Shown: piece by piece, positions 1-64,000 of the stretch | How the letters are laid out: each line of letters begins with the position of its first letter | Position numbering within the stretch: the first letter of the stretch is position 1 | NCBI RefSeq assembly: GCF_000426605.1 | Contig: NZ_AUFR01000013.1 | Span: 1-64,000 of the forward strand | DNA from: Propionibacterium acidifaciens DSM 21887 | Lineage (GTDB): Bacteria > Actinomycetota > Actinomycetes > Propionibacteriales > Propionibacteriaceae | Reading direction: 5' to 3' | Length of the DNA: 64,000 bases | The notes under the pieces: generated by a model | The model's database searches: none | Told to the model about the DNA's origin: nothing | Seen by the model: the letters and a program-made list of their open reading frames with translations, nothing else | Position numbers and translations under genes: made by a program

Positions 1-227
1 TGGGAGATCCCGAACAGTTCAGCGAGGAGCTCCTGTTCAAGATTGTGACGCAGACTGGCCAGAACGAGCCGGACGCTCTGGTGGGGGCCGAGCCGCCGTG
101 AACCGGCCGACGGCAGATCACCGCCGGTTGCCGCGTGGATTCTCCGGCACAGGTCGTGCATCTGGGTTCGGGTCAGTCGTGTGATAGCATGGGGCCTGCG
201 GCCTGTTCCTTGATAGTTTCTTGTCAC
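1..227 (-). CDS. DDE transposase, N-terminal part (runs off left edge)
   Basis: The minus strand encodes 75 codons from a GTG at 225-227 to the window edge. An in-frame TAA lies just upstream of the GTG, so this is a true start region and not an internal piece. The peptide holds a basic start, then LTRTQMHDLCRRI and the helical segment SVRLVLASLRHNLEQELLAE followed by LFGIS. This matches the helix-turn-helix region (HTH_Tnp_4 type) that precedes the DDE domain in IS5-like transposases, where the usual wording is LRHNLPQELLAELFGVSQPTVSR-like. The catalytic DDE domain lies outside the window, so whether the element is intact cannot be judged. No terminal inverted repeat was identified in the bases to its right. 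Confidence 0.8.
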   Translation of the reverse strand, partial: MTRNYQGTGRRPHAITRLTRTQMHDLCRRIHAATGGDLPSAGSRRLGPHQSVRLVLASLRHNLEQELLAELFGIS

Positions 228-633
228 GCATTAATTATCTCGGGGCAGGCCGCCCTTCGTCTTCTGCGACACGCCTCCACGAAACCATCGACAACAGCTT
301 AGATCATCCCTATGAATAAGCTTCATCGTTGTCAAGGAAAGACCCTAAGTCAGGCGTGGGTTCGACAAGGATTTTGAATAAGTCTCCTTGTCTCTTCCGA
401 TCCATGCGCCGGCGGACGAACCGGACCGCCCAACCGTCGGACATCCGAGCAACCCGCCGATCATGGCCTGTCGGCGTGACCTTCAAGTTCCCCGGCTCGT
501 CGATCGGCGTCGTGCCGCGAGATTCCGCCCATCGTGCACGATCGGCGTGACCTCCAAGCCCCCTGGCCTGCCGATCCCGGTGAATCGTCCGACCCCCACG
601 ACCCCGCTCGGTGGCGCGTGCCCGTCGAACCGC
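228..633. other. intergenic stretch between transposase and histidine phosphatase
   Basis: No credible gene was found. Bases 228-390 are relatively AT-rich and would include the right end of the insertion sequence whose transposase starts at 227; two copies of TGAATAAG (near 312 and 374) occur here. Bases 400-600 are GC-rich and carry the imperfect repeat listed separately. The open frames across this stretch are the kind expected by chance in GC-rich DNA and resemble no family. Confidence 0.5.
471..576. repeat. two-copy imperfect direct repeat, period 71
   Basis: TCGGCGTGACC begins at 471 and again at 542. The 35-base copies 471-505 and 542-576 match at about 28 positions by hand alignment, and both end in GATC. 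No gene explains them. They could be remnants of an older mobile element next to the insertion sequence. Confidence 0.6.
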
Positions 634-1245
634 TCAGCCCGCGCTCGCGCCCCACAGGTCCACTCGCCAGCCGCCGTCGGCCGACACCAGCACCGTCCAC
701 GAGCAGTTGCCCGGCGCCGAGTGCTCGTCGGCGCGGAAACCGGGCCCGCACAGCGCCTGCACTCCGGCCCGGATGGCGACCCAGTGGGTCACGACGACGG
801 CGGTACGGCCCCGGTGGCGCTCCGCGATCTCGCGCAGGGCCCGGCCGACGCGCTCACTCACCTCGGCGTTCGTCTCGCCGCTCGGCGAGAAGCGGAAGTC
901 GTCGTCCTCGCCCCACGGCGCCCGGCCGTCGGCCCGGGCGACGCCCGCCTCGGCCGGGGTGAGCCCCGCCCAGTCGCCCACGTCGACCTCGACGAGCCGG
1001 CCGTCCCGCTCCACCGGCAGCCCGGTGAGCCCGGCCAACGCCTCCGCCGTGCCGAGTGCGCGGCTCAGCGGCGAGCTGATGATCGCCGCGGGGCCCAGCG
1101 CCGCCAGGTGCGGGGCGGCCGCGCGGGCCTGCGCGAGGCCGATCTCGTCGAGCGGCACGTCACGCCGGCCCTGGAAGCGGTGCTGCGCATTGAAGCCGGT
1201 CCGCCCGTGGCGCCACAGGACCAGCCTGGTGCCCGGCCCGCTCAC
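634..1245 (-). CDS. histidine phosphatase (phosphoglycerate mutase-like) family protein
   Basis: A 203-residue protein with the branch-1 histidine phosphatase signature LVLWRHGRTGFN near the N-terminus, where RHG carries the phospho-accepting histidine. Later come SPLSRALGTAEAL, the acid-bearing LVEVDVGDW and the second catalytic histidine in VVVTHWVAIRAG. Such proteins dephosphorylate small metabolites or phosphosugars; the substrate cannot be read from the sequence. The GTG start at 1245 overlaps the rsfS stop (GTGA) and sits directly before the conserved core, so translation is probably coupled to rsfS. In actinobacteria a member of this family often ends the nadD-rsfS operon. A longer reading from 1356 would lie inside rsfS and is unlikely. 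Confidence 0.88.
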   Translation of the reverse strand: MSGPGTRLVLWRHGRTGFNAQHRFQGRRDVPLDEIGLAQARAAAPHLAALGPAAIISSPLSRALGTAEALAGLTGLPVERDGRLVEVDVGDWAGLTPAEAGVARADGRAPWGEDDDFRFSPSGETNAEVSERVGRALREIAERHRGRTAVVVTHWVAIRAGVQALCGPGFRADEHSAPGNCSWTVLVSADGGWRVDLWGASAG

Positions 1246-1676
1246 CCGTCGCCCACCGCCGCGGAGCCGGGGGCCCGGGCGTCCCGCCCGTCCCCGGCGG
1301 CACGAGTGACGCCGGCGTTCCCGAGCGCGAGGTCGATGGTCGGGCAGTCGCGCCACAGCCGCTCCAGGCCGTACGCGGCGCGGTCGTCGGCGTGCATGAC
1401 GTGCACGACGAGATCGCCGTAGTCGAGCAGCACCCAGCGGTTCGTCCCGTGGCCCTCGCGGCGCAGGGGCCGCTCGCGCAGCTCGACGAGCCGGTCCTCC
1501 ACGGCGTCGACGATGGCGCCGACCTGGCGCTCGGTGCGCCCCGAGACGATGAGGAAGACATCGGCGATCGCCAGCTGCTCGCTCACGTCGAAGGCCACGG
1601 GATCGGTGGCGAGCTTGTCGGCTGCGGCCAGGGCCGCGGCCCGGGTGATCTCCAGGGCCCGCTCCGTGGCGCTCAT
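1242..1676 (-). CDS. rsfS: ribosome silencing factor RsfS (Iojap family)
   Basis: A 144-residue protein of the Iojap/RsfS family, which binds ribosomal protein L14 on the free 50S subunit and blocks subunit joining when nutrients are scarce. The core is plain: [18 protein letters not shown], the segment [14 protein letters not shown], then [19 protein letters not shown], which is the family hallmark. About 25 extra Ala/Gly/Arg-rich residues follow the domain and are not conserved. The ATG at 1674-1676 overlaps the nadD stop (ATGA), and the gene overlaps the histidine phosphatase downstream. The nadD-rsfS pairing is standard in bacteria. Confidence 0.95.
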
Positions 1677-2359
1677 CGGGACCCCTCCCCCGTCGGTCGG
1701 ACGGCCTCCGCGGGCTCGTCGGGCACCGGGTCGGCGACGAGGATCTCGGACTCGTTGGCCCCGGTGTACAGGCCGCGCTTGGCGACGTACTGGACGACGC
1801 CGTCGGGCACGAGGTACCACAGGGGCAGGCCGGAGGCGACGCGCTCGCGGCACTCGGTGGACGAGATGGCCAGCGCCGGCACCTCGAGGAGCGTGACCTT
1901 GTCGGACGGCAGATGGCTGATGTCTCGCCGCGCCATCTCGACGCCGGGGCGGGTCACGCCGACGAAGTGGGCCTGGCCGAAGAGCTCGTCGCCGCCCCGC
2001 CAGGTGAGGATCGAGCGCAGGGCGTCGGCGCCGGTGATGAAGAAGAGCTCCAGGTTGCCGCCGCGTTCGGCGCGGATGTCCTTGATCGTGTCGATCGTGT
2101 ACGTGTTGCCCGGCCGGTCGATGTCGACGCGGCTGACGGTGAACTGCGGGTTCGAGGCGGTGGCCACCACCGTCATGAGGTAGCGGTCCTCGCTCTTGGA
2201 GACGCGCCGGCCCGCCTTCTGCCACGGCACCCCGGTGGGCACGAAGACGACCTCGTCGAGCCCGAAGCGGGCCGCGACCTCGCTTGCCGCCACGAGGTGG
2301 CCGTGGTGGATGGGGTCGAAGGTGCCGCCCATGATGCCGAGCCGGTAGCGGCGGGCCAT
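1673..2359 (-). CDS. nadD: nicotinate-nucleotide adenylyltransferase
   Basis: NadD makes nicotinic acid adenine dinucleotide from nicotinate mononucleotide and ATP in NAD synthesis. The chosen start gives [20 protein letters not shown], with the nucleotidyltransferase [11 protein letters not shown] motif at residues 10-20. Further signatures are TGVPWQK, the NTYTIDT segment and the C-terminal [13 protein letters not shown] (the ISST/SxTxxR motif). The length of 228 residues is normal. The frame stays open to a GTG at 2500, which overlaps the proA stop and would add 47 low-complexity residues. The ATG at 2359 fits the family better, but the upstream start cannot be excluded. The gene overlaps rsfS by four bases. 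Confidence 0.94.
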
Positions 2360-2492
2360 GCTCGCCCGCGGCAGCCCCAGACTGCTCCCCTGCTCGTCGC
2401 CGGGGGACGCCGGATCGGCGGCCGCCGGCCCCGGACGCTCCCCTGCCACGGTGGCCGGGCCCGGCTCGCAGGCGTCCGCGCTCGTCGGGCCC

Positions 2493-3734
2493 TCAGGCAC
2501 GCGTCTGCCCCTCGCCGAGCAGGAGGTACTTCGTGGTCGTCATCTCGGTCAGCCCCATCGGGCCGCGGGCGTGCAGCTTCTGGGTGGAGATGCCGATCTC
2601 GGCCCCGAAGCCGAACTGGCCGCCGTCGGTGAACCGGCTCGAGGCGTTGACCAGCACGACCGCCGCGTCGACCTCGTCGGTGAAGCGCCGCTGGGCGGCG
2701 GCGTCGGCGGTGACGATCGTCTCGGAATGGCCGGTGCTGTAACGGCGGATGTGGGCCACCGCCGCGTCGAGGTCGTCGACGACGGCGCAGGCCAGGTCGA
2801 GGCCGAGGTACTCGGCCTCGTACTCGTGCTCGCCCGCCGGCACGATCCGGGCGTCGGCGGCGCGGCTCGGCCCGTCGCCGTGGACGGTGACGCCCGCCCC
2901 GGTGAGGGCGTCGAGGGCCTTCGGCAGGAAGTCGTCGGCGATCGCGCGGTGCACGAGCAGCGTCTCGAGCGCGTTGCAGACGCTGGGACGCTGGATCTTG
3001 GCGTTGAGGATGATCGCGAGGGCCATGTCCTGGTCGGCCGAGGCGTCGACGAACAGATGGCAGTTGCCGGTGCCCGTCTCGATGACAGGCACGGTGGCGC
3101 CCTCGACGACGGCGCGGATCAGGCCCGCGCCCCCGCGCGGGACGAGCAGGTCGACGAGCCCGCGGGCGCGCATCAGCTCGCCGGTGACCTCGTGTCCGCC
3201 CTCGACGAGGTTGACGCAGTCGGCGGGCAGCCCGGCGGCCTCGAGGCCGGCGCGCAGGGCCGCCACGACGACCCGGTTCGTGCGCAGGCAGCCGGCCGAG
3301 CCGCGCAGCAGGCTCGCATTGCCGGACTTGAGGCAGATGCCGGCGGCGTCGGCGGTGACGTTGGGGCGGGCCTCGTAGATCATGCCGATGACCCCGAAGG
3401 GCACGCGCACCTGCTCGACGCGCACCCCGTTGGGGAGCCGCCAGCCGCGGACCGTCTCGCCGACCGGGTCGGGCAGCGCCGCCAGCTCGCGCAGGCCCCG
3501 GGCCATGTCGGCCAGGCGCGCGGGCGTGAGGGCGAGGCGGTCGACGAGCGACTCGCCGGTGCCCCCGGCGCGGGCCGCCCCGACGTCGCCGGCGTTGGCC
3601 TCGAGGATCTCGTCGGTCGCCGCTTCGAGGGCCGCCGCCATGGCCGCCAGCGCCGCGTCCTTGCGCTGCCGGTTCGCCGTGGCGAGCACGCGGGAGGCGG
3701 CCTTCGCGCGCTCGGCCTGTTCGCTGATCTGCAC
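2493..3734 (-). CDS. proA: glutamate-5-semialdehyde dehydrogenase
   Basis: ProA reduces gamma-glutamyl phosphate to glutamate-5-semialdehyde with NADPH, the second step of proline synthesis. It is an ALDH-fold protein of 413 residues, close to the usual length. Visible signatures are [30 protein letters not shown] and the catalytic cysteine in [12 protein letters not shown]. The C-terminal part includes [19 protein letters not shown]. The start is taken as the GTG at 3734 (VQISEQ...). A GTG further upstream lies in a local repeat and would add repeated residues. It follows proB in the same orientation after a 130-base gap. Confidence 0.95.
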
Positions 3735-3747
3735 CACACCACAGTAA

Positions 3748-3793
3748 CGGGCCGCGCCGGACGGCACCACAACACCGGGCCGCGCCGGACGGC
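3748..3793. repeat. 18-base direct repeat upstream of proA
   Basis: CGGGCCGCGCCGGACGGC occurs at 3748-3765 and again at 3776-3793, a spacing of 28 bases. Related GCCGTCAGTCCGC pieces follow to about 3870. The repeats fill the short proB-proA gap and look like a local duplication; no coding role is evident. Confidence 0.75.
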
Positions 3794-3865
3794 GCGGCGC
3801 CCACCCGCCGTCAGTCCGCGCGCCGCGGCGCGGCCCGGGGTTCCGCGCCGTCAGCCCGCACGCCG

Positions 3866-5035
3866 TCAGTCCGCATGGTCGTGGTGCATGAGGACGAGCA
3901 TGTCGCGGTGCACGACCTCGCGCTCGTACTGCGCGCCCAGCTCGGCGGCCAGCTCGCCCGAGCTGCGCCCGAGCATCCCGGGCAGCTCCTCGCTGGAGAA
4001 GTTGACCAGGCCGCGGGCGACGACCTCGCCGTCCGGCCCGACGAGCTCGACCGGGTCGCCGGCCAGGAAATCACCGCTGACGCCCGTGACGCCGGCGGCG
4101 AGCAGGGACGCCTTGCCCGCCGTGAGCGCGCGGACGGCCCCGGCGTCGAGGGCGAGGCGGCCGCGGCTCTGCGAGGCGTAGGCCAGCCACATGAGGCGGC
4201 GCGGGCGCCGGTGGTCGACCGGCGCGAAGACGGTGCCGGTGCTGCCGACCAGCGCCCTCCCGGCGCTGGCCGCGTCGGTGAGGAGCACCGGGATGCCCGA
4301 GCTCGTGGCGATCTGGGCGGCCTGCACCTTCGTCGCCATGCCGCCGGTGCCGACGCCGGCGGCGCCGGAGCGGTGGGTGTCGACCGTGAGGGCGTCGACG
4401 TCGGCGACGTAGCCGACGCGTTCGGAGTCGGGCTCGTCGGGGTGGCCCGTGTAGAGGGCGTCGACGTCGGAGAGCATGACGAGCGCGTCGGCGCGCACCA
4501 CCTGGGCGACGAGCGCGGCGAGCCGGTCGTTGTCGCCGAAGCGGATCTCGCCGGTGGCGACGGTGTCGTTCTCGTTGACGATCGGGACCGCACCCATGCG
4601 CAGCAGCGTGCCCAGCGTGCGGGAGGCGTTGCGGTAGCTGGCCTGACGGGTGATGTCCTCGACGGTGAGCAGGAGCTGGCCGGCGAGCAGCCCGCGCGCC
4701 GCGAAGAGCTCGGCGTAGCGCTCCATGAGCAGGCCCTGGCCGACGGCCGCGGCCGCCTGCTGGTGGGCGAGGTCGCGGGGTCGCCGGGCCAGACCGAGCG
4801 GGCTCATGCCGGCGGCGATGGCGCCGGAACTCACGAGGACGATGTCGCGGCCGGCGTCGTGGGCGTCGGCCAGGGCCCTCACGAGCCCGGCGAGCCGCAT
4901 CGTGTCCACCCCGTTCTCGGCGCTGGAGATCGACGAGGAGCCGACCTTGACGACGACGCGGCGGGCGTCGGCAATGGCAGTGCGCAGCTCCGCCTCGTCC
5001 TCGCCCCGGGAGACGGACGCGCCCGGCTCAGTCAT
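3866..5035 (-). CDS. proB: glutamate 5-kinase with C-terminal PUA domain
   Basis: ProB phosphorylates glutamate to gamma-glutamyl phosphate, the committed and normally proline-inhibited step of proline synthesis. The 389-residue protein has an amino-acid-kinase domain beginning [11 protein letters not shown] (about residues 28-38), then [30 protein letters not shown] and [16 protein letters not shown] domain occupies the last 90 residues or so ([15 protein letters not shown] to the end). The start codon overlaps the obgE stop by eight bases, so it is translated from the ribosomal-protein/obgE transcript. ProA, its partner enzyme, follows. Confidence 0.96.
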
Positions 5036-6632
5036 CGTCCGGCCCCGTCCAGGACCGCACGTCGCGGGAGGGGTCGCCCTCGGCCCACTCGACCTCGACC
5101 TCGACGTCGCCGCCGTCGGCGGCCTCGGCGCGGATCTCGTCGAGCCGTGCGCCGCGCACCCGGCGCCAGTCGGCGCCGCGGGCGGACCCCATGAGGGCCT
5201 CGCGCTCGGCGCGGTAGGCGGCGTCGCGCTCGCGGCGGCGCCGGACGGCGCCCCGGGCGTCGGCGAGGCGCTGGTCCTCGCCGCGCCGCGAGAGGATCTC
5301 CGCGCCCGCCTCGACCTGCGGCGCGAAGTCGAAGATGACGGGGTGCTCGCCGGCGCCGATCGCGACGGCGTCGTGGGGCTGCGCGCCGGCGGCCAGGAGC
5401 CCGTCCTCGACGCCGAGCCGGTTGAGGCGGTCGGCCAGATAGCCGACGGCCTCGTCGTTGCCGAAGTCGGTCTGGCGCACCCAGCGCTCCGGCTTGGCGC
5501 CGCGCACCCGCCAGACGAGGCCGCCCTCGCCGTCGCCCTGGCGCCTTATGGTGAACTCCTCGCCCTCGTCGACGGGCCTCGGGCGGACGACGACGCGCCG
5601 GGCGGGGGCCGCGGCGCGCTCGGCCCGGCGGGCGCGCACGAGCTCGCCCATCGCGAAGACGAGCTCCTGGAGGCCCTCGCCGGTGGCCGCCGAGGCCTCG
5701 ATGACGCGCAGCCCGCGCGCCTCGAGCTCGGGGACGACCAGATCGGCGATGAGCCTGCCGTCGGGCACGTCGACCTTGTTGACGACGACGATGCGCGGGC
5801 GGTCCTCCAGACCGCCGTGGGCCGCGAGCTCGGTCTCGATGGCGTCCAGGTCGCTCAGTGGGTCGCGGCCGGGCTCGTAGGTGGCCGCGTCGATGACGTG
5901 GACGATCGCCTGGCAGCGCTCGATGTGGCGCAGGAAGTCGTGGCCCAGACCCTTGCCCAGGCCGGCCCCGGGGATGAGGCCGGGCACGTCGGCCACCGTG
6001 ATGGTGTGGTCGCCGGCCCGCACGACGCCGAGGTTCGGCACGAGCGTCGTGAACGGGTAGTCGGCGATGCGCGGCTTCGCGGAGCTGATCGCGCCGATGA
6101 TGCTGGACTTGCCCGCCGACGGGAAGCCCACCAGGCCGACGTCGGCGACGACCTTGAGCTCGAGGTCGATGGTGCGCTCCTCGCCCTCGGTGCCCAGCAG
6201 GGCGAAGCCGGGGGCCTTGCGCGCGCGGGAGGCCAGCGCCTCGTTGCCCAGGCCGCCACGCCCGCCCTCGGCCACGACGCACTCGGTCAGCCCGCCGGTC
6301 AGGTCGGCCAGGACCTCGCCGGTGTCGGCGTCGGACACGACGGTGCCCTCGGGCACCGGCAGGACGACGTCGGCGCCGTTGGCCCCGTTGCGGTGCTCCC
6401 CCATGCCCGGCTGGCCGTTGCCGGCGCAGCGCCTGGACTGGCGGTGGTACTCGACCAGGGAGTCGACCTGCGGGTCGACGCGGATGACGACCGAGCCGCC
6501 GCGCCCGCCGTTGCCGCCGTCCGGACCGCCGAGCGGCTTGAACTTCTCGCGGTGCACCGAGGCGCAGCCGTTGCCGCCGTCACCGGCGCGCACGGTCAGC
6601 CGGACGCGGTCGACGAATGAGGGGATGGCCAT
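5028..6632 (-). CDS. obgE: Obg-family GTPase (CgtA)
   Basis: Obg GTPases act in late 50S assembly and link GTP levels to growth and stress. The 534-residue product has the glycine-rich Obg fold at the N-terminus ([20 protein letters not shown] and [12 protein letters not shown]), then the G domain with [11 protein letters not shown] (G1), DYPFTTL (G2), DVPGLIPGA (G3) and NKVDVPD (G4). A C-terminal OCT domain covers about residues 340-440. A further 90 or so residues, rich in Arg, Ala and acidic residues, extend beyond OCT, as is common in actinobacterial Obg. It follows rplU-rpmA, the classic order, and overlaps proB. Confidence 0.97.
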
Positions 6633-6713
6633 GACGGAACTCCTGTGGTGGCTGGCCGAGCCAGTCTACGATCCGACGCCCCGCGGACGGACCCGCCGCG
6701 CGGACGGGGCACG

Positions 6714-6749
6714 GCGCAGGGGCCGGCCCCGAAGGACCGGCCCCTGCGA
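6714..6749 (-). terminator. strong hairpin between rpmA and obgE
   Basis: On the minus strand GCAGGGGCCGG and CCGGCCCCTGC form a long GC stem closed by a TTCG-containing loop. It lies just after the rpmA stop. There is no clear U-run, so it may attenuate and not fully stop transcription into obgE. Confidence 0.6.
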
Positions 6750-6769
6750 GAGGTCTGCGTGCCGCCCGC

Positions 6770-7033
6770 TCAGACGGCGGCCTCGACCGGCTCAATGGTG
6801 ACGACACGGCGTCCGCGACGGGTGCCGAACTGGACGGTGCCCGGCACCAGTGCGAAGAGCGTGTCGTCGCCGCCGCGGCCGACGCCCTCGCCGGGGTGGA
6901 AGTGGGTGCCGCGCTGCCGCACGATGATCTCGCCGGCGTTGACGAGCTGGCCGCCGAAGCGCTTCACGCCGAGGCGCTGGGCGTTGGAGTCGCGGCCGTT
7001 GCGAGAGCTGGAACCAGCCTTCTTGTGTGCCAT
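6770..7033 (-). CDS. rpmA: 50S ribosomal protein L27
   Basis: L27 is part of the 50S subunit near the peptidyl-transferase centre. The 87-residue protein begins [20 protein letters not shown] and contains [20 protein letters not shown] and [20 protein letters not shown], the full family signature. It starts directly with the AHKKAGGS-type sequence, so it lacks the cleaved N-terminal extension seen in Firmicutes. It lies 10 bases after rplU in the same transcript, and a strong hairpin follows it. Confidence 0.98.
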
Positions 7034-7043
7034 GTCTGCCTCC

Positions 7044-7352
7044 TCAGGCGTTGATCCCGGTGACCCTGACCCGGGTGTAGTGCTGACGGTGGCCCTGGTG
7101 GCGCTTGTAACCGGTCTTGTTCTTGTAGTGGAGGATGTGGAGCTTGGGGCCCTTGGTCTCGCCGAGCACCTCGGCGGTGACGCTCACCCTGCCGAGGGAC
7201 TTCGCGTCGGAGGTGACGGCGCCGCCGTCCACGACGAGCAGGGGCTGGAGCTCGACGCTCGCGCCCACCTCCTCGGCGACCCTGTCGATCTCGACGACAT
7301 CGCCCACCGCCACCTTGTGCTGACGGCCGCCACTGCGCACGATCGCGTACAC
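7044..7352 (-). CDS. rplU: 50S ribosomal protein L21
   Basis: L21 binds 23S rRNA in the 50S subunit. The 102-residue protein starts from GTG as [20 protein letters not shown] and ends with [20 protein letters not shown], which is the diagnostic C-terminus. It is the first gene of the rplU-rpmA-obgE-proBA-nadD-rsfS run. A 5' leader of about 150 bases separates it from a good promoter (7504-7533), long enough for an L21-type autoregulatory leader, although no specific structure was verified. Confidence 0.98.
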
Positions 7353-7503
7353 GCCTGACCCACTTCCTGTGTCGCGCCACCCGCGGGCGGCTCTCGCTCT
7401 TCGGCCATCGGATCCGGTGGCCCTCGGTTCAGTGCACGACCGCCCACCGTGACGGTCATTCCTGCTCGGCTCGACGAAGGCGGAGCCAGAGCACCGAGGG
7501 GAC

Positions 7504-7533
7504 AGATTACCCGGTGCCGCATTGCGGGGTCAA
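7504..7533 (-). promoter_or_regulatory. sigma-70-type promoter for rplU operon
   Basis: On the minus strand TTGACC (7528-7533) and TAATCT (7504-7509) are separated by 18 bases. They lie about 150 bases upstream of the rplU GTG, in otherwise GC-rich DNA. Position and match support a housekeeping promoter for the whole minus-strand run. Confidence 0.7.
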
Positions 7534-7596
7534 ACGCCGGATCGGCGGGCGCGACCGGCGGGCATGCCGGTACGGCCTCCGCCGACGCGACGCGGT

Positions 7597-7625
7597 TTGA
7601 TCCGCCCCGACCTCTCCGTTACGAT
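7597..7625 (+). promoter_or_regulatory. promoter for the sulfate-assimilation cluster
   Basis: TTGATC at 7597-7602 and TACGAT at 7620-7625, with a 17-base spacer. It lies about 60 bases upstream of the Cys leader peptide and points towards the MFS-cysH-cysD-cysN genes. It is divergent from the rplU promoter, about 65 bases away. Confidence 0.65.
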
Positions 7626-7685
7626 CGGCATGCCCTGTCACGGGCCTTATCCCAGCAGGAGTGTCCCAGTACGAGGAGCCGATCC

Positions 7686-7778
7686 ATGAGCGCAGTCGAC
7701 GGCAGCACCGCCCTCGGCGCCCTGCTCTCCTGCCGCCAGCACATCGACCTCATGCTCGTCGTCGCCGCGGCCTGTTGA
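7686..7778 (+). CDS. putative cysteine-responsive leader peptide
   Basis: A 30-codon reading frame from ATG, with GAGGAG 8-10 bases upstream, encodes a peptide with SCRQHIDLMLVVAAAC at its end and a Cys codon just before TGA. Short actinobacterial leader peptides upstream of sulfur-assimilation genes share the pattern R-x-H-x-D-L-x-x-V-x-x-A-x-C. This one keeps the H-DL-VA-AC spacing and adds a second Cys. The likely role is ribosome-mediated control: stalling or release at the terminal Cys codons would sense Cys-tRNA and adjust expression of the downstream cysteine-pathway genes. The region from 7779 to 7953 is GC-rich and could fold alternatively; no single attenuator was resolved. Confidence 0.8.
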   Translation: MSAVDGSTALGALLSCRQHIDLMLVVAAAC

Positions 7779-7953
7779 TCCCGGCCCTCCTCTCCCCCGC
7801 ACGCATCACCACGGACGGCTGAGGGCTGCCCCTGCGCCCTCACGCCCCGTCCCCTCTCACCGGCGGGCCGTCGCACCCGCACTCCGCTCCCCGGCAGCAC
7901 CGCGCCGCTCCGTCCGGCCGGCGCGCAGCGGCCGCACGCATCTCTGGACAGAC

Positions 7954-9333
7954 ATGACACTCCTCACCTCGGACCGCCGAGCCGCGGCCCCGGCCAGACC
8001 GGGGCCGACCGGCCCCCGACGGGCCACCCACTACTTCGACGGGCTGCCCGTGCGGGCCGCCCACCGGCGCGTCTTCGTCCTCGTGATGATCGCCTACTTC
8101 TTCGACCAGCTCGACAACTGGAACTTCGGGTACATCGCACCGGCCCTGCGCAGCTCCTGGGGGCTGGGCCTGGAACGGATCGCGACGATCAACAGCGCCT
8201 ACTTCGTCGGCATGACCGTGGGGGGCCTGCTCGGCGGCTTCTGCTCGGACCGCTTCGGGCGCCGCAGGGTCTTCCTGCACGGCATGGCGCTGTTCAGCAC
8301 GGCCTCGGTCGTCAACGGCCTGGCCGGCGGCTTCGGGCTGTTCGTCGCCGCCCGCGCGCTGACGGGCGTCGGCCTGTTCGCCATGATGGTCTGCTCCCAC
8401 ACCTATCTGGCCGAGATCTCCCCGGGGGAGTCCCGCGGGCGCTGGCAGGGCCGGGTGGCCGCGGTCGGCTACTGCGCCGTGCCGGTCATCGGCATCGCCG
8501 CGAACCTCATCATCCCCCTCGGGGCGCAGGCCTGGCGGGCGCTGTTCATCCTCGGCGGGCTCGGCATCATCCCGCTGGCCCTGGCCTGGCGCTCCCTGCC
8601 GGAGTCGCCGCGCTGGCTCGTCTCCCGGAGGCGCGTCGCCGAGGCCGAGGCGACGGTCCGCGCGCTGACCGGCCACGACGTGGACCTCTCGCAGGCGGCC
8701 GCCCGCACCGGGCGCCCTCCCGGCCCGCTGACCAGCCTGCGGACGATCTTCTCGCGGGCCAACGCGCGACCCACCGCCGTCCTGCTCGTGCTCTTCGCCC
8801 TCGAGACGCCGGCGAGCTTCATCGTCCGCACCTGGATCACCACCCTCCTCGACGCCCAGGGCATGAGCATGCGCCTGGCCCTCGTCGCCACCTTCTGCAT
8901 GCAGATCGGCGTGCCCTTCGGCTGCTGGGTCTCCTCGCGCGTCTCCGACCTGGGCGGGCGCAAGTGGCCCATCGTGGCGCTGCTGCTGGCCGAGTCCGCC
9001 CTCGCGGTGTCCTTCGGGCACGTCCGCGGGCACTGGGCCCTCATCGTCGTCGGCTTCCTGCTCACCGCGAGCGGCATGGCGGTCGGCCTCATCAGCTGCA
9101 CCTACGCCACCGAGAACTACCCGACCCGGCTGCGCAACAGCGCCGACGGCGCGCACAACGCGGTCGGACGCTCCATGGTCGCCGCGACCCAGCCCCTCGT
9201 GCCCGGCCTGTTCGCCTCGGCCGGCTTCACCGGCGTCTTCACCGCCATCGCCGTCGGCCTGCTCCCCGCGGCGGCCCTCGTCGCCGCGGCGGGCCGGCGC
9301 ACCGGGGGACGCTCCCTCGAGGAGATCTCATGA
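7954..9333 (+). CDS. MFS transporter in sulfate-assimilation cluster
   Basis: A 459-residue major facilitator with about 12 hydrophobic segments. After a 35-residue cytoplasmic leader comes TM1 and then the loop 2-3 motif GGFCSDRFGRRRVF, typical of sugar-porter/AAHS-like MFS proteins. SPRWLVSRRR, marking the central loop, is near residue 215, and a second half-motif SRVSDLGGRKWPI follows TM8. The substrate is not encoded in any motif I can read. Its place as the first structural gene after the Cys leader peptide and 40 bases ahead of cysH suggests uptake of sulfate or an organosulfur compound, or export of a pathway product. Confidence 0.85.
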   Translation: MTLLTSDRRAAAPARPGPTGPRRATHYFDGLPVRAAHRRVFVLVMIAYFFDQLDNWNFGYIAPALRSSWGLGLERIATINSAYFVGMTVGGLLGGFCSDRFGRRRVFLHGMALFSTASVVNGLAGGFGLFVAARALTGVGLFAMMVCSHTYLAEISPGESRGRWQGRVAAVGYCAVPVIGIAANLIIPLGAQAWRALFILGGLGIIPLALAWRSLPESPRWLVSRRRVAEAEATVRALTGHDVDLSQAAARTGRPPGPLTSLRTIFSRANARPTAVLLVLFALETPASFIVRTWITTLLDAQGMSMRLALVATFCMQIGVPFGCWVSSRVSDLGGRKWPIVALLLAESALAVSFGHVRGHWALIVVGFLLTASGMAVGLISCTYATENYPTRLRNSADGAHNAVGRSMVAATQPLVPGLFASAGFTGVFTAIAVGLLPAAALVAAAGRRTGGRSLEEIS

Positions 9334-9373
9334 GCGGCCGACACGGACCGGACGGACGAGGAAGGACCCTGCC

Positions 9374-10078
9374 ATGACGAGAACGAGAACCGAGGACGAG
9401 CTGCGCGCCATCGCCGAGCGGGCGTCCCGCGAGCACGCCGACGACGACGCCGCCGAGCTCATGGCCTGGGCGGCGCGGACCTTCGGCCGCTCGATGGCGG
9501 TCGCCTGCTCGATGGCGGCGGACACGGCGGTCACCGACCTGGCCTCCAGGGCCCTGCCGGGGGTCGACGTGCTCTTCCTCGAGACCGGCTACCACTTCCC
9601 CGAGACCGAGGACCTGCGGGACGACCTGCCGATCCTCCAGGACATCACCCTGGTGGAGCTGCGGCCCGACCAGAGCGTGGCCGAGCAGGACGCGCAGTAC
9701 GGCCCCCGGCTGTACGAGCGCGATCCCAACGCCTGCTGCCGTCTGCGCAAGGTGGTCCCGCTCAACCGGGCGCTGGCCGGCTACGAGGCCTGGGTCACCG
9801 GGATCCGCCGCGAGGACAACGCGCTGCGCGCCCACGCCGGACTCGTCGAATGGGACGAGAGCCACCGGATGGTCAAACTCAACCCCATCGCGGCCTGGAG
9901 CGCCGACGAGCTCTTCGCCTACGTCGACGCCCACGACGTGCCGGTCAACCCCCTGCTCGGGCAGGGCTATCCATCCATCGGGTGCGCGACCTGCACGCGC
10001 AGGGTCGCCCCCGGACAGGACCCCAGGTCCGGCCGCTGGGCCGGCCTCACCAAGACGGAATGCGGGATCCACCTATGA
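9374..10078 (+). CDS. cysH: adenylyl-sulfate (APS) reductase
   Basis: This PAPS/APS-reductase family protein of 234 residues reduces activated sulfate to sulfite using thioredoxin. The P-loop-like region is FGRSMAVACSMAADTAV; FLETGYHFPETEDLRDDL is the usual substrate-binding stretch. It carries the cysteine pairs NACCRLRKV and GCATCTRR, which ligate a [4Fe-4S] cluster in APS reductases and are absent from true PAPS reductases. The catalytic cysteine lies in the terminal TECGIHL. No APS kinase (cysC) is seen nearby and CysN lacks a CysC domain, which agrees with direct use of APS. The stop overlaps the cysD start (ATGA). Confidence 0.95.
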   Translation: MTRTRTEDELRAIAERASREHADDDAAELMAWAARTFGRSMAVACSMAADTAVTDLASRALPGVDVLFLETGYHFPETEDLRDDLPILQDITLVELRPDQSVAEQDAQYGPRLYERDPNACCRLRKVVPLNRALAGYEAWVTGIRREDNALRAHAGLVEWDESHRMVKLNPIAAWSADELFAYVDAHDVPVNPLLGQGYPSIGCATCTRRVAPGQDPRSGRWAGLTKTECGIHL

Positions 10079-11016
10079 GCACCACCACGAGCACCACCGG
10101 GCCGGCGTCCCCGGCGGGAGCGCCCGGCGACGACCACCTCGACGCGCTCGAGAACGAGTCGGTCCACATCATCCGGGAGGTCACCGCCGAGGCCGAGAGG
10201 CCCGTCCTGCTGTTCTCCGGCGGCAAGGACTCGGTCGTCATGCTGCACATCGCCCGCAAGGCCTTCTGGCCGGCCCCGCTGCCGTTCGGCCTGCTCCACG
10301 TCGACACCGGGCACAACTTCCCCGAGGTCCTCGCCTTCCGCGACGACGTCGTGGCCCGCCACGGGCTGCGGCTGACCGTCGAGAGGGTGCAGGACTGGAT
10401 CGACGACGGGCGCCTCGTCGAGCGCCCCGACGGGACGCGCAATCCCCTGCAGACCCAGCCGCTGCTGCACGCCATCACCGCGGGCGGCTTCGACGCGGTC
10501 TACGGCGGGGGCCGCCGCGACGAGGAGAAGGCCCGCGCCAAGGAGCGGATCGTCTCGCTGCGCGACGCCTTCGGCCAGTGGAACCCGCGCAACCAGCGCC
10601 CCGAACTGTGGGGCCTGTACAACACGCGGCACCTGCCCGGGGAGCACGTGCGGGTCTTCCCGCTGTCGAACTGGACCGAGCTCGACGTGTGGAGCTACAT
10701 CGTGCGCGAGGGCATCGAGCTGCCCTCCCTGTACTACGCCCACGAGCGCCGGGTCTTCCGGCGGAACGGCATGTGGATGCCGCTGGGCCCCGTCACCCGC
10801 CCCCGCGACGACGAGCGGGTCGTCACGCGGACCGTGCGCTACCGCACCGTGGGCGACATGTCGTGCACCGGGGCCGTCGAGTCGACGGCCGGCGACGCCG
10901 CGGCGGTGCTCGCCGAGGTCGCCGCGACGACGCTGACCGAGCGCGGGGCCACCCGCGCCGACGACAGGCTCTCCGAGGCCGCCATGGAGGACCGCAAGAA
11001 GGAGGGCTACTTCTGA
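10075..11016 (+). CDS. cysD: sulfate adenylyltransferase subunit 2
   Basis: CysD is the catalytic small subunit of ATP sulfurylase, which makes APS from sulfate and ATP with the GTPase subunit CysN. The protein has 313 residues. The PP-loop is LLFSGGKDSVVMLHIA, followed by FGLLHVDTGHNFPEV, a GGRRDEEKARAKER segment and the C-terminal EDRKKEGYF, typical of the family. The ATG overlaps the cysH stop by four bases and the stop overlaps the cysN ATG (TGATG), so the three genes are translationally coupled. Confidence 0.97.
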   Translation: MSTTTSTTGPASPAGAPGDDHLDALENESVHIIREVTAEAERPVLLFSGGKDSVVMLHIARKAFWPAPLPFGLLHVDTGHNFPEVLAFRDDVVARHGLRLTVERVQDWIDDGRLVERPDGTRNPLQTQPLLHAITAGGFDAVYGGGRRDEEKARAKERIVSLRDAFGQWNPRNQRPELWGLYNTRHLPGEHVRVFPLSNWTELDVWSYIVREGIELPSLYYAHERRVFRRNGMWMPLGPVTRPRDDERVVTRTVRYRTVGDMSCTGAVESTAGDAAAVLAEVAATTLTERGATRADDRLSEAAMEDRKKEGYF

Positions 11017-12266
11017 TGAGTGAACTGCTGCGTCTCGCCACCGCGGGCAGCGTCGACGACGGCAAGTCCACCCTCGTGGGCCGGCTGCTCCACGACACGA
11101 AGAACATCATGATCGACCAGTACTCCGCGGTGGAGCGGGCCTCCGCCGACCGCGGCCTGGACCAGACCGATCTCGCCCTGCTCACCGACGGGCTGCGCGC
11201 CGAGCGCGAGCAGGGCATCACCATCGACGTCGCCCACCGCTACTTCGCCACCCCGCGACGCTCGTTCATCCTGGCCGACTGCCCCGGCCACGTGCAGTAC
11301 ACGCGCAACACCGTCACCGGCGCCTCCACCGCCCAGCTCATCGTCGCCCTCGTCGACGTGCGCCACGGCATCCTGGAGCAGACCCGTCGCCACCTGGCCG
11401 TCGCGGCGCTGCTGCGCGTGCCCCACGTGGTGGTGGCCCTCAACAAGATCGACCTGGTCGACTACGACCGCCGGGTCGTCGAGGAGCTCGCCGAGCGGGT
11501 CCGCGAGCTGGGCGCCCGGCTCGGCATCGCCGAGCTCACCGTCATCCCCGTGAGCGCGCTGCTCGGCGACAACGTCGTGGAGCGCTCCGGGCGGACGCCC
11601 TGGTACGAGGGGCCCAGCCTCATGGAGCACCTCGAGCGGGTGCCCGTCGAGCAGCCCCAGGATGACGAGCCGGGGCGCTTCCCAGTGCAATACGTGCTCC
11701 GCCCCGGGTCCGGCGCGGGCGAGCGCTTCCGCGACTACCGCGGCTACGCGGGCCGGGTGGAGCGGGGCTCCTTCCGGGTCGGGGACGAGGTGCGTGTGCT
11801 GCCCGGCGGGCAGCGCACGCGGATCGTCGGCATCGACCTCCCGGGGGGCGGACGGGCCGAGCGCGCCGGGGCCGGACGGTCGGCGACGCTGCGGCTGGGC
11901 GACGAGATCGACGTCGCGCGCGGGGATCTCATCGCCGCCGATCCCGGCCCCGAGCCCGTCAGCACCCTCGACGCGACGGTGTGCTGGCTGGGCGACCGGG
12001 CGCTGCACGTCGGGGACCGCCTGCTCGTCAAGCACACGACGCGGACGGTCACCGCCATCGTCACCGCCATCGACGGGCGCCTCGACCTCGCCGCACTCGA
12101 CGAGGAGCAGGCCGACGAGCTGGCCCTCAACGACATCGGACGGATCGGGCTGACGCTGGCCGAACCGCTGTGCCCCGACCGTTACGGCGACTCGCGGACG
12201 ACGGGCTCGTTCATCCTCGTCCACCCGCAGGCCGGCAACACACTGGCGGCCGGCATGGTGGCCTGA
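11016..12266 (+). CDS. cysN: sulfate adenylyltransferase subunit 1 (GTPase)
   Basis: CysN is an EF-Tu-like GTPase that couples GTP hydrolysis to APS synthesis by CysD. The 416-residue protein shows GSVDDGKSTLVGRLLHDTK (G1), EREQGITIDVAHRYF (G2/effector), DCPGHVQYTRN (G3) and NKIDLVD (G4). Two beta-barrel domains follow, ending near the C-terminus without an APS-kinase extension. It is the last gene of the cluster. Sulfite reductase and later cysteine-pathway genes are not in this window. Confidence 0.96.
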   Translation: MSELLRLATAGSVDDGKSTLVGRLLHDTKNIMIDQYSAVERASADRGLDQTDLALLTDGLRAEREQGITIDVAHRYFATPRRSFILADCPGHVQYTRNTVTGASTAQLIVALVDVRHGILEQTRRHLAVAALLRVPHVVVALNKIDLVDYDRRVVEELAERVRELGARLGIAELTVIPVSALLGDNVVERSGRTPWYEGPSLMEHLERVPVEQPQDDEPGRFPVQYVLRPGSGAGERFRDYRGYAGRVERGSFRVGDEVRVLPGGQRTRIVGIDLPGGGRAERAGAGRSATLRLGDEIDVARGDLIAADPGPEPVSTLDATVCWLGDRALHVGDRLLVKHTTRTVTAIVTAIDGRLDLAALDEEQADELALNDIGRIGLTLAEPLCPDRYGDSRTTGSFILVHPQAGNTLAAGMVA

Positions 12267-12599
12267 ACCCGTGGGCCGGGCCGGGTCGGCCCGAAGAGCC
12301 CGCAGGCCCGGGGCGCGGGGGCGGCCGTGCCGCCGCACGCGACCGAGCTCGTCGTCCAACCGCAGGCCCGAGCTGGCGGCCTCCTCCTCGGCCGCCCGGC
12401 AGGCAAAAACGCGGCGCAGGCCCCCGAGGCGCGGCGGGACTGCCCGGTCTGCGCGTCGGGACGGCGCACAGGGGGCAGCGGGGACCGGGCGCGCCCGTCG
12501 TGATCGGTCGCCGGACCGGGATGGTGCGCGCAGGGACTCGGGCCGTGCGGCCCGCGATCCCCTGCGCGTCGCGTCCCGGCGGTTCCGGCCCGGATCCGC
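12267..12599. other. intergenic stretch between convergent cysN and rne
   Basis: No gene is supported here. The DNA is very GC-rich and has several short inverted repeats, such as GGGCCG-GGT-CGGCCC at 12278-12292 just after cysN, which may act as a termination or pausing hairpin. No U-run is present on either strand. Confidence 0.5.
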
Positions 12600-15134
12600 T
12601 CAGGAGCCGCTCCTCCTCCCGCCGCGGCGCCCGCGGCGATGCCGCTCGCCGCCGTCGGCCGGAGCCTGGCTCGCGACGGGCTCGTCATGGCGGATGTAGC
12701 CCCGCCCGCCGCACTTGTCGCACTCGACGGTGAAGGCCTCGGCGAGGCCCGTGCCGATGCGCTTGCGCGTCATCTGGACCAGGCCCAGGCTCGTGACCTC
12801 GCTCACCTGATGGCGGGTGCGGTCCCGACCCAGGCACTCGACGAGCCGGCGCAGCAGCAGCTCACGGTTGGCCGGCAGCACCATGTCGATGAAGTCGACG
12901 ACGATGATGCCGCCGAGGTCGCGCAGCCGCAGCTGGCGGACGATCTCCTCGGCCGCCTCGAGGTTGTTCTTCGTGACGGTCTCCTCGAGGTTGCCGCCGG
13001 TGCCGGTGAACTTTCCGGTGTTGACGTCGATGACCGTCATGGCCTCGGTGCGGTCGATGACGAGCGAGCCGCCCGACGGCAGGAAGACCTTGCGCTCGAG
13101 GGCCTTGGAGATCTGCTCGTCGATGCGGTGGGCGGTGAAGGGATCGCCCTTCTCGTCGTCCCAGTGCCGGAGGCGGTCGCGCAGCCGCGGCGCGATGTGC
13201 TCGACGTAGGCGTCGATCGTGTCGAAGGCGTCGCCCGGACCGCCGCTGCCGGCGATGACGAGCTCGGAGAAGTCCTCGGTGAACAGATCGCGCACGATGC
13301 GCAGGGTCAGGTCGGGCTCGGCGTAGAGCTGCTGCGGCGCGTTGCCGGTGGCGACCTTCTTCTCGATGACCTCCCACTGGGCCTTGAGCCGTGTGACGTC
13401 GTGGCGCAGGTCGTCGGCGGAGACCCCCTCGGCCGCGGTGCGGACGATGACCGAGCCGGACTCGTCGACCGCCTCGTTGACGATCCCCTTGAGGCGGTGG
13501 CGCTCGGTGTCGGGCAGCTTGCGGCTGATGCCGGACAGATGGCCGTCCGGTGAGTAGACGACGTAGCGGCCCGGCAGCGAGACGTGCCCGGTGAGACGGG
13601 CCCCCTTGGCTCCGACCGGGTCCTTGCTCACCTGGACGAGCACGGTCTGGCCGGGCTTGAGCGCCTCCTCGATGGCGTGGGGGGCGTTCTTGTCGGGCAT
13701 GAGGTCCCAGTCGACCTCGCCGGCGTAGAGCACGGCGTTGCGACCCCGGCCGATGTCGATGAACGCGGCCTCCATGCTCGGCAGGACGTTCTGCACCTTG
13801 CCGAGGTAGATGTTGCCGATGAGCGAGGTCGAGGCCTTGCGGTCGACGTAGTGCTCGACGAGGACGTCGTCCTCGAGCACGGCCAGCTGGGTGTACTCCT
13901 CGCGCTGGCGGATGACCATCTTCCGGTTGACGGACTCGCGGCGGGCCAGGAACTCGGCCTCGGACAGGATCGGCGCGCGGCGGCGGCCCGCCGCACGGCC
14001 CTCCTTGCGGCGCTGGCGCTTGGCCTCGAGCCGGGTGGAGCCCTCGATGCCGGTGACCTCGTCGACGGCGCTGTGGCGGGGCTCGCGCACCCGCACGACA
14101 ACGTCGCTCGGGTCGTCGTCGGAGCCGCCGGTGTCCTCGCCGCGGCGGCGGCGACGGCGACGGCGACGGTGCTGGCCCTGACCGGCCTCGGACGACTCGG
14201 CGCCGGAGTCCTTGGAGCCGTCCTTGTCGACGTCCTCGTCGGAGCCGCCGGACTCGCCCCCGGCGCCGTCCTCGGTCTCGTCGGACTGCTCGCCGCGGTG
14301 ACGACGACGGCCGCCGCGACGCCGACGGCGACGGCGCGTGCCCTGCTCGTCCGCGGCGTTCTCCCCGCCCTCGTCCTCGGGCGCCGTCTCCTTCTCGGCG
14401 GCGGGCTCGGCGGGCGCCTGCTCGCCGCCGGCGATCGCGGCGGTGAGGGAGTCGAGGACGGCCTGCTTGTCGACCTGCTCGTCCGCGCCGCCCTCGGCGC
14501 GACGGTCCCGGCCCGCCGCCTCGCGCTCGGCCTCGGACAGGAGCGCGCCGACCCGCTGGGCGGCGGAGTCGTCGGCGTCGGCAGCAGCCCTGCTGCGGCC
14601 GCGGGATCTGCTCCCGGAGTCGTCCTGCTCGCCGTCGGCGGCGGGCTCGGACTCCGCGGCGCGGGCCCGGGAGGAGCGGCGCCGGGCCGGCCTGCGCGCC
14701 GGGGCCGGGGTCTCCTCGGCCTCCGCATCGGGCCGGTCGTCCGAGCCGCCGGTCGGGACCTCGACGGGCCCGGGCTCGGGAAGGCCCGCCAGCTCGGCCC
14801 GTTCGGCCTCGCGCTGGGCGACGGCCTCGTCGAGGACGGCGGCGATGGCGATGTCGACCGGGTCGGGCCGCTTGGTCCTGCTCCGCGCAGCGGGCCGTTC
14901 CCCGGCCGAGGGGGGCTCGTCGGCCGGGGCCCCACCATGCCCCTGGCCGTCGCCGGCCGTGGTCGCGTCGTCCGCGGGCCCGGCGGCGGCCGGCTCGGAG
15001 GGCGCCGGTTCCGGGGCCGCGGCGGGGGCCTCCTCGGGCGGGCCCGCCGGGCGCGTCTTCGCGCGGCGACCGCGCGGGGGGCGCGGCAGGTCGTCGTCGG
15101 CGTGGGATGCGGTGGACGTCACGTCATCGAGCAT
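12600..15134 (-). CDS. rne: ribonuclease E/G
   Basis: An endoribonuclease of RNA decay and rRNA maturation, 844 residues from the ATG at 15134, which has a GAGGAG site ahead of it. The first 400 or so residues are a low-complexity arm rich in Ala, Glu, Asp and Arg, including runs of nine or more arginines near residues 255 and 310. The catalytic core follows: an S1 segment (STSLIGNIYLGKVQNVLPSM), a DNase I-like part with IDVNTGKFTG and VDFIDM holding the metal-binding Asp residues, and the zinc-link CDKCGGRGY near the end. The long N-terminal arm before the core is an actinobacterial trait. Its usual neighbour rplU is separated from it here by the sulfate cluster. Confidence 0.96.
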   Translation of the reverse strand: MLDDVTSTASHADDDLPRPPRGRRAKTRPAGPPEEAPAAAPEPAPSEPAAAGPADDATTAGDGQGHGGAPADEPPSAGERPAARSRTKRPDPVDIAIAAVLDEAVAQREAERAELAGLPEPGPVEVPTGGSDDRPDAEAEETPAPARRPARRRSSRARAAESEPAADGEQDDSGSRSRGRSRAAADADDSAAQRVGALLSEAEREAAGRDRRAEGGADEQVDKQAVLDSLTAAIAGGEQAPAEPAAEKETAPEDEGGENAADEQGTRRRRRRRGGRRRHRGEQSDETEDGAGGESGGSDEDVDKDGSKDSGAESSEAGQGQHRRRRRRRRRGEDTGGSDDDPSDVVVRVREPRHSAVDEVTGIEGSTRLEAKRQRRKEGRAAGRRRAPILSEAEFLARRESVNRKMVIRQREEYTQLAVLEDDVLVEHYVDRKASTSLIGNIYLGKVQNVLPSMEAAFIDIGRGRNAVLYAGEVDWDLMPDKNAPHAIEEALKPGQTVLVQVSKDPVGAKGARLTGHVSLPGRYVVYSPDGHLSGISRKLPDTERHRLKGIVNEAVDESGSVIVRTAAEGVSADDLRHDVTRLKAQWEVIEKKVATGNAPQQLYAEPDLTLRIVRDLFTEDFSELVIAGSGGPGDAFDTIDAYVEHIAPRLRDRLRHWDDEKGDPFTAHRIDEQISKALERKVFLPSGGSLVIDRTEAMTVIDVNTGKFTGTGGNLEETVTKNNLEAAEEIVRQLRLRDLGGIIVVDFIDMVLPANRELLLRRLVECLGRDRTRHQVSEVTSLGLVQMTRKRIGTGLAEAFTVECDKCGGRGYIRHDEPVASQAPADGGERHRRGRRGGRRSGS

Positions 15135-15395
15135 GAAGTGCTCCTCTTGCGCCGTGCAGGCGCGGATCAGTCGCACGGGTGCGACGAAAGCTGGCGGCTC
15201 CCGCTGTCGCCGGGATCCCCCGCGGTCTGCTCGCGCGTCGCGGTGAGGATGCCTCCGGCTCGCGGGTACGGGCGCTTGGCGGCCCTTACCTGGTTTCAAG
15301 TATGGCACACGCACCGACACGGACGCGTGAGGACGCGCGCACGCCCGGACCGGGCCGGGCCGGGCGGGAACCGGGCTCCGGCCCGCGGGACCGGC

Positions 15396-16133
15396 TCACG
15401 GGGCCGGCGGCCCGCTCGTCGGGTCCGGCACGTCGAGCGGGTCCCCGATCGCGCCGTCCGGAAGCAGCGGGCCCTGGCGCAGGCGGGTGAACAGGCCGGG
15501 GTGGTCCCCGCCCAGTCCGGGCTCCAGCCGGCGCAGCGCCCGGAGGACGTCGTCGGGGCGTACGAGCGGGGCCCCGTGGACGAGGCGCACCTGCACGCGG
15601 CCGTCCTCGTCCACGTGCGCGGACCGGACGGCCGGGCGCGCGTCGAAGGTCCGCTCCCCCTTGCGGGTGACGCGGCTCACCTCGACGGACCGGGCCGCGA
15701 GCAGCTCGTCGACCGCCCGCCCGAGTCGCAGCGTCCGGTCCTCGCCGAGGTCGATCACCCAGTCGGAGACCTGGAGCAGCTCCGACAGCGGGGGCCGGCG
15801 CCGCTCGACGACGCGCAGCACGCGGAAGCCGGCCGGCAGGGCGGCGTTGAGCTCCTCGCGCACCCGCTCGGGGTCGAGCACCTCGAGGACGGCGATGTCG
15901 GCGTACTCGGCGTGGGAGGCCGCCGAGGTGGGCGCCGAATTGGCGTAGCTGATGCACGGATGCGGCGAGAAGCCCGAGGAGTGGGCCATCGGGACGCCCG
16001 CCCGGCGCAGCGCGCGCTCGAAGGCCCGCGAGAAGTCGCGGTGAGACGCGAAGCGGGCTGCGCCGAGCTTCGAGTAGCACAGGCGCAAATGCTGCACGGG
16101 CGGCGGCTGGCGCGGGGGTTCTCGACGGGGCAC
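15396..16133 (-). CDS. TIGR03936 / DUF2344 radical-SAM-linked protein
   Basis: A 245-residue protein with the DUF2344 signature: LRLCYSKLGAARFASHRDFS near the start, then RRAGVPMAHSSGFSPHPCIS. The family is nearly always encoded beside or fused to a TIGR03960 radical SAM protein, as here, where the larger gene lies 54 bases upstream on the same strand. A tRNA or rRNA modification role has been suggested for such pairs but is not settled. The start is a GTG at 16131-16133 near the start of the conserved domain. The C-terminal 30 residues are proline-rich and variable. Confidence 0.9.
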   Translation of the reverse strand: MPRREPPRQPPPVQHLRLCYSKLGAARFASHRDFSRAFERALRRAGVPMAHSSGFSPHPCISYANSAPTSAASHAEYADIAVLEVLDPERVREELNAALPAGFRVLRVVERRRPPLSELLQVSDWVIDLGEDRTLRLGRAVDELLAARSVEVSRVTRKGERTFDARPAVRSAHVDEDGRVQVRLVHGAPLVRPDDVLRALRRLEPGLGGDHPGLFTRLRQGPLLPDGAIGDPLDVPDPTSGPPAP

Positions 16134-16187
16134 CCACGCATGGTAGGCGCCCGACGACGGGGACGCGAACCGGCGGCCGGGGGCCGG

Positions 16188-18155
16188 TCAGGCGTCCGCG
16201 CCGGCCCTCCGCGGCGGAGGGGGCTCGAGCGGCAGCAGCGTCGTGCCCGAGGGGCCCATCTCGATGTCGACGCCGAGGCGGGGGCAGACGCCGCAGTCCT
16301 CGCAGCCGTCCCACCGGCAGTCGGCGAGCTGACGGGCGGCGCGCCCGGCGAGGTACTCCTGCCACAGCCAGCCGCGGTCCAGCCCGGCGTCGAGGTGGTC
16401 CCAGGGCAGCACCTCGAGCTCGTCGCGCTCGCGGGTGGTGTACCAGTCCAGGTCGACGCCGAGGGGCTCGAGCTCGATGGCGGCGCAGTCGACCCACCGC
16501 TGGTGGTCGTAGTGCTCCCGCCAGCCGTCGAAGCGCCCGCCGTCGAGCCAGACGGCCTCGATGACGCGCCCGACCCGGCGGTCGCCTCGGGCCAGCAGGC
16601 CCTCGATCTGGCCGGGCGCGCCGTCGGACCAGCGGACCGTGATGGCGCGGTGGAAGCCGCGGTCGGCCCGCACGGCCTCGCGGAGCACGCCGATGCGGTG
16701 GTCGACGAGCTCGGGGCCGGCCTGCGGGGCCCACTGGAACGGGGTGTGCGCCTTGGGCACGAAGCCCCCGATCGAGACGGTGCACGCGATGTCGCGGCGC
16801 CCGGTGATCCGGCGTCCGGTCTCGACGACGCGGTGGGCCAGGCGGGCGATGGCCAGCATGTCCTCGTCCGTCTCGGTGGGCAGGCCGCACATGAAGTACA
16901 TCTTCACCGAGCGCCAGCCCTGGCCGAACGCCGCGGAGACGGTCGCCATGAGGTCGTCCTCGCTGACGTTCTTGTTGATGACCGCGCGCAGGCGCTCCGA
17001 GCCGGCCTCGGGGGCGATCGTGAGGCCCGAGCGGCGCCCGCCGCGCGAGAGCTCGCGGGCCAGGTCGACGGTGAAGGCGTCGACCCGGGTGCTGGGGATC
17101 GACAGGGAGACGTTGTCGCCCTCGTAGCGGTCGGCCAGCTGGTGGGCGATCTCGGTGATCTCGGTGTGGTCGGCGCTCGACAGGCTGAGCAGGCCGACCT
17201 CCTCGAGGCCCGTGGCGCGCAGTCCGTGGTCGACCATGGCGCCGATGGCGGCCAGGGAGCGCTCGCGCACGGGGCGGGTGATCATGCCCGCCTGGCAGAA
17301 GCGGCAGCCGCGGGTGCAGCCGCGGAAGATCTCCGCCGAGTAGCGCTCGTGCACGGTCTCGGCGAGCGGGACGATCGGCTCCTTCGGGTAGGGCCAGGCG
17401 TCCAGGTCGGTGAGCACCCAGCGCTCGACCTCGGCGGGCACGCCGTCCCGGTTCGGGCTGATGCGCGCGATGGCGCCGTCGTCGCCGTACTCGACGTCGT
17501 AGAAGCGCGGCACGTAGAACCCTCCGGTGGCGGCCAGGACCTCCAGGACGCCGTCGCGCCCGCCGGGGCAACCGGCCAGGCGCCAGTCGCGGACGATGCG
17601 CGAGAGCTCGACGGACGCCTCCTCCCCGTCGCCGAGGACGGCGACATCGATGAAGTCGGCGACCGGCTCGGGGTTGAACGCGCAGTGTCCCCCGATGAGC
17701 ACGAGTGGATCGTCCATGGTGCGCTCGTCGCTGTGGAGGGGGACGCCCGCCAGGTCGAGTGCGTTGAGCAGATTGGTGCAGCCGAGCTCGGTGCTCAGGC
17801 CGACGCCGAGCACGTCGTAGGCCCGGACCGGCCGGTGGCTCTCGAGCGTGAACTGCGGCAGGCCGTGGGCGCGCATGAGCGCCTCGAGGTCGGGCCAGAC
17901 GCTGAAGCTGCGCTCGGCGCTCGCCCAGCCGAGCTCGTTGATGACCTCGTAGAGGATGGCCAAGCCCTGGTTGGGCTGGCCGACGCCGTAGGTGTCGGGG
18001 TACATGAGCACCCAGTGCACCTGGGAGTCCCCCCAGGGGCGCAGCCGCGCGTTGATCTCACCGCCCACGTACTGCACGGGGGTGACGACCTGGGCCAGCA
18101 GCGGGCTCAGCTCGTCGAAGAGCCCGGCCGGCTCGGGCCGCGGCTGCTCGCTCAT
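16188..18155 (-). CDS. TIGR03960-family B12-binding radical SAM protein
   Basis: A 655-residue radical SAM enzyme. An N-terminal cobalamin-binding-like region (VHWVLMYPDTYGVGQPNQGL, with IGGHCAFNPEPVADFID) precedes the iron-sulfur motif FRGCTRGCRFCQAGM (CxxxCxxC), which would ligate the [4Fe-4S] cluster that cleaves SAM. A C-terminal region has extra cysteines (CEDCGVCPRLG) suggestive of another cluster. The start at 18155 has GGAGGAAC upstream. Paired with the DUF2344 gene downstream, this is the standard actinobacterial arrangement just before rne. The exact reaction is unknown. Confidence 0.9.
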   Translation of the reverse strand: MSEQPRPEPAGLFDELSPLLAQVVTPVQYVGGEINARLRPWGDSQVHWVLMYPDTYGVGQPNQGLAILYEVINELGWASAERSFSVWPDLEALMRAHGLPQFTLESHRPVRAYDVLGVGLSTELGCTNLLNALDLAGVPLHSDERTMDDPLVLIGGHCAFNPEPVADFIDVAVLGDGEEASVELSRIVRDWRLAGCPGGRDGVLEVLAATGGFYVPRFYDVEYGDDGAIARISPNRDGVPAEVERWVLTDLDAWPYPKEPIVPLAETVHERYSAEIFRGCTRGCRFCQAGMITRPVRERSLAAIGAMVDHGLRATGLEEVGLLSLSSADHTEITEIAHQLADRYEGDNVSLSIPSTRVDAFTVDLARELSRGGRRSGLTIAPEAGSERLRAVINKNVSEDDLMATVSAAFGQGWRSVKMYFMCGLPTETDEDMLAIARLAHRVVETGRRITGRRDIACTVSIGGFVPKAHTPFQWAPQAGPELVDHRIGVLREAVRADRGFHRAITVRWSDGAPGQIEGLLARGDRRVGRVIEAVWLDGGRFDGWREHYDHQRWVDCAAIELEPLGVDLDWYTTRERDELEVLPWDHLDAGLDRGWLWQEYLAGRAARQLADCRWDGCEDCGVCPRLGVDIEMGPSGTTLLPLEPPPPRRAGADA

Positions 18156-18216
18156 CCGTTCCTCCTGCCGGGGCGGCCCGCCCCTCGACCGCTCCCCCTC
18201 CATGATCCGCCGAGGG

Positions 18217-19425
18217 TCAACGAGGGGGCTCGACCTGCGGCGCCCCCGCGCCGTCGACGGTCGGCGGGACGGGCGGGACCCCCTGGAGCGGGGACGGCGC
18301 CGGCGGCGGGTACGCGGCCGGCGGCGGGAACGAGGCGGGGTCCGGGGACGGCCAGGCGCCCGTCATGACGGCCTGCGGCCAGGGGCCGGGCGCCGGAGCC
18401 GGCTCGGGCCCGCTGACCACGTCCAGACCCCTGGCCCTGGCCCGCCGACAGATGAGGGCCGCGGCGATGGCGATGACGGCCAGCTGGAGCAGGCTCCACG
18501 GGCTGCCGGTGCCCTCGGAGCGGTCCATCATGTGGCTGATGTCGCTGAACGGCATGAGGGCCATGGCCGTCATGTTGTTGATGATGTGCATGGCCGTCGA
18601 GGCCTCGAGGCCGCCGGTGCAGTAGCACAGGAGGCAGGCCGCGGCGCCGAAGCAGAAGTAGCCGATGTTGAGCCACGGGTCCTGGGCCATGTGGGCGAGC
18701 ATGAAGCAGAAGGAGCTGACGGCGCCGCCGACGAGCGCCGAGACGATGCCGAGCGTCTTCGTGCGCTGCGGGAAGCAGCCGGCGACCAAGCGGTTGATGC
18801 CGCCGCGGAAGAACCACTCCTCGCCGGCGCACTGGAGGGGCGTCGTGAGGAGGATGCCGAGGATGAGCACGACGGTGTCGCCGTTGACGGCCAGGCCGTC
18901 CAGACCGCCGCCCTCGAGGAAGGCGTCGGCGACGGTGAAGACGATCCAGATCGGCAGGAGCACGGCCAGGCACCAGCCGAACCAGCGCCAGCGGAAGCGC
19001 CCGATGACCGAGTGGACGAAACCGATCGGCTGGCCGTGGAGGCGCGCCACGAGCCAGACGATCGGGATGGAGCAGGCCAGCCCGACGTTGTTCGCGATGA
19101 AGAGCGCCGGGGTGAAGCCGCCACCGCCGGCGAGCGAGGGGTAGTACTCCTCGGCCGTGGAGCGGCCGCTCGCCACGTCGATGACCATCGCGACGACGAA
19201 GGCGACGGTCGAGGCGGCGAACCACAGCACGCCGCCGACGAGGGCGCCGACGACCGGGCGCCACACCCGCCAGCGCGGCGAGTGCCACAGTCCGTGGTAG
19301 CGGGTCGGCAGCACCGGCAGCGCCGACTCGTGCGACTGCTGGAACGGATACGCCGGGGCCGTGGGAGGGTGCGCTGGGCCGGCAGGAGGATACGCGGGGC
19401 CCATCGGAGGGCGGGCAGTGCTCAT
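18217..19425 (-). CDS. CPBP-family intramembrane glutamic endopeptidase
   Basis: A 402-residue membrane protein. A Pro/Ala/Tyr-rich cytoplasmic head of about 45 residues leads into seven or eight hydrophobic helices. The CPBP/Rce1 motifs are present: AGEEWFFRGGINRL (EExxxR), FMLAHM and HIINNM, with the glutamates and histidines expected at the active site. A Pro/Ala-rich tail of about 70 residues ends the protein. Such proteins are CAAX-like proteases or maturation and immunity factors; the substrate here is unknown. It sits alone between folC and the radical SAM gene. Confidence 0.88.
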   Translation of the reverse strand: MSTARPPMGPAYPPAGPAHPPTAPAYPFQQSHESALPVLPTRYHGLWHSPRWRVWRPVVGALVGGVLWFAASTVAFVVAMVIDVASGRSTAEEYYPSLAGGGGFTPALFIANNVGLACSIPIVWLVARLHGQPIGFVHSVIGRFRWRWFGWCLAVLLPIWIVFTVADAFLEGGGLDGLAVNGDTVVLILGILLTTPLQCAGEEWFFRGGINRLVAGCFPQRTKTLGIVSALVGGAVSSFCFMLAHMAQDPWLNIGYFCFGAAACLLCYCTGGLEASTAMHIINNMTAMALMPFSDISHMMDRSEGTGSPWSLLQLAVIAIAAALICRRARARGLDVVSGPEPAPAPGPWPQAVMTGAWPSPDPASFPPPAAYPPPAPSPLQGVPPVPPTVDGAGAPQVEPPR

Positions 19426-19492
19426 GACGCCCCACCCTAACGGGCCGTCACAAGGAGCCGGGGTCCGTTCCACGGCCGGGACGCCGCACGCC

Positions 19493-20893
19493 CTACGGGC
19501 CGGTCGGCACCGTCACGGTGAGCGGTCCGCCGCCGGAGCCCGGCCCGTCGTCGGCCAGGATGCCGCGGGCCTCCCCGGCGAGGAACACCGAGCCGATGAC
19601 GAGCACGCCGGCCTCCTCGCCCGAGGCGCCGGCGAGCGCCATGGCCCGCCCGAGCGCCTCGGCGGTGTCCGTCGCGGCATGCACGCGTGCCGGGCCGAAC
19701 GCCCCGGCGGCGGCCTCGGCGAGCTCCTCGACGCCCAGGGCGCGCGGGTTGTCGCGGACGGCGGTGACGACGACCTCGTCGAGCTCGTCGGCGAGCAGCT
19801 CGAGCACGGCGTCGACCTGCTTGTCGGCCATCATGGCGAGCACCCCGATGGCGGGGCGCATGACGAAGGCCTCGCGCAGCCCGGCCAGCGTGGCGCGCAC
19901 GCCGTGCGGGTTGTGGGCCGTGTCGAGCACGACGAGCGGGTCGTGGTGGACGGCCTCGAGCCGGGCCGGCGCCCGGACGGCGGCCAGGCCCTCGGCGAGC
20001 ACCGTCGGCTCGACGGCGCGGCCCCCGCAGAACGCCTCGACGGCGGCGGTGGCCACGGCGGCGTTGTGGGCCATGTGCGCCCCGTGCAGGGGCAGGAAGA
20101 GATCGCCGATCGGCCCGCCGGCGCCCTCCAGGCGCAGCAGCTGGCCGCCGACCGCGACCCGGCGGTCGAGCAGCGCGAAGTCCGGGCCCTCGCGCACCAT
20201 CGTCGCACCGACCTCGGCGCAGTGCTCGGCCAGGACGGCGGCGGCCTCGGGGCCCTGGCCCGCCAGGACGGCGGTCGCACCGGGCTTGATGATGCCCGCC
20301 TTCTCGCGGGCGATGGCGCCGAGCGTGTCGCCGAGGTACTGCATGTGGTCCATGGCGACCGGCCCGACGACGGCGACCCGGGCGTCGGCCACATTCGTGG
20401 CGTCCCAGCGCCCGCCCATGCCGACCTCCATGATCGCCACGTCGACGGGCGCGTCGGCGAAGGCGGCGTAGGCCAGGGCCGTCATGACCTCGAAGAAGGT
20501 CATGACGATGCCATCGAGGCGGCGGGCGTCGACCATGTCGACCATGGGGCCGATCTGCGTCCACAGCTCGTCGAGGCGCCCCGCCTCGACGGGCGCGCCG
20601 TCGATGCAGATGCGCTCGGTGATGTCCTCCAGGTGCGGCGAGCTGAAGCGGCCGGTGCGCAGCCCCATCGAGCGCAGGATCGCGTCGATCATGATGGCCG
20701 TGCTGCCCTTGCCGTTCGTGCCGGTGACGGCGATGACCGGGCAGGCGTCCTGCGGGTCGCCGAGCAGCTCGCACAGCGCCCCGATGCGCGCCAACGAGGG
20801 GCCGACGCGGTGCTCCGGCCATCGCGAGGTGATCGACGCGACGGTGCGGGCGTGCTCGGACGAGGGGTCGCTGTGCTCACGTGTGCTGCTCAT
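19493..20893 (-). CDS. folC: folylpolyglutamate synthase / dihydrofolate synthase
   Basis: FolC adds glutamate to dihydropteroate and to folates. The 466-residue protein, started at the ATG of MSSTREHS, contains the Mur-ligase P-loop VTGTNGKGSTAIM, then SSPHLEDITERI, MEVGMGGRWDATN, REKAGIIKPG and VLDTAHNPHGV, all FolC signatures. Longer readings upstream extend over the dsbA-like gene region and are not supported. Its usual upstream neighbour valS is not in front of it: here a divergent thioredoxin-fold gene intervenes and valS points the other way. Confidence 0.95.
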   Translation of the reverse strand: MSSTREHSDPSSEHARTVASITSRWPEHRVGPSLARIGALCELLGDPQDACPVIAVTGTNGKGSTAIMIDAILRSMGLRTGRFSSPHLEDITERICIDGAPVEAGRLDELWTQIGPMVDMVDARRLDGIVMTFFEVMTALAYAAFADAPVDVAIMEVGMGGRWDATNVADARVAVVGPVAMDHMQYLGDTLGAIAREKAGIIKPGATAVLAGQGPEAAAVLAEHCAEVGATMVREGPDFALLDRRVAVGGQLLRLEGAGGPIGDLFLPLHGAHMAHNAAVATAAVEAFCGGRAVEPTVLAEGLAAVRAPARLEAVHHDPLVVLDTAHNPHGVRATLAGLREAFVMRPAIGVLAMMADKQVDAVLELLADELDEVVVTAVRDNPRALGVEELAEAAAGAFGPARVHAATDTAEALGRAMALAGASGEEAGVLVIGSVFLAGEARGILADDGPGSGGGPLTVTVPTGP

Positions 20894-21005
20894 CGGGCCC
20901 CAGACTAGTTGTCCGACGCCGCGGGGCCCGCCCGGGTAGACTGCCTGCGTGTTCTGAGCGCCGAGCCAGAACGACGGACCAGCACGCTCGAGCCGGAAGG
21001 TTGAC

Positions 21006-21860
21006 ATGGCCTCGAAGAACCCAGGGAAGCAGGGCCCCGCCGGCGGGGCGGGGACGAACCGTCGCGAGGCGCTGCGCCAGGCGCAGGCCGCGCAGGCCGC
21101 GCACCAGCGGCGCATGCGCACGATCCTCGTCGCGGTGTCCTCGGTCGTCGCGCTGGCGATCATCGTCGTCGTGGTGCTCGCCGCCACCGGGAGGCTCGGC
21201 TCCGGCAAGGACGAGCCCACCGCCGTCGTGACGGGCCTGGGCGAGCAGATCACCCCGCCGCACGCCAACGCGGACGGCACCGGGATCGTCTCGCCGATCG
21301 GCACGAACGACTCGGCGCCGACCCTCGTCGTCTACGAGGACTACCAGTGCCCGATCTGCCAGACCTACGAGAGCCACTACGGCAAGACCTTCGACTCGCT
21401 GGCCTCCAGCGGCCGGCTCCGCATCGAGTACCGCACCCGCACCTTCCTCGACAGGAACCTCAAGTCGCTCAACGACTCGAAGGGCGTTCCCGAGTCCTCC
21501 AAGCGCGCCGCCATCGCCGCGGCCTGCGCCGACCAGGTCGGGAGGTTCCAGGAGTATCATGACGCCGCCTACGCCAAGGCCCCCGAGGAGGAGGGCGACG
21601 GCTACTCCGTGCAGAAGCTGCGCGACGAGATCGCAGCCGACGCCGGCATCACCGGCGACGACCTCACGACCTTCCAGGGCTGCGTCGACCAGAACCAGAC
21701 CCAGACCTTCGTCGAGAACGTCGAGCAGGCCGGCGTGGACGCCCAGGTCAACTCGACCCCGACCTTCATGGTCAACGGCAAGCAGGTCTCGTTCCAGAAC
21801 GTCGACCCGACCGACGAGCAGGCCGTCCTCGACGTCATCACCAGCGCCGCCCCGGCCTGA
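21006..21860 (+). CDS. membrane-anchored DsbA-like thioredoxin-fold protein
   Basis: A 284-residue protein. A basic, Ala/Gln-rich N-terminus precedes a single membrane helix (about residues 38-61, ILVAVSSVVALAIIVVVVL). The extracytoplasmic thioredoxin fold has VVYEDYQCPICQTYE with the CPIC redox pair near residue 116. The cis-proline loop is probably NSTPTFMVNGK. It matches the actinobacterial DsbA/BdbD-like family (thioredoxin_4) that catalyses disulfide formation in exported proteins. The start has GGAAGG upstream. It is divergent from folC and followed 218 bases later by valS. Confidence 0.9.
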   Translation: MASKNPGKQGPAGGAGTNRREALRQAQAAQAAHQRRMRTILVAVSSVVALAIIVVVVLAATGRLGSGKDEPTAVVTGLGEQITPPHANADGTGIVSPIGTNDSAPTLVVYEDYQCPICQTYESHYGKTFDSLASSGRLRIEYRTRTFLDRNLKSLNDSKGVPESSKRAAIAAACADQVGRFQEYHDAAYAKAPEEEGDGYSVQKLRDEIAADAGITGDDLTTFQGCVDQNQTQTFVENVEQAGVDAQVNSTPTFMVNGKQVSFQNVDPTDEQAVLDVITSAAPA

Positions 21861-22078
21861 ACCGCCGCGGTCGCGCGCCGCGCCCCGGGGCCCCTGAGCG
21901 CCGCCGAGACCGAACAGCCGGATCCGGTCGTAGCCGTCGGCGGGGATAGGTGGTCCTCCGCGCCGCCGGGCCCGAACGGGGACGCCCCGCGCCTGCCGCC
22001 CTCGCCGGGGCTCCTCCGCGCCCGGCCGGGCGCGGAACCGAACGGCCGGGTGGCGGGCGCGTTAGTAGGATGTCCCCC

Positions 22079-24679
22079 ATGACTGAGACACCCGCCACGA
22101 CGACACCCGCGACGACCCCCTCGGGCTGGCGGGTACCGGAGAGGCCGGTGCTCGAGGGCCTCGAGGACAAGTGGTCGGCCGCCTGGGAGGCCGAGCAGCT
22201 CTACGCCTTCCACCGTCCGCAGGCCCGTCACCAGGTGTTCAGCATCGACACCCCGCCTCCCACCGTCTCGGGCTCGCTGCACGTGGGCCACGTGTTCAGC
22301 TACACCCACACCGACGTCGTGGCCCGCTACCAGCGCATGCTGGGCAAGCAGGTCTTCTACCCGATGGGCTGGGACGACAACGGCCTGCCCACCGAGCGCC
22401 GCGTCCAGAACCACTTCGGCGTGCGCTGCGACCCGTCGATCCCCTACGACCCCGACTTCGAGCCCCCGGCCAGGCCGAACCCGAAGAAGCAGGTGCCGAT
22501 CAGCCGCCGCAACTTCGTCGAGCTGTGCCACCGCCTCACGCAGGTGGACGAGCGGGCCTTCGCCGAGCTGTGGCACAAGGTCGGCCTGTCGGTCGACTGG
22601 GACCAGCTGTACACGACGATCGGGGCCGAGACGCAGCGCATCTCGCAGCTCGCCTTCCTGCGCAACCACGAGCGGGGCGAAGCCTACATGAGCGAGGCCC
22701 CCACCATGTGGGACGTCACCTTCCAGACCGCCGTCGCCCAGGCCGAGCTCGAGGCCCGCGACTACCCCGGCGCCTACCACCGCCTGGCCTTCCACCGGCC
22801 CGACGGCTCCGACGTCTTCATCGAGACGACCCGCCCCGAGCTGCTCGTGTCCTGCTGCGCCCTCATCGCCCACCCGGACGACGAGCGCTACCGGGAGCTG
22901 TTCGGCACGACGGTGACCACGCCCGTCTTCGGCGTCGAGGTGCCCGTTCTGGCCCACCCGGCCGCCGAGATGGACAAGGGCGCCGGCATCGCCATGTGCT
23001 GCACCTTCGGCGACCTCACCGACGTCCAGTGGTGGCGCGAGCTCGAGCTGCCCACGCGCACGGTGATCGGCCGCGACGGCCGGCTGTCGCGCGAGCGCCC
23101 CGAGTGGCTTCCCGACGCCTCCTTCTACGAGGCCGAGCTGGCCGGCAGGACCGTCTTCAGCGCCCGCGCGGCCATGGTCGACAAGCTCCGCACCACCGGC
23201 GAGATGGACGGCGAGCCGAAGGCCACCCAGCGCATGGCCAACTTCTACGAGAAGGGCGACAAGCCCCTCGAGATCGTCTCCACCCGCCAGTGGTACATCG
23301 CCAACGGCGGCCGCGACGAGGAGCTCAAGGCCGCGCTGCTGGCCCGCGGCGAGCAGATCGACTTCGTGCCCGAGCACATGCGCCACCGCTACACGAACTG
23401 GGTCGAGGGGCTCAACGGCGACTGGCTCATCAGCCGGCAGCGCTTCTTCGGCATCCCCCTCCCCGTCTGGTACCGGCTCGACGCCAACGGCGACCCCGAC
23501 TACGGGGAGCCGATCATGGCGGCGGCCGAGACGCTGCCCGTCGACCCGAGCTCGGACTGCCCGCCCGGCTACGAGCCCGCCCAGCGCGGCGCCCCCGGCG
23601 GCTTCATGGCCGAGCCCGATGTCATGGACACGTGGGCGACGAGCTCGCTGACCCCCGAGATCGTCTGCGGCTGGGAGCGCGACCGGCAACTGTTCGACCT
23701 GACCTTCCCCATGGACCTCGCCCCGCAAGCCCACGACATCATCCGCACCTGGCTGTTCAGCCGCGTCGTGCGCGCCAACTTCGAGTTCGGCGCCGTGCCG
23801 TGGCGGCGGGCCACCGTCTCGGGCTTCGTCGTCGACCCCGACCGCAAGAAGATGAGCAAGTCCAAGGGCAATGCGATCGTGCCCACCGACATCATCGACA
23901 AGTACGGCGCCGACGCCGTGCGCTGGCGCGCCGCCATGGCCCGTCCGGGCATGGACTCCCCCTTCGACGAGCGCCAGATGAAGGTCGGCCGGCGCCTGGC
24001 GATGAAAGTGCTCAACGCCAGCCGGTTCGTGCTCGGCATGGGCGCCCCGACCGGGCGGGAGGCCATCTGCGAGGCCGTCGACCTGGCCGAGCTGGCCGCC
24101 CTGCGCGAGATCGTCGGGAGGGCCGGCGCGGCGCTCGCCGCGTTCGACTACACGAGCGCCCTGGAGGCCACCGAGACCTTCTTCTGGAGCTTCTGCGACG
24201 ACTACCTGGAGCTCGTCAAGGAGCGCGCCTACGGGGCCCGCGGCGAACGGGCCGCCGCCTCGGCCAATGCGAGCCTCCAACTGGCCCTGTCGGTGCTCCT
24301 GCGCCTGCTGGCCCCGTTCATGCCGTTCGTCACCGAGGAGGTCTGGAGCTGGTGGCGGCCCGGCTCGGTGCACACCTCCGCTTGGCCGACCGTCGACGAG
24401 CTGCCCTCCGACGGCGACACCTCCCTCGTGGCCGACACGGCCGCGGCGCTCGTCCTCGTGCGCGGCGCCAAGTCGGACGCCAAGGTCTCCATGAAGACGC
24501 CCGTCGAGGCCATCGCGGTGACCGCCCCGGCGGCGTCGATCGCCAACCTGCGCCTCGTCGCCGACGACCTGTCGGCCGTCGGCCACATCGAGTGCCCGAT
24601 CGACTTCGTCGAGGGCGGCGAGTCCGTCACGGCCGACATCGTCCTGGGCGAGCCCCCGGTCAAGAGGCCGCGGGGCTGA
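22079..24679 (+). CDS. valS: valine--tRNA ligase
   Basis: A class I aminoacyl-tRNA synthetase of 866 residues. PPPTVSGSLHVGHVFSYTH carries the HIGH-type motif (HVGH) and KKMSKSKGNAIVPTD carries KMSKS; the editing domain lies between them (FIETTRPELL). An anticodon-binding helical domain follows (FMPFVTEEVWSWW). The start was set at the ATG of MTETPATT; an ATG nine bases earlier is also possible. In related genomes valS lies next to folC on the same strand. Here it faces away, so a local inversion is likely. Confidence 0.95.
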   Translation: MTETPATTTPATTPSGWRVPERPVLEGLEDKWSAAWEAEQLYAFHRPQARHQVFSIDTPPPTVSGSLHVGHVFSYTHTDVVARYQRMLGKQVFYPMGWDDNGLPTERRVQNHFGVRCDPSIPYDPDFEPPARPNPKKQVPISRRNFVELCHRLTQVDERAFAELWHKVGLSVDWDQLYTTIGAETQRISQLAFLRNHERGEAYMSEAPTMWDVTFQTAVAQAELEARDYPGAYHRLAFHRPDGSDVFIETTRPELLVSCCALIAHPDDERYRELFGTTVTTPVFGVEVPVLAHPAAEMDKGAGIAMCCTFGDLTDVQWWRELELPTRTVIGRDGRLSRERPEWLPDASFYEAELAGRTVFSARAAMVDKLRTTGEMDGEPKATQRMANFYEKGDKPLEIVSTRQWYIANGGRDEELKAALLARGEQIDFVPEHMRHRYTNWVEGLNGDWLISRQRFFGIPLPVWYRLDANGDPDYGEPIMAAAETLPVDPSSDCPPGYEPAQRGAPGGFMAEPDVMDTWATSSLTPEIVCGWERDRQLFDLTFPMDLAPQAHDIIRTWLFSRVVRANFEFGAVPWRRATVSGFVVDPDRKKMSKSKGNAIVPTDIIDKYGADAVRWRAAMARPGMDSPFDERQMKVGRRLAMKVLNASRFVLGMGAPTGREAICEAVDLAELAALREIVGRAGAALAAFDYTSALEATETFFWSFCDDYLELVKERAYGARGERAAASANASLQLALSVLLRLLAPFMPFVTEEVWSWWRPGSVHTSAWPTVDELPSDGDTSLVADTAAALVLVRGAKSDAKVSMKTPVEAIAVTAPAASIANLRLVADDLSAVGHIECPIDFVEGGESVTADIVLGEPPVKRPRG

Positions 24680-24776
24680 CCCGGGGCCACCGTCCGCCGC
24701 AGGGATCACAGAGCCCGAGACCGTCGGGACGCCGTGGAGCGGCACCGGGAGGCGTCCGTCGCGGCCCCGAACCGCC

Positions 24777-26139
24777 TCAGGCCAGCAACCAGACGAGGGC
24801 GGTGAGCAGGAAGCCGGCCAAGCCGCGGACGGTCGTCAGCACCGTCCAGGCCCGCAGGCCGTCCTGAACACTCAGGCCCGTGCACGTGGTGAAGATCCAG
24901 AAGCCGCCGTCGTTGACGTGCGAGAGGCCGAGCGCGCCGAAGCCGATCGCCAGGGCGATGAGCGCGATGTGCAGAGCGTCGTAGCCGCCCGCCGCGACGT
25001 TGTCGACGAGCAGACCGGCCGTCGTGAGGATCGCCACCGTGGCCGAGCCCTGGCTGGCGCGCAGGGCCAGGCAGATGACGAAGCCGGCGAGCAGGACGGG
25101 CATGTGCACCGCCATGAGCGCCCGTGACAGCGCCGCCCCGGCGCCACTGGCGACGAGGATCGAGGCGAACACGCCGCCTGCGCCGGCGACGAGGACGACG
25201 GCCACGTCGGGCAGGGCGTGGTCGACGGTCCGTCCGGGCTGGTCGAGGGACCAGTGCTGCTGGCAGCCCAGGACGACACAGGCGAGCAGTGCCGCGGTGA
25301 GCAGCGCCACGAGGGGCGCGCCGACCAGGCTCAGCACGGAGTCGGCCTTCGACGGGTCCGGCACGAGCATCCTGCCGACCGTGCCGATGACGATCTGGAT
25401 GACCGGGGCGAGGATGAGGAACAGGACGGTGCCCGGCCCCGTCGGGTCGGCCCCGACCATGAGCTCCTCGTCGGACGGCTCCTCGGTGCCGTCGGGCGGG
25501 TCGCCGAGCGGCGTGGCGCCCAGAACGATGTCGTCGGTCCGGACCCGCCGCGAGGCGAGGTAGCCGACGGCGGCAACGACCGCGCAGACGGGCAGCCCGA
25601 TCATGAGCATGAGTCCGGTCCGGGCCGAGGATCCTCGCGGCGGCCGTCGGCCCGGGGTGCGGCGGCACGGCGACGTGCACGGTGAGGGCCGCCGTGCCGA
25701 CCGGCAGGGCGATACTCAGCAGCCTCGTCCGGGTGACGCGGGCCAGGGCGAAGACGATGGGCGCCAGGACGATGAAGGCGACCTCGAAGAAGATCGGAAT
25801 GCCCACGAGGAAGGCGACGATCGTCACGGCGATGGCGACCCGGTGCTCGCCGAGCACTCGGACGAACCGGCGGGCCAGCGTGTCGGCGCCGTCGGCCCGC
25901 TCGATGAGCGAACCGAGCATGGCGCCCAGCGCCACGACCGTGGCCACCGAGCCGAGCGCGTTGCCCATGCCCGTCGTCATCGTGTCGGCGATGCTCGTCA
26001 ACGGCACGCGGGTGGCGATGGCCAGCAGGACGGAGACCGTCATGAGAGCCATGAAGGCGCTCATCCTCAGTCCGATGACGAGCAGCAGGAGGAGCGCAAT
26101 GGCGGCCAGGGCGAGGACGAGGAGGACTGCCGAGGGCAT
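24777..26139 (-). pseudogene. GntP-family sugar-acid permease, frameshifted
   Basis: The two halves lie in different frames. The first (from 26139) gives the N-terminal half of a GntP-type permease up to VPPHPGPTAAARILGP. The second resumes as GLMLMIGLPVCAVVAAVGYL in another frame and runs to the stop at 24777, with GGFWIFTTCTGLSVQ near the end. The break is near 25620, within a GC-rich stretch (CTCGGCCCGGACCGGACTC on the minus strand); one extra or two missing bases would restore about 454 residues, the normal family length. GntP permeases take up gluconate or related acids. The gene follows the LtnD-like dehydrogenase with a 1-base gap, so its substrate is probably a tetronate such as threonate or erythronate. 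A sequencing indel is a real alternative. Confidence 0.85.
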
Positions 26140-26140
26140 G

Positions 26141-27031
26141 TCACCGGTCCGCCGACGGGGCGATCACCCTGATCACCGAGGAGTCGTCGCAGGCGCCCAG
26201 GCCGCGGGCCCCGCCCTGGATGTAGAGCTGCTCGGCGGCTGCCGCCACGGGCGTCGACAGCCCGACGGACCGGGCGGCCGAGGTGACGATGCCCATGTCC
26301 TTGACGAAGATGTCCAGACGGCTGCGCACCTCGACGGTCTCCTCGTCGTAGGCGCGAAGCATGCGGGGGCCGCGGTCGCCCAGCATGAAGGACTCGGCCG
26401 CGCCGCCCATGAGGGCGACCATCGTCCGGTCGAGGTCCAGGCCCATGGCGCGGGCCAGGGCGAGCGCCTCGCCGGCAGCGGCGATGTGCACGCCGCACAG
26501 CAGCTGGTTGACGGTCTTCATCGCCTGGCCGTCGCCGGGCGCTCCGCCGACCCTCACGAGGGTGGAGCTCATGAGCTCGAGCACGTCGTGCACGGCGTCC
26601 CACGCCTGCTCGTCGGCGCCGACGACGACGAGCAGGTCCCCGGTGCCGGCTCGGGCGGAGCCACCCGAGACCGGGGCGTCGACGAGTCGCAGGCCGAGCC
26701 CGTCCAGCCGGGCGGCCGCCTCTCTCACGGGCTCGCGCCCCACGGTCGAGGTGAGGACGACGGCGGAACCGCGCCGCATGACGGACGCGACGCCGGCGTC
26801 CGAGAAGAGGACCTCCTCGAGCTGGGCGGGGTTGCGCACGGCGATGAGCACGACGTCGGCGTCCCGCACCGCCTCCCCGGCGTCGGCGGCGCCCCGGAGG
26901 CCGGCCTCGGCGGCCAGCGCGGTGCGCTCGGGGCTGATGTCGAATCCGGTGACGGCGAACTCGCGGGCGAGGTTGGTCGCCATCGGCAGGCCCATGGCGC
27001 CGAGCCCGAGCACGGCAACGGTGGTGGTCAT
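26141..27031 (-). CDS. NAD-binding 3-hydroxyacid dehydrogenase, LtnD/GarR-like
   Basis: A 296-residue beta-hydroxyacid dehydrogenase. The N-terminal Rossmann motif is VLGLGAMGLPMATNLA, the substrate motif is VDAPVSGGSARAGTG and the catalytic lysine lies in GQAMKTVNQLLCGVH. Families with this make-up include tartronate-semialdehyde reductase (GarR) and L-threonate/D-erythronate dehydrogenase (LtnD). The OtnK-like kinase directly upstream argues for LtnD: oxidation of a four-carbon sugar acid to its 2-oxo form, which the kinase would then phosphorylate. The start at 27031 has an AAGGGG site ahead. Confidence 0.85.
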   Translation of the reverse strand: MTTTVAVLGLGAMGLPMATNLAREFAVTGFDISPERTALAAEAGLRGAADAGEAVRDADVVLIAVRNPAQLEEVLFSDAGVASVMRRGSAVVLTSTVGREPVREAAARLDGLGLRLVDAPVSGGSARAGTGDLLVVVGADEQAWDAVHDVLELMSSTLVRVGGAPGDGQAMKTVNQLLCGVHIAAAGEALALARAMGLDLDRTMVALMGGAAESFMLGDRGPRMLRAYDEETVEVRSRLDIFVKDMGIVTSAARSVGLSTPVAAAAEQLYIQGGARGLGACDDSSVIRVIAPSADR

Positions 27032-27083
27032 TGTGATCCCCTTCGATCGGTTCGTGGATGTGTTCAGGTTCACCGGGTGCACG

Positions 27084-28511
27084 TCACAGGGATGCCTGCA
27101 ACGTGTCGACGACGTCAGCCAGCGACCGATCGTCGCCGACATTGCCCGGGAAGACGATGTAGGGGATGCCGCGGGCCGGCCCGTCGACGGGCTCCCACAG
27201 CGAGACGATGCCCGGCAGCATCTGCCCCCGGGCGATGGCCCTGCGGATGCCCAGGCCGCGGGAGGCGACGTCCGAGGAGGTGATGCCGCCCTTGGCGATG
27301 ACGAAGCGCGGGGCCCTCGCCTCGAGCACGCGGCTCACGACCTCGACGACGGCGTCGGAGACGGCTCGGGCGATGCGCAGCGAGTCGTCCGGATCGGCGC
27401 CGGTGACGAGCCGTCCGCTGCAGCGCACGACGACGGTGCCCCGCCTCAGGTCCTCGACGGCCGAGGCGACGACCCCGTCCAGGTGCGCGACCCGGGTCGC
27501 CCCGTCGAGCACCTCGGGCACCTCGACGACCGTCTCGGGGATCGCGTCGCGCTCGCGCAGGGCGTCGACCTGACGCCGGGTGAGGCCGACATGGGAGCCG
27601 ACGACGACGAGCCCCCCGGTGGTGTCGGAGGCCACGGCGCCGGGCGCGGGCCGGCACTCGGCGGGGCCGAGCGGCGCTCTCGTGGCCTGGCCGATGCGAG
27701 CTCTCACGAAGGGCGGGCCGACGCGGTAGATGAAGCGGTGCCCGAGGTCCTCGGCGCGCGCCAGATCGAGGGCCAGGAGCCGTAGGTCGTTCTCCTCGAG
27801 GCAGTCGACGACGATCGGCTGGCCGTCGTGCGCGCCGGTCAGCGCGACCACGACGGCATCGGGGTCGGTGCGCAGCTCACCGATGCGGATGCGGATGACA
27901 TCGGCGGCCCTGCGGCGTCCGCCGGACTTCTCCTCGACCCACTCGGCGAGGTCGGACGCCCGGTATCCGAAGGTCGCGTCGGCGGCGAACTCGCTGTCGC
28001 CGACCGGCACGAAGCCTGTGGCGACGCCGCCCGCGTAGTGCACGGAGTCGATGGTGACGCGGCCGGCTTCGGGGAAGGCCGGCACGATGACGACGCCGTC
28101 GGTACGCCGGCCGTGCTCGGACAGGACGGCCGCGATGGTGTCGGGCTCGAGGGGGTAGTGGCCGCGCAGCGTCGAGTCCGAGCGCGAGACGAAGGCCGCC
28201 TCGCGTCCGGTGAGCCGGGCTGCCTCGAGACCGTTGGCGACGGCCTCCCGGTTGACCCGCTCCGCGTCGGCCGGGTCGAGGCTGCGGGAATTCGTCATGA
28301 CGTAGACGGCGAGCGCATCCGTCGCCAGGCCCCACTCGAGGTCCTCGATCCCCCACGAGGTGATGACGGGAAGATCGGACACCGACTGGGTGCCGGTCGG
28401 GTCGTCATCGAGGACGACGAACGCCGGGCAGCCTGCCCGGGCGACGTCCTCGGCGGAGATGGCGGGCCCGTCCGGCAGGCCCCTGATCAATTCGTCCCAC
28501 GAGATGCTCAC
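27084..28511 (-). CDS. four-carbon acid sugar kinase (3-oxo-tetronate kinase-like)
   Basis: A 475-residue DUF1537/OtnK-family kinase. The N-terminal domain shows FVVLDDDPTGTQSVSDLPV, a variant of the DDxTGxxD motif, and SRSDSTLRGHYPLE. The C-terminal nucleotide-binding domain has VIAKGGITSSDVASRGLGIR and YIVFPGNVGDDRSLADVV. OtnK phosphorylates 3-oxo-tetronate made by LtnD or DtnD. The decarboxylase (OtnC) and isomerase (OtnI) that would finish the pathway are not in the window. The start is taken at the GTG of VSISWDEL, which has AAGGGG eight bases upstream; another GTG lies nine bases earlier. Confidence 0.87.
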   Translation of the reverse strand: MSISWDELIRGLPDGPAISAEDVARAGCPAFVVLDDDPTGTQSVSDLPVITSWGIEDLEWGLATDALAVYVMTNSRSLDPADAERVNREAVANGLEAARLTGREAAFVSRSDSTLRGHYPLEPDTIAAVLSEHGRRTDGVVIVPAFPEAGRVTIDSVHYAGGVATGFVPVGDSEFAADATFGYRASDLAEWVEEKSGGRRRAADVIRIRIGELRTDPDAVVVALTGAHDGQPIVVDCLEENDLRLLALDLARAEDLGHRFIYRVGPPFVRARIGQATRAPLGPAECRPAPGAVASDTTGGLVVVGSHVGLTRRQVDALRERDAIPETVVEVPEVLDGATRVAHLDGVVASAVEDLRRGTVVVRCSGRLVTGADPDDSLRIARAVSDAVVEVVSRVLEARAPRFVIAKGGITSSDVASRGLGIRRAIARGQMLPGIVSLWEPVDGPARGIPYIVFPGNVGDDRSLADVVDTLQASL

Positions 28512-28561
28512 GGCAGACACCCCTTTGCGCTCAGACCTCTGATGAGTTGTTCCGACACTAA

Positions 28562-28640
28562 CCCACTCACGAACGCGATGGCAAGGGCCCTGCCGATCAG
28601 GGACGGGGTCCGTCGCATGACCCACTCGCGAATGCGGTGG
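28562..28640. repeat. paired direct repeat upstream of otnK-like gene
   Basis: CCCACTCACGAACGCGATGG (28562-28581) and CCCACTCGCGAATGCGGTGG (28621-28640) match at 17 of 20 positions, 59 bases apart start to start. They flank the likely promoter area of the kinase gene, between it and the GntR-type regulator. They could be operator copies for that regulator. A second candidate, TTGTTCCGACACTAA near 28546, resembles a FadR-type TNGT-ACNA palindrome. Confidence 0.6.
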
Positions 28641-28739
28641 TGAGGAAGCCCCCGACGAGGACGAAGCCGGACGGAGAGAACCCGTCCGGGGCGCGACGGC
28701 CTTGCGGGCCCCTTCGGCCGGGCCCAACGGAAGGACCGA

Positions 28740-29438
28740 TCAGCCGGCGTCGGCCCGGGCGACGGCGTCGCGCGCCGTCTGGTCCATGTGGGCTCTCATG
28801 GCCCGCTCGGCCGCCCGCGGGTCCCCGGCGGCGATGGCGTCGAGGATGGCGCGATGATGGCCCATGGCGCGCTCGCGCACCTCGCTGCTCGCCGAGGTCT
28901 CGGCGCGACCCCGTTCGAGCAGGCCGCGCAGCGGCTCGTAGACGGTGAAGAGGAAGGGGTTCCCCGCAGCCTGGAGGATGTGATCGTGGAAGTCGAGGTC
29001 GGCCGTCGTGGCCCTCTCGGCGTCCCCGGCCTCGTGGTGGGCACGGAAGTCCTCGAGATCGCGTCCGAGGCGGTCCACGTCGGTGCGGGAGCGCCGTTCG
29101 GCGGCGAGGCCCGCGGAGCCCACCTCGATCATCCGACGGATCTCGACGAGCTGCCCGGCGATCTCGCTCCAGCTCGAGGTGCGCGAGCGGAGAGCGACGA
29201 TGCTGCCCAGGTCTGTCCACCTGCCCGGCGGGTTGACGAAGGTGCCGCGGCCGTGGACGGGCCGGAGCACTCCCCTACCCGTCAGCACGCGCACGGCCTC
29301 GCGCAGCGTCAGGCGCGAGACGTCGAGGGTGCGCGCCAGCGCGGCTTCGGCGGGCAGTGCCTCGCCCACGGGGGCTCGACCGCTCACGACCATGTCGAAC
29401 AGCGCGTCGACCGTCGCGCTGACCCTGCTCGCCGACAT
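28740..29438 (-). CDS. FadR-subfamily GntR transcriptional regulator
   Basis: A 232-residue regulator. The N-terminal winged helix contains GEALPAEAALARTLDVSRLT and LREAVRVLTGRGVLRPVHGR, the GntR signature. The C-terminal FCD domain is helical, with metal-binding positions likely in DLDFHDHILQAAGN, GHHRAILDAI and RAHMDQT. FCD regulators usually respond to acids and repress neighbouring catabolic genes. It lies directly upstream of the OtnK/LtnD/GntP genes on the same strand, with the paired repeat between, so it probably controls them. Confidence 0.92.
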   Translation of the reverse strand: MSASRVSATVDALFDMVVSGRAPVGEALPAEAALARTLDVSRLTLREAVRVLTGRGVLRPVHGRGTFVNPPGRWTDLGSIVALRSRTSSWSEIAGQLVEIRRMIEVGSAGLAAERRSRTDVDRLGRDLEDFRAHHEAGDAERATTADLDFHDHILQAAGNPFLFTVYEPLRGLLERGRAETSASSEVRERAMGHHRAILDAIAAGDPRAAERAMRAHMDQTARDAVARADAG

Positions 29439-29501
29439 CGTTCCTCCCAGGGGATCGGGACCGGACGCGGGAAGTCTATTGGATCGGCGACACCGGCCCG
29501 C

Positions 29502-30272
29502 TCAGCGGCCGGCGCGCTCGATGAGCAGCCGGTCGAGGTCGGTGACGACCCGTTGACCGGCCGGGGCCCCGCCGCGCCGGGCCCGGTCGAGCCAGCAGGA
29601 CTGCAGACCGGCCAGGGCCGCTCCCCCGGCGTCGCGCAGGGAGTCGTCGACGTACCCGGTCAGCGCCGGCTCGGCGCCCAGCCGCTCGCAGGCCGCGCGG
29701 TAGGCGGCCGGGTCCGGTTTGCCGGAGCCGAGCCGGTCGGACGAGAGCACGAGGGCGAAGCGGCCCGCCAGTCCGAGCCGGTCGACCTTCATGAGGGTCA
29801 TCCGCTGGGCCGAGTTCGACAGCACGGCGACCGGGACGCCGGCCGCGTCGGCCCGGTCGATGAGGCCCAGGGCGTCGGGCCAGGGCGCGCACGCCGCGGC
29901 GAAGGCCGCCCGGTAGACCGATTCGAAGCGGTGCAGACGCTCGTCGTCGAGCCGCTCGCCCAGACCCGCCGCCATGTCGCCCAGGCGCCCGCGGCGCATC
30001 GTCTCGAAGTCGATGTGCCCACTCGAGAAGCGGTCGAACCATCCGGCGCGGTCGGCCACGTAGTCCTCGATACGGCGCCCGCGCTCCTCATCGTCCAGCT
30101 GCGGCCACAGCTCCTCCGTCGCCCGCCACAGGCCGGTGCGCATGGCCGGGCCCGTCCTGTTGATGGTGTCGTCCATGTCGAGGACGAGGGCGCTCACGGT
30201 GAGCGTCACGGAGCACGACTGCGGTGCGGCGCTCTCGGGCGGTGCGGTGCTCTCTGTCACGCCCCTCAGCAT
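29502..30272 (-). CDS. HAD-superfamily hydrolase
   Basis: A 256-residue haloacid dehalogenase-like phosphatase. Motif I is [12 protein letters not shown] with the nucleophile Asp, motif [11 protein letters not shown], motif III lysine in [10 protein letters not shown] and motif IV in [14 protein letters not shown] helical cap lies between motifs I and II. It resembles the phosphoglycolate-phosphatase/YjjG-type subgroup, but the substrate is unknown. The N-terminal 20 residues before the fold are poorly conserved, so the true start may be further in. It is divergent from the mscR-like gene. Confidence 0.85.
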
Positions 30273-30392
30273 AGGGGGACGGTCCCGCCCGGAGGGCCGG
30301 CGTGACCGTGGACGGTCCGGCGCGATGCCGGCCGGCCACGCTAGCGTCGGAGACGTCCTCCCTCATCAGGGCCGCGATCAAGGAGTCCCCAC

Positions 30393-31445
30393 ATGCCCAC
30401 GACAGTCCAAGGAGTCGTCTCACGAACCAGGGGCGCGCCGGTCGAACTGCTCGACGTCGTCGTCCCCGACCCGGGCCCGGGCGAGGTCGTCGTCGACGTC
30501 GCCGCCTGCGGCGTCTGCCGCACCGACCTGCACTACGCGTCGGGCGCCGTCGGCGACGACTACCCGTTCCTCCTCGGCCACGAGGCGGCCGGCACCGTCG
30601 CCGCCGTCGGCGAGGGCGTCACGCACGTACGGGTGGGCGACCACGTCATCCTCAACTGGCGGGCCGTCTGCGGGCCAGTGCCGGGCCTGCCGCCGGGGCG
30701 AGCCGTGGTACTGCTTCGACACCGCCAATGCGGCCCGTCCGATGAGGCTCGCCGAGGGCACCGGGCTCACCGCCGCCCTCGGCATCGGCGCGCTGACGCC
30801 CCGGACGCCCGTCGCGCAGGGCCAGTGCACGCGGGTGGACCCGTCCGTGCGCCCCGAGGTCGCCGGCCTGCTCGGCTGCGGCGTCATGGCCGGACTCGGG
30901 GCGGCCCTCGGCACCGCCGCCGTGCGCCGCGGCGAGCAGGTGGCCGTCATCGGCCTGGGCGGGTCGGCATGGCCGCCCTGCTCGGCGCCAGACTGGCCGG
31001 CGCCACCGGGCCCATCGCCGTCGACACGGACCCGCGGAGGTTGGCGCTGGCCTCCGGTCTCGGCGCCACCGCGACGATCGACGCCAGCAGCACCGACGTC
31101 GTCGATGTCGTCATCGACGCGCTGGGCACCCCGACGACCTGGACGCAGGCCCTCTACGCGCGGGACCTGGCCGGCCGCCTCGTGTTGGTCGGCGTGCCCG
31201 ACCCCGACGCGCGGATCGACATCCCGCTCGCCGACGTCCTCAGCCACGGCGGTTCGCTCCGGTCGAGCTGGTACGGCGACTGCCTTCCCGAACGTGACGT
31301 GCCGATGCTGCTCGACCTCCACGCACAGGGCCGCCTCGACCTCGACGCCTTCGTCTCCGAGACGATCGGCCTCGACGAGGTGAACGAGGCCCTCGCTCGG
31401 ATGGGCACCGGGCAGGTGCTGCGCTCGGTCGTGGTCATGGGCTGA
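30393..31445 (+). pseudogene. mscR: S-(hydroxymethyl)mycothiol dehydrogenase, two compensating frameshifts
   Basis: The start and end are in one frame and the middle in another. Read together the product is a zinc MDR dehydrogenase: [50 protein letters not shown], then in the second frame [20 protein letters not shown] and [19 protein letters not shown], then the first frame again [20 protein letters not shown]. This closely matches mycothiol-dependent formaldehyde dehydrogenase (AdhE2/MSCR) of mycobacteria, including NWRAVCGQCRAC. The first break (near 30676, GCGGGCCAGTGC) fits one extra C; the second (near 30962, GGGCGGGTCGG) fits one missing base. Two opposite single-base errors within 290 bases that spare the outer frame suggest sequencing error more than decay. 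Confidence 0.88.
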
Positions 31446-31465
31446 GGACGCCCCGCCCTCCGGGC

Positions 31466-32587
31466 TCAGTCGCCGAAGCCGGTGTTGACCTCCTTGGCCG
31501 CCCGGATCCACGGATGATCGGTGGGCACGTAACGGACCCTCCCGGCGACCTCCTCGAGCGGGACGGGGACGGCCTGCTCGCCCTTCGCGGCGACCATGAC
31601 GCCGAAGACCCCCTGGCTGACGAGGTCGGCGCCGGCGGTGCCGAGCAGGGTGGCCAGCTGGCGGTCGCGGCCGCACGGGATGCCGCCGCGCTGGACGTAG
31701 CCGAGAATCGAGACCCTCGACTCCAGGCCGGTGGCGGCCTCCAGCTGGGAGGCCAGGGCGAAGGTGTGGGCGCGGTGTGAGGCCTCGACGGCCCGGCGGT
31801 GCTGCTTGGCGGCGTCGCGGCCCTCCGGCGAGTCGGCCTCCTTGACCAGCGCCTCGGCGGCGGCCAGCTCGGCGGCGTCGGCCACGGAGCGCGCGCCCTC
31901 GGCGACCGCGATGACCGAGAAGTTGCTGCCACCCGCGCGTCGGCGCTTGATCGTCTCGGCGATCGACTCGACGTTGTAGGGCACCTCGGGCAGCAGGATG
32001 ACGTCGGCGCCCCCGGCGATCCCGGCGCCGAGCGCGAGCCATCCAGCCCGGTGGCCCATGATCTCCGTGAGGATGATGCGGTGGTGGCTGTGCGCGGTGG
32101 AGTGCAGCCGGTCGATGGCGTCGGTGGCGATCTCGAGGGCCGTCGCGAAGCCGAAGGTCCGGTCGGTGCCGACGAGGTCGTTGTCGATCGTCTTGGGCAG
32201 CGTCATGACGTTCATCCCGGCGTCGGACAGGCGCTTGGCGTTCTTGGCCGTGCCGCCCCCGCCGAGGCAGACGAGCGCGTCGAGCTCGTCCTTCTCGTAG
32301 TTCTTCCTGATCGTGTCGATCATGCTGCGCGGTTTGCCGTCCACCATCATCTTGTGGACCTTGTCGCGGCTGGTGCCCAGGATCGTGCCGCCGACGGTGA
32401 GGATGCCCGACAGGGCCGCCGAGTCGAGCTCGATGAAGCGGTTCTCGGCCAGGCCGCGCATGCCGTCGCGGAAGCCGATGAGCTCCATGCCGTGGGTGCC
32501 GATGGCGGCCTTGCCGAAGCCGCGGATGGCGGCGTTCAGGCCGGGGCTGTCGCCTCCGGCGGTGAGGATCCCGACACGCATCGTCAT
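31466..32587 (-). CDS. pfkA: 6-phosphofructokinase (group III type)
   Basis: A 373-residue PfkA-family protein phosphorylating fructose-6-phosphate in glycolysis. Visible signatures are [35 protein letters not shown], the active-site [12 protein letters not shown] and [14 protein letters not shown]. At the phosphoryl-donor site the enzyme has GGGGTAKNA where E. coli ATP-PFK has GGDGS, and Lys in PKTIDND where E. coli has Gly. These residues mark the group III or mixed-substrate branch, so ATP versus pyrophosphate use cannot be decided from sequence. The start has AAAGGAG ahead. thrC lies upstream on the same strand. Confidence 0.93.
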
Positions 32588-32620
32588 GATCGTCTCCTTT
32601 CTCGGTGGGTGGCGGCCCGT

Positions 32621-34072
32621 TCAACGGACCAGGTTCGGCAGGGACCCGACGGTGTCCACGACGAGCCGCCTGAGGGCCTCGACGTCGTTCGGCAGGTCGA
32701 CGACCCGGCGCGGCCCCTCCTCGACGCCGGCGAAGCGCTCGGGGACGGGCGGCCGGCAGCCGATGGCCTCCTCGATCGTCGCGGCGAACTTCACCGGCAG
32801 GGCGGTCTCGAGAACGACGACGGGTTCATCCGCCACGTACTGCTCGGCGACCGTGACGGCGTCGGCGGTGTGCGGGTCGACGAGGACGCCGTGCTCGCGC
32901 CAGAGACGGCCGATGGTGGCGACCCGGTCGGCGTGGGTCGACGAACCGGAGACGAAACCATAGCTGGTGCGCACCGCCTCGAACTCGGGGGTCCCGGAGA
33001 TGTCGAAGGAGCCGCCCTCGGCGACCGCGTCGAAGAGTTCCCGGACCCTGGCGCCGTCGCGGCCGTACAGGTCGGCGATGAAACGCTCGAAGTTGGAGGC
33101 CTTCGAGATGTCCATGCTCGGCGAACTGGTCGCCCAGGTCTGCTCGGAGCTGCGCGGACGGTAGACGCCGGTGCGGAAGAACTCGTCGAGGACGTCGTTC
33201 TCGTTGGTGGCGAGGATGAGGCGACGGATCGGCAGCCCCATGGAGCGGGCGACGTGGCCGGCGCAGATGTCGCCGAAGTTGCCGGTCGGCACGGCGAAGC
33301 TGATCTCCTGCCCCGGCCCGTCGGTGACGCGCAGCCAGCAGCTGACGTAGTAGACGACCTGGGCCACCAGGCGGGCCCAGTTGATCGAGTTGACGGCGCC
33401 CAGGTGGTACTCGGCCTTGAAGGCGGCGTCGGCGTTGAGGGCCTTGACGAGGTCCTGGCAGTCGTCGAAGACGCCGTCGACGGCGACGTTGACGATGTTC
33501 GCGTCGGTGAGGGAGAACATCTGGGCCTGCTGGAAGGGCGTCATGCGTCCCGCCGGGGTGAGCATGACGACGGCGATGCCCTCGCGCCCGCGCATCGCGT
33601 ACTCGGCCGAGCTGCCGGTGTCGCCGCTTGTCGCGCCGACGATCGTCATCCATGAGCCGCGGCGCGCGAGCTCGTACTCGAAGAGCTCGCCGAGCAGCTG
33701 CATCGCCATGTCCTTGAAGGCCGCCGTCGGGCCGTTGGACAGGTGGCCGAGCCACAGCGGACCGTCGCCGATGCGGCTGACCGGGACGATCCGCGGATCG
33801 GAGAACTTCCCGCCGGTGTAGGCCGCGGTGGTGAGGCGCTCGAGGTCGGACGCGGGGATGTCGTCGAGGAACAGGCCGATCATCCGGGCCGCCAGGGCCG
33901 CGTAGCCCTCGGCGGCGAGCAGCCCGCGCCACTGCTCGAGCGTCCCGGCGTCCAGCCGCGGGTACTCCTCGGGCAGGAAGAGGCCGCCGTCAGCGGCGAG
34001 GCCTTCGAGCAGGATGTCGCAGAACGGCTTGGCATCGTCGGCGCCCACGGCGCGGGTCGAGAGATAACGCAC
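32621..34072 (-). CDS. thrC: threonine synthase
   Basis: A 483-residue PLP enzyme converting O-phosphohomoserine to threonine. It starts from GTG with RYLSTRAVGADDAKPFCDIL, typical of the fungal/actinobacterial-length ThrC class. The PLP lysine lies in NGPTAAFKDMAMQLLGELF; other signatures are GATSGDTGSSAEYAM and VPTGNFGDICAGHVA. The length and N-terminal domain fit class I ThrC. It is a single gene between clpX and pfkA, which are unrelated in function, so it looks inserted into the usual clp neighbourhood. Confidence 0.96.
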   Translation of the reverse strand: MRYLSTRAVGADDAKPFCDILLEGLAADGGLFLPEEYPRLDAGTLEQWRGLLAAEGYAALAARMIGLFLDDIPASDLERLTTAAYTGGKFSDPRIVPVSRIGDGPLWLGHLSNGPTAAFKDMAMQLLGELFEYELARRGSWMTIVGATSGDTGSSAEYAMRGREGIAVVMLTPAGRMTPFQQAQMFSLTDANIVNVAVDGVFDDCQDLVKALNADAAFKAEYHLGAVNSINWARLVAQVVYYVSCWLRVTDGPGQEISFAVPTGNFGDICAGHVARSMGLPIRRLILATNENDVLDEFFRTGVYRPRSSEQTWATSSPSMDISKASNFERFIADLYGRDGARVRELFDAVAEGGSFDISGTPEFEAVRTSYGFVSGSSTHADRVATIGRLWREHGVLVDPHTADAVTVAEQYVADEPVVVLETALPVKFAATIEEAIGCRPPVPERFAGVEEGPRRVVDLPNDVEALRRLVVDTVGSLPNLVR

Positions 34073-34130
34073 AGGTGCAGGCTACCGGTCGCCGCTGTGC
34101 CGCACCCCCGGGCCCGTCCGCGTCGGCCGG

Positions 34131-35408
34131 TCAGGCCGCCGGCTCGCCGGCCCGGGCCCGCGTGACGAGCCGCGGCGGCGCCTCGCCGCGCACCGCGTCG
34201 CCGGTGATGACGACCTGGGCGATGTCGTCGCGACTGGGCACCTCGAACATGACGTCGCCGAGGGTCTCCTCGAGGATGGCGCGCAGCCCGCGCGCCCCGG
34301 TGCCCCGCTCGATGGCCTTCTCGGCCACGGCGGCGATGGCGTCCGGCGCGAACTCCAGGCAGACCCCGTCGAGCTCGAAGAGCTTGGTGAACTGCTTGAC
34401 GAGGGCGTTGCGCGGCTCGGTGAGGATGCGGCGCAGAGCCGTCTCGTCGAGCCGGGGCACCGTGGCGACGACCGGCAGCCGGCCGATGAACTCGGGGATC
34501 AGCCCGAAGGCGTGCAGGTCCTCGGGCCGCACGCCGGTGAAGGGGTCGACGCCGCTCGGGCGGCGCTTCACGTCGTCATTGGTGAAGCCGACCGACCGCC
34601 TGCCGACGCGCTCGGCGATGATGTCCTCGAGCCCGGCGAAGGCGCCGCCCACGATGAACAGCACGTTGGTGGTGTCGATCTGGATGAACTCCTGGTGCGG
34701 GTGCTTGCGCCCGCCCTGGGGCGGGACCGAGGCGACGGTGCCCTCGAGGATCTTCAGCAGCGCCTGCTGGACGCCCTCGCCCGAGACGTCCCGGGTGATC
34801 GAGGGGTTCTCGGACTTGCGCGCCACCTTGTCGATCTCGTCGATGTAGATGATGCCCGTCTCGGCCTTCTTCACGTCGAAGTCGGCGGCCTGGATGAGCT
34901 TGAGCAGGATGTTCTCGACGTCCTCGCCCACGTAGCCGGCCTCGGTGAGGGCCGTGGCGTCGGCCATGGCGAAAGGCACGTTGAGCATGCGGGCGAGGGT
35001 CTGCGCCAGATAGGTCTTGCCGCAGCCGGTGGGCCCGATGAGCAGGATGTTCGACTTGCCGAGCTCGACGTCCTCGGAGGCGGCGTGCTTGGCGCCCTCG
35101 ACGCCCGTGCCGGCGTTGAGGCGCTTGTAGTGGTTGTAGACGGCCACCGCGAGCGCCTTCTTGGCGTCGTCCTGGCCGATGATGTACTGGTCGAGGAATT
35201 CGCGGATCTCGACCGGTTTGGGCAGTTTCGAGGGGGCCTCGGTCTCCTCGCTCTGGGAGAACTCCTCCTCGATGATCTCGTTGCACAGGTCGATGCACTC
35301 GTCGCAGATGTAGACCCCCGGCCCGGCGATGAGCTTCTTGACCTGCTTCTGGCTCTTGCCGCAGAACGAACACTTGAACAGATCGCTGCTCTCCCCAATG
35401 CGCGGCAT
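34131..35408 (-). CDS. clpX: ATP-dependent Clp protease ATP-binding subunit ClpX
   Basis: ClpX is a hexameric AAA+ unfoldase feeding ClpP. The 425-residue protein starts [20 protein letters not shown] with the zinc-binding domain (CSFC and CDEC about 20 residues later). The AAA+ domain has [15 protein letters not shown] (Walker A), [12 protein letters not shown] (Walker B), the pore loop region GYVGEDVE and the C-terminal sensor 2 area [21 protein letters not shown] lies just before the ATG. It follows clpP1-clpP2 after a 194-base gap that could hold its own promoter. Confidence 0.98.
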
Positions 35409-35602
35409 GGCCACCTCCTTGCTGCACGACGCCCACGCGCCCCCGCGCATCGGGCCGGGCCGGTCAGCCCCGTCGGGTCCATTCAAGCACGCCCCCGCCC
35501 GACGGACTCGACACGGTCCATCGGAGCCCGGTCCGCCGGGCGGGCGCCCCGCGACCGGAATGCGGACAGGACCGCGGCCCTCACCCCGGTCATCCGGCCT
35601 CG

Positions 35603-36265
35603 TCAGTCCTTCAGCGAGGTGAGGATGTCGTCGACGAGGCCGTACTCGACGGCCTCCTCGGCGGTGAGGAACTTGTCCCGCTCGACGTCGAGGCTGATCT
35701 TCTCCTTGGGCTGGCCCGTGGCGTCGGCGAGCATCGTCTCCATGAGCTCGCGGATGCGCAGGATCTCGTTGGCCTGGATCTCCAGGTCGCTGGACTGACC
35801 GTAGCTGCCCTCGCCGCCCATGGACGGCTGGTGGATCAGGATGCGGCTGTTCGGCAGCGCCAGGCGCTGGCCCTTCGTGCCGGCCGCCAGCAGCACGGCG
35901 GACGCCGAGGCGGCCTGGCCGAGGCAGATGGTCTGCACGGCGGGCTTGATGTAGCGCATCGTGTCGTAGATGGCGGTCAGCGCGGTGAACGAGCCGCCGG
36001 GCGAGTTGATGTAGATCGAGATCGGGCGGTCGGCGTCCATCGACTGCAGGCACAGCAGCTGGGCCATGACCGCATTGGCGATGTCGTCGGTGATCGGCGT
36101 GCCGAGGAAGATGATGCGGTCCTCGAACAGCTTGGTGTAAGGGTCGACCCGGCGCACGCCGTAGCTGGTGCGCTCCTCCCACTGGGGGATGTAGTACTCG
36201 GCGCTGGGCGGGACGACCACGCCGCCGGGGGCCGGGGGCATCGCCGCGCTGAAGTCGTCAGTCAT
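35603..36265 (-). CDS. clpP2: ATP-dependent Clp protease proteolytic subunit ClpP2
   Basis: A 220-residue serine protease subunit. The catalytic serine lies in [20 protein letters not shown], the histidine in [15 protein letters not shown] and the aspartate in [20 protein letters not shown]. The N-terminus is longer than in ClpP1 ([20 protein letters not shown]), as in other actinobacterial ClpP2 proteins, which pair with ClpP1 in a mixed tetradecamer and dock ClpX. It begins 8 bases after the clpP1 stop, so both are co-expressed. Confidence 0.96.
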
Positions 36266-36273
36266 GGGAGTCC

Positions 36274-36897
36274 TCACTGGTTCGGCGCGTCGCTCATGGA
36301 GATCTTCGACGCGCGATCGTAGACGTGATCGATGAAGCCGTACTCCAGGGCCTCGGTCGCGGTGAACCACCGGTCGCGGTCGGAGTCCTTGGTGATCTGC
36401 TCGACGGTCTGCCCGGTGTGCCGGGCGATGAGCCCGGCCATCTCGTGCTTGAGGTGGATGGACTGCTCCGCCTGGATCTTGATGTCGGAGGCCGTGCCGC
36501 CGATGCCGCCCGAGGGCTGGTGCATGAGGATGCGGGCGTGCGGCAGCGCGTAGCGCTTGCCCGGCGTGCCGCCGGACAGCAGGAACTGGCTCATCGAGGC
36601 GGCCAGCCCGAGGGCGACCGTGGCCACGTCGTTGCTGATCCACTGCATGGTGTCGTAGATCGCCATGCCGGAGTCGATCGAACCGCCGGGCGAGTTGATG
36701 TAGAGGTAGATGTCCTTGTGGGGGTCCTCGGCGTTGAGCAGCAGCATCTGCGCGCAGATCGCGTTGGAGTTCTCGTCCTTCACCTCGGAGCCGAGGAAGA
36801 CGATGCGGTTGGCCAGCAGGGACTGATACACGTTGTCGGTCAGGCCGACGCCGCCGGTACCGGCGGCCATCGCGGGCAGCACGGGGTTCTTGACCAT
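36274..36897 (-). CDS. clpP1: ATP-dependent Clp protease proteolytic subunit ClpP1
   Basis: A 207-residue ClpP. The serine lies in [20 protein letters not shown], the histidine in [15 protein letters not shown] and the aspartate in [19 protein letters not shown]. The chosen ATG ([13 protein letters not shown]) is at 36897; GTG and TTG starts up to 39 bases earlier are possible, since the frame stays open. The first gene of the clpP1-clpP2(-clpX) unit, it usually follows tig directly. Here an AI-2E-type permease gene lies between tig and clpP1. Confidence 0.95.
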
Positions 36898-36979
36898 GTC
36901 ATTCACATCGTCGAACCTACCTGGGGGCACCGGCAAACCGGAGCGGGACCCGCATGTTTTTCACTGCCGGCCGGAAGGA

Positions 36980-36998
36980 TTGAGCCGATCCGGCTCAA
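36980..36998. terminator. inverted repeat between AI-2E permease and clpP1
   Basis: TTGAGCCG-ATC-CGGCTCAA is a perfect 8-bp stem with a 3-base loop, 27 bases downstream of the permease stop and about 85 bases upstream of clpP1. It may terminate the permease transcript, or serve as a palindromic operator for the clp genes. No U-run is present to decide. Confidence 0.5.
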
Positions 36999-37024
36999 CT
37001 CCGGGGTCCTCGGCCAGCCGGGGG

Positions 37025-38122
37025 TCAGGAGCGCTGCCGGACGGCCCCGTCGGCGTCGTGCGGGTCCGAGGCGATGAGCGCGTTGATCCAGCGGGCGCTG
37101 GGGTCGGCGTCGACGACGAGCGCCTTGACGAGCAGGGTCATCGGCAGCGCCAGCAGGGTGCCGAGGGCGCCGAGCACGGCGCCCCACACGAGCAGGGAGA
37201 CGAACGAGACGGTGGGGGTCACGCCGACGGCGTCGCCGGCGAAGCGCGGCTGGATGATCGTCTGGAGGACGAAGTTGACCACGCAGTAGGCGGCGACGAC
37301 GACGAGCGCCTGCTTCCATCCGAGGGAGACGAGCGCGACGAGGGCGGGCGGGACGAGGCCGACGATGAAGCCGACGTTCGGGATGTAGTTGGTGAGGAAG
37401 CTCAGCAGCCCCCAGATGATGACGCCGGGCACGCCCATGACCTGGAGGAGGACGACGTCGAGCACGGCCACGATGAGGCCGAACACGGTGGTGACGATCC
37501 AGTAGGACCGGACGCCCTGGCTGAAGGAGCGGAAGCCCGCGACGATCCGCGAGTGGGTCGAGGCGGCGATCGCCAGGCGCTGGGCGAAGCCGGCGGTGTC
37601 CATGGCCATGAAGACGAGGGCGCACACGAGGACGGACAGGCCGCCGAGGAAGCCGGTCGAGGCGGACAGGAGCGAGGTGGCCGCGTTGAGCAGGGAGTTC
37701 GGGTCGATCTTGCCCAGCGCCCCCGTGAGCGAGGCGTGGTCCAGGCCCAGGTCCGAGGCGAAGGAGATGAGCCGGTCGTACAGGGCGACGAACTGACCGG
37801 TGTACTGCGGGATCATGCCGATGATCTCGTTGACCGCCCAGATGAAGCCCGCCAGCATCAGGAGGAGCAGGACGAAGACCACGAGTGCGACGATGATGGC
37901 CGACAGGGCCGAGGGGCAGCCCCTACGCACGAGCCAGGTGTGGAACGGGTAGACCGTCACCATGAGGTTGAGCGCCAGGAAGACCGGGCCGAAGATGCCC
38001 GAGTAGCTCCTCAGCAGCATGAGCGCGGCGAGCACGAGGACGACGCCCAGCGCGATCTGCAGGGGCCTCGGCAGCCCGCCCGCCGGGGTCCGCGCCCCGG
38101 TGACGCCATCCGTGTCGTTCAT
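37025..38122 (-). CDS. AI-2E-family transporter (PF01594-type membrane protein)
   Basis: A 365-residue membrane protein with about eight hydrophobic segments. Characteristic parts are VFLALNLMVTVYPFHTWLVR, the amphipathic middle region (NSLLNAATSLLSASTGFLGG), then GLLSFLTNYIPNVGFIVGLV and the C-terminal VVWGAVLGALGTLLALPMTL-like stretch. The family (formerly UPF0118/PerM) includes ion-coupled transporters and putative autoinducer-2 exporters; the substrate is not predictable. AGGGGGAGC precedes the ATG. It splits the tig-clpP1 pair common in related genomes. Confidence 0.9.
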   Translation of the reverse strand: MNDTDGVTGARTPAGGLPRPLQIALGVVLVLAALMLLRSYSGIFGPVFLALNLMVTVYPFHTWLVRRGCPSALSAIIVALVVFVLLLLMLAGFIWAVNEIIGMIPQYTGQFVALYDRLISFASDLGLDHASLTGALGKIDPNSLLNAATSLLSASTGFLGGLSVLVCALVFMAMDTAGFAQRLAIAASTHSRIVAGFRSFSQGVRSYWIVTTVFGLIVAVLDVVLLQVMGVPGVIIWGLLSFLTNYIPNVGFIVGLVPPALVALVSLGWKQALVVVAAYCVVNFVLQTIIQPRFAGDAVGVTPTVSFVSLLVWGAVLGALGTLLALPMTLLVKALVVDADPSARWINALIASDPHDADGAVRQRS

Positions 38123-38271
38123 CGCATGCTCCCCCTCATCGGACGAGCGCTCAGCCTAGCAACGCCGCGGCGTCCCGGCCGGGCGGTCCACGCCGGGGAC
38201 CCGGGCCGGACCCCGTGGAGGCGGGCCGTCACCGGCGCCGGGCCGGAGCGGCACAACGCACGGACGGCACA

Positions 38272-38299
38272 ACGCACGGGGCGCCGGCGCCCCGTGCGT
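38272..38299. terminator. perfect 28-base palindrome after tig
   Basis: ACGCACGGGGCGCC followed by its exact complement GGCGCCCCGTGCGT. It lies 31 bases downstream of the tig stop and reads the same on both strands. It can form a long GC hairpin and probably terminates tig. A GGCACAACGCACGG pair precedes it on the plus strand. Confidence 0.7.
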
Positions 38300-38329
38300 T
38301 CGGAACTCGTGGCCCCGAGGACGGGCCGA

Positions 38330-39781
38330 TCAGGCCTCGTCCCCGGCGTCGCCGTCCTTCCCGGCGTCCGCCGGGACGGCCGCCTCCTCGGTGGCATCCC
38401 CGTCGCCTGCGCCGGCGTCCTCGTCGGTCTCCTCCTCGTCGGCGAGGGTTCCGTCGTTCTGCAGGCGGGAGATCTCGACCTTCTCACCGTTGGTGTCGGT
38501 GATGGAGGCCTCGTCGACGATCATGCCGAGGGCCTTGCCGCGACGGACCTCGGCCATCCACTCCGGCATGTGGTTGTGCTCGGTCATGTGCTTGATCTCC
38601 TGCTCGGGAGACGTGCCGTTCTGCTGCGCCTTCTGGAAGAGCAGCTGGGTGAACTCCTCCTGGGAGACGCCGATCTGGCGGTCCTCGGCGAGCCTGTCGA
38701 GGACGATCTGGGCGCGCAGGCCCTGCTCGGCGCGCTCGTCGATCTGCCTCCAGAACTCCTCGGCGTTCTCCGCGTCCTCGTCCTCGGCGTCGGCGAGGTA
38801 CTGCTCGACGGTCAGGCCGGCGGCGTTGAGCTGGCCCTCGATCTGCTCGTGGTAGGCCTTGACGTCGTTCTCGAGGACGGCGGGCGGAAGCTCGAAGTCG
38901 AGCCCGCCGATGACGGCCTCGAGAACCTTGTCGCGGGCCGTGCTGGCCTGGTCGAGACGGGCGAGGCGCACGAGGTTCTCGCGGACGTCGGCGACCATCT
39001 CGTCGACGGTGTCGAACTCGGAGACGAGCTGGGCGAAGTCGTCGTCGAGCTCGGGCAGCTCCTGCTCGTTGACCTTCGTCACGGTCACCGTGACATCGGC
39101 GTCCTCGTCGCGGTGGGGACCTCCGACGAGCCTCGAGGAGAAGGTCCTGCTCTCGCCGGCGGACAGGCCGACGAGGGCCTCGTCGAGGCCCTCGACCATG
39201 CCGCCGGCGCCGATGCGGTATTGCATGCCCTTCGTCTCGGCGTCAGCGATGGCCTCGCCGTCGCGGGTCGCGGACAGGTCGATGAGGACGACGTCGCCGT
39301 CGGCGGCGGCCCGGTCGACGACCTTGAGGGTGCCGAAGCGCTGACGCAGCAGCTCGACGCGCTCGTCGACGTCGGCGTCGGTGACCTCGACGGGCTCGAT
39401 CTCGACCGAGACCGTCGCGAAGTCGGGCATGTCGAACTCGGGACGCACGTCGACCTCGGCGGTGATCTCCGCGACATCACCGTCGTCGAGCCTGGTCAGC
39501 TCGATCTGCGGGTTGCCCAGCGGGGCGATCTCGTGCTCGGCGACGGCGGCCGAGTAGGCGTCGGGAATGGCGTTGTTGACGGCCTCCTGGAGCACCGTGC
39601 CGCGGCCGAAGCGCTGATCGATCAGGCGCGGCGGCACCTTGCCGCGGCGGAAGCCGGGCAGGTTGATCTGCTGGGCGATCTGCCTGTAGGCCTCGTCGAT
39701 CCTCGGCTGGAGATCGGCGAAGGGCAGTTCGATGGTGAGCTTCACCCGGGTCGGGTTCAATTGCTCGACGGTGCTCGGCAC
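38330..39781 (-). CDS. tig: trigger factor
   Basis: A ribosome-bound chaperone and peptidyl-prolyl isomerase of 483 residues. The GTG start (VPSTVEQLNPTRVKLTIELP) has AGGAG seven bases ahead; an in-frame ATG six codons earlier lies before that site and is less likely. The ribosome-docking signature is PGFRRGKVPPRLIDQRFGRG, the PPIase domain lies around residues 150-240 and the chaperone arms follow. The last 40 residues are strongly acidic with Gly/Ala, a common actinobacterial tail. Two tRNA genes lie upstream. Confidence 0.97.
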   Translation of the reverse strand: MPSTVEQLNPTRVKLTIELPFADLQPRIDEAYRQIAQQINLPGFRRGKVPPRLIDQRFGRGTVLQEAVNNAIPDAYSAAVAEHEIAPLGNPQIELTRLDDGDVAEITAEVDVRPEFDMPDFATVSVEIEPVEVTDADVDERVELLRQRFGTLKVVDRAAADGDVVLIDLSATRDGEAIADAETKGMQYRIGAGGMVEGLDEALVGLSAGESRTFSSRLVGGPHRDEDADVTVTVTKVNEQELPELDDDFAQLVSEFDTVDEMVADVRENLVRLARLDQASTARDKVLEAVIGGLDFELPPAVLENDVKAYHEQIEGQLNAAGLTVEQYLADAEDEDAENAEEFWRQIDERAEQGLRAQIVLDRLAEDRQIGVSQEEFTQLLFQKAQQNGTSPEQEIKHMTEHNHMPEWMAEVRRGKALGMIVDEASITDTNGEKVEISRLQNDGTLADEEETDEDAGAGDGDATEEAAVPADAGKDGDAGDEA

Positions 39782-40002
39782 TGGGGACTCCTGATACATG
39801 GGACGTATGTGCGCGCCATGGCGCGGACATGCTCGTGGGCGTGCGCACGGACGCCCGCCAATCTTAGCCAGAGGGGCGATGAGCACCAAGAATCCGCTCG
39901 GGGACGGGGATCGCGACGGATGCGCCGCGGGGCGCCGCGCCCGGATCCGTTGTGCGTGCAGGTCAGCCGCCCGTGGAGGGCGCGGCCGGGCGGGCCGTGT
40001 AC

Positions 40003-40074
40003 GAGCGAACGACGGGAATCGAACCCGCGTAGCCAGTTTGGAGGACTGGGGCTCTGCCATTGAGCTACGTTCGC
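40003..40074 (-). tRNA. tRNA-Gly (anticodon UCC), with C at position 33
   Basis: The minus strand folds as a cloverleaf: acceptor GCGAACG/CGTTCGC, D-stem GCTC/GAGC, anticodon stem CCAGT/ACTGG with loop CCTCCAA, T-arm GCGGG-TTCGATT-CCCGT and discriminator U. The anticodon is UCC. The loop has C where U33 is nearly always found. CCA is not encoded. Confidence 0.93.
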
Positions 40075-40375
40075 GTGGCCCCGTGGGGCCGGTCGTCGAC
40101 CCGGCCGAGTCCGAGCCGACGGGTCTATCGTAGCCGACGCGTCCCGGCCTGCGGCGACGCGCGCCGCATCCTCCGAGGCGCCGACCCTCCCGCGGCCCGG
40201 GCAGGGCCCGGACCGCACGGGACAACAGCACGGGCACGACGACACGGGGCACGACCCGAACGGCGCGGGGCAACGGCTCGAACCGGGTGCGGGCGCAGAC
40301 CGCCGGGCACCCGTCGGCGCCGGCCCGGCTCGACGCGCCGGGGATCCGCCGCCCGGGGCGGGCCCGACGGCCCCG
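40075..40375. other. spacer between tRNA-Gly and tRNA-Pro genes
   Basis: About 300 bases of GC-rich DNA without a credible gene, tRNA fold or clear promoter. Scattered short repeats of GGCACGAC and CGGGC type occur but nothing is structured enough to call. Confidence 0.5.
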
Positions 40376-40448
40376 TCGGGGTGACCGGACTCGAACCGGC
40401 GACTTCCTGCTCCCAAAGCAGGCGCGCTGCCAACTGCGCCACACCCCG
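40376..40448 (-). tRNA. tRNA-Pro (anticodon UGG)
   Basis: Minus-strand cloverleaf: acceptor CGGGGTG/CACCCCG, D-arm with GGCGCAGTTGGCAGCGC, anticodon stem CCTGC/GCAGG with loop TTTGGGA (anticodon TGG), T-arm GCCGGTTCGAGTCCGGT and discriminator A. CCA is not encoded. Confidence 0.95.
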
Positions 40449-40804
40449 TCTGCGCCGCACCCCGCGGCCGCACCCGTGCCGGTGCGCTCCGTGCCCCGTC
40501 GCGGTGCTCCTCGTCCGGCGGGCGCGCGGTCGCGCCCCCGGTGCGCGCACAGCAGAAGACTACCGCACGACGCCGCCCGGGCCCGGGCGCCGACGGGGCC
40601 CACGGGCCGTCCCGGCGCGGGCCGGCGCCCACCTCGGCGCGGGTCCACGGGCCCTGGGGGCACCGCGCTCCCCGTCCCGCCCCGCGACGCCGCTCGCGCG
40701 GGAAGCGCGGGCGTCACCGCCGACTCGTTCATCGTCTACTTCGTGTCCATCGTCTACTTCGTGCGACGCCGCTCGCGCGGGGGCGCCGCGCATAGGGTGA
40801 GGTG
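40449..40804. other. intergenic stretch upstream of 40805 gene
   Basis: No gene is supported. It is GC-rich apart from 40722-40765, where an AT-richer tandem pair sits inside a longer direct repeat (listed separately). The promoter for the plus-strand gene at 40805 should lie here, but no clear -35/-10 pair was found. Confidence 0.5.
40684..40781. repeat. nested direct repeats upstream of 40805 gene
   Basis: GCGACGCCGCTCGCGCGGG occurs at 40684-40702 and 40763-40781. Between them CATCGTCTACTTCGTG occurs twice (40730-40745 and 40748-40763), an 18-base tandem. The layout is an outer 19-base repeat enclosing an inner tandem repeat, placed 24 bases before the next start codon. The function is unknown; it could be a regulatory site or a small duplication scar. 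Confidence 0.75.
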
Positions 40805-42211
40805 ATGAACGCGACGAGAGCACCGGGAACGGCGGCGGGGGCGCTGGACTGGGAGCACCTGCGTCTGGACTGCACGACCGCCCGGGTGCGCGTCACGGAT
40901 CGCGAGCAGGACCGCCCCGTCGGCACGGCGACCCTCACGATAGGCCCGCCATGGCGCCCCGGAGGGCTCGTCGTGGACGCCGACGAGGCGACCTGGCGCT
41001 GGAGCTCGCCGGACGCCGACGCACGGCTCCGTCTGACGGCCGACCGGACGCTCAGCGCCCGCCTCACGATCACCGCCCGCGGCGCCGACGCCGCGGTGGA
41101 GGGGCCGGTCGTCGGCTGGCGCGGCGCCTTCGCCTGCCCGGCCTGGCCGGGCGGGGGCACCGGCCTCGCCCTGCTGGACGAGCGCCCCTCCGACGGGCTC
41201 GTCGTCGCGGCCGTCCAGACGCGCGGGCAGGTCCGCGCGGCGGGCCCCGGCCTGGCGCTGACGCCGGCGGGCCTCGAGCTGGCCGCCGGCCGGTCCTGGG
41301 TGAGCGCCTGGACGATCGACGTGCACCCGCACCGCGCCGGCGCGCTGGCCGCCCTGCCCGCCTGGCTGCCCCACCGGCTCGACGTGGCCGAGGGCGAGCC
41401 GGTGCGGATCGGGCTGCCCGACGCCGCGGTGAGCGGGCCCGGCACGATCTCGGCCGACGAGGAGGGCAGCCTCCTCGAGGCCGCGCCCGGAGTGCACCGC
41501 TTCACCGTCGCCGGGCCCGGGGTCGACGCCCGGCTGCGGCTCGCCTGGGCGCGGTCGGTCGACGCGACCGCGACGCGCCGGGCGCGCCGGCTCGTCGGCT
41601 CCGAGGCGCGCACGGCCGGCGCCGCGCAGGCGATGATCGTCGCATGGGCCGACGCCCGTCACGGGCTCCACCACGACCGGGCCGTCGGCTTCCTCCGGGC
41701 GTGGGCCGACGAGCGGCTGGACCGGCCCGGCTCCCCCGCCGAGGCGCTCGGAATCGTCCCCCTGCTGGCCGCCGCAGGGTCCGACCCGGACCGGCTCGGC
41801 GCGGTGGCCGAGCGGCTCTCCGCGCTGCCGCCCGCGCCCGGCCCGCTGCTGGCCTGGCTGGGGGCCGCCCCGGTGCTGGCCCGTGCCGGCGTCGCGGCGC
41901 CTCCCCCTCCGCTGGACCGCGACGACGATCTCTGCCGGATGCTCTCGGCGGCCGCGGCCCGCGAGCCGGACGCCCCGCCGCAGCTGTGGCAGGTGCTCCC
42001 CCGCCTGCACAGCGGCCTTCCCTGGTCGCTGGACCCCGGGCGCGCCGCCGACGCCGCCCTGTGCTGCGCGGCCCTGGGCCTGGCGCCCGCGGGCTGGGAC
42101 ATCGGCGCGCGGATGCCCTGGCCGCTGCCGGAACTGGTCGGCGCGACCCGCGCCTGGCTGTGCGCGGCCGGGCCCGACGACACGACGCTGGCCTGGCTGC
42201 TCTGGGGCTGA
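40805..42211 (+). CDS. hypothetical protein, 468 residues
   Basis: I do not recognise a family. Codon use and the strong GC third-position pattern support a real gene, and an ATG follows GTGAG at 40802. The first 240 or so residues look beta-rich with alternating hydrophobics (RVRVTDREQDRPVGTATLTI, WRPGGLVVDADEATWRW) and resemble a glycosidase-type or lectin-like beta fold. The remaining residues are Ala/Leu-rich helices (RAVGFLRAWADERLDRP, LLAAAGSDPDRLGAVAERL), compatible with an alpha/alpha toroid. A similar order (beta domain, then helical barrel) occurs in some glycoside hydrolases, but no catalytic motif was identified. It ends 35 bases before the Eis-like gene. Confidence 0.65.
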   Translation: MNATRAPGTAAGALDWEHLRLDCTTARVRVTDREQDRPVGTATLTIGPPWRPGGLVVDADEATWRWSSPDADARLRLTADRTLSARLTITARGADAAVEGPVVGWRGAFACPAWPGGGTGLALLDERPSDGLVVAAVQTRGQVRAAGPGLALTPAGLELAAGRSWVSAWTIDVHPHRAGALAALPAWLPHRLDVAEGEPVRIGLPDAAVSGPGTISADEEGSLLEAAPGVHRFTVAGPGVDARLRLAWARSVDATATRRARRLVGSEARTAGAAQAMIVAWADARHGLHHDRAVGFLRAWADERLDRPGSPAEALGIVPLLAAAGSDPDRLGAVAERLSALPPAPGPLLAWLGAAPVLARAGVAAPPPPLDRDDDLCRMLSAAAAREPDAPPQLWQVLPRLHSGLPWSLDPGRAADAALCCAALGLAPAGWDIGARMPWPLPELVGATRAWLCAAGPDDTTLAWLLWG

Positions 42212-42246
42212 GCGCCCGTCCGAGCCGGGGCCGGTACCCTGTCCGG

Positions 42247-45758
<3,512 letters not shown>

Positions 45759-46532
45759 TCAGCGGTCGCCGAGGACGCCCCAGCCGGTGACCTCGCTGAC
45801 GATCGTGTAGCTGGTGATGACCCGGTGCTCGGACAGCTCCTCGGGCTTGTTGAGCAGCCACTCGGCGAGGCCGTTGCGCTCGATGACGGCGACGTCGTCG
45901 GGGGCCTGCTGGATGACGAGGCGGCGGTCCTTGACCGGGACGAGGACGCCGGTGACGCCCAAGTCGATGCCCGAGTCGCGGCTCATGAGGTCCATGGCGC
46001 GCGAGGCGTTCTGGCGGCTCGTCGAGATGTAGGGGCGGTCCTGGCCGTTGACGCGGAAGACGTCGCCCTCGACGAAGAGCTTGGCGCCTGGATGGTTCTT
46101 GGCGTTGAGGAGGAAGACGCCGCCGGGGCCGACGACCATGTGCTGCGGGACGACGACGCCGCTCGCGGTGCGGGACATCTGCAGGAAGCCCCAGCGGGGA
46201 TCCAGCGCGGCGAGCCGCACGAGCTCGGAGGCGAGCAGCTCGTCGGCGTCCACCTCGAGGCGCTGGGCGCGTCCGCCCCGGCCGAAGCCGAGGATGCGGT
46301 CGAGCACCGCCTGCAGGCCGCGGGTGTTGCGGCGGGCCGCGTAGTCGTCCTCGTCGACCCGCAACTGCGCCAGGAAGGCGTCCCATTCGTCGCGCGTCTC
46401 GGGATTCGGCATGGCCCGGCGCGCCGTGTAGCCGTGGGTGGCCTCGATGAAGGCCTCGTCGAACGGCTCGATCGCCCGTCGGGCGGGCCCGTACGTCAGA
46501 GTCGCACTGCTCACTCGAGTCACCTGTTCCAT
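45759..46532 (-). CDS. NERD (nuclease-related) domain protein
   Basis: A 257-residue protein with a NERD domain in the C-terminal two thirds: SGVVVPQHMVVGPGGVFLLN followed by AKNHPGAKLFVEGDVFRVNG. The segment VGPGGVFLLNAKNHPGA holds the D/E-x-K-like core of this restriction-endonuclease-related fold (here N-A-K). A helical N-terminal region precedes it. NERD proteins are widespread and mostly uncharacterised, and may cut or bind nucleic acid. The start at 46532 is preceded by a GGAGG-like stretch further upstream. It follows ligA by 36 bases on the same strand and may be transcribed ahead of it. Confidence 0.82.
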   Translation of the reverse strand: MEQVTRVSSATLTYGPARRAIEPFDEAFIEATHGYTARRAMPNPETRDEWDAFLAQLRVDEDDYAARRNTRGLQAVLDRILGFGRGGRAQRLEVDADELLASELVRLAALDPRWGFLQMSRTASGVVVPQHMVVGPGGVFLLNAKNHPGAKLFVEGDVFRVNGQDRPYISTSRQNASRAMDLMSRDSGIDLGVTGVLVPVKDRRLVIQQAPDDVAVIERNGLAEWLLNKPEELSEHRVITSYTIVSEVTGWGVLGDR

Positions 46533-46723
46533 CGGTGGGAGGAATCGGTCAAGCAAGCCCGGCGGAGGAAACCCCCCGTCGATCCCCCGTCCGGCTCGCT
46601 CAGATGAAAACACACCGATGTGGTTCATCGCGTCAGGCTCGCCCGGCCCGGCGCGTGCCACGGCCATTCCATGGCCGGTGCACAGCTTCCTCACGGGATC
46701 GGGCGCGCACCCGCCCGGGGCCG

Positions 46724-47350
46724 TCAGTCGAGGATCGGGCCGACGGTGCGGCTGCGCTTGAGCTCGAAGAAGCCGTCGTAGGCGGTCATGAGGTTCACGC
46801 CGTCGAAGAGGCGGCCGGCCTCCTCGCCGCGGGGGGCGGGGCTGATGACGGGCCCGAACATGGCCTTGCCATTGATGTGGAGCACCGGGGTGCCGACGTC
46901 GGAGCCGACCGGGTCCATGCCCGCGTGGTGGCTCGCGCGCAGGGCCTCGTCCCACTCGTCGGTGGTCGCCCGCTCGGCGATCGAGGCGTCGAGGTCGAGG
47001 GCCTCGAGCGCGCCGCGCACGACGGCGGCGTCGCCCTTCGTCTCCCCCTTGAGGTGGTAGCGGGTGCCGAGCTCGGTGTAGAAGGCGCGCAGCCCCTCCT
47101 GGCCGTGGATCCGCTCGACGCCGATGGCGGCGCGCACGCCGATCCAGCCGCGGTCCATCTCGTCCTGGTCGGCGGGGTCGAGGTCGCGGCCCTCGTTGAG
47201 GACGGACAGGCTCATCACGTGGAACTCGGTGCGCACGGGCCGCACCGTCTCGACCTCGAGCATCCAGCGACTCGCCAGCCATGCCCACGGGCACAGGGGG
47301 TCGAACCAGAAGCCGATGGTCTGGGGGGCGGGAGTCGACGTGGCGGTCAT
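46724..47350 (-). CDS. mycothiol-dependent nitroreductase-type DsbA protein (Rv2466c-like)
   Basis: A 208-residue thioredoxin-fold protein without a signal peptide. [20 protein letters not shown] carries a CPWA redox motif close to the CPWC/CPYA site of mycobacterial Rv2466c. The thioredoxin fold has the helical insertion seen in DsbA/FrnE-like proteins, with [20 protein letters not shown] providing the cis-proline loop. Rv2466c reduces nitro compounds with mycothiol and activates some prodrugs. With the MSCR-like gene at 30393, this supports a mycothiol-making host. It is divergent from pepN. Confidence 0.88.
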
Positions 47351-47523
47351 GGACACCACTGAACCGCCTCGGCGTCCCGCGCGCAAGCGACACGTCATGC
47401 CGAGCGCGGACAACCGCCCCTGACCGGACCCTGAGCCGGGGCGCCGCGTTAGCCTTCGTGGGAGCAGGCGGTGCGGCCGGGGCCGTGCCGCCGCCACGCA
47501 CCGACAGTTGGGAGAGCCATCCG

Positions 47524-50118
<2,595 letters not shown>

Positions 50119-50216
50119 CCGGGCGCGGGGCCGGCCCGCCCCGGCGCCGCCGGCAGCGGCGGCCCCCGGACCCGCGGGACGCCGTCGGGGGACGGCCGAG
50201 GGGGCGCGGGCGGCGC

Positions 50217-51644
50217 TCAGCGGTCCAGCTTGAAGATCCGCACCTGGTTGTCGACGACCAGGGCCCCGGCCTGCTCGATCGCCTCGTCCTCGTCCAAGCG
50301 GTGGGTGGCGACGAGGTCGGCCAGGTGCGCGGCGTCCAGCCGGCGGCTCATGTCGTGGCGGGCCGGGATGGAGCAGAAGGCGCGGGTGTCGTCGACCATG
50401 CCGCTGATGCGGCTGAAGCCGGCCATCTCGGTGACGCCGCGCTTGAAGCGCATGATCGACTCCGGCGCGTCGACGAACCACCACGGCACGCCGAGGTGGA
50501 CGCTGCGGTACCAAGCGGCCAGCGGCGCGAACTCGCGGCTGTAGACGTCCTCGTCGAGGGTGAAGAGGACGAGGTGGAGGCCGGGGTGGTTGCCGTAGGC
50601 GTTCAGCAGCGGCCCCAGTGCGCGGGTCGCCTCGAGGGCGAGGGGGATGTCGCCCCCGACGTCGGCGCCGTAGCGGGCGAGGGCGTCGGCGTCGTGGTTG
50701 CGGGCGACGGCCGGGTGCACGGTCATCACGAGGCCGTCCTCGCAGGCCATCCGGGCCTGGTCGGTGAACAGGTGGCGGCGCAGGGCGAGGGCCTCGTCGG
50801 CGGTGGCCAGGCCGCGGCGGGCCCGGTCGTAGAGCCGGGCCGCCTCGTCGGCGGGCAGGATGAGCGTGCCCAGGTCGGCGTGCGAGTGGTCGGAGCTCAC
50901 GGCGCCGTGCTCCTTGAAGTAGCGGCGGCGCTCTGCCATGGCCCGCGTGTAGCCGTCCAGGGTGCCGACGTCGACGCCGGCGGCGCCGCCGAGGGCGTCG
51001 ACGAGCTCGTTCCAGTCCGGGCGAGCCGGCTCGAGGTAGCGGTCGGGGCGGAAGGTCGGCACGACGCGGTGCCTCGCGGAGAACTCCTCGTCGGCGGCGA
51101 TCTCGGCGTGCATCCCGAGGTCGTCGCAGGGGTCGTCGGTGGTGGCGAGGAAGCGGATCCGGAAGGCGTCCATGAGCCGGCGGGGCCGGAAGCCCGGCTC
51201 GTCGAGCCGGGCGGCGATCGTGTCGTAGATGGCGTCGGCGGTCTCTGCGGCGGGGCGCACGCGGACGCCGAAGATGCCCACGAGCTGGTCGGTCAGCCAG
51301 TAGCGCATCGCGGTGCCGTTGAGGTCGGTCCAGTGCTCGCACAGCAGACGGAAGGCCCTGCGGTTGTCGGCCTCGGTCATCTCCTCGCCGCGGCCCACGC
51401 CGAGCTCGGACAGCTCCACGCCGTTCGCGTGGAGGACGCGGTTGATGTAGTGGTCGGGTGTGATCAGCAGCCTGGCGGGGTTGCCGAAGTGCTCGTCGCG
51501 GGCGATCCAGCGCGGCGGGACGTGGCCGTGGGGCGAGATGATCGGCAGTTCGCGGGTGGTCGCGTAGATCCGGCGCGCGATCCCGCGCGTCCCGGGGTCG
51601 GGCGGGAGGAGACGGTCGTCATTGAGGGTCAACGGTGAGGCCAT
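50217..51644 (-). CDS. uxaC: glucuronate isomerase
   Basis: UxaC converts D-glucuronate to D-fructuronate, and galacturonate to tagaturonate. The 475-residue protein shows ELPIISPHGHVPPRWIARDE, RFLATTDDPCDDLGMHAEIA, TFRPDRYLEPARPDWNELVD and the C-terminal MSRRLDAAHLADLVATHRLD, all family signatures of this amidohydrolase-fold enzyme. It is the only uronate-specific catabolic enzyme seen here; uxuA, uxaB and kdg genes are absent from the window. The divergent LarA-like gene and the LacI regulator suggest a small sugar-acid regulon. Confidence 0.94.
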   Translation of the reverse strand: MASPLTLNDDRLLPPDPGTRGIARRIYATTRELPIISPHGHVPPRWIARDEHFGNPARLLITPDHYINRVLHANGVELSELGVGRGEEMTEADNRRAFRLLCEHWTDLNGTAMRYWLTDQLVGIFGVRVRPAAETADAIYDTIAARLDEPGFRPRRLMDAFRIRFLATTDDPCDDLGMHAEIAADEEFSARHRVVPTFRPDRYLEPARPDWNELVDALGGAAGVDVGTLDGYTRAMAERRRYFKEHGAVSSDHSHADLGTLILPADEAARLYDRARRGLATADEALALRRHLFTDQARMACEDGLVMTVHPAVARNHDADALARYGADVGGDIPLALEATRALGPLLNAYGNHPGLHLVLFTLDEDVYSREFAPLAAWYRSVHLGVPWWFVDAPESIMRFKRGVTEMAGFSRISGMVDDTRAFCSIPARHDMSRRLDAAHLADLVATHRLDEDEAIEQAGALVVDNQVRIFKLDR

Positions 51645-51856
51645 GCGGCCATGCTGCCGCCCGCGGCTCCGTCGCCGCCCCGTGTTGCCCCGGATTGCGT
51701 CGAGACGTTGCCAGCGGTTGCTCGCCGGATGCGCGGCGGGGCCCGCCGGCTCGCGCCCGGCCCCGGCCCGGGGTTAGCGTGAGGACGGGCCGGCGCCGTC
51801 CGCGGGTCCCGCACGGGCCGACCGCCCGGGAGGAGCGCACGAGGAGGAGCGGGACG
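51645..51856. promoter_or_regulatory. divergent control region between uxaC and larA-like gene
   Basis: A 212-base gap. GTTGCC occurs at 51684-51689 and 51707-51712, with GGTTGC at 51716-51721; the complement GGCAAC recurs at 54276-54281 ahead of gnd. These could be half-sites for the nearby LacI-family regulator. No promoter hexamers were confidently seen. Confidence 0.4.
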
Positions 51857-53172
51857 ATGGGGTGTCGGACGATCGGTGGGGCCGGCTGCACGGTCGGCGA
51901 CGAGGAGCTCGAGGCCTTCCTCTCCGAGCAGCTCGCCGGGCTCGACGTCGACGGCCGGTCGGTCGCCCTCGTCACCCCCGACGACACCCGCTCGTGCCCG
52001 CTGCCCCGGCTGCTGCGGATCGTCCACCGGGAGCTCGTCGACCGCGCCCGGGAGCTGGTCTGCGTCATCGCGCTGGGCACCCACGAGTACATGGGCCCGG
52101 CGGCGATCGCCGAGTGGACCACCGGCGATCCGGACGCCGACCCGGCCGAGGTCTACCCGCGGATGACGATCGTCAACCACGAGTGGCGGGACCCCTCGAT
52201 GCTCGTGCGGGTCGGGCGCATCGGCGGCGCGCGCATCGCCGAGCTGAGCGACGGCCTCCTGTCGACCGGCTGCGACGTGCTCATCAACCGTCGCGTCGTC
52301 GACGCCGACGTGAAGATCGTCATCGGCCCCGTCCTGCCCCACGAGGTCGTCGGCATGTCGGGCGGCAACAAGTACTTCATCCCCGGCGTCGCCCAGGAGG
52401 GCTTCATCTCGCGCACCCACTGGGTGGGGGCGCTCATCACGAGCTCGCACATCATCGGCACCCCGGCCGTCACGCCGGTGCGCGCCATGATCAACGAGGG
52501 CGCCGCGATGATCCCCGGGCAGCGCCGCTGCATCGCCTTCGTCGTCCGCTCGCACACCACCGACCTGGAGTCGGTCTCGTTCGGTACGCCAGAGGAGGCC
52601 TGGGGCGTCCAGGCCGGGGTCGGCGCCAGGACCCACGTGGAGTACGTGGACGAGCCGATGCGCACGGTGCTGAGCCTCATCCCCGACCGCTACCACGACA
52701 TCTGGACCGCGGCCAAGGGCTTCTACAAGGTGGAGCCGGCCGTCGCGGCCGGCGGCGAGGTCGTCCTCCACGCCCCCACATCACCGAGATCAGCCAGGTG
52801 CACCACGAGATCGGCGAGATCGGCTACCACTGCCGCGACTACTTCGTGAAGCAGTGGGACCGCTTCTCCGGGCTGCCGTGGGGCGTCCTGGCCCACTCGA
52901 CCCATCTGCGCGGCCTGGGCTCCTACGACCCCGCCGCGGGCGTCGAGGCCGACCGGGTGCGGGTCACGCTGGCCACCGGCATCCCCCGGCGGGTCTGCGA
53001 GTCGGTCAACCTGGGCTACCGCGACCCGGACACGATCGACCCGGCCGAGTGGGCGGGGCGCGAGGGCGTCACGGTGATCCCCGACGCCGGCGAGGTGCTC
53101 TACCGGCTGCGCTCGGGGCGGATCGACGGCGCCGACGGGCCCTTCACGGTCACGAGCGCCTGGCCGGCCTGA
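51857..53172 (+). pseudogene. LarA-family nickel-dependent racemase/epimerase, frameshifted
   Basis: The gene starts after GAGGAGGAG with MGCRTIGGAGCTVGDEEL and encodes a DUF2088/LarA-type protein. The first frame holds IALGTHEYMG (a metal/substrate histidine region), LPHEVVGMSGGNKYFIPGVA (the His and the Lys that carries the nickel-pincer nucleotide in LarA) and FISRTHWV. The frame breaks at CACGCCCCCACATCACC near 52777; adding one C to the C5 run restores HAPHITEISQVHHEIGEIGY and the rest to 53172, giving about 438 residues. LarA homologues include racemases of lactate, malate and phenyllactate and a gluconate 2-epimerase. Next to uxaC, LacI and gnd, a sugar-acid epimerase is plausible. A sequencing indel in the C run is likely. 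Confidence 0.85.
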
Positions 53173-53181
53173 GCGGGGCCC

Positions 53182-54216
53182 TCAGGCGCGGGCGGGCCCG
53201 GTGGAGGAGCGCTCGATGAGCCGCATCGGCATGACGAGCGGCTCCACGAAGTCGGCCGACTCGTCGTGGTGCTCGATGAGTGAGATGACGCTGCGGGCCG
53301 CCTTCTCGCCGACGAGGCCGAGCGGCGAGGCGATCGAGGTGAGGCGCGGGGTGACCAGGTCGGAGGCGAAGATGTTGTCGAAGCCGATGACGCTGAGGCG
53401 GTCGGGCACACGCACCCCGGCGGCGGCCGTGCCGCGCAGGATGCCGATGGCGATGAGGTCGTTGTAGGCGATGACGGCGCTCACCTTGTGCTCGTGGACC
53501 TGGGGCAGCACCTGCTCCCCGCCGCGCACTGTCGGCATGACGGGGCCGAGGCGGCAGTCGACCATGCCCAGCTCGGCGGCCGCCTCGTGGAAGGCCCGCC
53601 ACCGGGCCCCGTCCGCCCACGAGGCGGGCGGCCCGGCGATGTAGGCGACGCGGCGGTGGCCCAGCCCGGCCAGGTGCTCGAGGGCCCTGCGCACGCCGCG
53701 CTCGTAGTCGCTCACGACGCAGGGCAGACCGGTGACGACGCGGTTGAGGATGACGGTGGGCGCCTTCTTGGCGAAGCCCCGCAGGGCGGTGTCGGACAGG
53801 CGCGAACTGGCGATGACGACACCGTCCAGGACGGGCAGCGCGCGCTCGAAGATCTCGCGCTCGCGGGAACCGGACTCCTGGGCGTCGAAGAGCATGAGCG
53901 CATAGCCGTGCTCGGTGCAGACCTGCTCGGCGCCGCGCAGCAGCGGGAAGAAGAAGGGGTTCGTGACGTCGGTGACGGCCAGGCCGATCATGTGCGTGTG
54001 GGTCGGCGCGGCCTGCTGGTGGACGCGGTCGGTGCGGTAGCCGAGCTCGGCGGCGACCCTGCGGATGTGCGCGGCGGTGCGGTTCGAGACCCGTCCGGGA
54101 CGGCTGAACGTGCGCGAGACCGTGGACGGGCTCACCCCGGCCGCCTTCGCGACGTCGTAGATCGTCGTCTGCTTGGGAAGCTCGAAGGATCCGCCGTCAC
54201 CGCGCACGTCGCTCAC
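53182..54216 (-). CDS. LacI-family transcriptional regulator
   Basis: A 344-residue repressor. The N-terminal helix-turn-helix is TTIYDVAKAAGVSPSTVSRT followed by the hinge region RVSNRTAAHIRRVAAELGYR. The periplasmic-binding-like sensor domain follows (MIGLAVTDVTNPFFFPLLRG, VIAYNDLIAIGILRGTAAAG, SVIGFDNIFASDLVTPRLTS). It lies tail to tail with the larA-like gene (9-base gap) and divergent from gnd, so it probably regulates uxaC, the LarA homologue and gnd in response to a sugar acid. Confidence 0.94.
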   Translation of the reverse strand: MSDVRGDGGSFELPKQTTIYDVAKAAGVSPSTVSRTFSRPGRVSNRTAAHIRRVAAELGYRTDRVHQQAAPTHTHMIGLAVTDVTNPFFFPLLRGAEQVCTEHGYALMLFDAQESGSREREIFERALPVLDGVVIASSRLSDTALRGFAKKAPTVILNRVVTGLPCVVSDYERGVRRALEHLAGLGHRRVAYIAGPPASWADGARWRAFHEAAAELGMVDCRLGPVMPTVRGGEQVLPQVHEHKVSAVIAYNDLIAIGILRGTAAAGVRVPDRLSVIGFDNIFASDLVTPRLTSIASPLGLVGEKAARSVISLIEHHDESADFVEPLVMPMRLIERSSTGPARA

Positions 54217-54220
54217 GGAT

Positions 54221-54250
54221 GAACCTTACGGTTCGGACGGGGCGTTGACA
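54221..54250. promoter_or_regulatory. palindrome and -35-like box between lacI and gnd
   Basis: GAACC-TTAC-GGTTC (54221-54234) is a perfect inverted repeat five bases from the lacI start. TTGACA follows at 54245-54250, directed towards gnd, but no convincing -10 lies 16-19 bases further on. The palindrome is a candidate operator for the LacI protein. Confidence 0.5.
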
Positions 54251-54368
54251 ATGACCGGCACGCCGGCAAGGGCATGGCAACCCCCGCACGGCGACTACGC
54301 ACGATGGCAGGATGACCATGGGTATGGGACGCTCCCCGGAAGCGACCCGCACGACACAAGGAGGTCCA

Positions 54369-55814
54369 ATGACGGAACAGCCCACCAAGGCGGACATCGG
54401 CGTCGTCGGCATGGCGGTGATGGGCTCGAACCTGGCCCGCAACCTCGCCCACCACGGCTACACCGTGGCCGTGTACAACCGCAGCGGCGACAAGACCCGG
54501 GCCCTCGTCGAGGACCACGGCTCGGAGGGGAGTTTCCTCGCGTCCGAGACCCCCGAGGAGTTCGTGGCCTCGCTTCGCGCCCCCCGCTCGATCATCCTCA
54601 TGGTCAAGGCCGGCGCCCCGACCGATGCCACGATCGGGACCCTGCTGCCGCTGCTGTCGCCCGGCGACATCATCATGGACGGCGGCAACGCGTACTTCCG
54701 CGACACCATCCGCCGGGAGAGGGAGATCTCGGCCAAGGGCTTCCACTTCGTCGGCGCCGGCATCTCTGGCGGCGAGCACGGCGCCCTGACCGGCCCGGCC
54801 ATCATGCCCGGCGGCACGCCCGAGTCGTACCGGATCATCGGCCCGATGCTCGAGACGATCTCGGCGCACTACGAGGGCGAGCCCTGCTGCGCCTGGATGG
54901 GCCCCGACGGAGCCGGCCACTTCGTCAAGATGATCCACAACGGCATCGAGTACTCCGACATGCAGGTCATCGGCGAGGCCTACCAGCTGCTGCGCGGCGC
55001 CGGCCTGTCGAACGCGCAGTGCGCCGACGTCTTCGCGCGCTGGAACACCGGCGACCTGTCGAGCTATCTCATCGAGATCACCGCCGAGGTGCTGCGCGCC
55101 AAGGACCCGCGCACCGGCAGGGACCTGGTCGAGATCATCAAGGACCGGGCCCGGATGAAGGGCACCGGCACGTGGACCGTCCAGACCGCCCTCGAGCTCG
55201 GCGTGCCCGCCAACGGCATCGCCGAGGCCGTGTTCGCCCGCGCCGAGTCCAGCCACGACGAGCTGCGCGCCGCCGGCCGGGCCGCCCTCCAGGGCCCCGA
55301 CGGCGCCGTCCGCGTGGACGACCGGGAGGCCTTCATCGAGGACGTCCACAGGGCGCTGTGGTGCTCGAAGGTCGTCAGCTACTCGCAGGGCTTCGACGAG
55401 ATCCGCACCGGCGGCAGGGAGTTCGGCTGGGACATCGACGTGGCCGAGGCCGCGAGGATCTGGCGCGACGGCTGCATCATCCGCGCCGCCCTGCTGGAGC
55501 GCATCCGCAGGGAGTACACCGCCGACCCGGGCCTCGTCTCGCTCATGTGCGCCTCCTCGGTGGCCCCCGAGATGGCCGCCAACCAGGACGCGTGGCGGCG
55601 CGTCGTGGCCACGGCGGCGGAGTCGGGCGTCCCGGCCCCGGTGTTCAGCGCAACCCTGGCCTACTACGACATGGCCCGCGCCCCGCGCGTGAACGCCGCC
55701 CTCACGCAGGCCCAGCGCGACTTCTTCGGCTCGCACACCTACGAGCGCGTCGACGACGAGGGCCACTTCCACATCGAGTGGACGGCCGACCGCTCGGAGA
55801 CGAGGATCGACTGA
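54369..55814 (+). CDS. gnd: 6-phosphogluconate dehydrogenase, decarboxylating
   Basis: Gnd oxidises and decarboxylates 6-phosphogluconate to ribulose-5-phosphate in the pentose phosphate pathway. The 481-residue protein starts after AAGGAGG and contains IGVVGMAVMGSNLARNLAHH, DGGNAYFRDTIRREREI, GAGISGGEHGALTGPAIMPG and GAGHFVKMIHNGIEYSDMQ (catalytic Lys), the long-form NADP-type enzyme. It ends with a strong terminator. The neighbouring LacI regulator and LarA-like gene suggest it is also tied to gluconate-type catabolism. Confidence 0.96.
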   Translation: MTEQPTKADIGVVGMAVMGSNLARNLAHHGYTVAVYNRSGDKTRALVEDHGSEGSFLASETPEEFVASLRAPRSIILMVKAGAPTDATIGTLLPLLSPGDIIMDGGNAYFRDTIRREREISAKGFHFVGAGISGGEHGALTGPAIMPGGTPESYRIIGPMLETISAHYEGEPCCAWMGPDGAGHFVKMIHNGIEYSDMQVIGEAYQLLRGAGLSNAQCADVFARWNTGDLSSYLIEITAEVLRAKDPRTGRDLVEIIKDRARMKGTGTWTVQTALELGVPANGIAEAVFARAESSHDELRAAGRAALQGPDGAVRVDDREAFIEDVHRALWCSKVVSYSQGFDEIRTGGREFGWDIDVAEAARIWRDGCIIRAALLERIRREYTADPGLVSLMCASSVAPEMAANQDAWRRVVATAAESGVPAPVFSATLAYYDMARAPRVNAALTQAQRDFFGSHTYERVDDEGHFHIEWTADRSETRID

Positions 55815-55851
55815 GCCGACGGCGTCCCGCCGCGAGGCGGGGTCCGTCACG

Positions 55852-55882
55852 GGGGCGCCGGCCGGTCGGCGCCCCCGTTTCT
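55852..55882 (+). terminator. rho-independent terminator of gnd
   Basis: GGGGGCGCCG and CGGCGCCCCC form a 10-bp stem with a 6-base loop, followed by GTTTCT. It lies about 38 bases after the gnd stop and marks the right end of the core-like region. Confidence 0.8.
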
Positions 55883-55983
55883 GCGCGCAGAGAGAGCACC
55901 GCCTGCCGTGGTCGGCGCGCGCCTCCCCTCGACACGAGCCCCGGGACGGACCGGAAGCGGGCCGCCAAAGACACCAGCAACCC

Positions 55984-56489
55984 GCGAAGACGACCAGCAG
56001 GGCTGTTGCTGTCATCAACGGCATCGAGGCGGTCAAGAGCCCGCGGTTCGTGAAAACCCTGAACGGCAAGAAGGCCCTCGCCGCGGAGGCCCTCGACCCG
56101 GCTTGTCGGCTGGTCGGGTTGAAAAGCCGTGTCATGAACATGCCAGCCACCCGAATCTCCGCGACGGAAGTCATTGGCGACTATCACGAGCTCTGGCGGG
56201 TCGAGAAGTCGTTCGGGATATCGAGGAGCGACCTGAAGCCCGCCCGATCTTTCATCGCAGCCACGAGGTGATCGAAGCCCGCCTCACCACCATGATGGCC
56301 GCACCCGCCAGCGCCCAGCGCCTGCAAATAATCAACAGGAAATTCATCGCAGAAGTCATCGAAACGCTTGGACTGCTCCACGAAATGAACGTCAATATCG
56401 TCGGGAAAATTCTGCACGTCCACGACGGGATCGCACCCGCAGCCCAAACCATCCTCGACACCCTCTACCTCAGCTGGCCCTCACGCTGA
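55984..56489 (+). pseudogene. decayed IS1634-family transposase, C-terminal remnant
   Basis: Two frames together give the C-terminal part of an IS1634/IS1549-type DDE transposase. The first has AVAVINGIEAVKSPRFVKTL, AGLK-like VGLKSRVMN and EVIGDYHELWRVEKSFGISR; the second resumes as ARPIFHRSHEVIEARLTTMM and ends with IVGKILHVHDGIAPAAQTIL. In intact relatives these are continuous (YHDLWRVEQSFRMSKxDLxARPxFHR). The break is near 56237, where one missing G in AAGCCCGCCCG explains it. The N-terminal two thirds with the first catalytic Asp residues are gone. The remnant sits exactly between the gnd terminator and the defence-like operon. Confidence 0.85.
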
Positions 56490-56691
56490 AATGGCACGAG
56501 CCAGGTCGGAAGAACCCAGACGGGGGAAGGAATCTTCCGAGGTGCACCGCCCCCCCCTCCAGAGGTTTGTGCGCACCCAACTCCACGGCCCTTCTTCCAT
56601 CCGGGGATTTTACTTGGCGCCGCCCGGTTCTGCATGAACCTCCGGATTCGGCACCCATGCCCCACCCCGGAAGAGGGCTCCCTCGAACCCC

Positions 56692-57489
56692 TCAGACAAC
56701 TGCCCGCCGCGCTCCCCTGTACTGGACGGACCTGAAGCAGGCATCGGCCTCGGCATCCACGACCGAGAGGATCTCCTCATCCGATCGGATATCGAGCAGC
56801 AGTGGTCCTGTTCGCTCAGCGATCCGCTTCATGAGCTGACGGGAGAACTCCGTACGTCCACCCGGGTATTTCGAACCGCGCTGGATGATCGTGCGCGCCG
56901 CGGCCACAACCAGCCGTCGGTTCCTGGCCACCGCAGTGCGTTCCTCGAGGATCGCCCCGAACTCATTCTCGCCCAGTCGCGGCCTGGCCTCTTCCATGAC
57001 CTCACCCAGAATGATCCACCGGCGCCAGGAGAGCTTCAGGTAGTTGCGGTCACGGGTCGTCGTCTGGTGACCGATCCACTGCTCGGCGGGCAGGATGAAC
57101 TGACCGTCCTTCCGCTCCCCCGGCCAGCGCCTGTTGACGACATCGGGGAAGACCGCCAAGGACAGGTACGACCATATGCCGTCATGCGCAGCATCCGCTG
57201 GAATCGGATGGATCACCTCCTCGATCGCCTGTCCCAACGCGACACCGAGCGCATCGCGGCCGGCTCGGGAACGCGTATCGACCCCATCGATCCGGTCGAT
57301 GATCTCCCGACGCCAGTGCTCGATGTCCTCAATGGGGGCAGGAGAGCCGCCGGTCGGATTCGGCGTACCCGATACGTCGAGTCTGACCAGTGTCTCGGGC
57401 GACGCCCCTTCCTCGAGAGCACGGGCGTGATTCACGAGCAGCTCGCTCGCCTGTCCGGTGGACAATCGTGGAATGAGGAGTCGGCTCAT
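56692..57489 (-). CDS. DUF6339-family protein, last gene of defence-like operon
   Basis: A 265-residue protein matching, as far as I recall the family, DUF6339. It has RLLIPRLSTGQASELLVNHA at the start, a conserved centre DGIWSYLSLAVFPDVVNRRW and RDRNYLKLSWRRWIILGEVM, and a basic helical C-terminus (RQLMKRIAERTGPLLLDIRS). There is no recognised catalytic motif, membrane helix or signal peptide; the many Trp, Arg and acidic residues suit a nucleic-acid- or protein-binding role. The ATG overlaps the stop of the 295-residue gene (ATGA). The base composition is lower in G+C than the core genes left of it. It probably serves as an accessory subunit of the system. Confidence 0.8.
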   Translation of the reverse strand: MSRLLIPRLSTGQASELLVNHARALEEGASPETLVRLDVSGTPNPTGGSPAPIEDIEHWRREIIDRIDGVDTRSRAGRDALGVALGQAIEEVIHPIPADAAHDGIWSYLSLAVFPDVVNRRWPGERKDGQFILPAEQWIGHQTTTRDRNYLKLSWRRWIILGEVMEEARPRLGENEFGAILEERTAVARNRRLVVAAARTIIQRGSKYPGGRTEFSRQLMKRIAERTGPLLLDIRSDEEILSVVDAEADACFRSVQYRGARRAVV

Positions 57490-58373
57490 GATTTCGCCTT
57501 CAAGAATCCAGTAGTTCTTTGGAGAAGCGCGCAGACCCGACCCGGGTCATCGCGCATCAGCTCCACCGCTCCACGCAGGGGCTGCCCCAAAAAGATATCG
57601 CACAGGGAACCGATGACTGCGCCTGCACTGCCCTCCTGGTATTCCACTCCCAGGTCGTCCCGATCATGAACAGCCAGTTTCAGGAGCAGCTGGAGCAGTA
57701 CATCCCGTTTCAGCACGGATAGAGCGGTATCAGATTTTCCGTGCACAAGTTTACCACCTTCCGAGTGCGCAGTATTAACATACAATCTGACGGCACTCAA
57801 GTATGGCACCGCGAGATCCTCGTCTTGAAACTTGAGCACCCAGACGCTGCCAGTCGGGAAATCTCCGCCCGCGAATTCAAAAGCTTCGATCGGAAACGAC
57901 GAACCGTCCCCCTCGAGCCTGAACCGATAGGGTCTGTTCAGCCCGTAAAGCCTACTCCCCCGCTGATGCGCCGCACGGTTTTCGGGCGCCGGACCATCAG
58001 GAGCATCCAGAACGATCTCGTAGCGGACCTCGAGTTCCTCAGCCGCCTCACCAGCCGGGACTCGCACCTTCAGACTCACTGGCTGGTCACTATTATTCAA
58101 GGGACTGATACCCAGAAATCGTTTGCCCGTGGCTGGACAATCGACGCGCAGAACGGCGCGAATAACGGCGAGCCCAGGATTTCTTGCAAGTCCGGTCGAG
58201 GATAACAGCAAGTCGTTCTTGATCGAGAGCTCACCCTCGATCGTCACCTCGGTAAGATAATCCCATTCTGGAATCTCCGAGCCGGGCTCATAAGCCTTTC
58301 CCCAGATCCTGAGCCGGGGAGGCTGACAGACAACCGCATTATTCGCTGAGGCCCGGAAGGGCATGAGTCTCAT
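57486..58373 (-). CDS. unrecognised 295-residue protein of defence-like operon
   Basis: I do not recognise this family. The product is 295 residues, starts MRLMPFRASANNAVVCQPPR and overlaps both neighbours by four bases (ATGA). The N-terminal 200 residues look beta-rich (LTEVTIEGELSIKNDLLLSS, VSLKVRVPAGEAAEELEVRY, YRFRLEGDGSSFPIEAFEFA), suggesting a beta-sandwich. The last 90 are helical (LLLKLAVHDRDDLGVEYQEG, IFLGQPLRGAVELMRDDPGR). No catalytic motif is evident. Tight coupling between the GHKL ATPase and DUF6339 genes implies it is an obligate partner, perhaps a structural or sensor subunit. Confidence 0.8.
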   Translation of the reverse strand: MRLMPFRASANNAVVCQPPRLRIWGKAYEPGSEIPEWDYLTEVTIEGELSIKNDLLLSSTGLARNPGLAVIRAVLRVDCPATGKRFLGISPLNNSDQPVSLKVRVPAGEAAEELEVRYEIVLDAPDGPAPENRAAHQRGSRLYGLNRPYRFRLEGDGSSFPIEAFEFAGGDFPTGSVWVLKFQDEDLAVPYLSAVRLYVNTAHSEGGKLVHGKSDTALSVLKRDVLLQLLLKLAVHDRDDLGVEYQEGSAGAVIGSLCDIFLGQPLRGAVELMRDDPGRVCALLQRTTGFLKAKS

Positions 58374-60160
58374 TTCGTGACCTCACTTCGAAAAGTGCAG
58401 TTCACCGCCGCGTTCTCCGGATAGCTGATATCAACGTAGAAGACATCACCGCCATGGACTTGAAGACGCTCCGCAGCCGTCACCTCGCCCTCCGCCGTAG
58501 TCCATGAGTCCACCCGTACCTGTTCAGCGTCTTTAATGACGCCGCTCCCCTCGACGACGACCGCAAGATCAGGGGTGACCGTCATAAGATTCGCCCCGGC
58601 GGAGGCCCGCAATTCCAACCGAGTAAGAGCTCGGCCATCAGATGCATCGGGCATGGGCAGCAGCTCCTGGGAAAGCACCTCGACCGAGGCTCTTCTTTTG
58701 GACCCACGAGATCTGCTCCGTCGTCCAGTGGGCATCCCGCTGGCCAAGTCCCCGTCCGCGCCAACAGCCAATACGTCCAATGAGGCTGCCAATCGTCCGG
58801 TCGAGACCCGTTCCCCGGGCTGAACATCATCATCGACAGGATTCAGATAATCCTTTAGGTCCTCCTTGATTCGCCTCAGCGCGACTCTAACAAATGTCCC
58901 CTTCCGCCTTTCGAGTGAATTCGGCTTCCAGTCATCATGAGTTGGCGGTTCGGCTTCTGCGAAGGCGTTGTCGAGCTCGCGAATCGGTTTGAACACGGCA
59001 ACCCAGGAATCTCTGCCGTTCTGAAGATCAGGATATTCTTTTTCGCACACGACCAACTCAGGCTCTCGCATGAGGGTGACGCTGTTCACGAGTTCGTCGT
59101 CCGAGCCGAAGGGGCAGGGTGCGATTGCCAGATGGCCGAGAAGTTGCTTCGGGTTTCCGCACCGGATCTCTGAAACATCAATGAAGGCCTCCTCGGCTTT
59201 TTGTCCGGACTGCACCTTGCGAATCGCAGTCAGACAGCTCTCCCGTGAGGCTCTGATCCGGTCATCCCAACCGGCAGCGAGATCCACCGGGTGCCCATTC
59301 TCGATGAGACTGATCTTCATCTGTTTATCAACTGGTTGACCGGGAATCATTTTGGGCCATAGATTGCGGGCAACAGCATCAGCAGTTGCCTGTACGAAGC
59401 CTTCTTGCCCGCCGTCGTCGAATGCGGGGTCCAGAATCATGATCGAGGTACCGGTCTCCTGTTCGCCGAAACCTCGCTCGAACAACTTCGTACCCAATCC
59501 ATGGGCGGCATCGCCCTCAATGGGCTGAACATTCATACCGTCTTTCAGTCGCTGATCCCTGCCCCACCACTGCTGTCCAGTATATCGCTTCTCACCCATG
59601 CTGAAATTCGGGATGATCGAGATCGCGATGAATCGTTCCTCGAAGCCCTCTCCGCCTCTGATCCTTGTCCAGACGATGATCGTCCCGCACTGACTCGCCC
59701 TGAACGCTGCGGTCTTCCCGAAGCCATAGGTGCCACCGCCGTACTCCAGGTCGCGCGGGGCACCCACCGTCAAGATGAAATCACGAAAATTCGTCGGCTC
59801 GCCCTTGCCAACATGAACATCGTTCCGAGTCGGCCCATCGAGCCCTGTAGTCCCCCGATCGTGCACCTCAATAGCCGAGACCCTGGACCGACGAATAACC
59901 TTGGCGAGCTCACTGCCGGGAAAGGTCTCGGGGAAGACGAAGTTCCGTAGCACACTCATTCTCGGGGCGTCAAGGGTCACGAATCTCATCTGGTATTCAG
60001 GGATCACGCCGTGACCGATATGCGCATCCCAGCTGTTCTGCGCGGTCTCTCTCAGAAAGAGTTTCGGCGCCGCCAGACTCGTCCCCAGGAGCTTCTTCGT
60101 CCCCTCACCCGCGATGTCGCCGTCACGGAAGGGCTTGGGAACCCAGTCAAGCCTGATCAT
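58370..60160 (-). CDS. GHKL ATPase, MutL/MORC-like
   Basis: A 596-residue protein with the Bergerat (GHKL) ATP-binding fold. The N-box is FLRETAQNSWDAHIG (E38, N42, D45), matching the E-x-x-x-N-x-x-D-A pattern of MutL and MORC. The second motif is IEVHDRGTTGLDGP (D101), and the lid with the glycine box is GGGTYGFGKTAAF (141-153). About 400 further residues, partly beta-rich, follow and would hold the S5-like and output domains. Iyer, Abhiman and Aravind described such MutL homologues in restriction-modification operons with Z1 and REase-fold partners. The start at 60160 overlaps the previous gene by 14 bases; a GTG or ATG 21 bases upstream is less likely. Confidence 0.9.
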   Translation of the reverse strand: MIRLDWVPKPFRDGDIAGEGTKKLLGTSLAAPKLFLRETAQNSWDAHIGHGVIPEYQMRFVTLDAPRMSVLRNFVFPETFPGSELAKVIRRSRVSAIEVHDRGTTGLDGPTRNDVHVGKGEPTNFRDFILTVGAPRDLEYGGGTYGFGKTAAFRASQCGTIIVWTRIRGGEGFEERFIAISIIPNFSMGEKRYTGQQWWGRDQRLKDGMNVQPIEGDAAHGLGTKLFERGFGEQETGTSIMILDPAFDDGGQEGFVQATADAVARNLWPKMIPGQPVDKQMKISLIENGHPVDLAAGWDDRIRASRESCLTAIRKVQSGQKAEEAFIDVSEIRCGNPKQLLGHLAIAPCPFGSDDELVNSVTLMREPELVVCEKEYPDLQNGRDSWVAVFKPIRELDNAFAEAEPPTHDDWKPNSLERRKGTFVRVALRRIKEDLKDYLNPVDDDVQPGERVSTGRLAASLDVLAVGADGDLASGMPTGRRSRSRGSKRRASVEVLSQELLPMPDASDGRALTRLELRASAGANLMTVTPDLAVVVEGSGVIKDAEQVRVDSWTTAEGEVTAAERLQVHGGDVFYVDISYPENAAVNCTFRSEVTK

Positions 60161-61127
60161 GTTCAGCCCGCCTCTCACCAAGAAGGGTTTTCACTTGCCC
60201 CCCGGTAAGAGGCTGCTCAGATGTCAGATCCAAGACGTATTTCATTCTCGTGATCGCATGCCGTCGACTCTCGGGAAGATCGCTGGAACGCAGGCCGGGG
60301 AAGTCATCGGTCACCTCCCAGATCACCGGGGATTTCGCGACCTCATATCGTGCATCATCGGAGTCGACGCCCAATAAGAAGCCGCACTCAGCAAGTCTCT
60401 TGACGAGCGCTGACATCGGCAGACCCAGCTCCGTCAGCAGCTCAACCTGATCATGAATGGATCTCCCCGAGGGGGAATCCCTCACGGAGACGCGTACGAG
60501 CAGGAGCGCACGGCCCTGGGGCGGGTCCAGCTGATCAACACTGGAGATGACCACCGACAACCCCTCCTGGGATGAGGTTATGACCTCGAGATCGGCGCGA
60601 GGAGTCATGAAACTATGCGCACCTCCAGCAGGCCCGACCCAGGACTCCACTGCGCGATACGGATTCCCGATGGCAAGAAGTCGCAATACCTCCAGCTCCC
60701 CGAAAATCGCTTTTCGCAGCTTTTCTGATATAGCCGGGGACGCCGGGCTCAGCAGCTGCCGCCATTCTTCCAGCACCGTCTGAAGCACGGATTCCGGTGC
60801 ACTGTCATCCGTCTGAACGCGACGCGTAATATCATCGACCAGAGAGGCGAAGACTTCATGGAATTGATCAACACCGCACATCAGGTCCATGTACCGCCGC
60901 CCTGTCTCGGGGTGCTTCCAGTGAATTAGCGAGAGGGGGCCGCCACTAATTTCAACGAAGGAGTAATCATCTGCGATCGGCATCAGAAGATGCCAGCCTC
61001 CGTTTTGATCCACTCCATATGCCATGGGATGATTAGAATCCCGCGTGGCGCGCACGATCATCGTCGCGGTTTCGCCGCCGTACAGAGAGGCGAGAAGAAG
61101 TCCGAACTCTTTTCGCGATCCGTTCAC
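60147..61127 (-). CDS. PD-(D/E)XK-fold protein (DUF4420/PF14390-like), active site altered
   Basis: A 326-residue protein with the layout of the DUF4420 PD-(D/E)XK family that accompanies Z1 proteins. The family core is present: FGELEVLRLLAIGN (E144), then AVESWVGPAGGAHSFMTPRA and DLEVITSSQEGLSVVISSVD, then RVSVRDSPSGRSIHDQVELL. From memory, active members have HDF and E-V-K at these places; here they read HSF (171-173) and E-V-I (181-183), so the metal-binding Asp and the catalytic Lys seem lost. The protein may bind DNA or scaffold the complex and not cut. It begins with GTG overlapping the Z1 stop (GTGA). Confidence 0.82.
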   Translation of the reverse strand: MNGSRKEFGLLLASLYGGETATMIVRATRDSNHPMAYGVDQNGGWHLLMPIADDYSFVEISGGPLSLIHWKHPETGRRYMDLMCGVDQFHEVFASLVDDITRRVQTDDSAPESVLQTVLEEWRQLLSPASPAISEKLRKAIFGELEVLRLLAIGNPYRAVESWVGPAGGAHSFMTPRADLEVITSSQEGLSVVISSVDQLDPPQGRALLLVRVSVRDSPSGRSIHDQVELLTELGLPMSALVKRLAECGFLLGVDSDDARYEVAKSPVIWEVTDDFPGLRSSDLPESRRHAITRMKYVLDLTSEQPLTGGQVKTLLGERRAEHDQA

Positions 61128-63742
61128 TCCTCATCCTCCCAATCGTCGTCCTCCTCGGGCTCGCCCACATCGACATCGGCCGCCAAGGGCTTGACGCTGA
61201 CAAAATTTCCATATTCTGCATCAGAATGATCCACTGCGGGATAGACGATGCTGAATCCGAGAAGATCCTCACCCACTCCTTGTGGCATGTCCATCCGAGT
61301 AGTCAGCTCGAGTTTATTCTTCGACCGATGACTGATCGGGTAGATCATGACAAGCCCGTCCCCGCCGGCGAGTCTCCTTCTGATGACCATGCGCTGCGCA
61401 TCAGTGGCATTCGGCATGTCTGCATAAGCCTCCGGCTCGATGTCAGCCAATCGATCAGCCGATGACATGATCGCTTTAAAATTCAGCTTTTCCACCGTGC
61501 TGCCCCGCAGCGGAGTGCGCCGAAGCATCGGCACACGAATCCCCGCAACGGGCAGCACGCCAAGAGAATCCATCGCCCCCGGCATCGAATTGCCCGCAAG
61601 AATAATATTCCAACTGCGCTCTTGCGCATATTTCATCAGCCAGTCGATCGTTGCACCGCGAAGATCAGGATCGGAGAAGATCCTCTGGTCAGGATGAAAG
61701 GAATAGCCTTGAAGGAAACCGATGATCGCCCGCGTATCGATTCCGCGAACGATCCAACGACGACCACCCGCCCTCAACGGCCGAGGCTCGCATCCGCTCA
61801 GAAGCCGCTCTACGGCTCGAAGATTCCTACGCGTTGCATCAGGCCTGCCATCCATGATGAAGGTCTGTTGCCGGGCATTACTCATACTGAGGCGAACGAG
61901 CCGAGCATTCGCCATTTTCCCGGCAGAAGTGATCTCTAAACGGCCTGGGTGGCATCGCACCTTCACCCCGACCTGTCTCGGCGTGTACTCACTGTCCTCG
62001 ACGGACCTGATCTCATCACGCAAATCCTTCTCGACGAGTGCCAGGAAAGCATAATCACGATCGAGGCCATCGGCCACCCAGATGCGAAGAAGATCTTCAT
62101 AACCTGACCGATAACCGAACCAGCGCCCCATCTGCATGAGGGTGTCATAGGTGTTCGAGGAGCGAGTGAAGTACGAAACGACGAGGCCTTCCAGGGTCAG
62201 GCCTCGAGACAGAGTGCCGCCGCCCACGACGATTACGGTCCGTGGGCGTCCGGCATCATAATTCAGTCGATCCTCTGATACTCCATTATCAACAATGACC
62301 TCGATGTTTCGAAGTACGCCCGGCAGCTGTTCAGCGACTGCATCCCACTCGGGAGTTGATCGCCCGGCCGGTGCAGCAACTCTCGCGTGCTCGTTCCGCC
62401 AGGACTCGTAGAACTGGGCGAGCCCCGCTTCGCGATGGAATTCAACCTCGCGTCTCATGCGCTGGACTAGAGTCAAAAACCGCTCGCGCATCGCGAAATG
62501 GGGTGCGGTGTAGTGCGTGGTATGGACCAGCATGGACGAATGCCCCGCGTATCCTCGTGCTCTTCGCACAGCACTAGCGACGACGAACCATCTGACCGCT
62601 GAGATCAGAGAGGAGGGCGGCTCGGGATCGAAACTCTCCCGCTGCAGCTTCTTCGACGGCGGCTTCAAGACCCATGAGTCCTTCGCCGGGATGATCCGGA
62701 CCAGGTCGGGCCCCTCGGCCGCAGGCTCAGAATCGTCGACATCCGCGTCGGCGAGCCCGAAAACCTGCTCCGCACCGAGATAACCATCACCCGCGGTCAA
62801 CGTGTAAACAAAATCAGAAGGAAAAAGATCGGCCTCATCATCGGGATCCATCAGCACATTGGCGAACGGTGTAGCCGTATAGGCCACATACGAACCACTC
62901 GGAATCAGATCCCAGATCCTGCGCATCACAGCATTGATCGCAGAAATCTTCTTCTTTTCCTTCTCACTGTTGGGTGTGGCCTGATCCGCCTCATCATCTA
63001 TAATCAGAATCGGGCATTTCCTGCGGATCTCCTCAGGAACATTCCGGAGACTCGCCTCCAAGTTCTTGAGTCGCGTCTTATTCTTCTTGACGACAGCGCA
63101 GAGACGCACATCGCTATGGGAGCCCATGAGGGCCAACAGCTCGCTCCGCCGGTCGAAATCATTGTTCTCAGCACTGGTCAAGTGATACCAGAACTCCCGA
63201 TCGACGAAGAGATCTCGATCCAGACGGCTCTGCGTCTGCTCGCGCAGGTTATTATAGAGGCCTGATAGCACGATGACGAACCGATATCCCATATCGACAG
63301 CCCGAGCGATCACCCCGGAAAAATGACGAGTCTTACCTGACTGGACATTACCCATGACCAGGCCCTTGCGACGCGCACCCGGCTGATTGGGCAGGGCCAG
63401 CAGCGAGCACACCTCCTCAGTGGTTCGAGACAGCTCATCGATACCGAAGGCGTTCTTTCGCTGAAGCATGTCAAGATATCGGCACCACTGAGCACCGCTC
63501 ATGGCGGAGGTCGGCATATCCATCGAACCCTGATACGCGGATTCATCGATGACCGCATGCCTCAGAACGCGATTCCCAGCCATCTCTGACTTGAGGGAAG
63601 TCACGATCTGACGAACGGCTTCCCGTGACACGAATCGCCTGTACTCATGAGCCACCCGGTCAGCCGCCTCATCGATCGATACGCGATCTGATATGACCCG
63701 GTTCATGATCTCTGCAGAGATTCTATCGCGCTCGTCGCTCAT
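61124..63742 (-). CDS. Z1-domain superfamily II helicase-like ATPase
   Basis: An 872-residue protein with a Z1 domain. Walker A is VMGNVQSGKTRHF (131-138) and Walker B is ILIIDDEADQATPN (249-253). Motif III-like AYTATPFANVLMDP follows, and the Z1 hallmark GGGTLSRGLTLEGLVVSYF with YDTLMQMGRWFGYRSGYEDL marks motifs V and VI. A terminal acidic tail (EEDDDWEDEE) ends the protein. Z1 ATPases occur in restriction-like and Mza-type defence operons. The ATG of MSDERDRI is chosen because GAGG lies eight bases upstream and an upstream TGA overlaps it (ATATGAG); a GTG 33 bases earlier is possible. The sequence is clearly AT-richer than the core. Confidence 0.92.
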   Translation of the reverse strand: MSDERDRISAEIMNRVISDRVSIDEAADRVAHEYRRFVSREAVRQIVTSLKSEMAGNRVLRHAVIDESAYQGSMDMPTSAMSGAQWCRYLDMLQRKNAFGIDELSRTTEEVCSLLALPNQPGARRKGLVMGNVQSGKTRHFSGVIARAVDMGYRFVIVLSGLYNNLREQTQSRLDRDLFVDREFWYHLTSAENNDFDRRSELLALMGSHSDVRLCAVVKKNKTRLKNLEASLRNVPEEIRRKCPILIIDDEADQATPNSEKEKKKISAINAVMRRIWDLIPSGSYVAYTATPFANVLMDPDDEADLFPSDFVYTLTAGDGYLGAEQVFGLADADVDDSEPAAEGPDLVRIIPAKDSWVLKPPSKKLQRESFDPEPPSSLISAVRWFVVASAVRRARGYAGHSSMLVHTTHYTAPHFAMRERFLTLVQRMRREVEFHREAGLAQFYESWRNEHARVAAPAGRSTPEWDAVAEQLPGVLRNIEVIVDNGVSEDRLNYDAGRPRTVIVVGGGTLSRGLTLEGLVVSYFTRSSNTYDTLMQMGRWFGYRSGYEDLLRIWVADGLDRDYAFLALVEKDLRDEIRSVEDSEYTPRQVGVKVRCHPGRLEITSAGKMANARLVRLSMSNARQQTFIMDGRPDATRRNLRAVERLLSGCEPRPLRAGGRRWIVRGIDTRAIIGFLQGYSFHPDQRIFSDPDLRGATIDWLMKYAQERSWNIILAGNSMPGAMDSLGVLPVAGIRVPMLRRTPLRGSTVEKLNFKAIMSSADRLADIEPEAYADMPNATDAQRMVIRRRLAGGDGLVMIYPISHRSKNKLELTTRMDMPQGVGEDLLGFSIVYPAVDHSDAEYGNFVSVKPLAADVDVGEPEEDDDWEDEE

Positions 63743-64000
63743 ATCAGGATCCTCAGCATCCCCTGATGGCTGCACCGGTCGTCCTCCAAAGCCCCTGCAT
63801 GTATTTCGAGACGCCCTGGGCCAACAGGATCGGCATCGTTGACATCATCACAATCCCGCCCCTGATGATTTCTACGTGCGAAGCCGAAACGACAGCGATC
63901 ACCCGGCCTATCCGCATGACCTCGAGTACGACCTCCTGCATCGAAGAGGCGGCCAACGGCCAGCCAGGATCCCGCGTTGAGCCTCGCCCCGTGCCAGTTC
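63743..64000 (-). other. unresolved upstream segment of defence-like operon
   Basis: This stretch precedes the Z1 gene and runs off the right edge. Two minus-strand frames stay open from the edge. One ends at the TGA that overlaps the Z1 ATG, as an upstream operon gene would. The other has the better GC third-position bias and ends in LWRTTGAAIRGC at the stop covering 63753-63755. Neither tail resembles a cytosine methyltransferase, a Vsr endonuclease or another family I know. A plus-strand frame is also open. I cannot say which, if any, is coding. Confidence 0.4.

Follow-up and report, generated by a model that had tools for sequence, protein, structure and literature searches.

What is the five-gene operon that lies at the right-hand end of a 64,000-nucleotide stretch of the genome of Propionibacterium acidifaciens DSM 21887 (GCF_000426605.1, NZ_AUFR01000013.1, positions 1–64,000; hereafter the window), and does it still defend its host? 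A first-pass annotation, made from the sequence alone, had proposed a candidate defence system of five minus-strand genes. The ORF list bears out five overlapping intact reading frames in the proposed order (Table 1), and the start assigned to Z1 is the probable one. Membership of a restriction-like family also stood; active restriction did not, because the Dcm and Vsr partners are missing and the nuclease is degenerate, and as an active restriction system the operon is thus a poor candidate. Our data indicate that it is probably a disarmed version of an ATP-dependent restriction system that is widespread, little studied and linked to cytosine methylation.

Table 1. Features of the operon and its surroundings (window positions).
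Feature	Position	Strand	Evidence or remark
Z1-domain SFII-type NTPase	61124..63742 (ORF to 63775; likely start 63742)	-	Pfam Z1, E 6.7e-67
DUF4420, PD-(D/E)XK-family nuclease subunit, catalytically degenerate	60147..61127	-	Pfam DUF4420, 2.3e-37
Codon of Ser172 (active-site Asp in relatives)	60612..60614	-	AGT; P. australiense GAC
Codon of Ile183 (active-site Lys of E-x-K in relatives)	60579..60581	-	ATA; P. australiense AAG
GHKL ATPase, paraMORC2 type	58370..60181 (likely ATG start 60160)	-	conserved motifs
N295, 295-aa protein, core component	57486..58373	-	beside GHKL in 86/86 loci
DUF6339, all-helical core component	56692..57489	-	Pfam DUF6339, 1.2e-4; 85/86 loci
Dcm stub (C5-cytosine methyltransferase)	63739..64000, ORF on to contig 64098	-	tblastn, blastn
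gnd (6-phosphogluconate dehydrogenase)	54312..55814	+	left flank of insertion site

The first issue is the class to which the operon belongs. Iyer, Abhiman and Aravind (2008; PMC2292703) described Z1 helicases that carry the motif DThhQXuRhFG and are encoded beside RE-fold, GHKL, methylase and Vsr genes, and the proposal that Z1, RE-fold and GHKL genes form the core of restriction-like operons agrees with their work. In the window, Z1 conserves its Walker A motif GLVMGNVQSGKT, DDEAD, and DTLMQMGRWFG, which corresponds to the published motif. The GHKL protein has no match in Pfam, as is true of N295, but its ATP-site motifs follow one another in order (the N box RExxQNSWDA, DRGTTGL, GGGTYGFGK and TGTS) and are conserved across relatives. 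Its later part holds an invariant ExxxH (EPPTHDDW; E411/H415), and ExxxH in the S5 domain is the hallmark of paraMORC2 (Iyer 2008, PMC2292703). The GHKL assignment rests on these motifs, since a direct profile comparison with MORC is weak, with an alignment confined to the glycine-rich motif (E 0.002, probability 14%). Judged by such features the operon is of the Z1 / RE-fold / paraMORC type, the third operon type of Iyer and co-workers. It differs from their description in three respects: the methylase and Vsr neighbours – frequent, though not universal – are missing from the window copy; the active site of its RE-fold nuclease is lost; and N295 and DUF6339 emerge here as fixed core genes.

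Evidence for this last point came from the distribution of relatives. A scan of genome contigs with the single protein gave no match; an alignment-based scan of the genomes of 84,980 species with the GHKL protein succeeded, returning 330 relatives, of which the best 80 were fetched. Adding the window and the five loci of a previous phylum search brought the set to 86 loci. Iterated profiles found N295 in 86, DUF6339 in 85, Z1 in 84 and DUF4420 in 81 of them; a C5 methyltransferase (Dcm) was present in 80, Vsr in 71, and a separate MORC protein in 25. Because GHKL served as bait, the 80 fetched are the nearest of the 330, and near-duplicates are included, the figures count loci and not independent events. 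The one locus lacking DUF6339 is cut by a contig end. Among the best 80 of the 330 relatives the order Z1-DUF4420-GHKL-N295-DUF6339 is nearly fixed, and is common to Actinomycetota, Chloroflexota, Pseudomonadota and others. N295 and DUF6339 are thus conserved with Z1, DUF4420 and GHKL, so that the neighbourhood criterion named in the first-pass annotation does not refute it, and their near-constant presence in a fixed order makes them core parts of the system. No GHKL homologue was found in phage records at E <= 1e-5. Close to the first system in Cyanobium (L057, 16211–19986) lies a second, divergent pair of DUF6339 and GHKL genes.

The system's tie to cytosine methylation shows in the prevalence of Dcm beside the operon, and in Streptomyces, where a single protein of 608 aa combines DUF6339 with Dcm. 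In locus L066 (12867–14693) and other Streptomyces loci this DUF6339–C5 methyltransferase fusion is followed by a second C5 methyltransferase.

What the two core proteins do is less readily read from their structures. DUF6339, whose Pfam score of 22.4 bits lies slightly below the cut-off of 23.2, is modelled by AlphaFold2 as all-helical (pLDDT 93); N295 is modelled as an N-terminal beta-sandwich with C-terminal helices (pLDDT 91, pTM 0.70). Fold searches gave no Foldseek match at E <= 0.001 and a VIA Z of at most 6.1 for DUF6339, and generic beta-sandwich matches (Z at most 8.1) for N295; these matches were considered as functional clues and rejected as uninformative. Sequence searches of the PDB returned no match for the GHKL and N295 profiles, and for DUF6339 weak matches to designed helical proteins only. 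There exists, then, in many phyla, a rigid seven-part system of restriction type, two of whose core proteins are still functionally unassigned.

GHKL, N295 and DUF6339 also form a portable trio, found beside DISARM-type genes and beside a nuclease-like NOV_C gene. In Acidipropionibacterium (L021, 9005–13496; L022, 8977–13484) the trio stands behind a NOV_C gene (PD-(D/E)XK-like, PDC-S36); Z1, DUF4420, Dcm and Vsr are all missing from the fetched stretch, and together the four genes are possibly a compact system of their own. On a plasmid of Halomicrobium urmianum (L125, 8878–12507) a distant trio, whose N295 and DUF6339 are recognised at 95.5% and 97.5% probability, is oriented divergently to a DrmMII methyltransferase gene, and genes for DUF1998, helicase and PLD proteins lie 3–7 kb away. 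This likeness to DISARM class 2 suggests that in haloarchaea that system may carry the trio as an add-on; the DISARM genes themselves are absent beside the window operon. A second haloarchaeal plasmid, from Halobacterium sp. DL1, also carries a match to the GHKL gene. In one further locus (L016) Z1 and the trio adjoin DISARM-like genes.

Comparison with other known systems sets the operon apart. The first-pass annotation had taken it for a variant of Mza, with GHKL as the MutL-like component and the last two genes in place of an AIPR component. PADLOC does match window proteins to MzaC (1e-85) and MzaD (6e-9), of which Z1 and DUF4420 are distant homologues, but the scores fall far short of the curated thresholds, at 348.8 bits against 1500 for the first and 62.9 bits against 420 for the second. 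GHKL has no match to MzaB: in full loci it is the separate, optional MORC gene, and not the paraMORC2-type GHKL gene, that matches MzaB (9e-64). Membership of Mza was rejected on these grounds, and with it the supposed substitution for AIPR. The PADLOC candidate PDC-M33 is matched weakly and in part, GHKL to PDC-M33A (4e-9, 33.8 bits) and DUF6339 to PDC-M33C (2e-4, 18.8 bits); N295 matches no PADLOC model. CglI/NgoAVII offer the parallel of a C5 methyltransferase combined with a Z1-domain ATPase, whose ATP hydrolysis is needed for the cleavage of unmethylated DNA (PMC4267653). They differ in cutting with a PLD-B3 nuclease, and GHKL, N295 and DUF6339 are not among their three genes.

The window copy is exceptional in two losses, both of which the first-pass annotation had missed. 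The first concerns the methyltransferase. Directly upstream of Z1 there is a stub of Dcm, recognisable in protein (tblastn, 37% over 57 aa, E 2e-7) and in DNA (blastn, 61% over 226 nt, E 5e-13). Its Dcm-like part (~63919–64098) amounts to about 60 N-terminal codons, and motif I is broken; the remainder of Dcm is deleted and Vsr is entirely gone. Beyond the right edge, where a methyltransferase, Vsr or AIPR gene might have been sought, none is seen and thiD comes directly next; nor do the ORF lists for the intervals Z1–thiD and DUF6339–gnd show any further gene of the operon. Pfam models that were positive in control genomes found neither a C5 methyltransferase nor Vsr in the whole genome, a draft of 85 contigs in which a small plasmid could be missed. 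The joint loss of Dcm and Vsr fits the pattern in Caulobacter, where losing a C5 methyltransferase does harm only if a Vsr-like protein is present (PMC12907096). The nearly flat codon-position pattern of the stub (39/39/44%) led us to consider long selective maintenance after the loss of Dcm; this was dropped, since the N-terminus of Dcm diverges fast in intact genes too and a stretch of 57 codons is too small.

The second loss concerns the nuclease. DUF4420 proteins carry the motif HD(F/V)...E(V/I/A)K, whose D and K are kept in 80/80 aligned relatives. The window protein has D172S and K183I, alone among the 81 aligned, and in a second draw from the family and class, which partly overlaps the first, every protein other than that of the window has both residues. 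The E-D-ExK motif of the RE fold, present in P. australiense, is broken in the window protein by the loss of D and K, although the protein clearly belongs to the family and its reading frame is intact and full-length.

Could errors of sequencing or assembly have disguised an operon that is actually complete? The draft state of the genome, in 85 contigs, lends this some room, but the two codons together would have to hold three or more wrong bases with all frames left open, and the gap at Dcm and Vsr falls within a single unbroken stretch of sequence that contains a diverged stub and is bordered left and right by orthologous flanks. We regard such an explanation as hardly credible.

If the complete system works as its parts suggest by analogy, a Dcm-type enzyme would mark self DNA, Vsr would repair the T:G mismatches that arise from 5-methylcytosine, Z1 NTPase and paraMORC2 ATPase would act on unmarked DNA, and DUF4420 would cut it. 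MORC-type ATPases have been proposed by Iyer and co-workers to loop DNA between recognition and cleavage sites. N295 and DUF6339 would belong to the core of the complex, probably with a part in assembly or in target recognition, and the operon family as a whole may serve in defence. For the window copy, the loss of Dcm, Vsr and the catalytic Asp and Lys predicts that self DNA goes unmarked and that DUF4420 is unable to cut. Since a cell would not tolerate a restriction nuclease that stays active when its methyltransferase is missing, the nuclease was likely inactivated before Dcm was lost, or together with it.

A further question is whether another nuclease has taken over, so that the operon still defends the cell, as the first-pass annotation proposed, with cutting by an enzyme encoded elsewhere and self protected by other means. 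DUF4420 may not be the sole nuclease of the system, given its absence from some related loci (L016, L074 and L097; three loci have Z1 without it, and on an Agrobacterium plasmid the GHKL gene likewise comes straight after Z1). The trio, moreover, occurs with other partners, both NOV_C in Acidipropionibacterium and DISARM-type genes on a haloarchaeal plasmid, and the window genome holds methyltransferase genes of the N6/N4 type. Yet the ORF lists show no nuclease gene next to the operon, and among relatives that keep DUF4420 intact, the ones checked do have a C5 methyltransferase: in L030, L031 and L064, where Dcm is not in the fetched stretch, it is present elsewhere in the genome. In A. thoenii, without Z1 and DUF4420, the genome has no Dcm (six further genomes were checked). 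Substitution by another nuclease thus appears very unlikely. With neither Dcm nor Vsr in its fetched stretch, L064 (Pseudonocardia oroxyli) is possibly another decaying copy; its GHKL gene is matched in two overlapping reading frames (9305–11838).

The disarmed copy has four other genes, and these are intact, which leaves either a relic or a non-cleaving assembly. As far as sequence can tell, Z1, GHKL, N295 and DUF6339 keep their conserved motifs and are free of signs of decay, near-invariant positions being retained at 115/118 in Z1 and at 52/53, 8/8 and 10/11 in the other three; a dead relic fits this less easily. The operon might instead be retained as a working machine that does not cleave, in which an ATP-driven Z1 translocase and a paraMORC2 clamp, with N295 and DUF6339, would bind or compact and so silence incoming foreign DNA, or serve some other cell function, with DUF4420 as a structural subunit. 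In keeping with such a role, motifs are intact in all four genes, DUF4420 is open over its full length with both catalytic changes lying within the conserved stretch TPRADLEV, and related loci can do without DUF4420 altogether. Nor is dN/dS relaxed: against P. australiense the five genes give 0.11–0.17, within the range of an intact pair. But these values are averaged over the whole branch, so that a recent loss would look alike, and dN/dS of the window genes gives no date for the losses, just as the Dcm stub is too short for dating. The mechanism is also without example in the operon family, and we consider it unlikely here. In the preferred reading, a disarmed restriction system, the window copy represents a natural double loss, of methyltransferase and of nuclease activity, in which both the survival of a cell after losing its methyltransferase and the activity of the remaining ATPases without cutting can be tested.

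The surroundings of the operon bear on how it came to be there. P. australiense has at the identical site, between gnd and thiD, the full and intact set Dcm-Vsr-Z1-DUF4420-GHKL-N295-DUF6339, and its flanks share 86–87% DNA identity with those in the window. In two other Propionibacterium genomes gnd adjoins thiD, in one with a gap of 76 bases, and the site is empty. Simple vertical inheritance shared with P. australiense is rejected, because dS is 0.24–0.31 in flanking genes and 1.3–2.1 in the operon genes, far above the flanks; the operon alleles either predate the split of the species or entered the same site separately. Composition is likewise distinct. The block is AT-richer than its surroundings, as had been noted (58% GC versus ~72%), and GC3 is 0.60–0.76 in the operon versus 0.96–0.98 in flanking genes. 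Taken together, the contrasts in dS and GC3 point to a separate history of the operon alleles, through transfer or allele replacement at one hotspot.

The transposase remnant said to border the operon on its 3′ side could not be confirmed, having no Pfam match; the stretch concerned (55908–56489, between gnd and the operon) has no matching DNA in P. australiense and is a possible remnant. The contig goes on to 75,952 bases, and beyond the window thiD is followed by other genes that look unrelated to the operon. At the very end of the contig (75645–75950; L002, 15645–15950) a fragment of an IS630-like DDE transposase adjoins an SfsA gene.

Follow-up and report, generated by a model that had tools for sequence, protein, structure and literature searches.

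A Z1/DUF4420/GHKL-ATPase operon of Propionibacterium acidifaciens, probably a disarmed derivative of a known restriction–modification type

Described operon types and the locus in P. acidifaciens

Among the MORC/paraMORC operons classified by Iyer, Abhiman and Aravind (2008; PMC2292703), the third type combines, in the available part of that article, a superfamily II helicase with the motif DThhQXuRhFG, an endonuclease with the motif E-D-ExK, given there as the signature of the DUF4420-type endonuclease family, and a GHKL ATPase with an S5 domain; it is often accompanied by dcm and by Vsr, the latter being frequent, not universal. The Type I putative defence system of PMC9523054 comprises, in the accessible sections of that paper, a Z1 protein, a PD-(D/E)XK DUF protein (printed as DUF4220) and three more genes, and a cytosine methyltransferase is presented there as a core gene common to all variants of the system. 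ATP-dependent restriction has also been described for CglI/NgoAVII, for which a Z1 domain is named in the accessible text (PMC4267653; also PMC5737866).

The locus compared here with these systems lies in a 64,000-base stretch of DNA of P. acidifaciens DSM 21887, hereafter the window, which forms the start of a 75,952-base contig and is followed by about 12 kb more beyond its right edge. The source genome, the single one for the species, is a 3.04 Mb draft of 85 contigs that is rated 100% complete. On the minus strand, the operon now has as its first intact gene that of a Z1-domain superfamily II helicase-like ATPase (872 aa; 61124-63742; PF10593, 6.6e-67), followed by the genes of a DUF4420 putative PD-(D/E)XK nuclease (326 aa; 60147-61127; PF14390, 2.3e-37), a GHKL-type (MORC/paraMORC-like) ATPase (596 aa; 58370-60160), a conserved 295-aa protein (57486-58373) that adjoins the ATPase in the modules examined and has no Pfam match and, as the last gene, a DUF6339-like protein (265 aa; 56692-57489), whose matches to PF19866 (E 1.2e-4, just under the cut-off) and PADLOC PDC-M33C (2e-4) are weak. 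The GHKL-type ATPase matched nothing in Pfam and no PDB sequence; its assignment is based on a PADLOC match to PDC-M33A (3.5e-9) and on motif residues invariant in 15 sequences, namely E37, N41, D44, D100, T103 and G145-G147-K148, which resemble those of an N-box and a glycine box. PDB sequence searches with three alignments returned no relative, the best E value being 0.22.

The mzaABCDE system, reportedly from Gao 2020, is matched by PADLOC for two of the five window proteins, Z1 as MzaC (1.2e-85) and DUF4420 as MzaD (6.5e-9), whereas none of the five matches MzaA, B or E. CglI/NgoAVII pair a helicase-like ATPase with a methyltransferase, CglI using a phospholipase-D-type nuclease; no domain of this nuclease type was found by Pfam in the five window proteins. 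The putative Z1/DUF4420/C5-methyltransferase defence system of PMC9523054 is reportedly the work of Miller, Stern and Burstein (2022). The present operon corresponds to the third operon type as Iyer et al. set it out in the available part of their article (PMC2292703): the helicase motif is present as YDTLMQMGRWFGYR in the Z1 translation (DTLMQMGRWFG), whereas two of the E-D-ExK residues, dcm and Vsr have been lost. The operon probably also corresponds to Type I in the accessible account of PMC9523054. It has the Z1-domain protein, the PD-(D/E)XK DUF protein and three further genes, which are syntenic with those of relatives, equal the additional Type I genes in number and may be the same ones; it differs in having no methyltransferase and a broken nuclease motif. 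Because neither of two defining features, a methyltransferase and an intact nuclease motif, was found when looked for, the operon does not qualify as a functional representative of these systems and is best called a disarmed derivative of a known restriction–modification type. In a literature search that reached little of the subscription literature, no published example lacking the methyltransferase or carrying an inactivated nuclease came up.

The original prediction had stated that related operons encode a cytosine methyltransferase or a Vsr nuclease upstream, and this is borne out both in the same genus and in the surveyed Z1 modules. At the same site in Propionibacterium australiense NML98A072 (G001; loci L005/L052), the minus strand carries, after the same kinase, genes for a methyltransferase, Vsr, Z1, DUF4420, a GHKL-like ATPase, a 295-aa protein and a DUF6339-like protein. 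There the C5-methyltransferase (631 aa; PF00145, 1.6e-57) and Vsr (140 aa; 7.5e-18) are intact, and DUF4420 has the D and K that are missing here; the operon in the window corresponds to the last five of these genes, in the same order and with 57-73% protein identity. The P. australiense methyltransferase (L005 9217-11112) also bears a C-terminal extension with an EndIII-type 4Fe-2S cysteine motif at residues 593-609 (E 0.0019, just under the cut-off), which suggests a C5-methyltransferase fused to a glycosylase-like domain.

When 391 genomes of the order were searched for the ATPase, 29 proved to carry it, the present one included, and neighbourhoods were fetched for 26 of them, leaving out three with weak ATPase matches (G250, G230 and G159; E 4e-6 to 5e-5). 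In 22 of the 26 neighbourhoods, Z1 accompanies the genes of the ATPase, the 295-aa protein and the DUF6339-like protein, and BLAST located DUF4420 in 21 of these 22 Z1 modules, G111 being the one in which it was not seen. Within the fetched stretches, BLAST also detected the methyltransferase in all 21 other Z1 modules and Vsr in 18 of the 21, while the window has no methyltransferase. Seven of 80 loci appeared methyltransferase-free by BLAST or motif; they were not counted as losses because each touches a contig end. In the remaining four genomes (G030, G049, G064 and G077), the fetched 17 kb contains the genes of the ATPase, the 295-aa protein and the DUF6339-like protein, and neither Z1 nor a methyltransferase is present there; in three of them a NOV_C protein (PADLOC PDC-S36) lies just upstream. 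This compact set of NOV_C, ATPase, 295-aa and DUF6339-like genes (L164 9091-13597, L165 and L166, in G030, G049 and G064) may be a separate, methylation-free system. Another arrangement is seen in G006, where the ATPase, 295-aa and DUF6339-like genes form two tandem sets (L029 11842-15457 and 15688-19000) downstream of a complete methyltransferase-Vsr-Z1-DUF4420 set, the first being 49-53% and the second 42-55% identical to the P. australiense proteins.

The operon sits between gnd and the pdxK/thiD-type kinase gene, in a segment of 8.4 kb (contig 55816-64284). In the two genomes G002 and G003, gnd adjoins the kinase gene, the aligned segments on either side lying about 75 and 130 bases apart; therefore the entire 8.4 kb segment is inserted DNA, and the same site was used in P. 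australiense. Relative to that species, the flanks are 84-87% identical and the operon 69.6%, and dS is 1.3-2.1 for the operon and 0.25-0.32 for three flanking genes. GC3 is 0.61-0.76 in the operon against 0.96-0.99 in its neighbours. Because the operon departs from its flanks in all three measures, the two operons look to have been separately acquired or replaced. The gnd-kinase site, empty in G002 and G003 and occupied in these two species, is possibly a defence hotspot. Where the insertion begins on the left, the plus strand has broken frames (window 55908-56489) that we take to resemble transposase fragments; a Pfam search gave no match to them.

The methyltransferase relic and the loss of Vsr

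Z1 starts at an ATG at window position 63742, and the original prediction was correct that this start overlaps the TGA of a frame open to the window edge: the overlap reads ATGA, and the minus-strand frame spans 63739-63999 (86 codons). Beyond the edge, the frame continues to an ATG at contig position 64098, giving 119 codons (L002 7740-8099, L002 being the region taken from contig 56000-75952, with coordinates equal to contig coordinates minus 55,999). When the region was dinucleotide-shuffled 5000 times, a frame of 86 codons remained open in 13% of the shuffles and one of 119 codons in 5.7%, and at least one of the frames was open across 119 codons in 17.6%; as such lengths are within chance, openness alone has little meaning.

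Extension of the contig and annotation of the minus strand, the check proposed with the prediction, do not bear out an operon running on past the right edge, since beyond position 64000 the minus strand has no intact gene upstream of Z1. About 0.5 kb on, the plus strand encodes a PdxK/ThiD-type kinase (269 aa; contig 64277-65083; Phos_pyr_kin, E 1.4e-63), a divergent, unrelated right-hand neighbour of the sort that had been named in advance as speaking against continuation, and a thioesterase and then an AMP-binding ligase follow on the minus strand. The roughly 0.5 kb between Z1 and the kinase gene constitutes a scar region. A promoter scan of 701 bases yielded a single weak hit, located where Z1 starts, against an average of 0.2 in shuffles, and we draw nothing from it. 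Farther along, a DDE_3 transposase (2.3e-15; L002 19649-19951, contig 75648-75950) runs off the contig end; the contig thus probably stops at an insertion sequence.

Similarity to the P. australiense enzyme identifies the open frame as what is left, in decayed form, of the 5' end of a C5-cytosine methyltransferase gene. The decayed region extends on the minus strand from 63743-64000 on to contig position 64098, and its methyltransferase-like part covers contig 63919-64089. With the P. australiense methyltransferase as query against a 920-base target, tblastn aligned its residues 6-62 at 37% identity over 57 residues (E 8e-7), in the very frame that overlaps the Z1 start, and the DNA alignment with the P. 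australiense region scored 91 where the maximum of 300 shuffles was 60. The relic is visible at the DNA level only against this nearest relative: with the next one, G006, the score was 35, equalled or beaten in 208 of 300 shuffles. When the whole genome was searched with the methyltransferase protein, the relic ranked second (E 0.05). The best match (E 7.5e-4, contig C16) was set aside, as it covers 34 residues of the C-terminal cysteine-rich part and contains no methyltransferase domain.

The relic retains six of 13 methyltransferase-invariant residues and has lost seven. The motif DLF(S/A)GAGG, which does not vary among ten intact rows, nine of them distinct (L053 and L167 are one sequence), appears in the relic as RLFDAGG, with the caveat that four of the seven losses cluster in motif I and that one pair of small indels could explain them. 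A further caveat is that the relic is short and its aligned frame contains no stop; as this frame has no indels either, dating by indels was dropped. The original prediction had further held that the readable tails match neither a methyltransferase nor Vsr. For the roughly 150 bases nearest Z1 this stands, as they match neither beyond chance; it fails for the N-terminal part of the frame, which matches the methyltransferase 5' end and lies about half beyond the window.

No PF00145 match was obtained across the 3.04 Mb genome, the control giving matches in ten of 14 genomes, and the Vsr domain was likewise absent from the whole genome, with control matches in eight of 14. Vsr gave no match in the scar either. 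Another frame of 124 codons (GRVIAVV, ILLAQG...LW) was considered as a Vsr remnant and rejected: a profile of nine Vsr sequences found no significant match, protein alignments were no better than shuffled ones, and 26 of 500 shuffled sequences attained the DNA score.

These results bear on two further readings of the region. The prediction had raised a different first component of the operon, and the 119-codon frame with its ATGA overlap to Z1 would fit one. A new, different protein encoded there is nevertheless scarcely credible, as the frame length is within chance, the frame has no Pfam match and its first half is the degraded methyltransferase N-terminus; what lies upstream of Z1 is instead the expected methyltransferase as a fragment, and Vsr is gone. 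An assembly artefact, in which the methyltransferase and Vsr genes collapsed out of the contig, might be suspected in a draft of 85 contigs. It is very improbable, since the junction is not clean, substitutions occur in the most conserved methyltransferase motif, and the nuclease changes described below are independent of the remnant.

The substituted nuclease motif and the state of the remaining genes

The DUF4420 protein of the window has the family match and does not have an intact E-D-ExK active site. D172 is replaced by S (codon AGT, 60614-60612) and K183 by I (codon ATA, 60581-60579), and E144 and E181 are retained. D172, E181 and K183 are identical in all 107 homologue rows, at least two of which repeat genomes (L052 with L005, L053 with L167), and E144 is invariant in an alignment of 47 sequences. 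The protein keeps 14 of 16 invariant columns, D172 and K183 being the lost pair. These two residues are placed in the active site on the strength of their conservation and of the E-D-ExK motif in the available part of PMC2292703, and the cutting activity of DUF4420 is thus probably dead, as far as substitutions can indicate. The predicted model is good (pLDDT 87.5) and shows the expected arrangement, with E144 in a helix (135-152) and E181-K183 in a strand (178-185). Foldseek with this model returned nothing at E 0.001 or better, and a second structure search aligned mainly residues 3-117, ahead of the nuclease core; neither search placed the model on a known nuclease, and together they neither confirm nor exclude the nuclease fold.

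PD-(D/E)XK enzymes can have catalytic residues that migrate, and a system that still restricts, by means of a relocated residue or of an accessory protein, would be compatible with four of the five proteins being almost fully conserved and with the retention of E144 and E181. The host would then be protected otherwise, for example if the system attacked only modified foreign DNA in the manner of type IV enzymes, which need no cognate methyltransferase. We regard this as unlikely: two of the four catalytic positions are replaced, both being invariant in every one of the 107 rows, and no obvious set of nuclease-like residues emerges from the columns that are invariant in the alignments of the 295-aa protein and of the DUF6339-like protein. 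Another nuclease among these two proteins is possible; the model of the 295-aa protein is weak (pLDDT about 66; 65.8).

The other four genes show little sign of decay. Z1 retains 113 of 114 columns invariant across 21 homologues, the GHKL-type ATPase 45 of 45, the 295-aa protein nine of nine and the DUF6339-like protein nine of ten, which together make 176 of 178 invariant residues. Relative rates were taken as changes unique to the window against those unique to P. australiense, with G006 as outgroup, and amounted to 56/56 for Z1, 43/35 for the ATPase, 6/20 for the 295-aa protein, 16/15 for the DUF6339-like protein and 40/28 for DUF4420. The last change is slightly faster on the window branch, at a level that is not significant (chi2 2.1); the remaining genes thus seem to have evolved without acceleration, the nuclease perhaps excepted.

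All five operon frames, 7.06 kb in total, are open. Under simulated neutral drift, the share of runs with all five still open fell from 35% at 0.005 substitutions per site to 2% at 0.02, and at 0.05 there was none among 300; the mean residue retention was 0.95 at 0.02 and 0.44 at 0.4 substitutions per site. The loss of seven of 13 invariant residues in the relic suggests a distance larger than the open frames allow under drift. From the open frames, the retained invariant residues and the decay of the relic, we infer that selection acted on the remaining genes after the death of the methyltransferase. The timing is rough because the P. australiense operon used for comparison is itself diverged (dS 1.3-2.1 against 0.25-0.32 in the flanking genes), and it is further limited in that 57 residues align, four of the losses may be one event and one genome represents the species; if inactivation was very recent, the open frames prove little.

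A dying element, in which a recent nuclease mutation and a methyltransferase deletion have left functionless genes that are merely unbroken so far, is a possible explanation that we hold with less than even confidence. It would fit the low GC3 of 0.61-0.76, which suggests a fairly recent acquisition, as well as the slightly faster change of DUF4420 and the reliance on a single genome. It fits less well with the loss of seven methyltransferase-invariant residues alongside five open frames that keep nearly all of theirs, and with the simulated breaking of at least one frame in 98% of neutral runs at 0.02 substitutions per site.

A conserved core that has probably lost cutting and protection

The explanation that we consider probable is that an operon of known restriction–modification type has lost both cutting and protection, while the rest is apparently still maintained, perhaps as a non-cutting complex. 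An operon of the Z1/DUF4420/GHKL-ATPase kind would have been acquired horizontally. In its intact form, as in P. australiense, the methyltransferase would mark the host DNA, and Z1 and the GHKL ATPase would scan DNA and direct DUF4420 to unmarked DNA, a scheme that follows Iyer et al. (2008). In the genome analysed here, the methyltransferase and Vsr genes are destroyed and DUF4420 is altered at two catalytic positions.

Restriction without modification should kill the host, and the joint loss of modification and cutting would thus allow the cell to survive. Z1, the GHKL ATPase and the two accessory proteins would afterwards have been kept under selection, and the retained core would most likely be a non-cutting, ATP-driven DNA-binding complex, which is the weakest step of this scheme. 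More specifically, selection might have retained the Z1 and GHKL-ATPase core as a non-cutting device for the binding, looping or compaction of incoming DNA; we advance this version tentatively and consider it on the doubtful side. If true, the core would be a bacterial counterpart of the eukaryotic MORC ATPases, which silence DNA without cutting it, and also of a nuclease-dead blocking complex.

The ordinary part of the finding is that the gene missing upstream of Z1 is the expected methyltransferase; less ordinary is that both activities were probably lost while the ATPases are conserved. Defence-annotation libraries that rely on MzaC and MzaD matches would count this probably disarmed system as active. 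Moreover, the operon lets one ask whether the ATPase core works independently of cutting, a question that bears on the origin of eukaryotic MORC ATPases from bacterial restriction systems proposed in the available part of PMC2292703.
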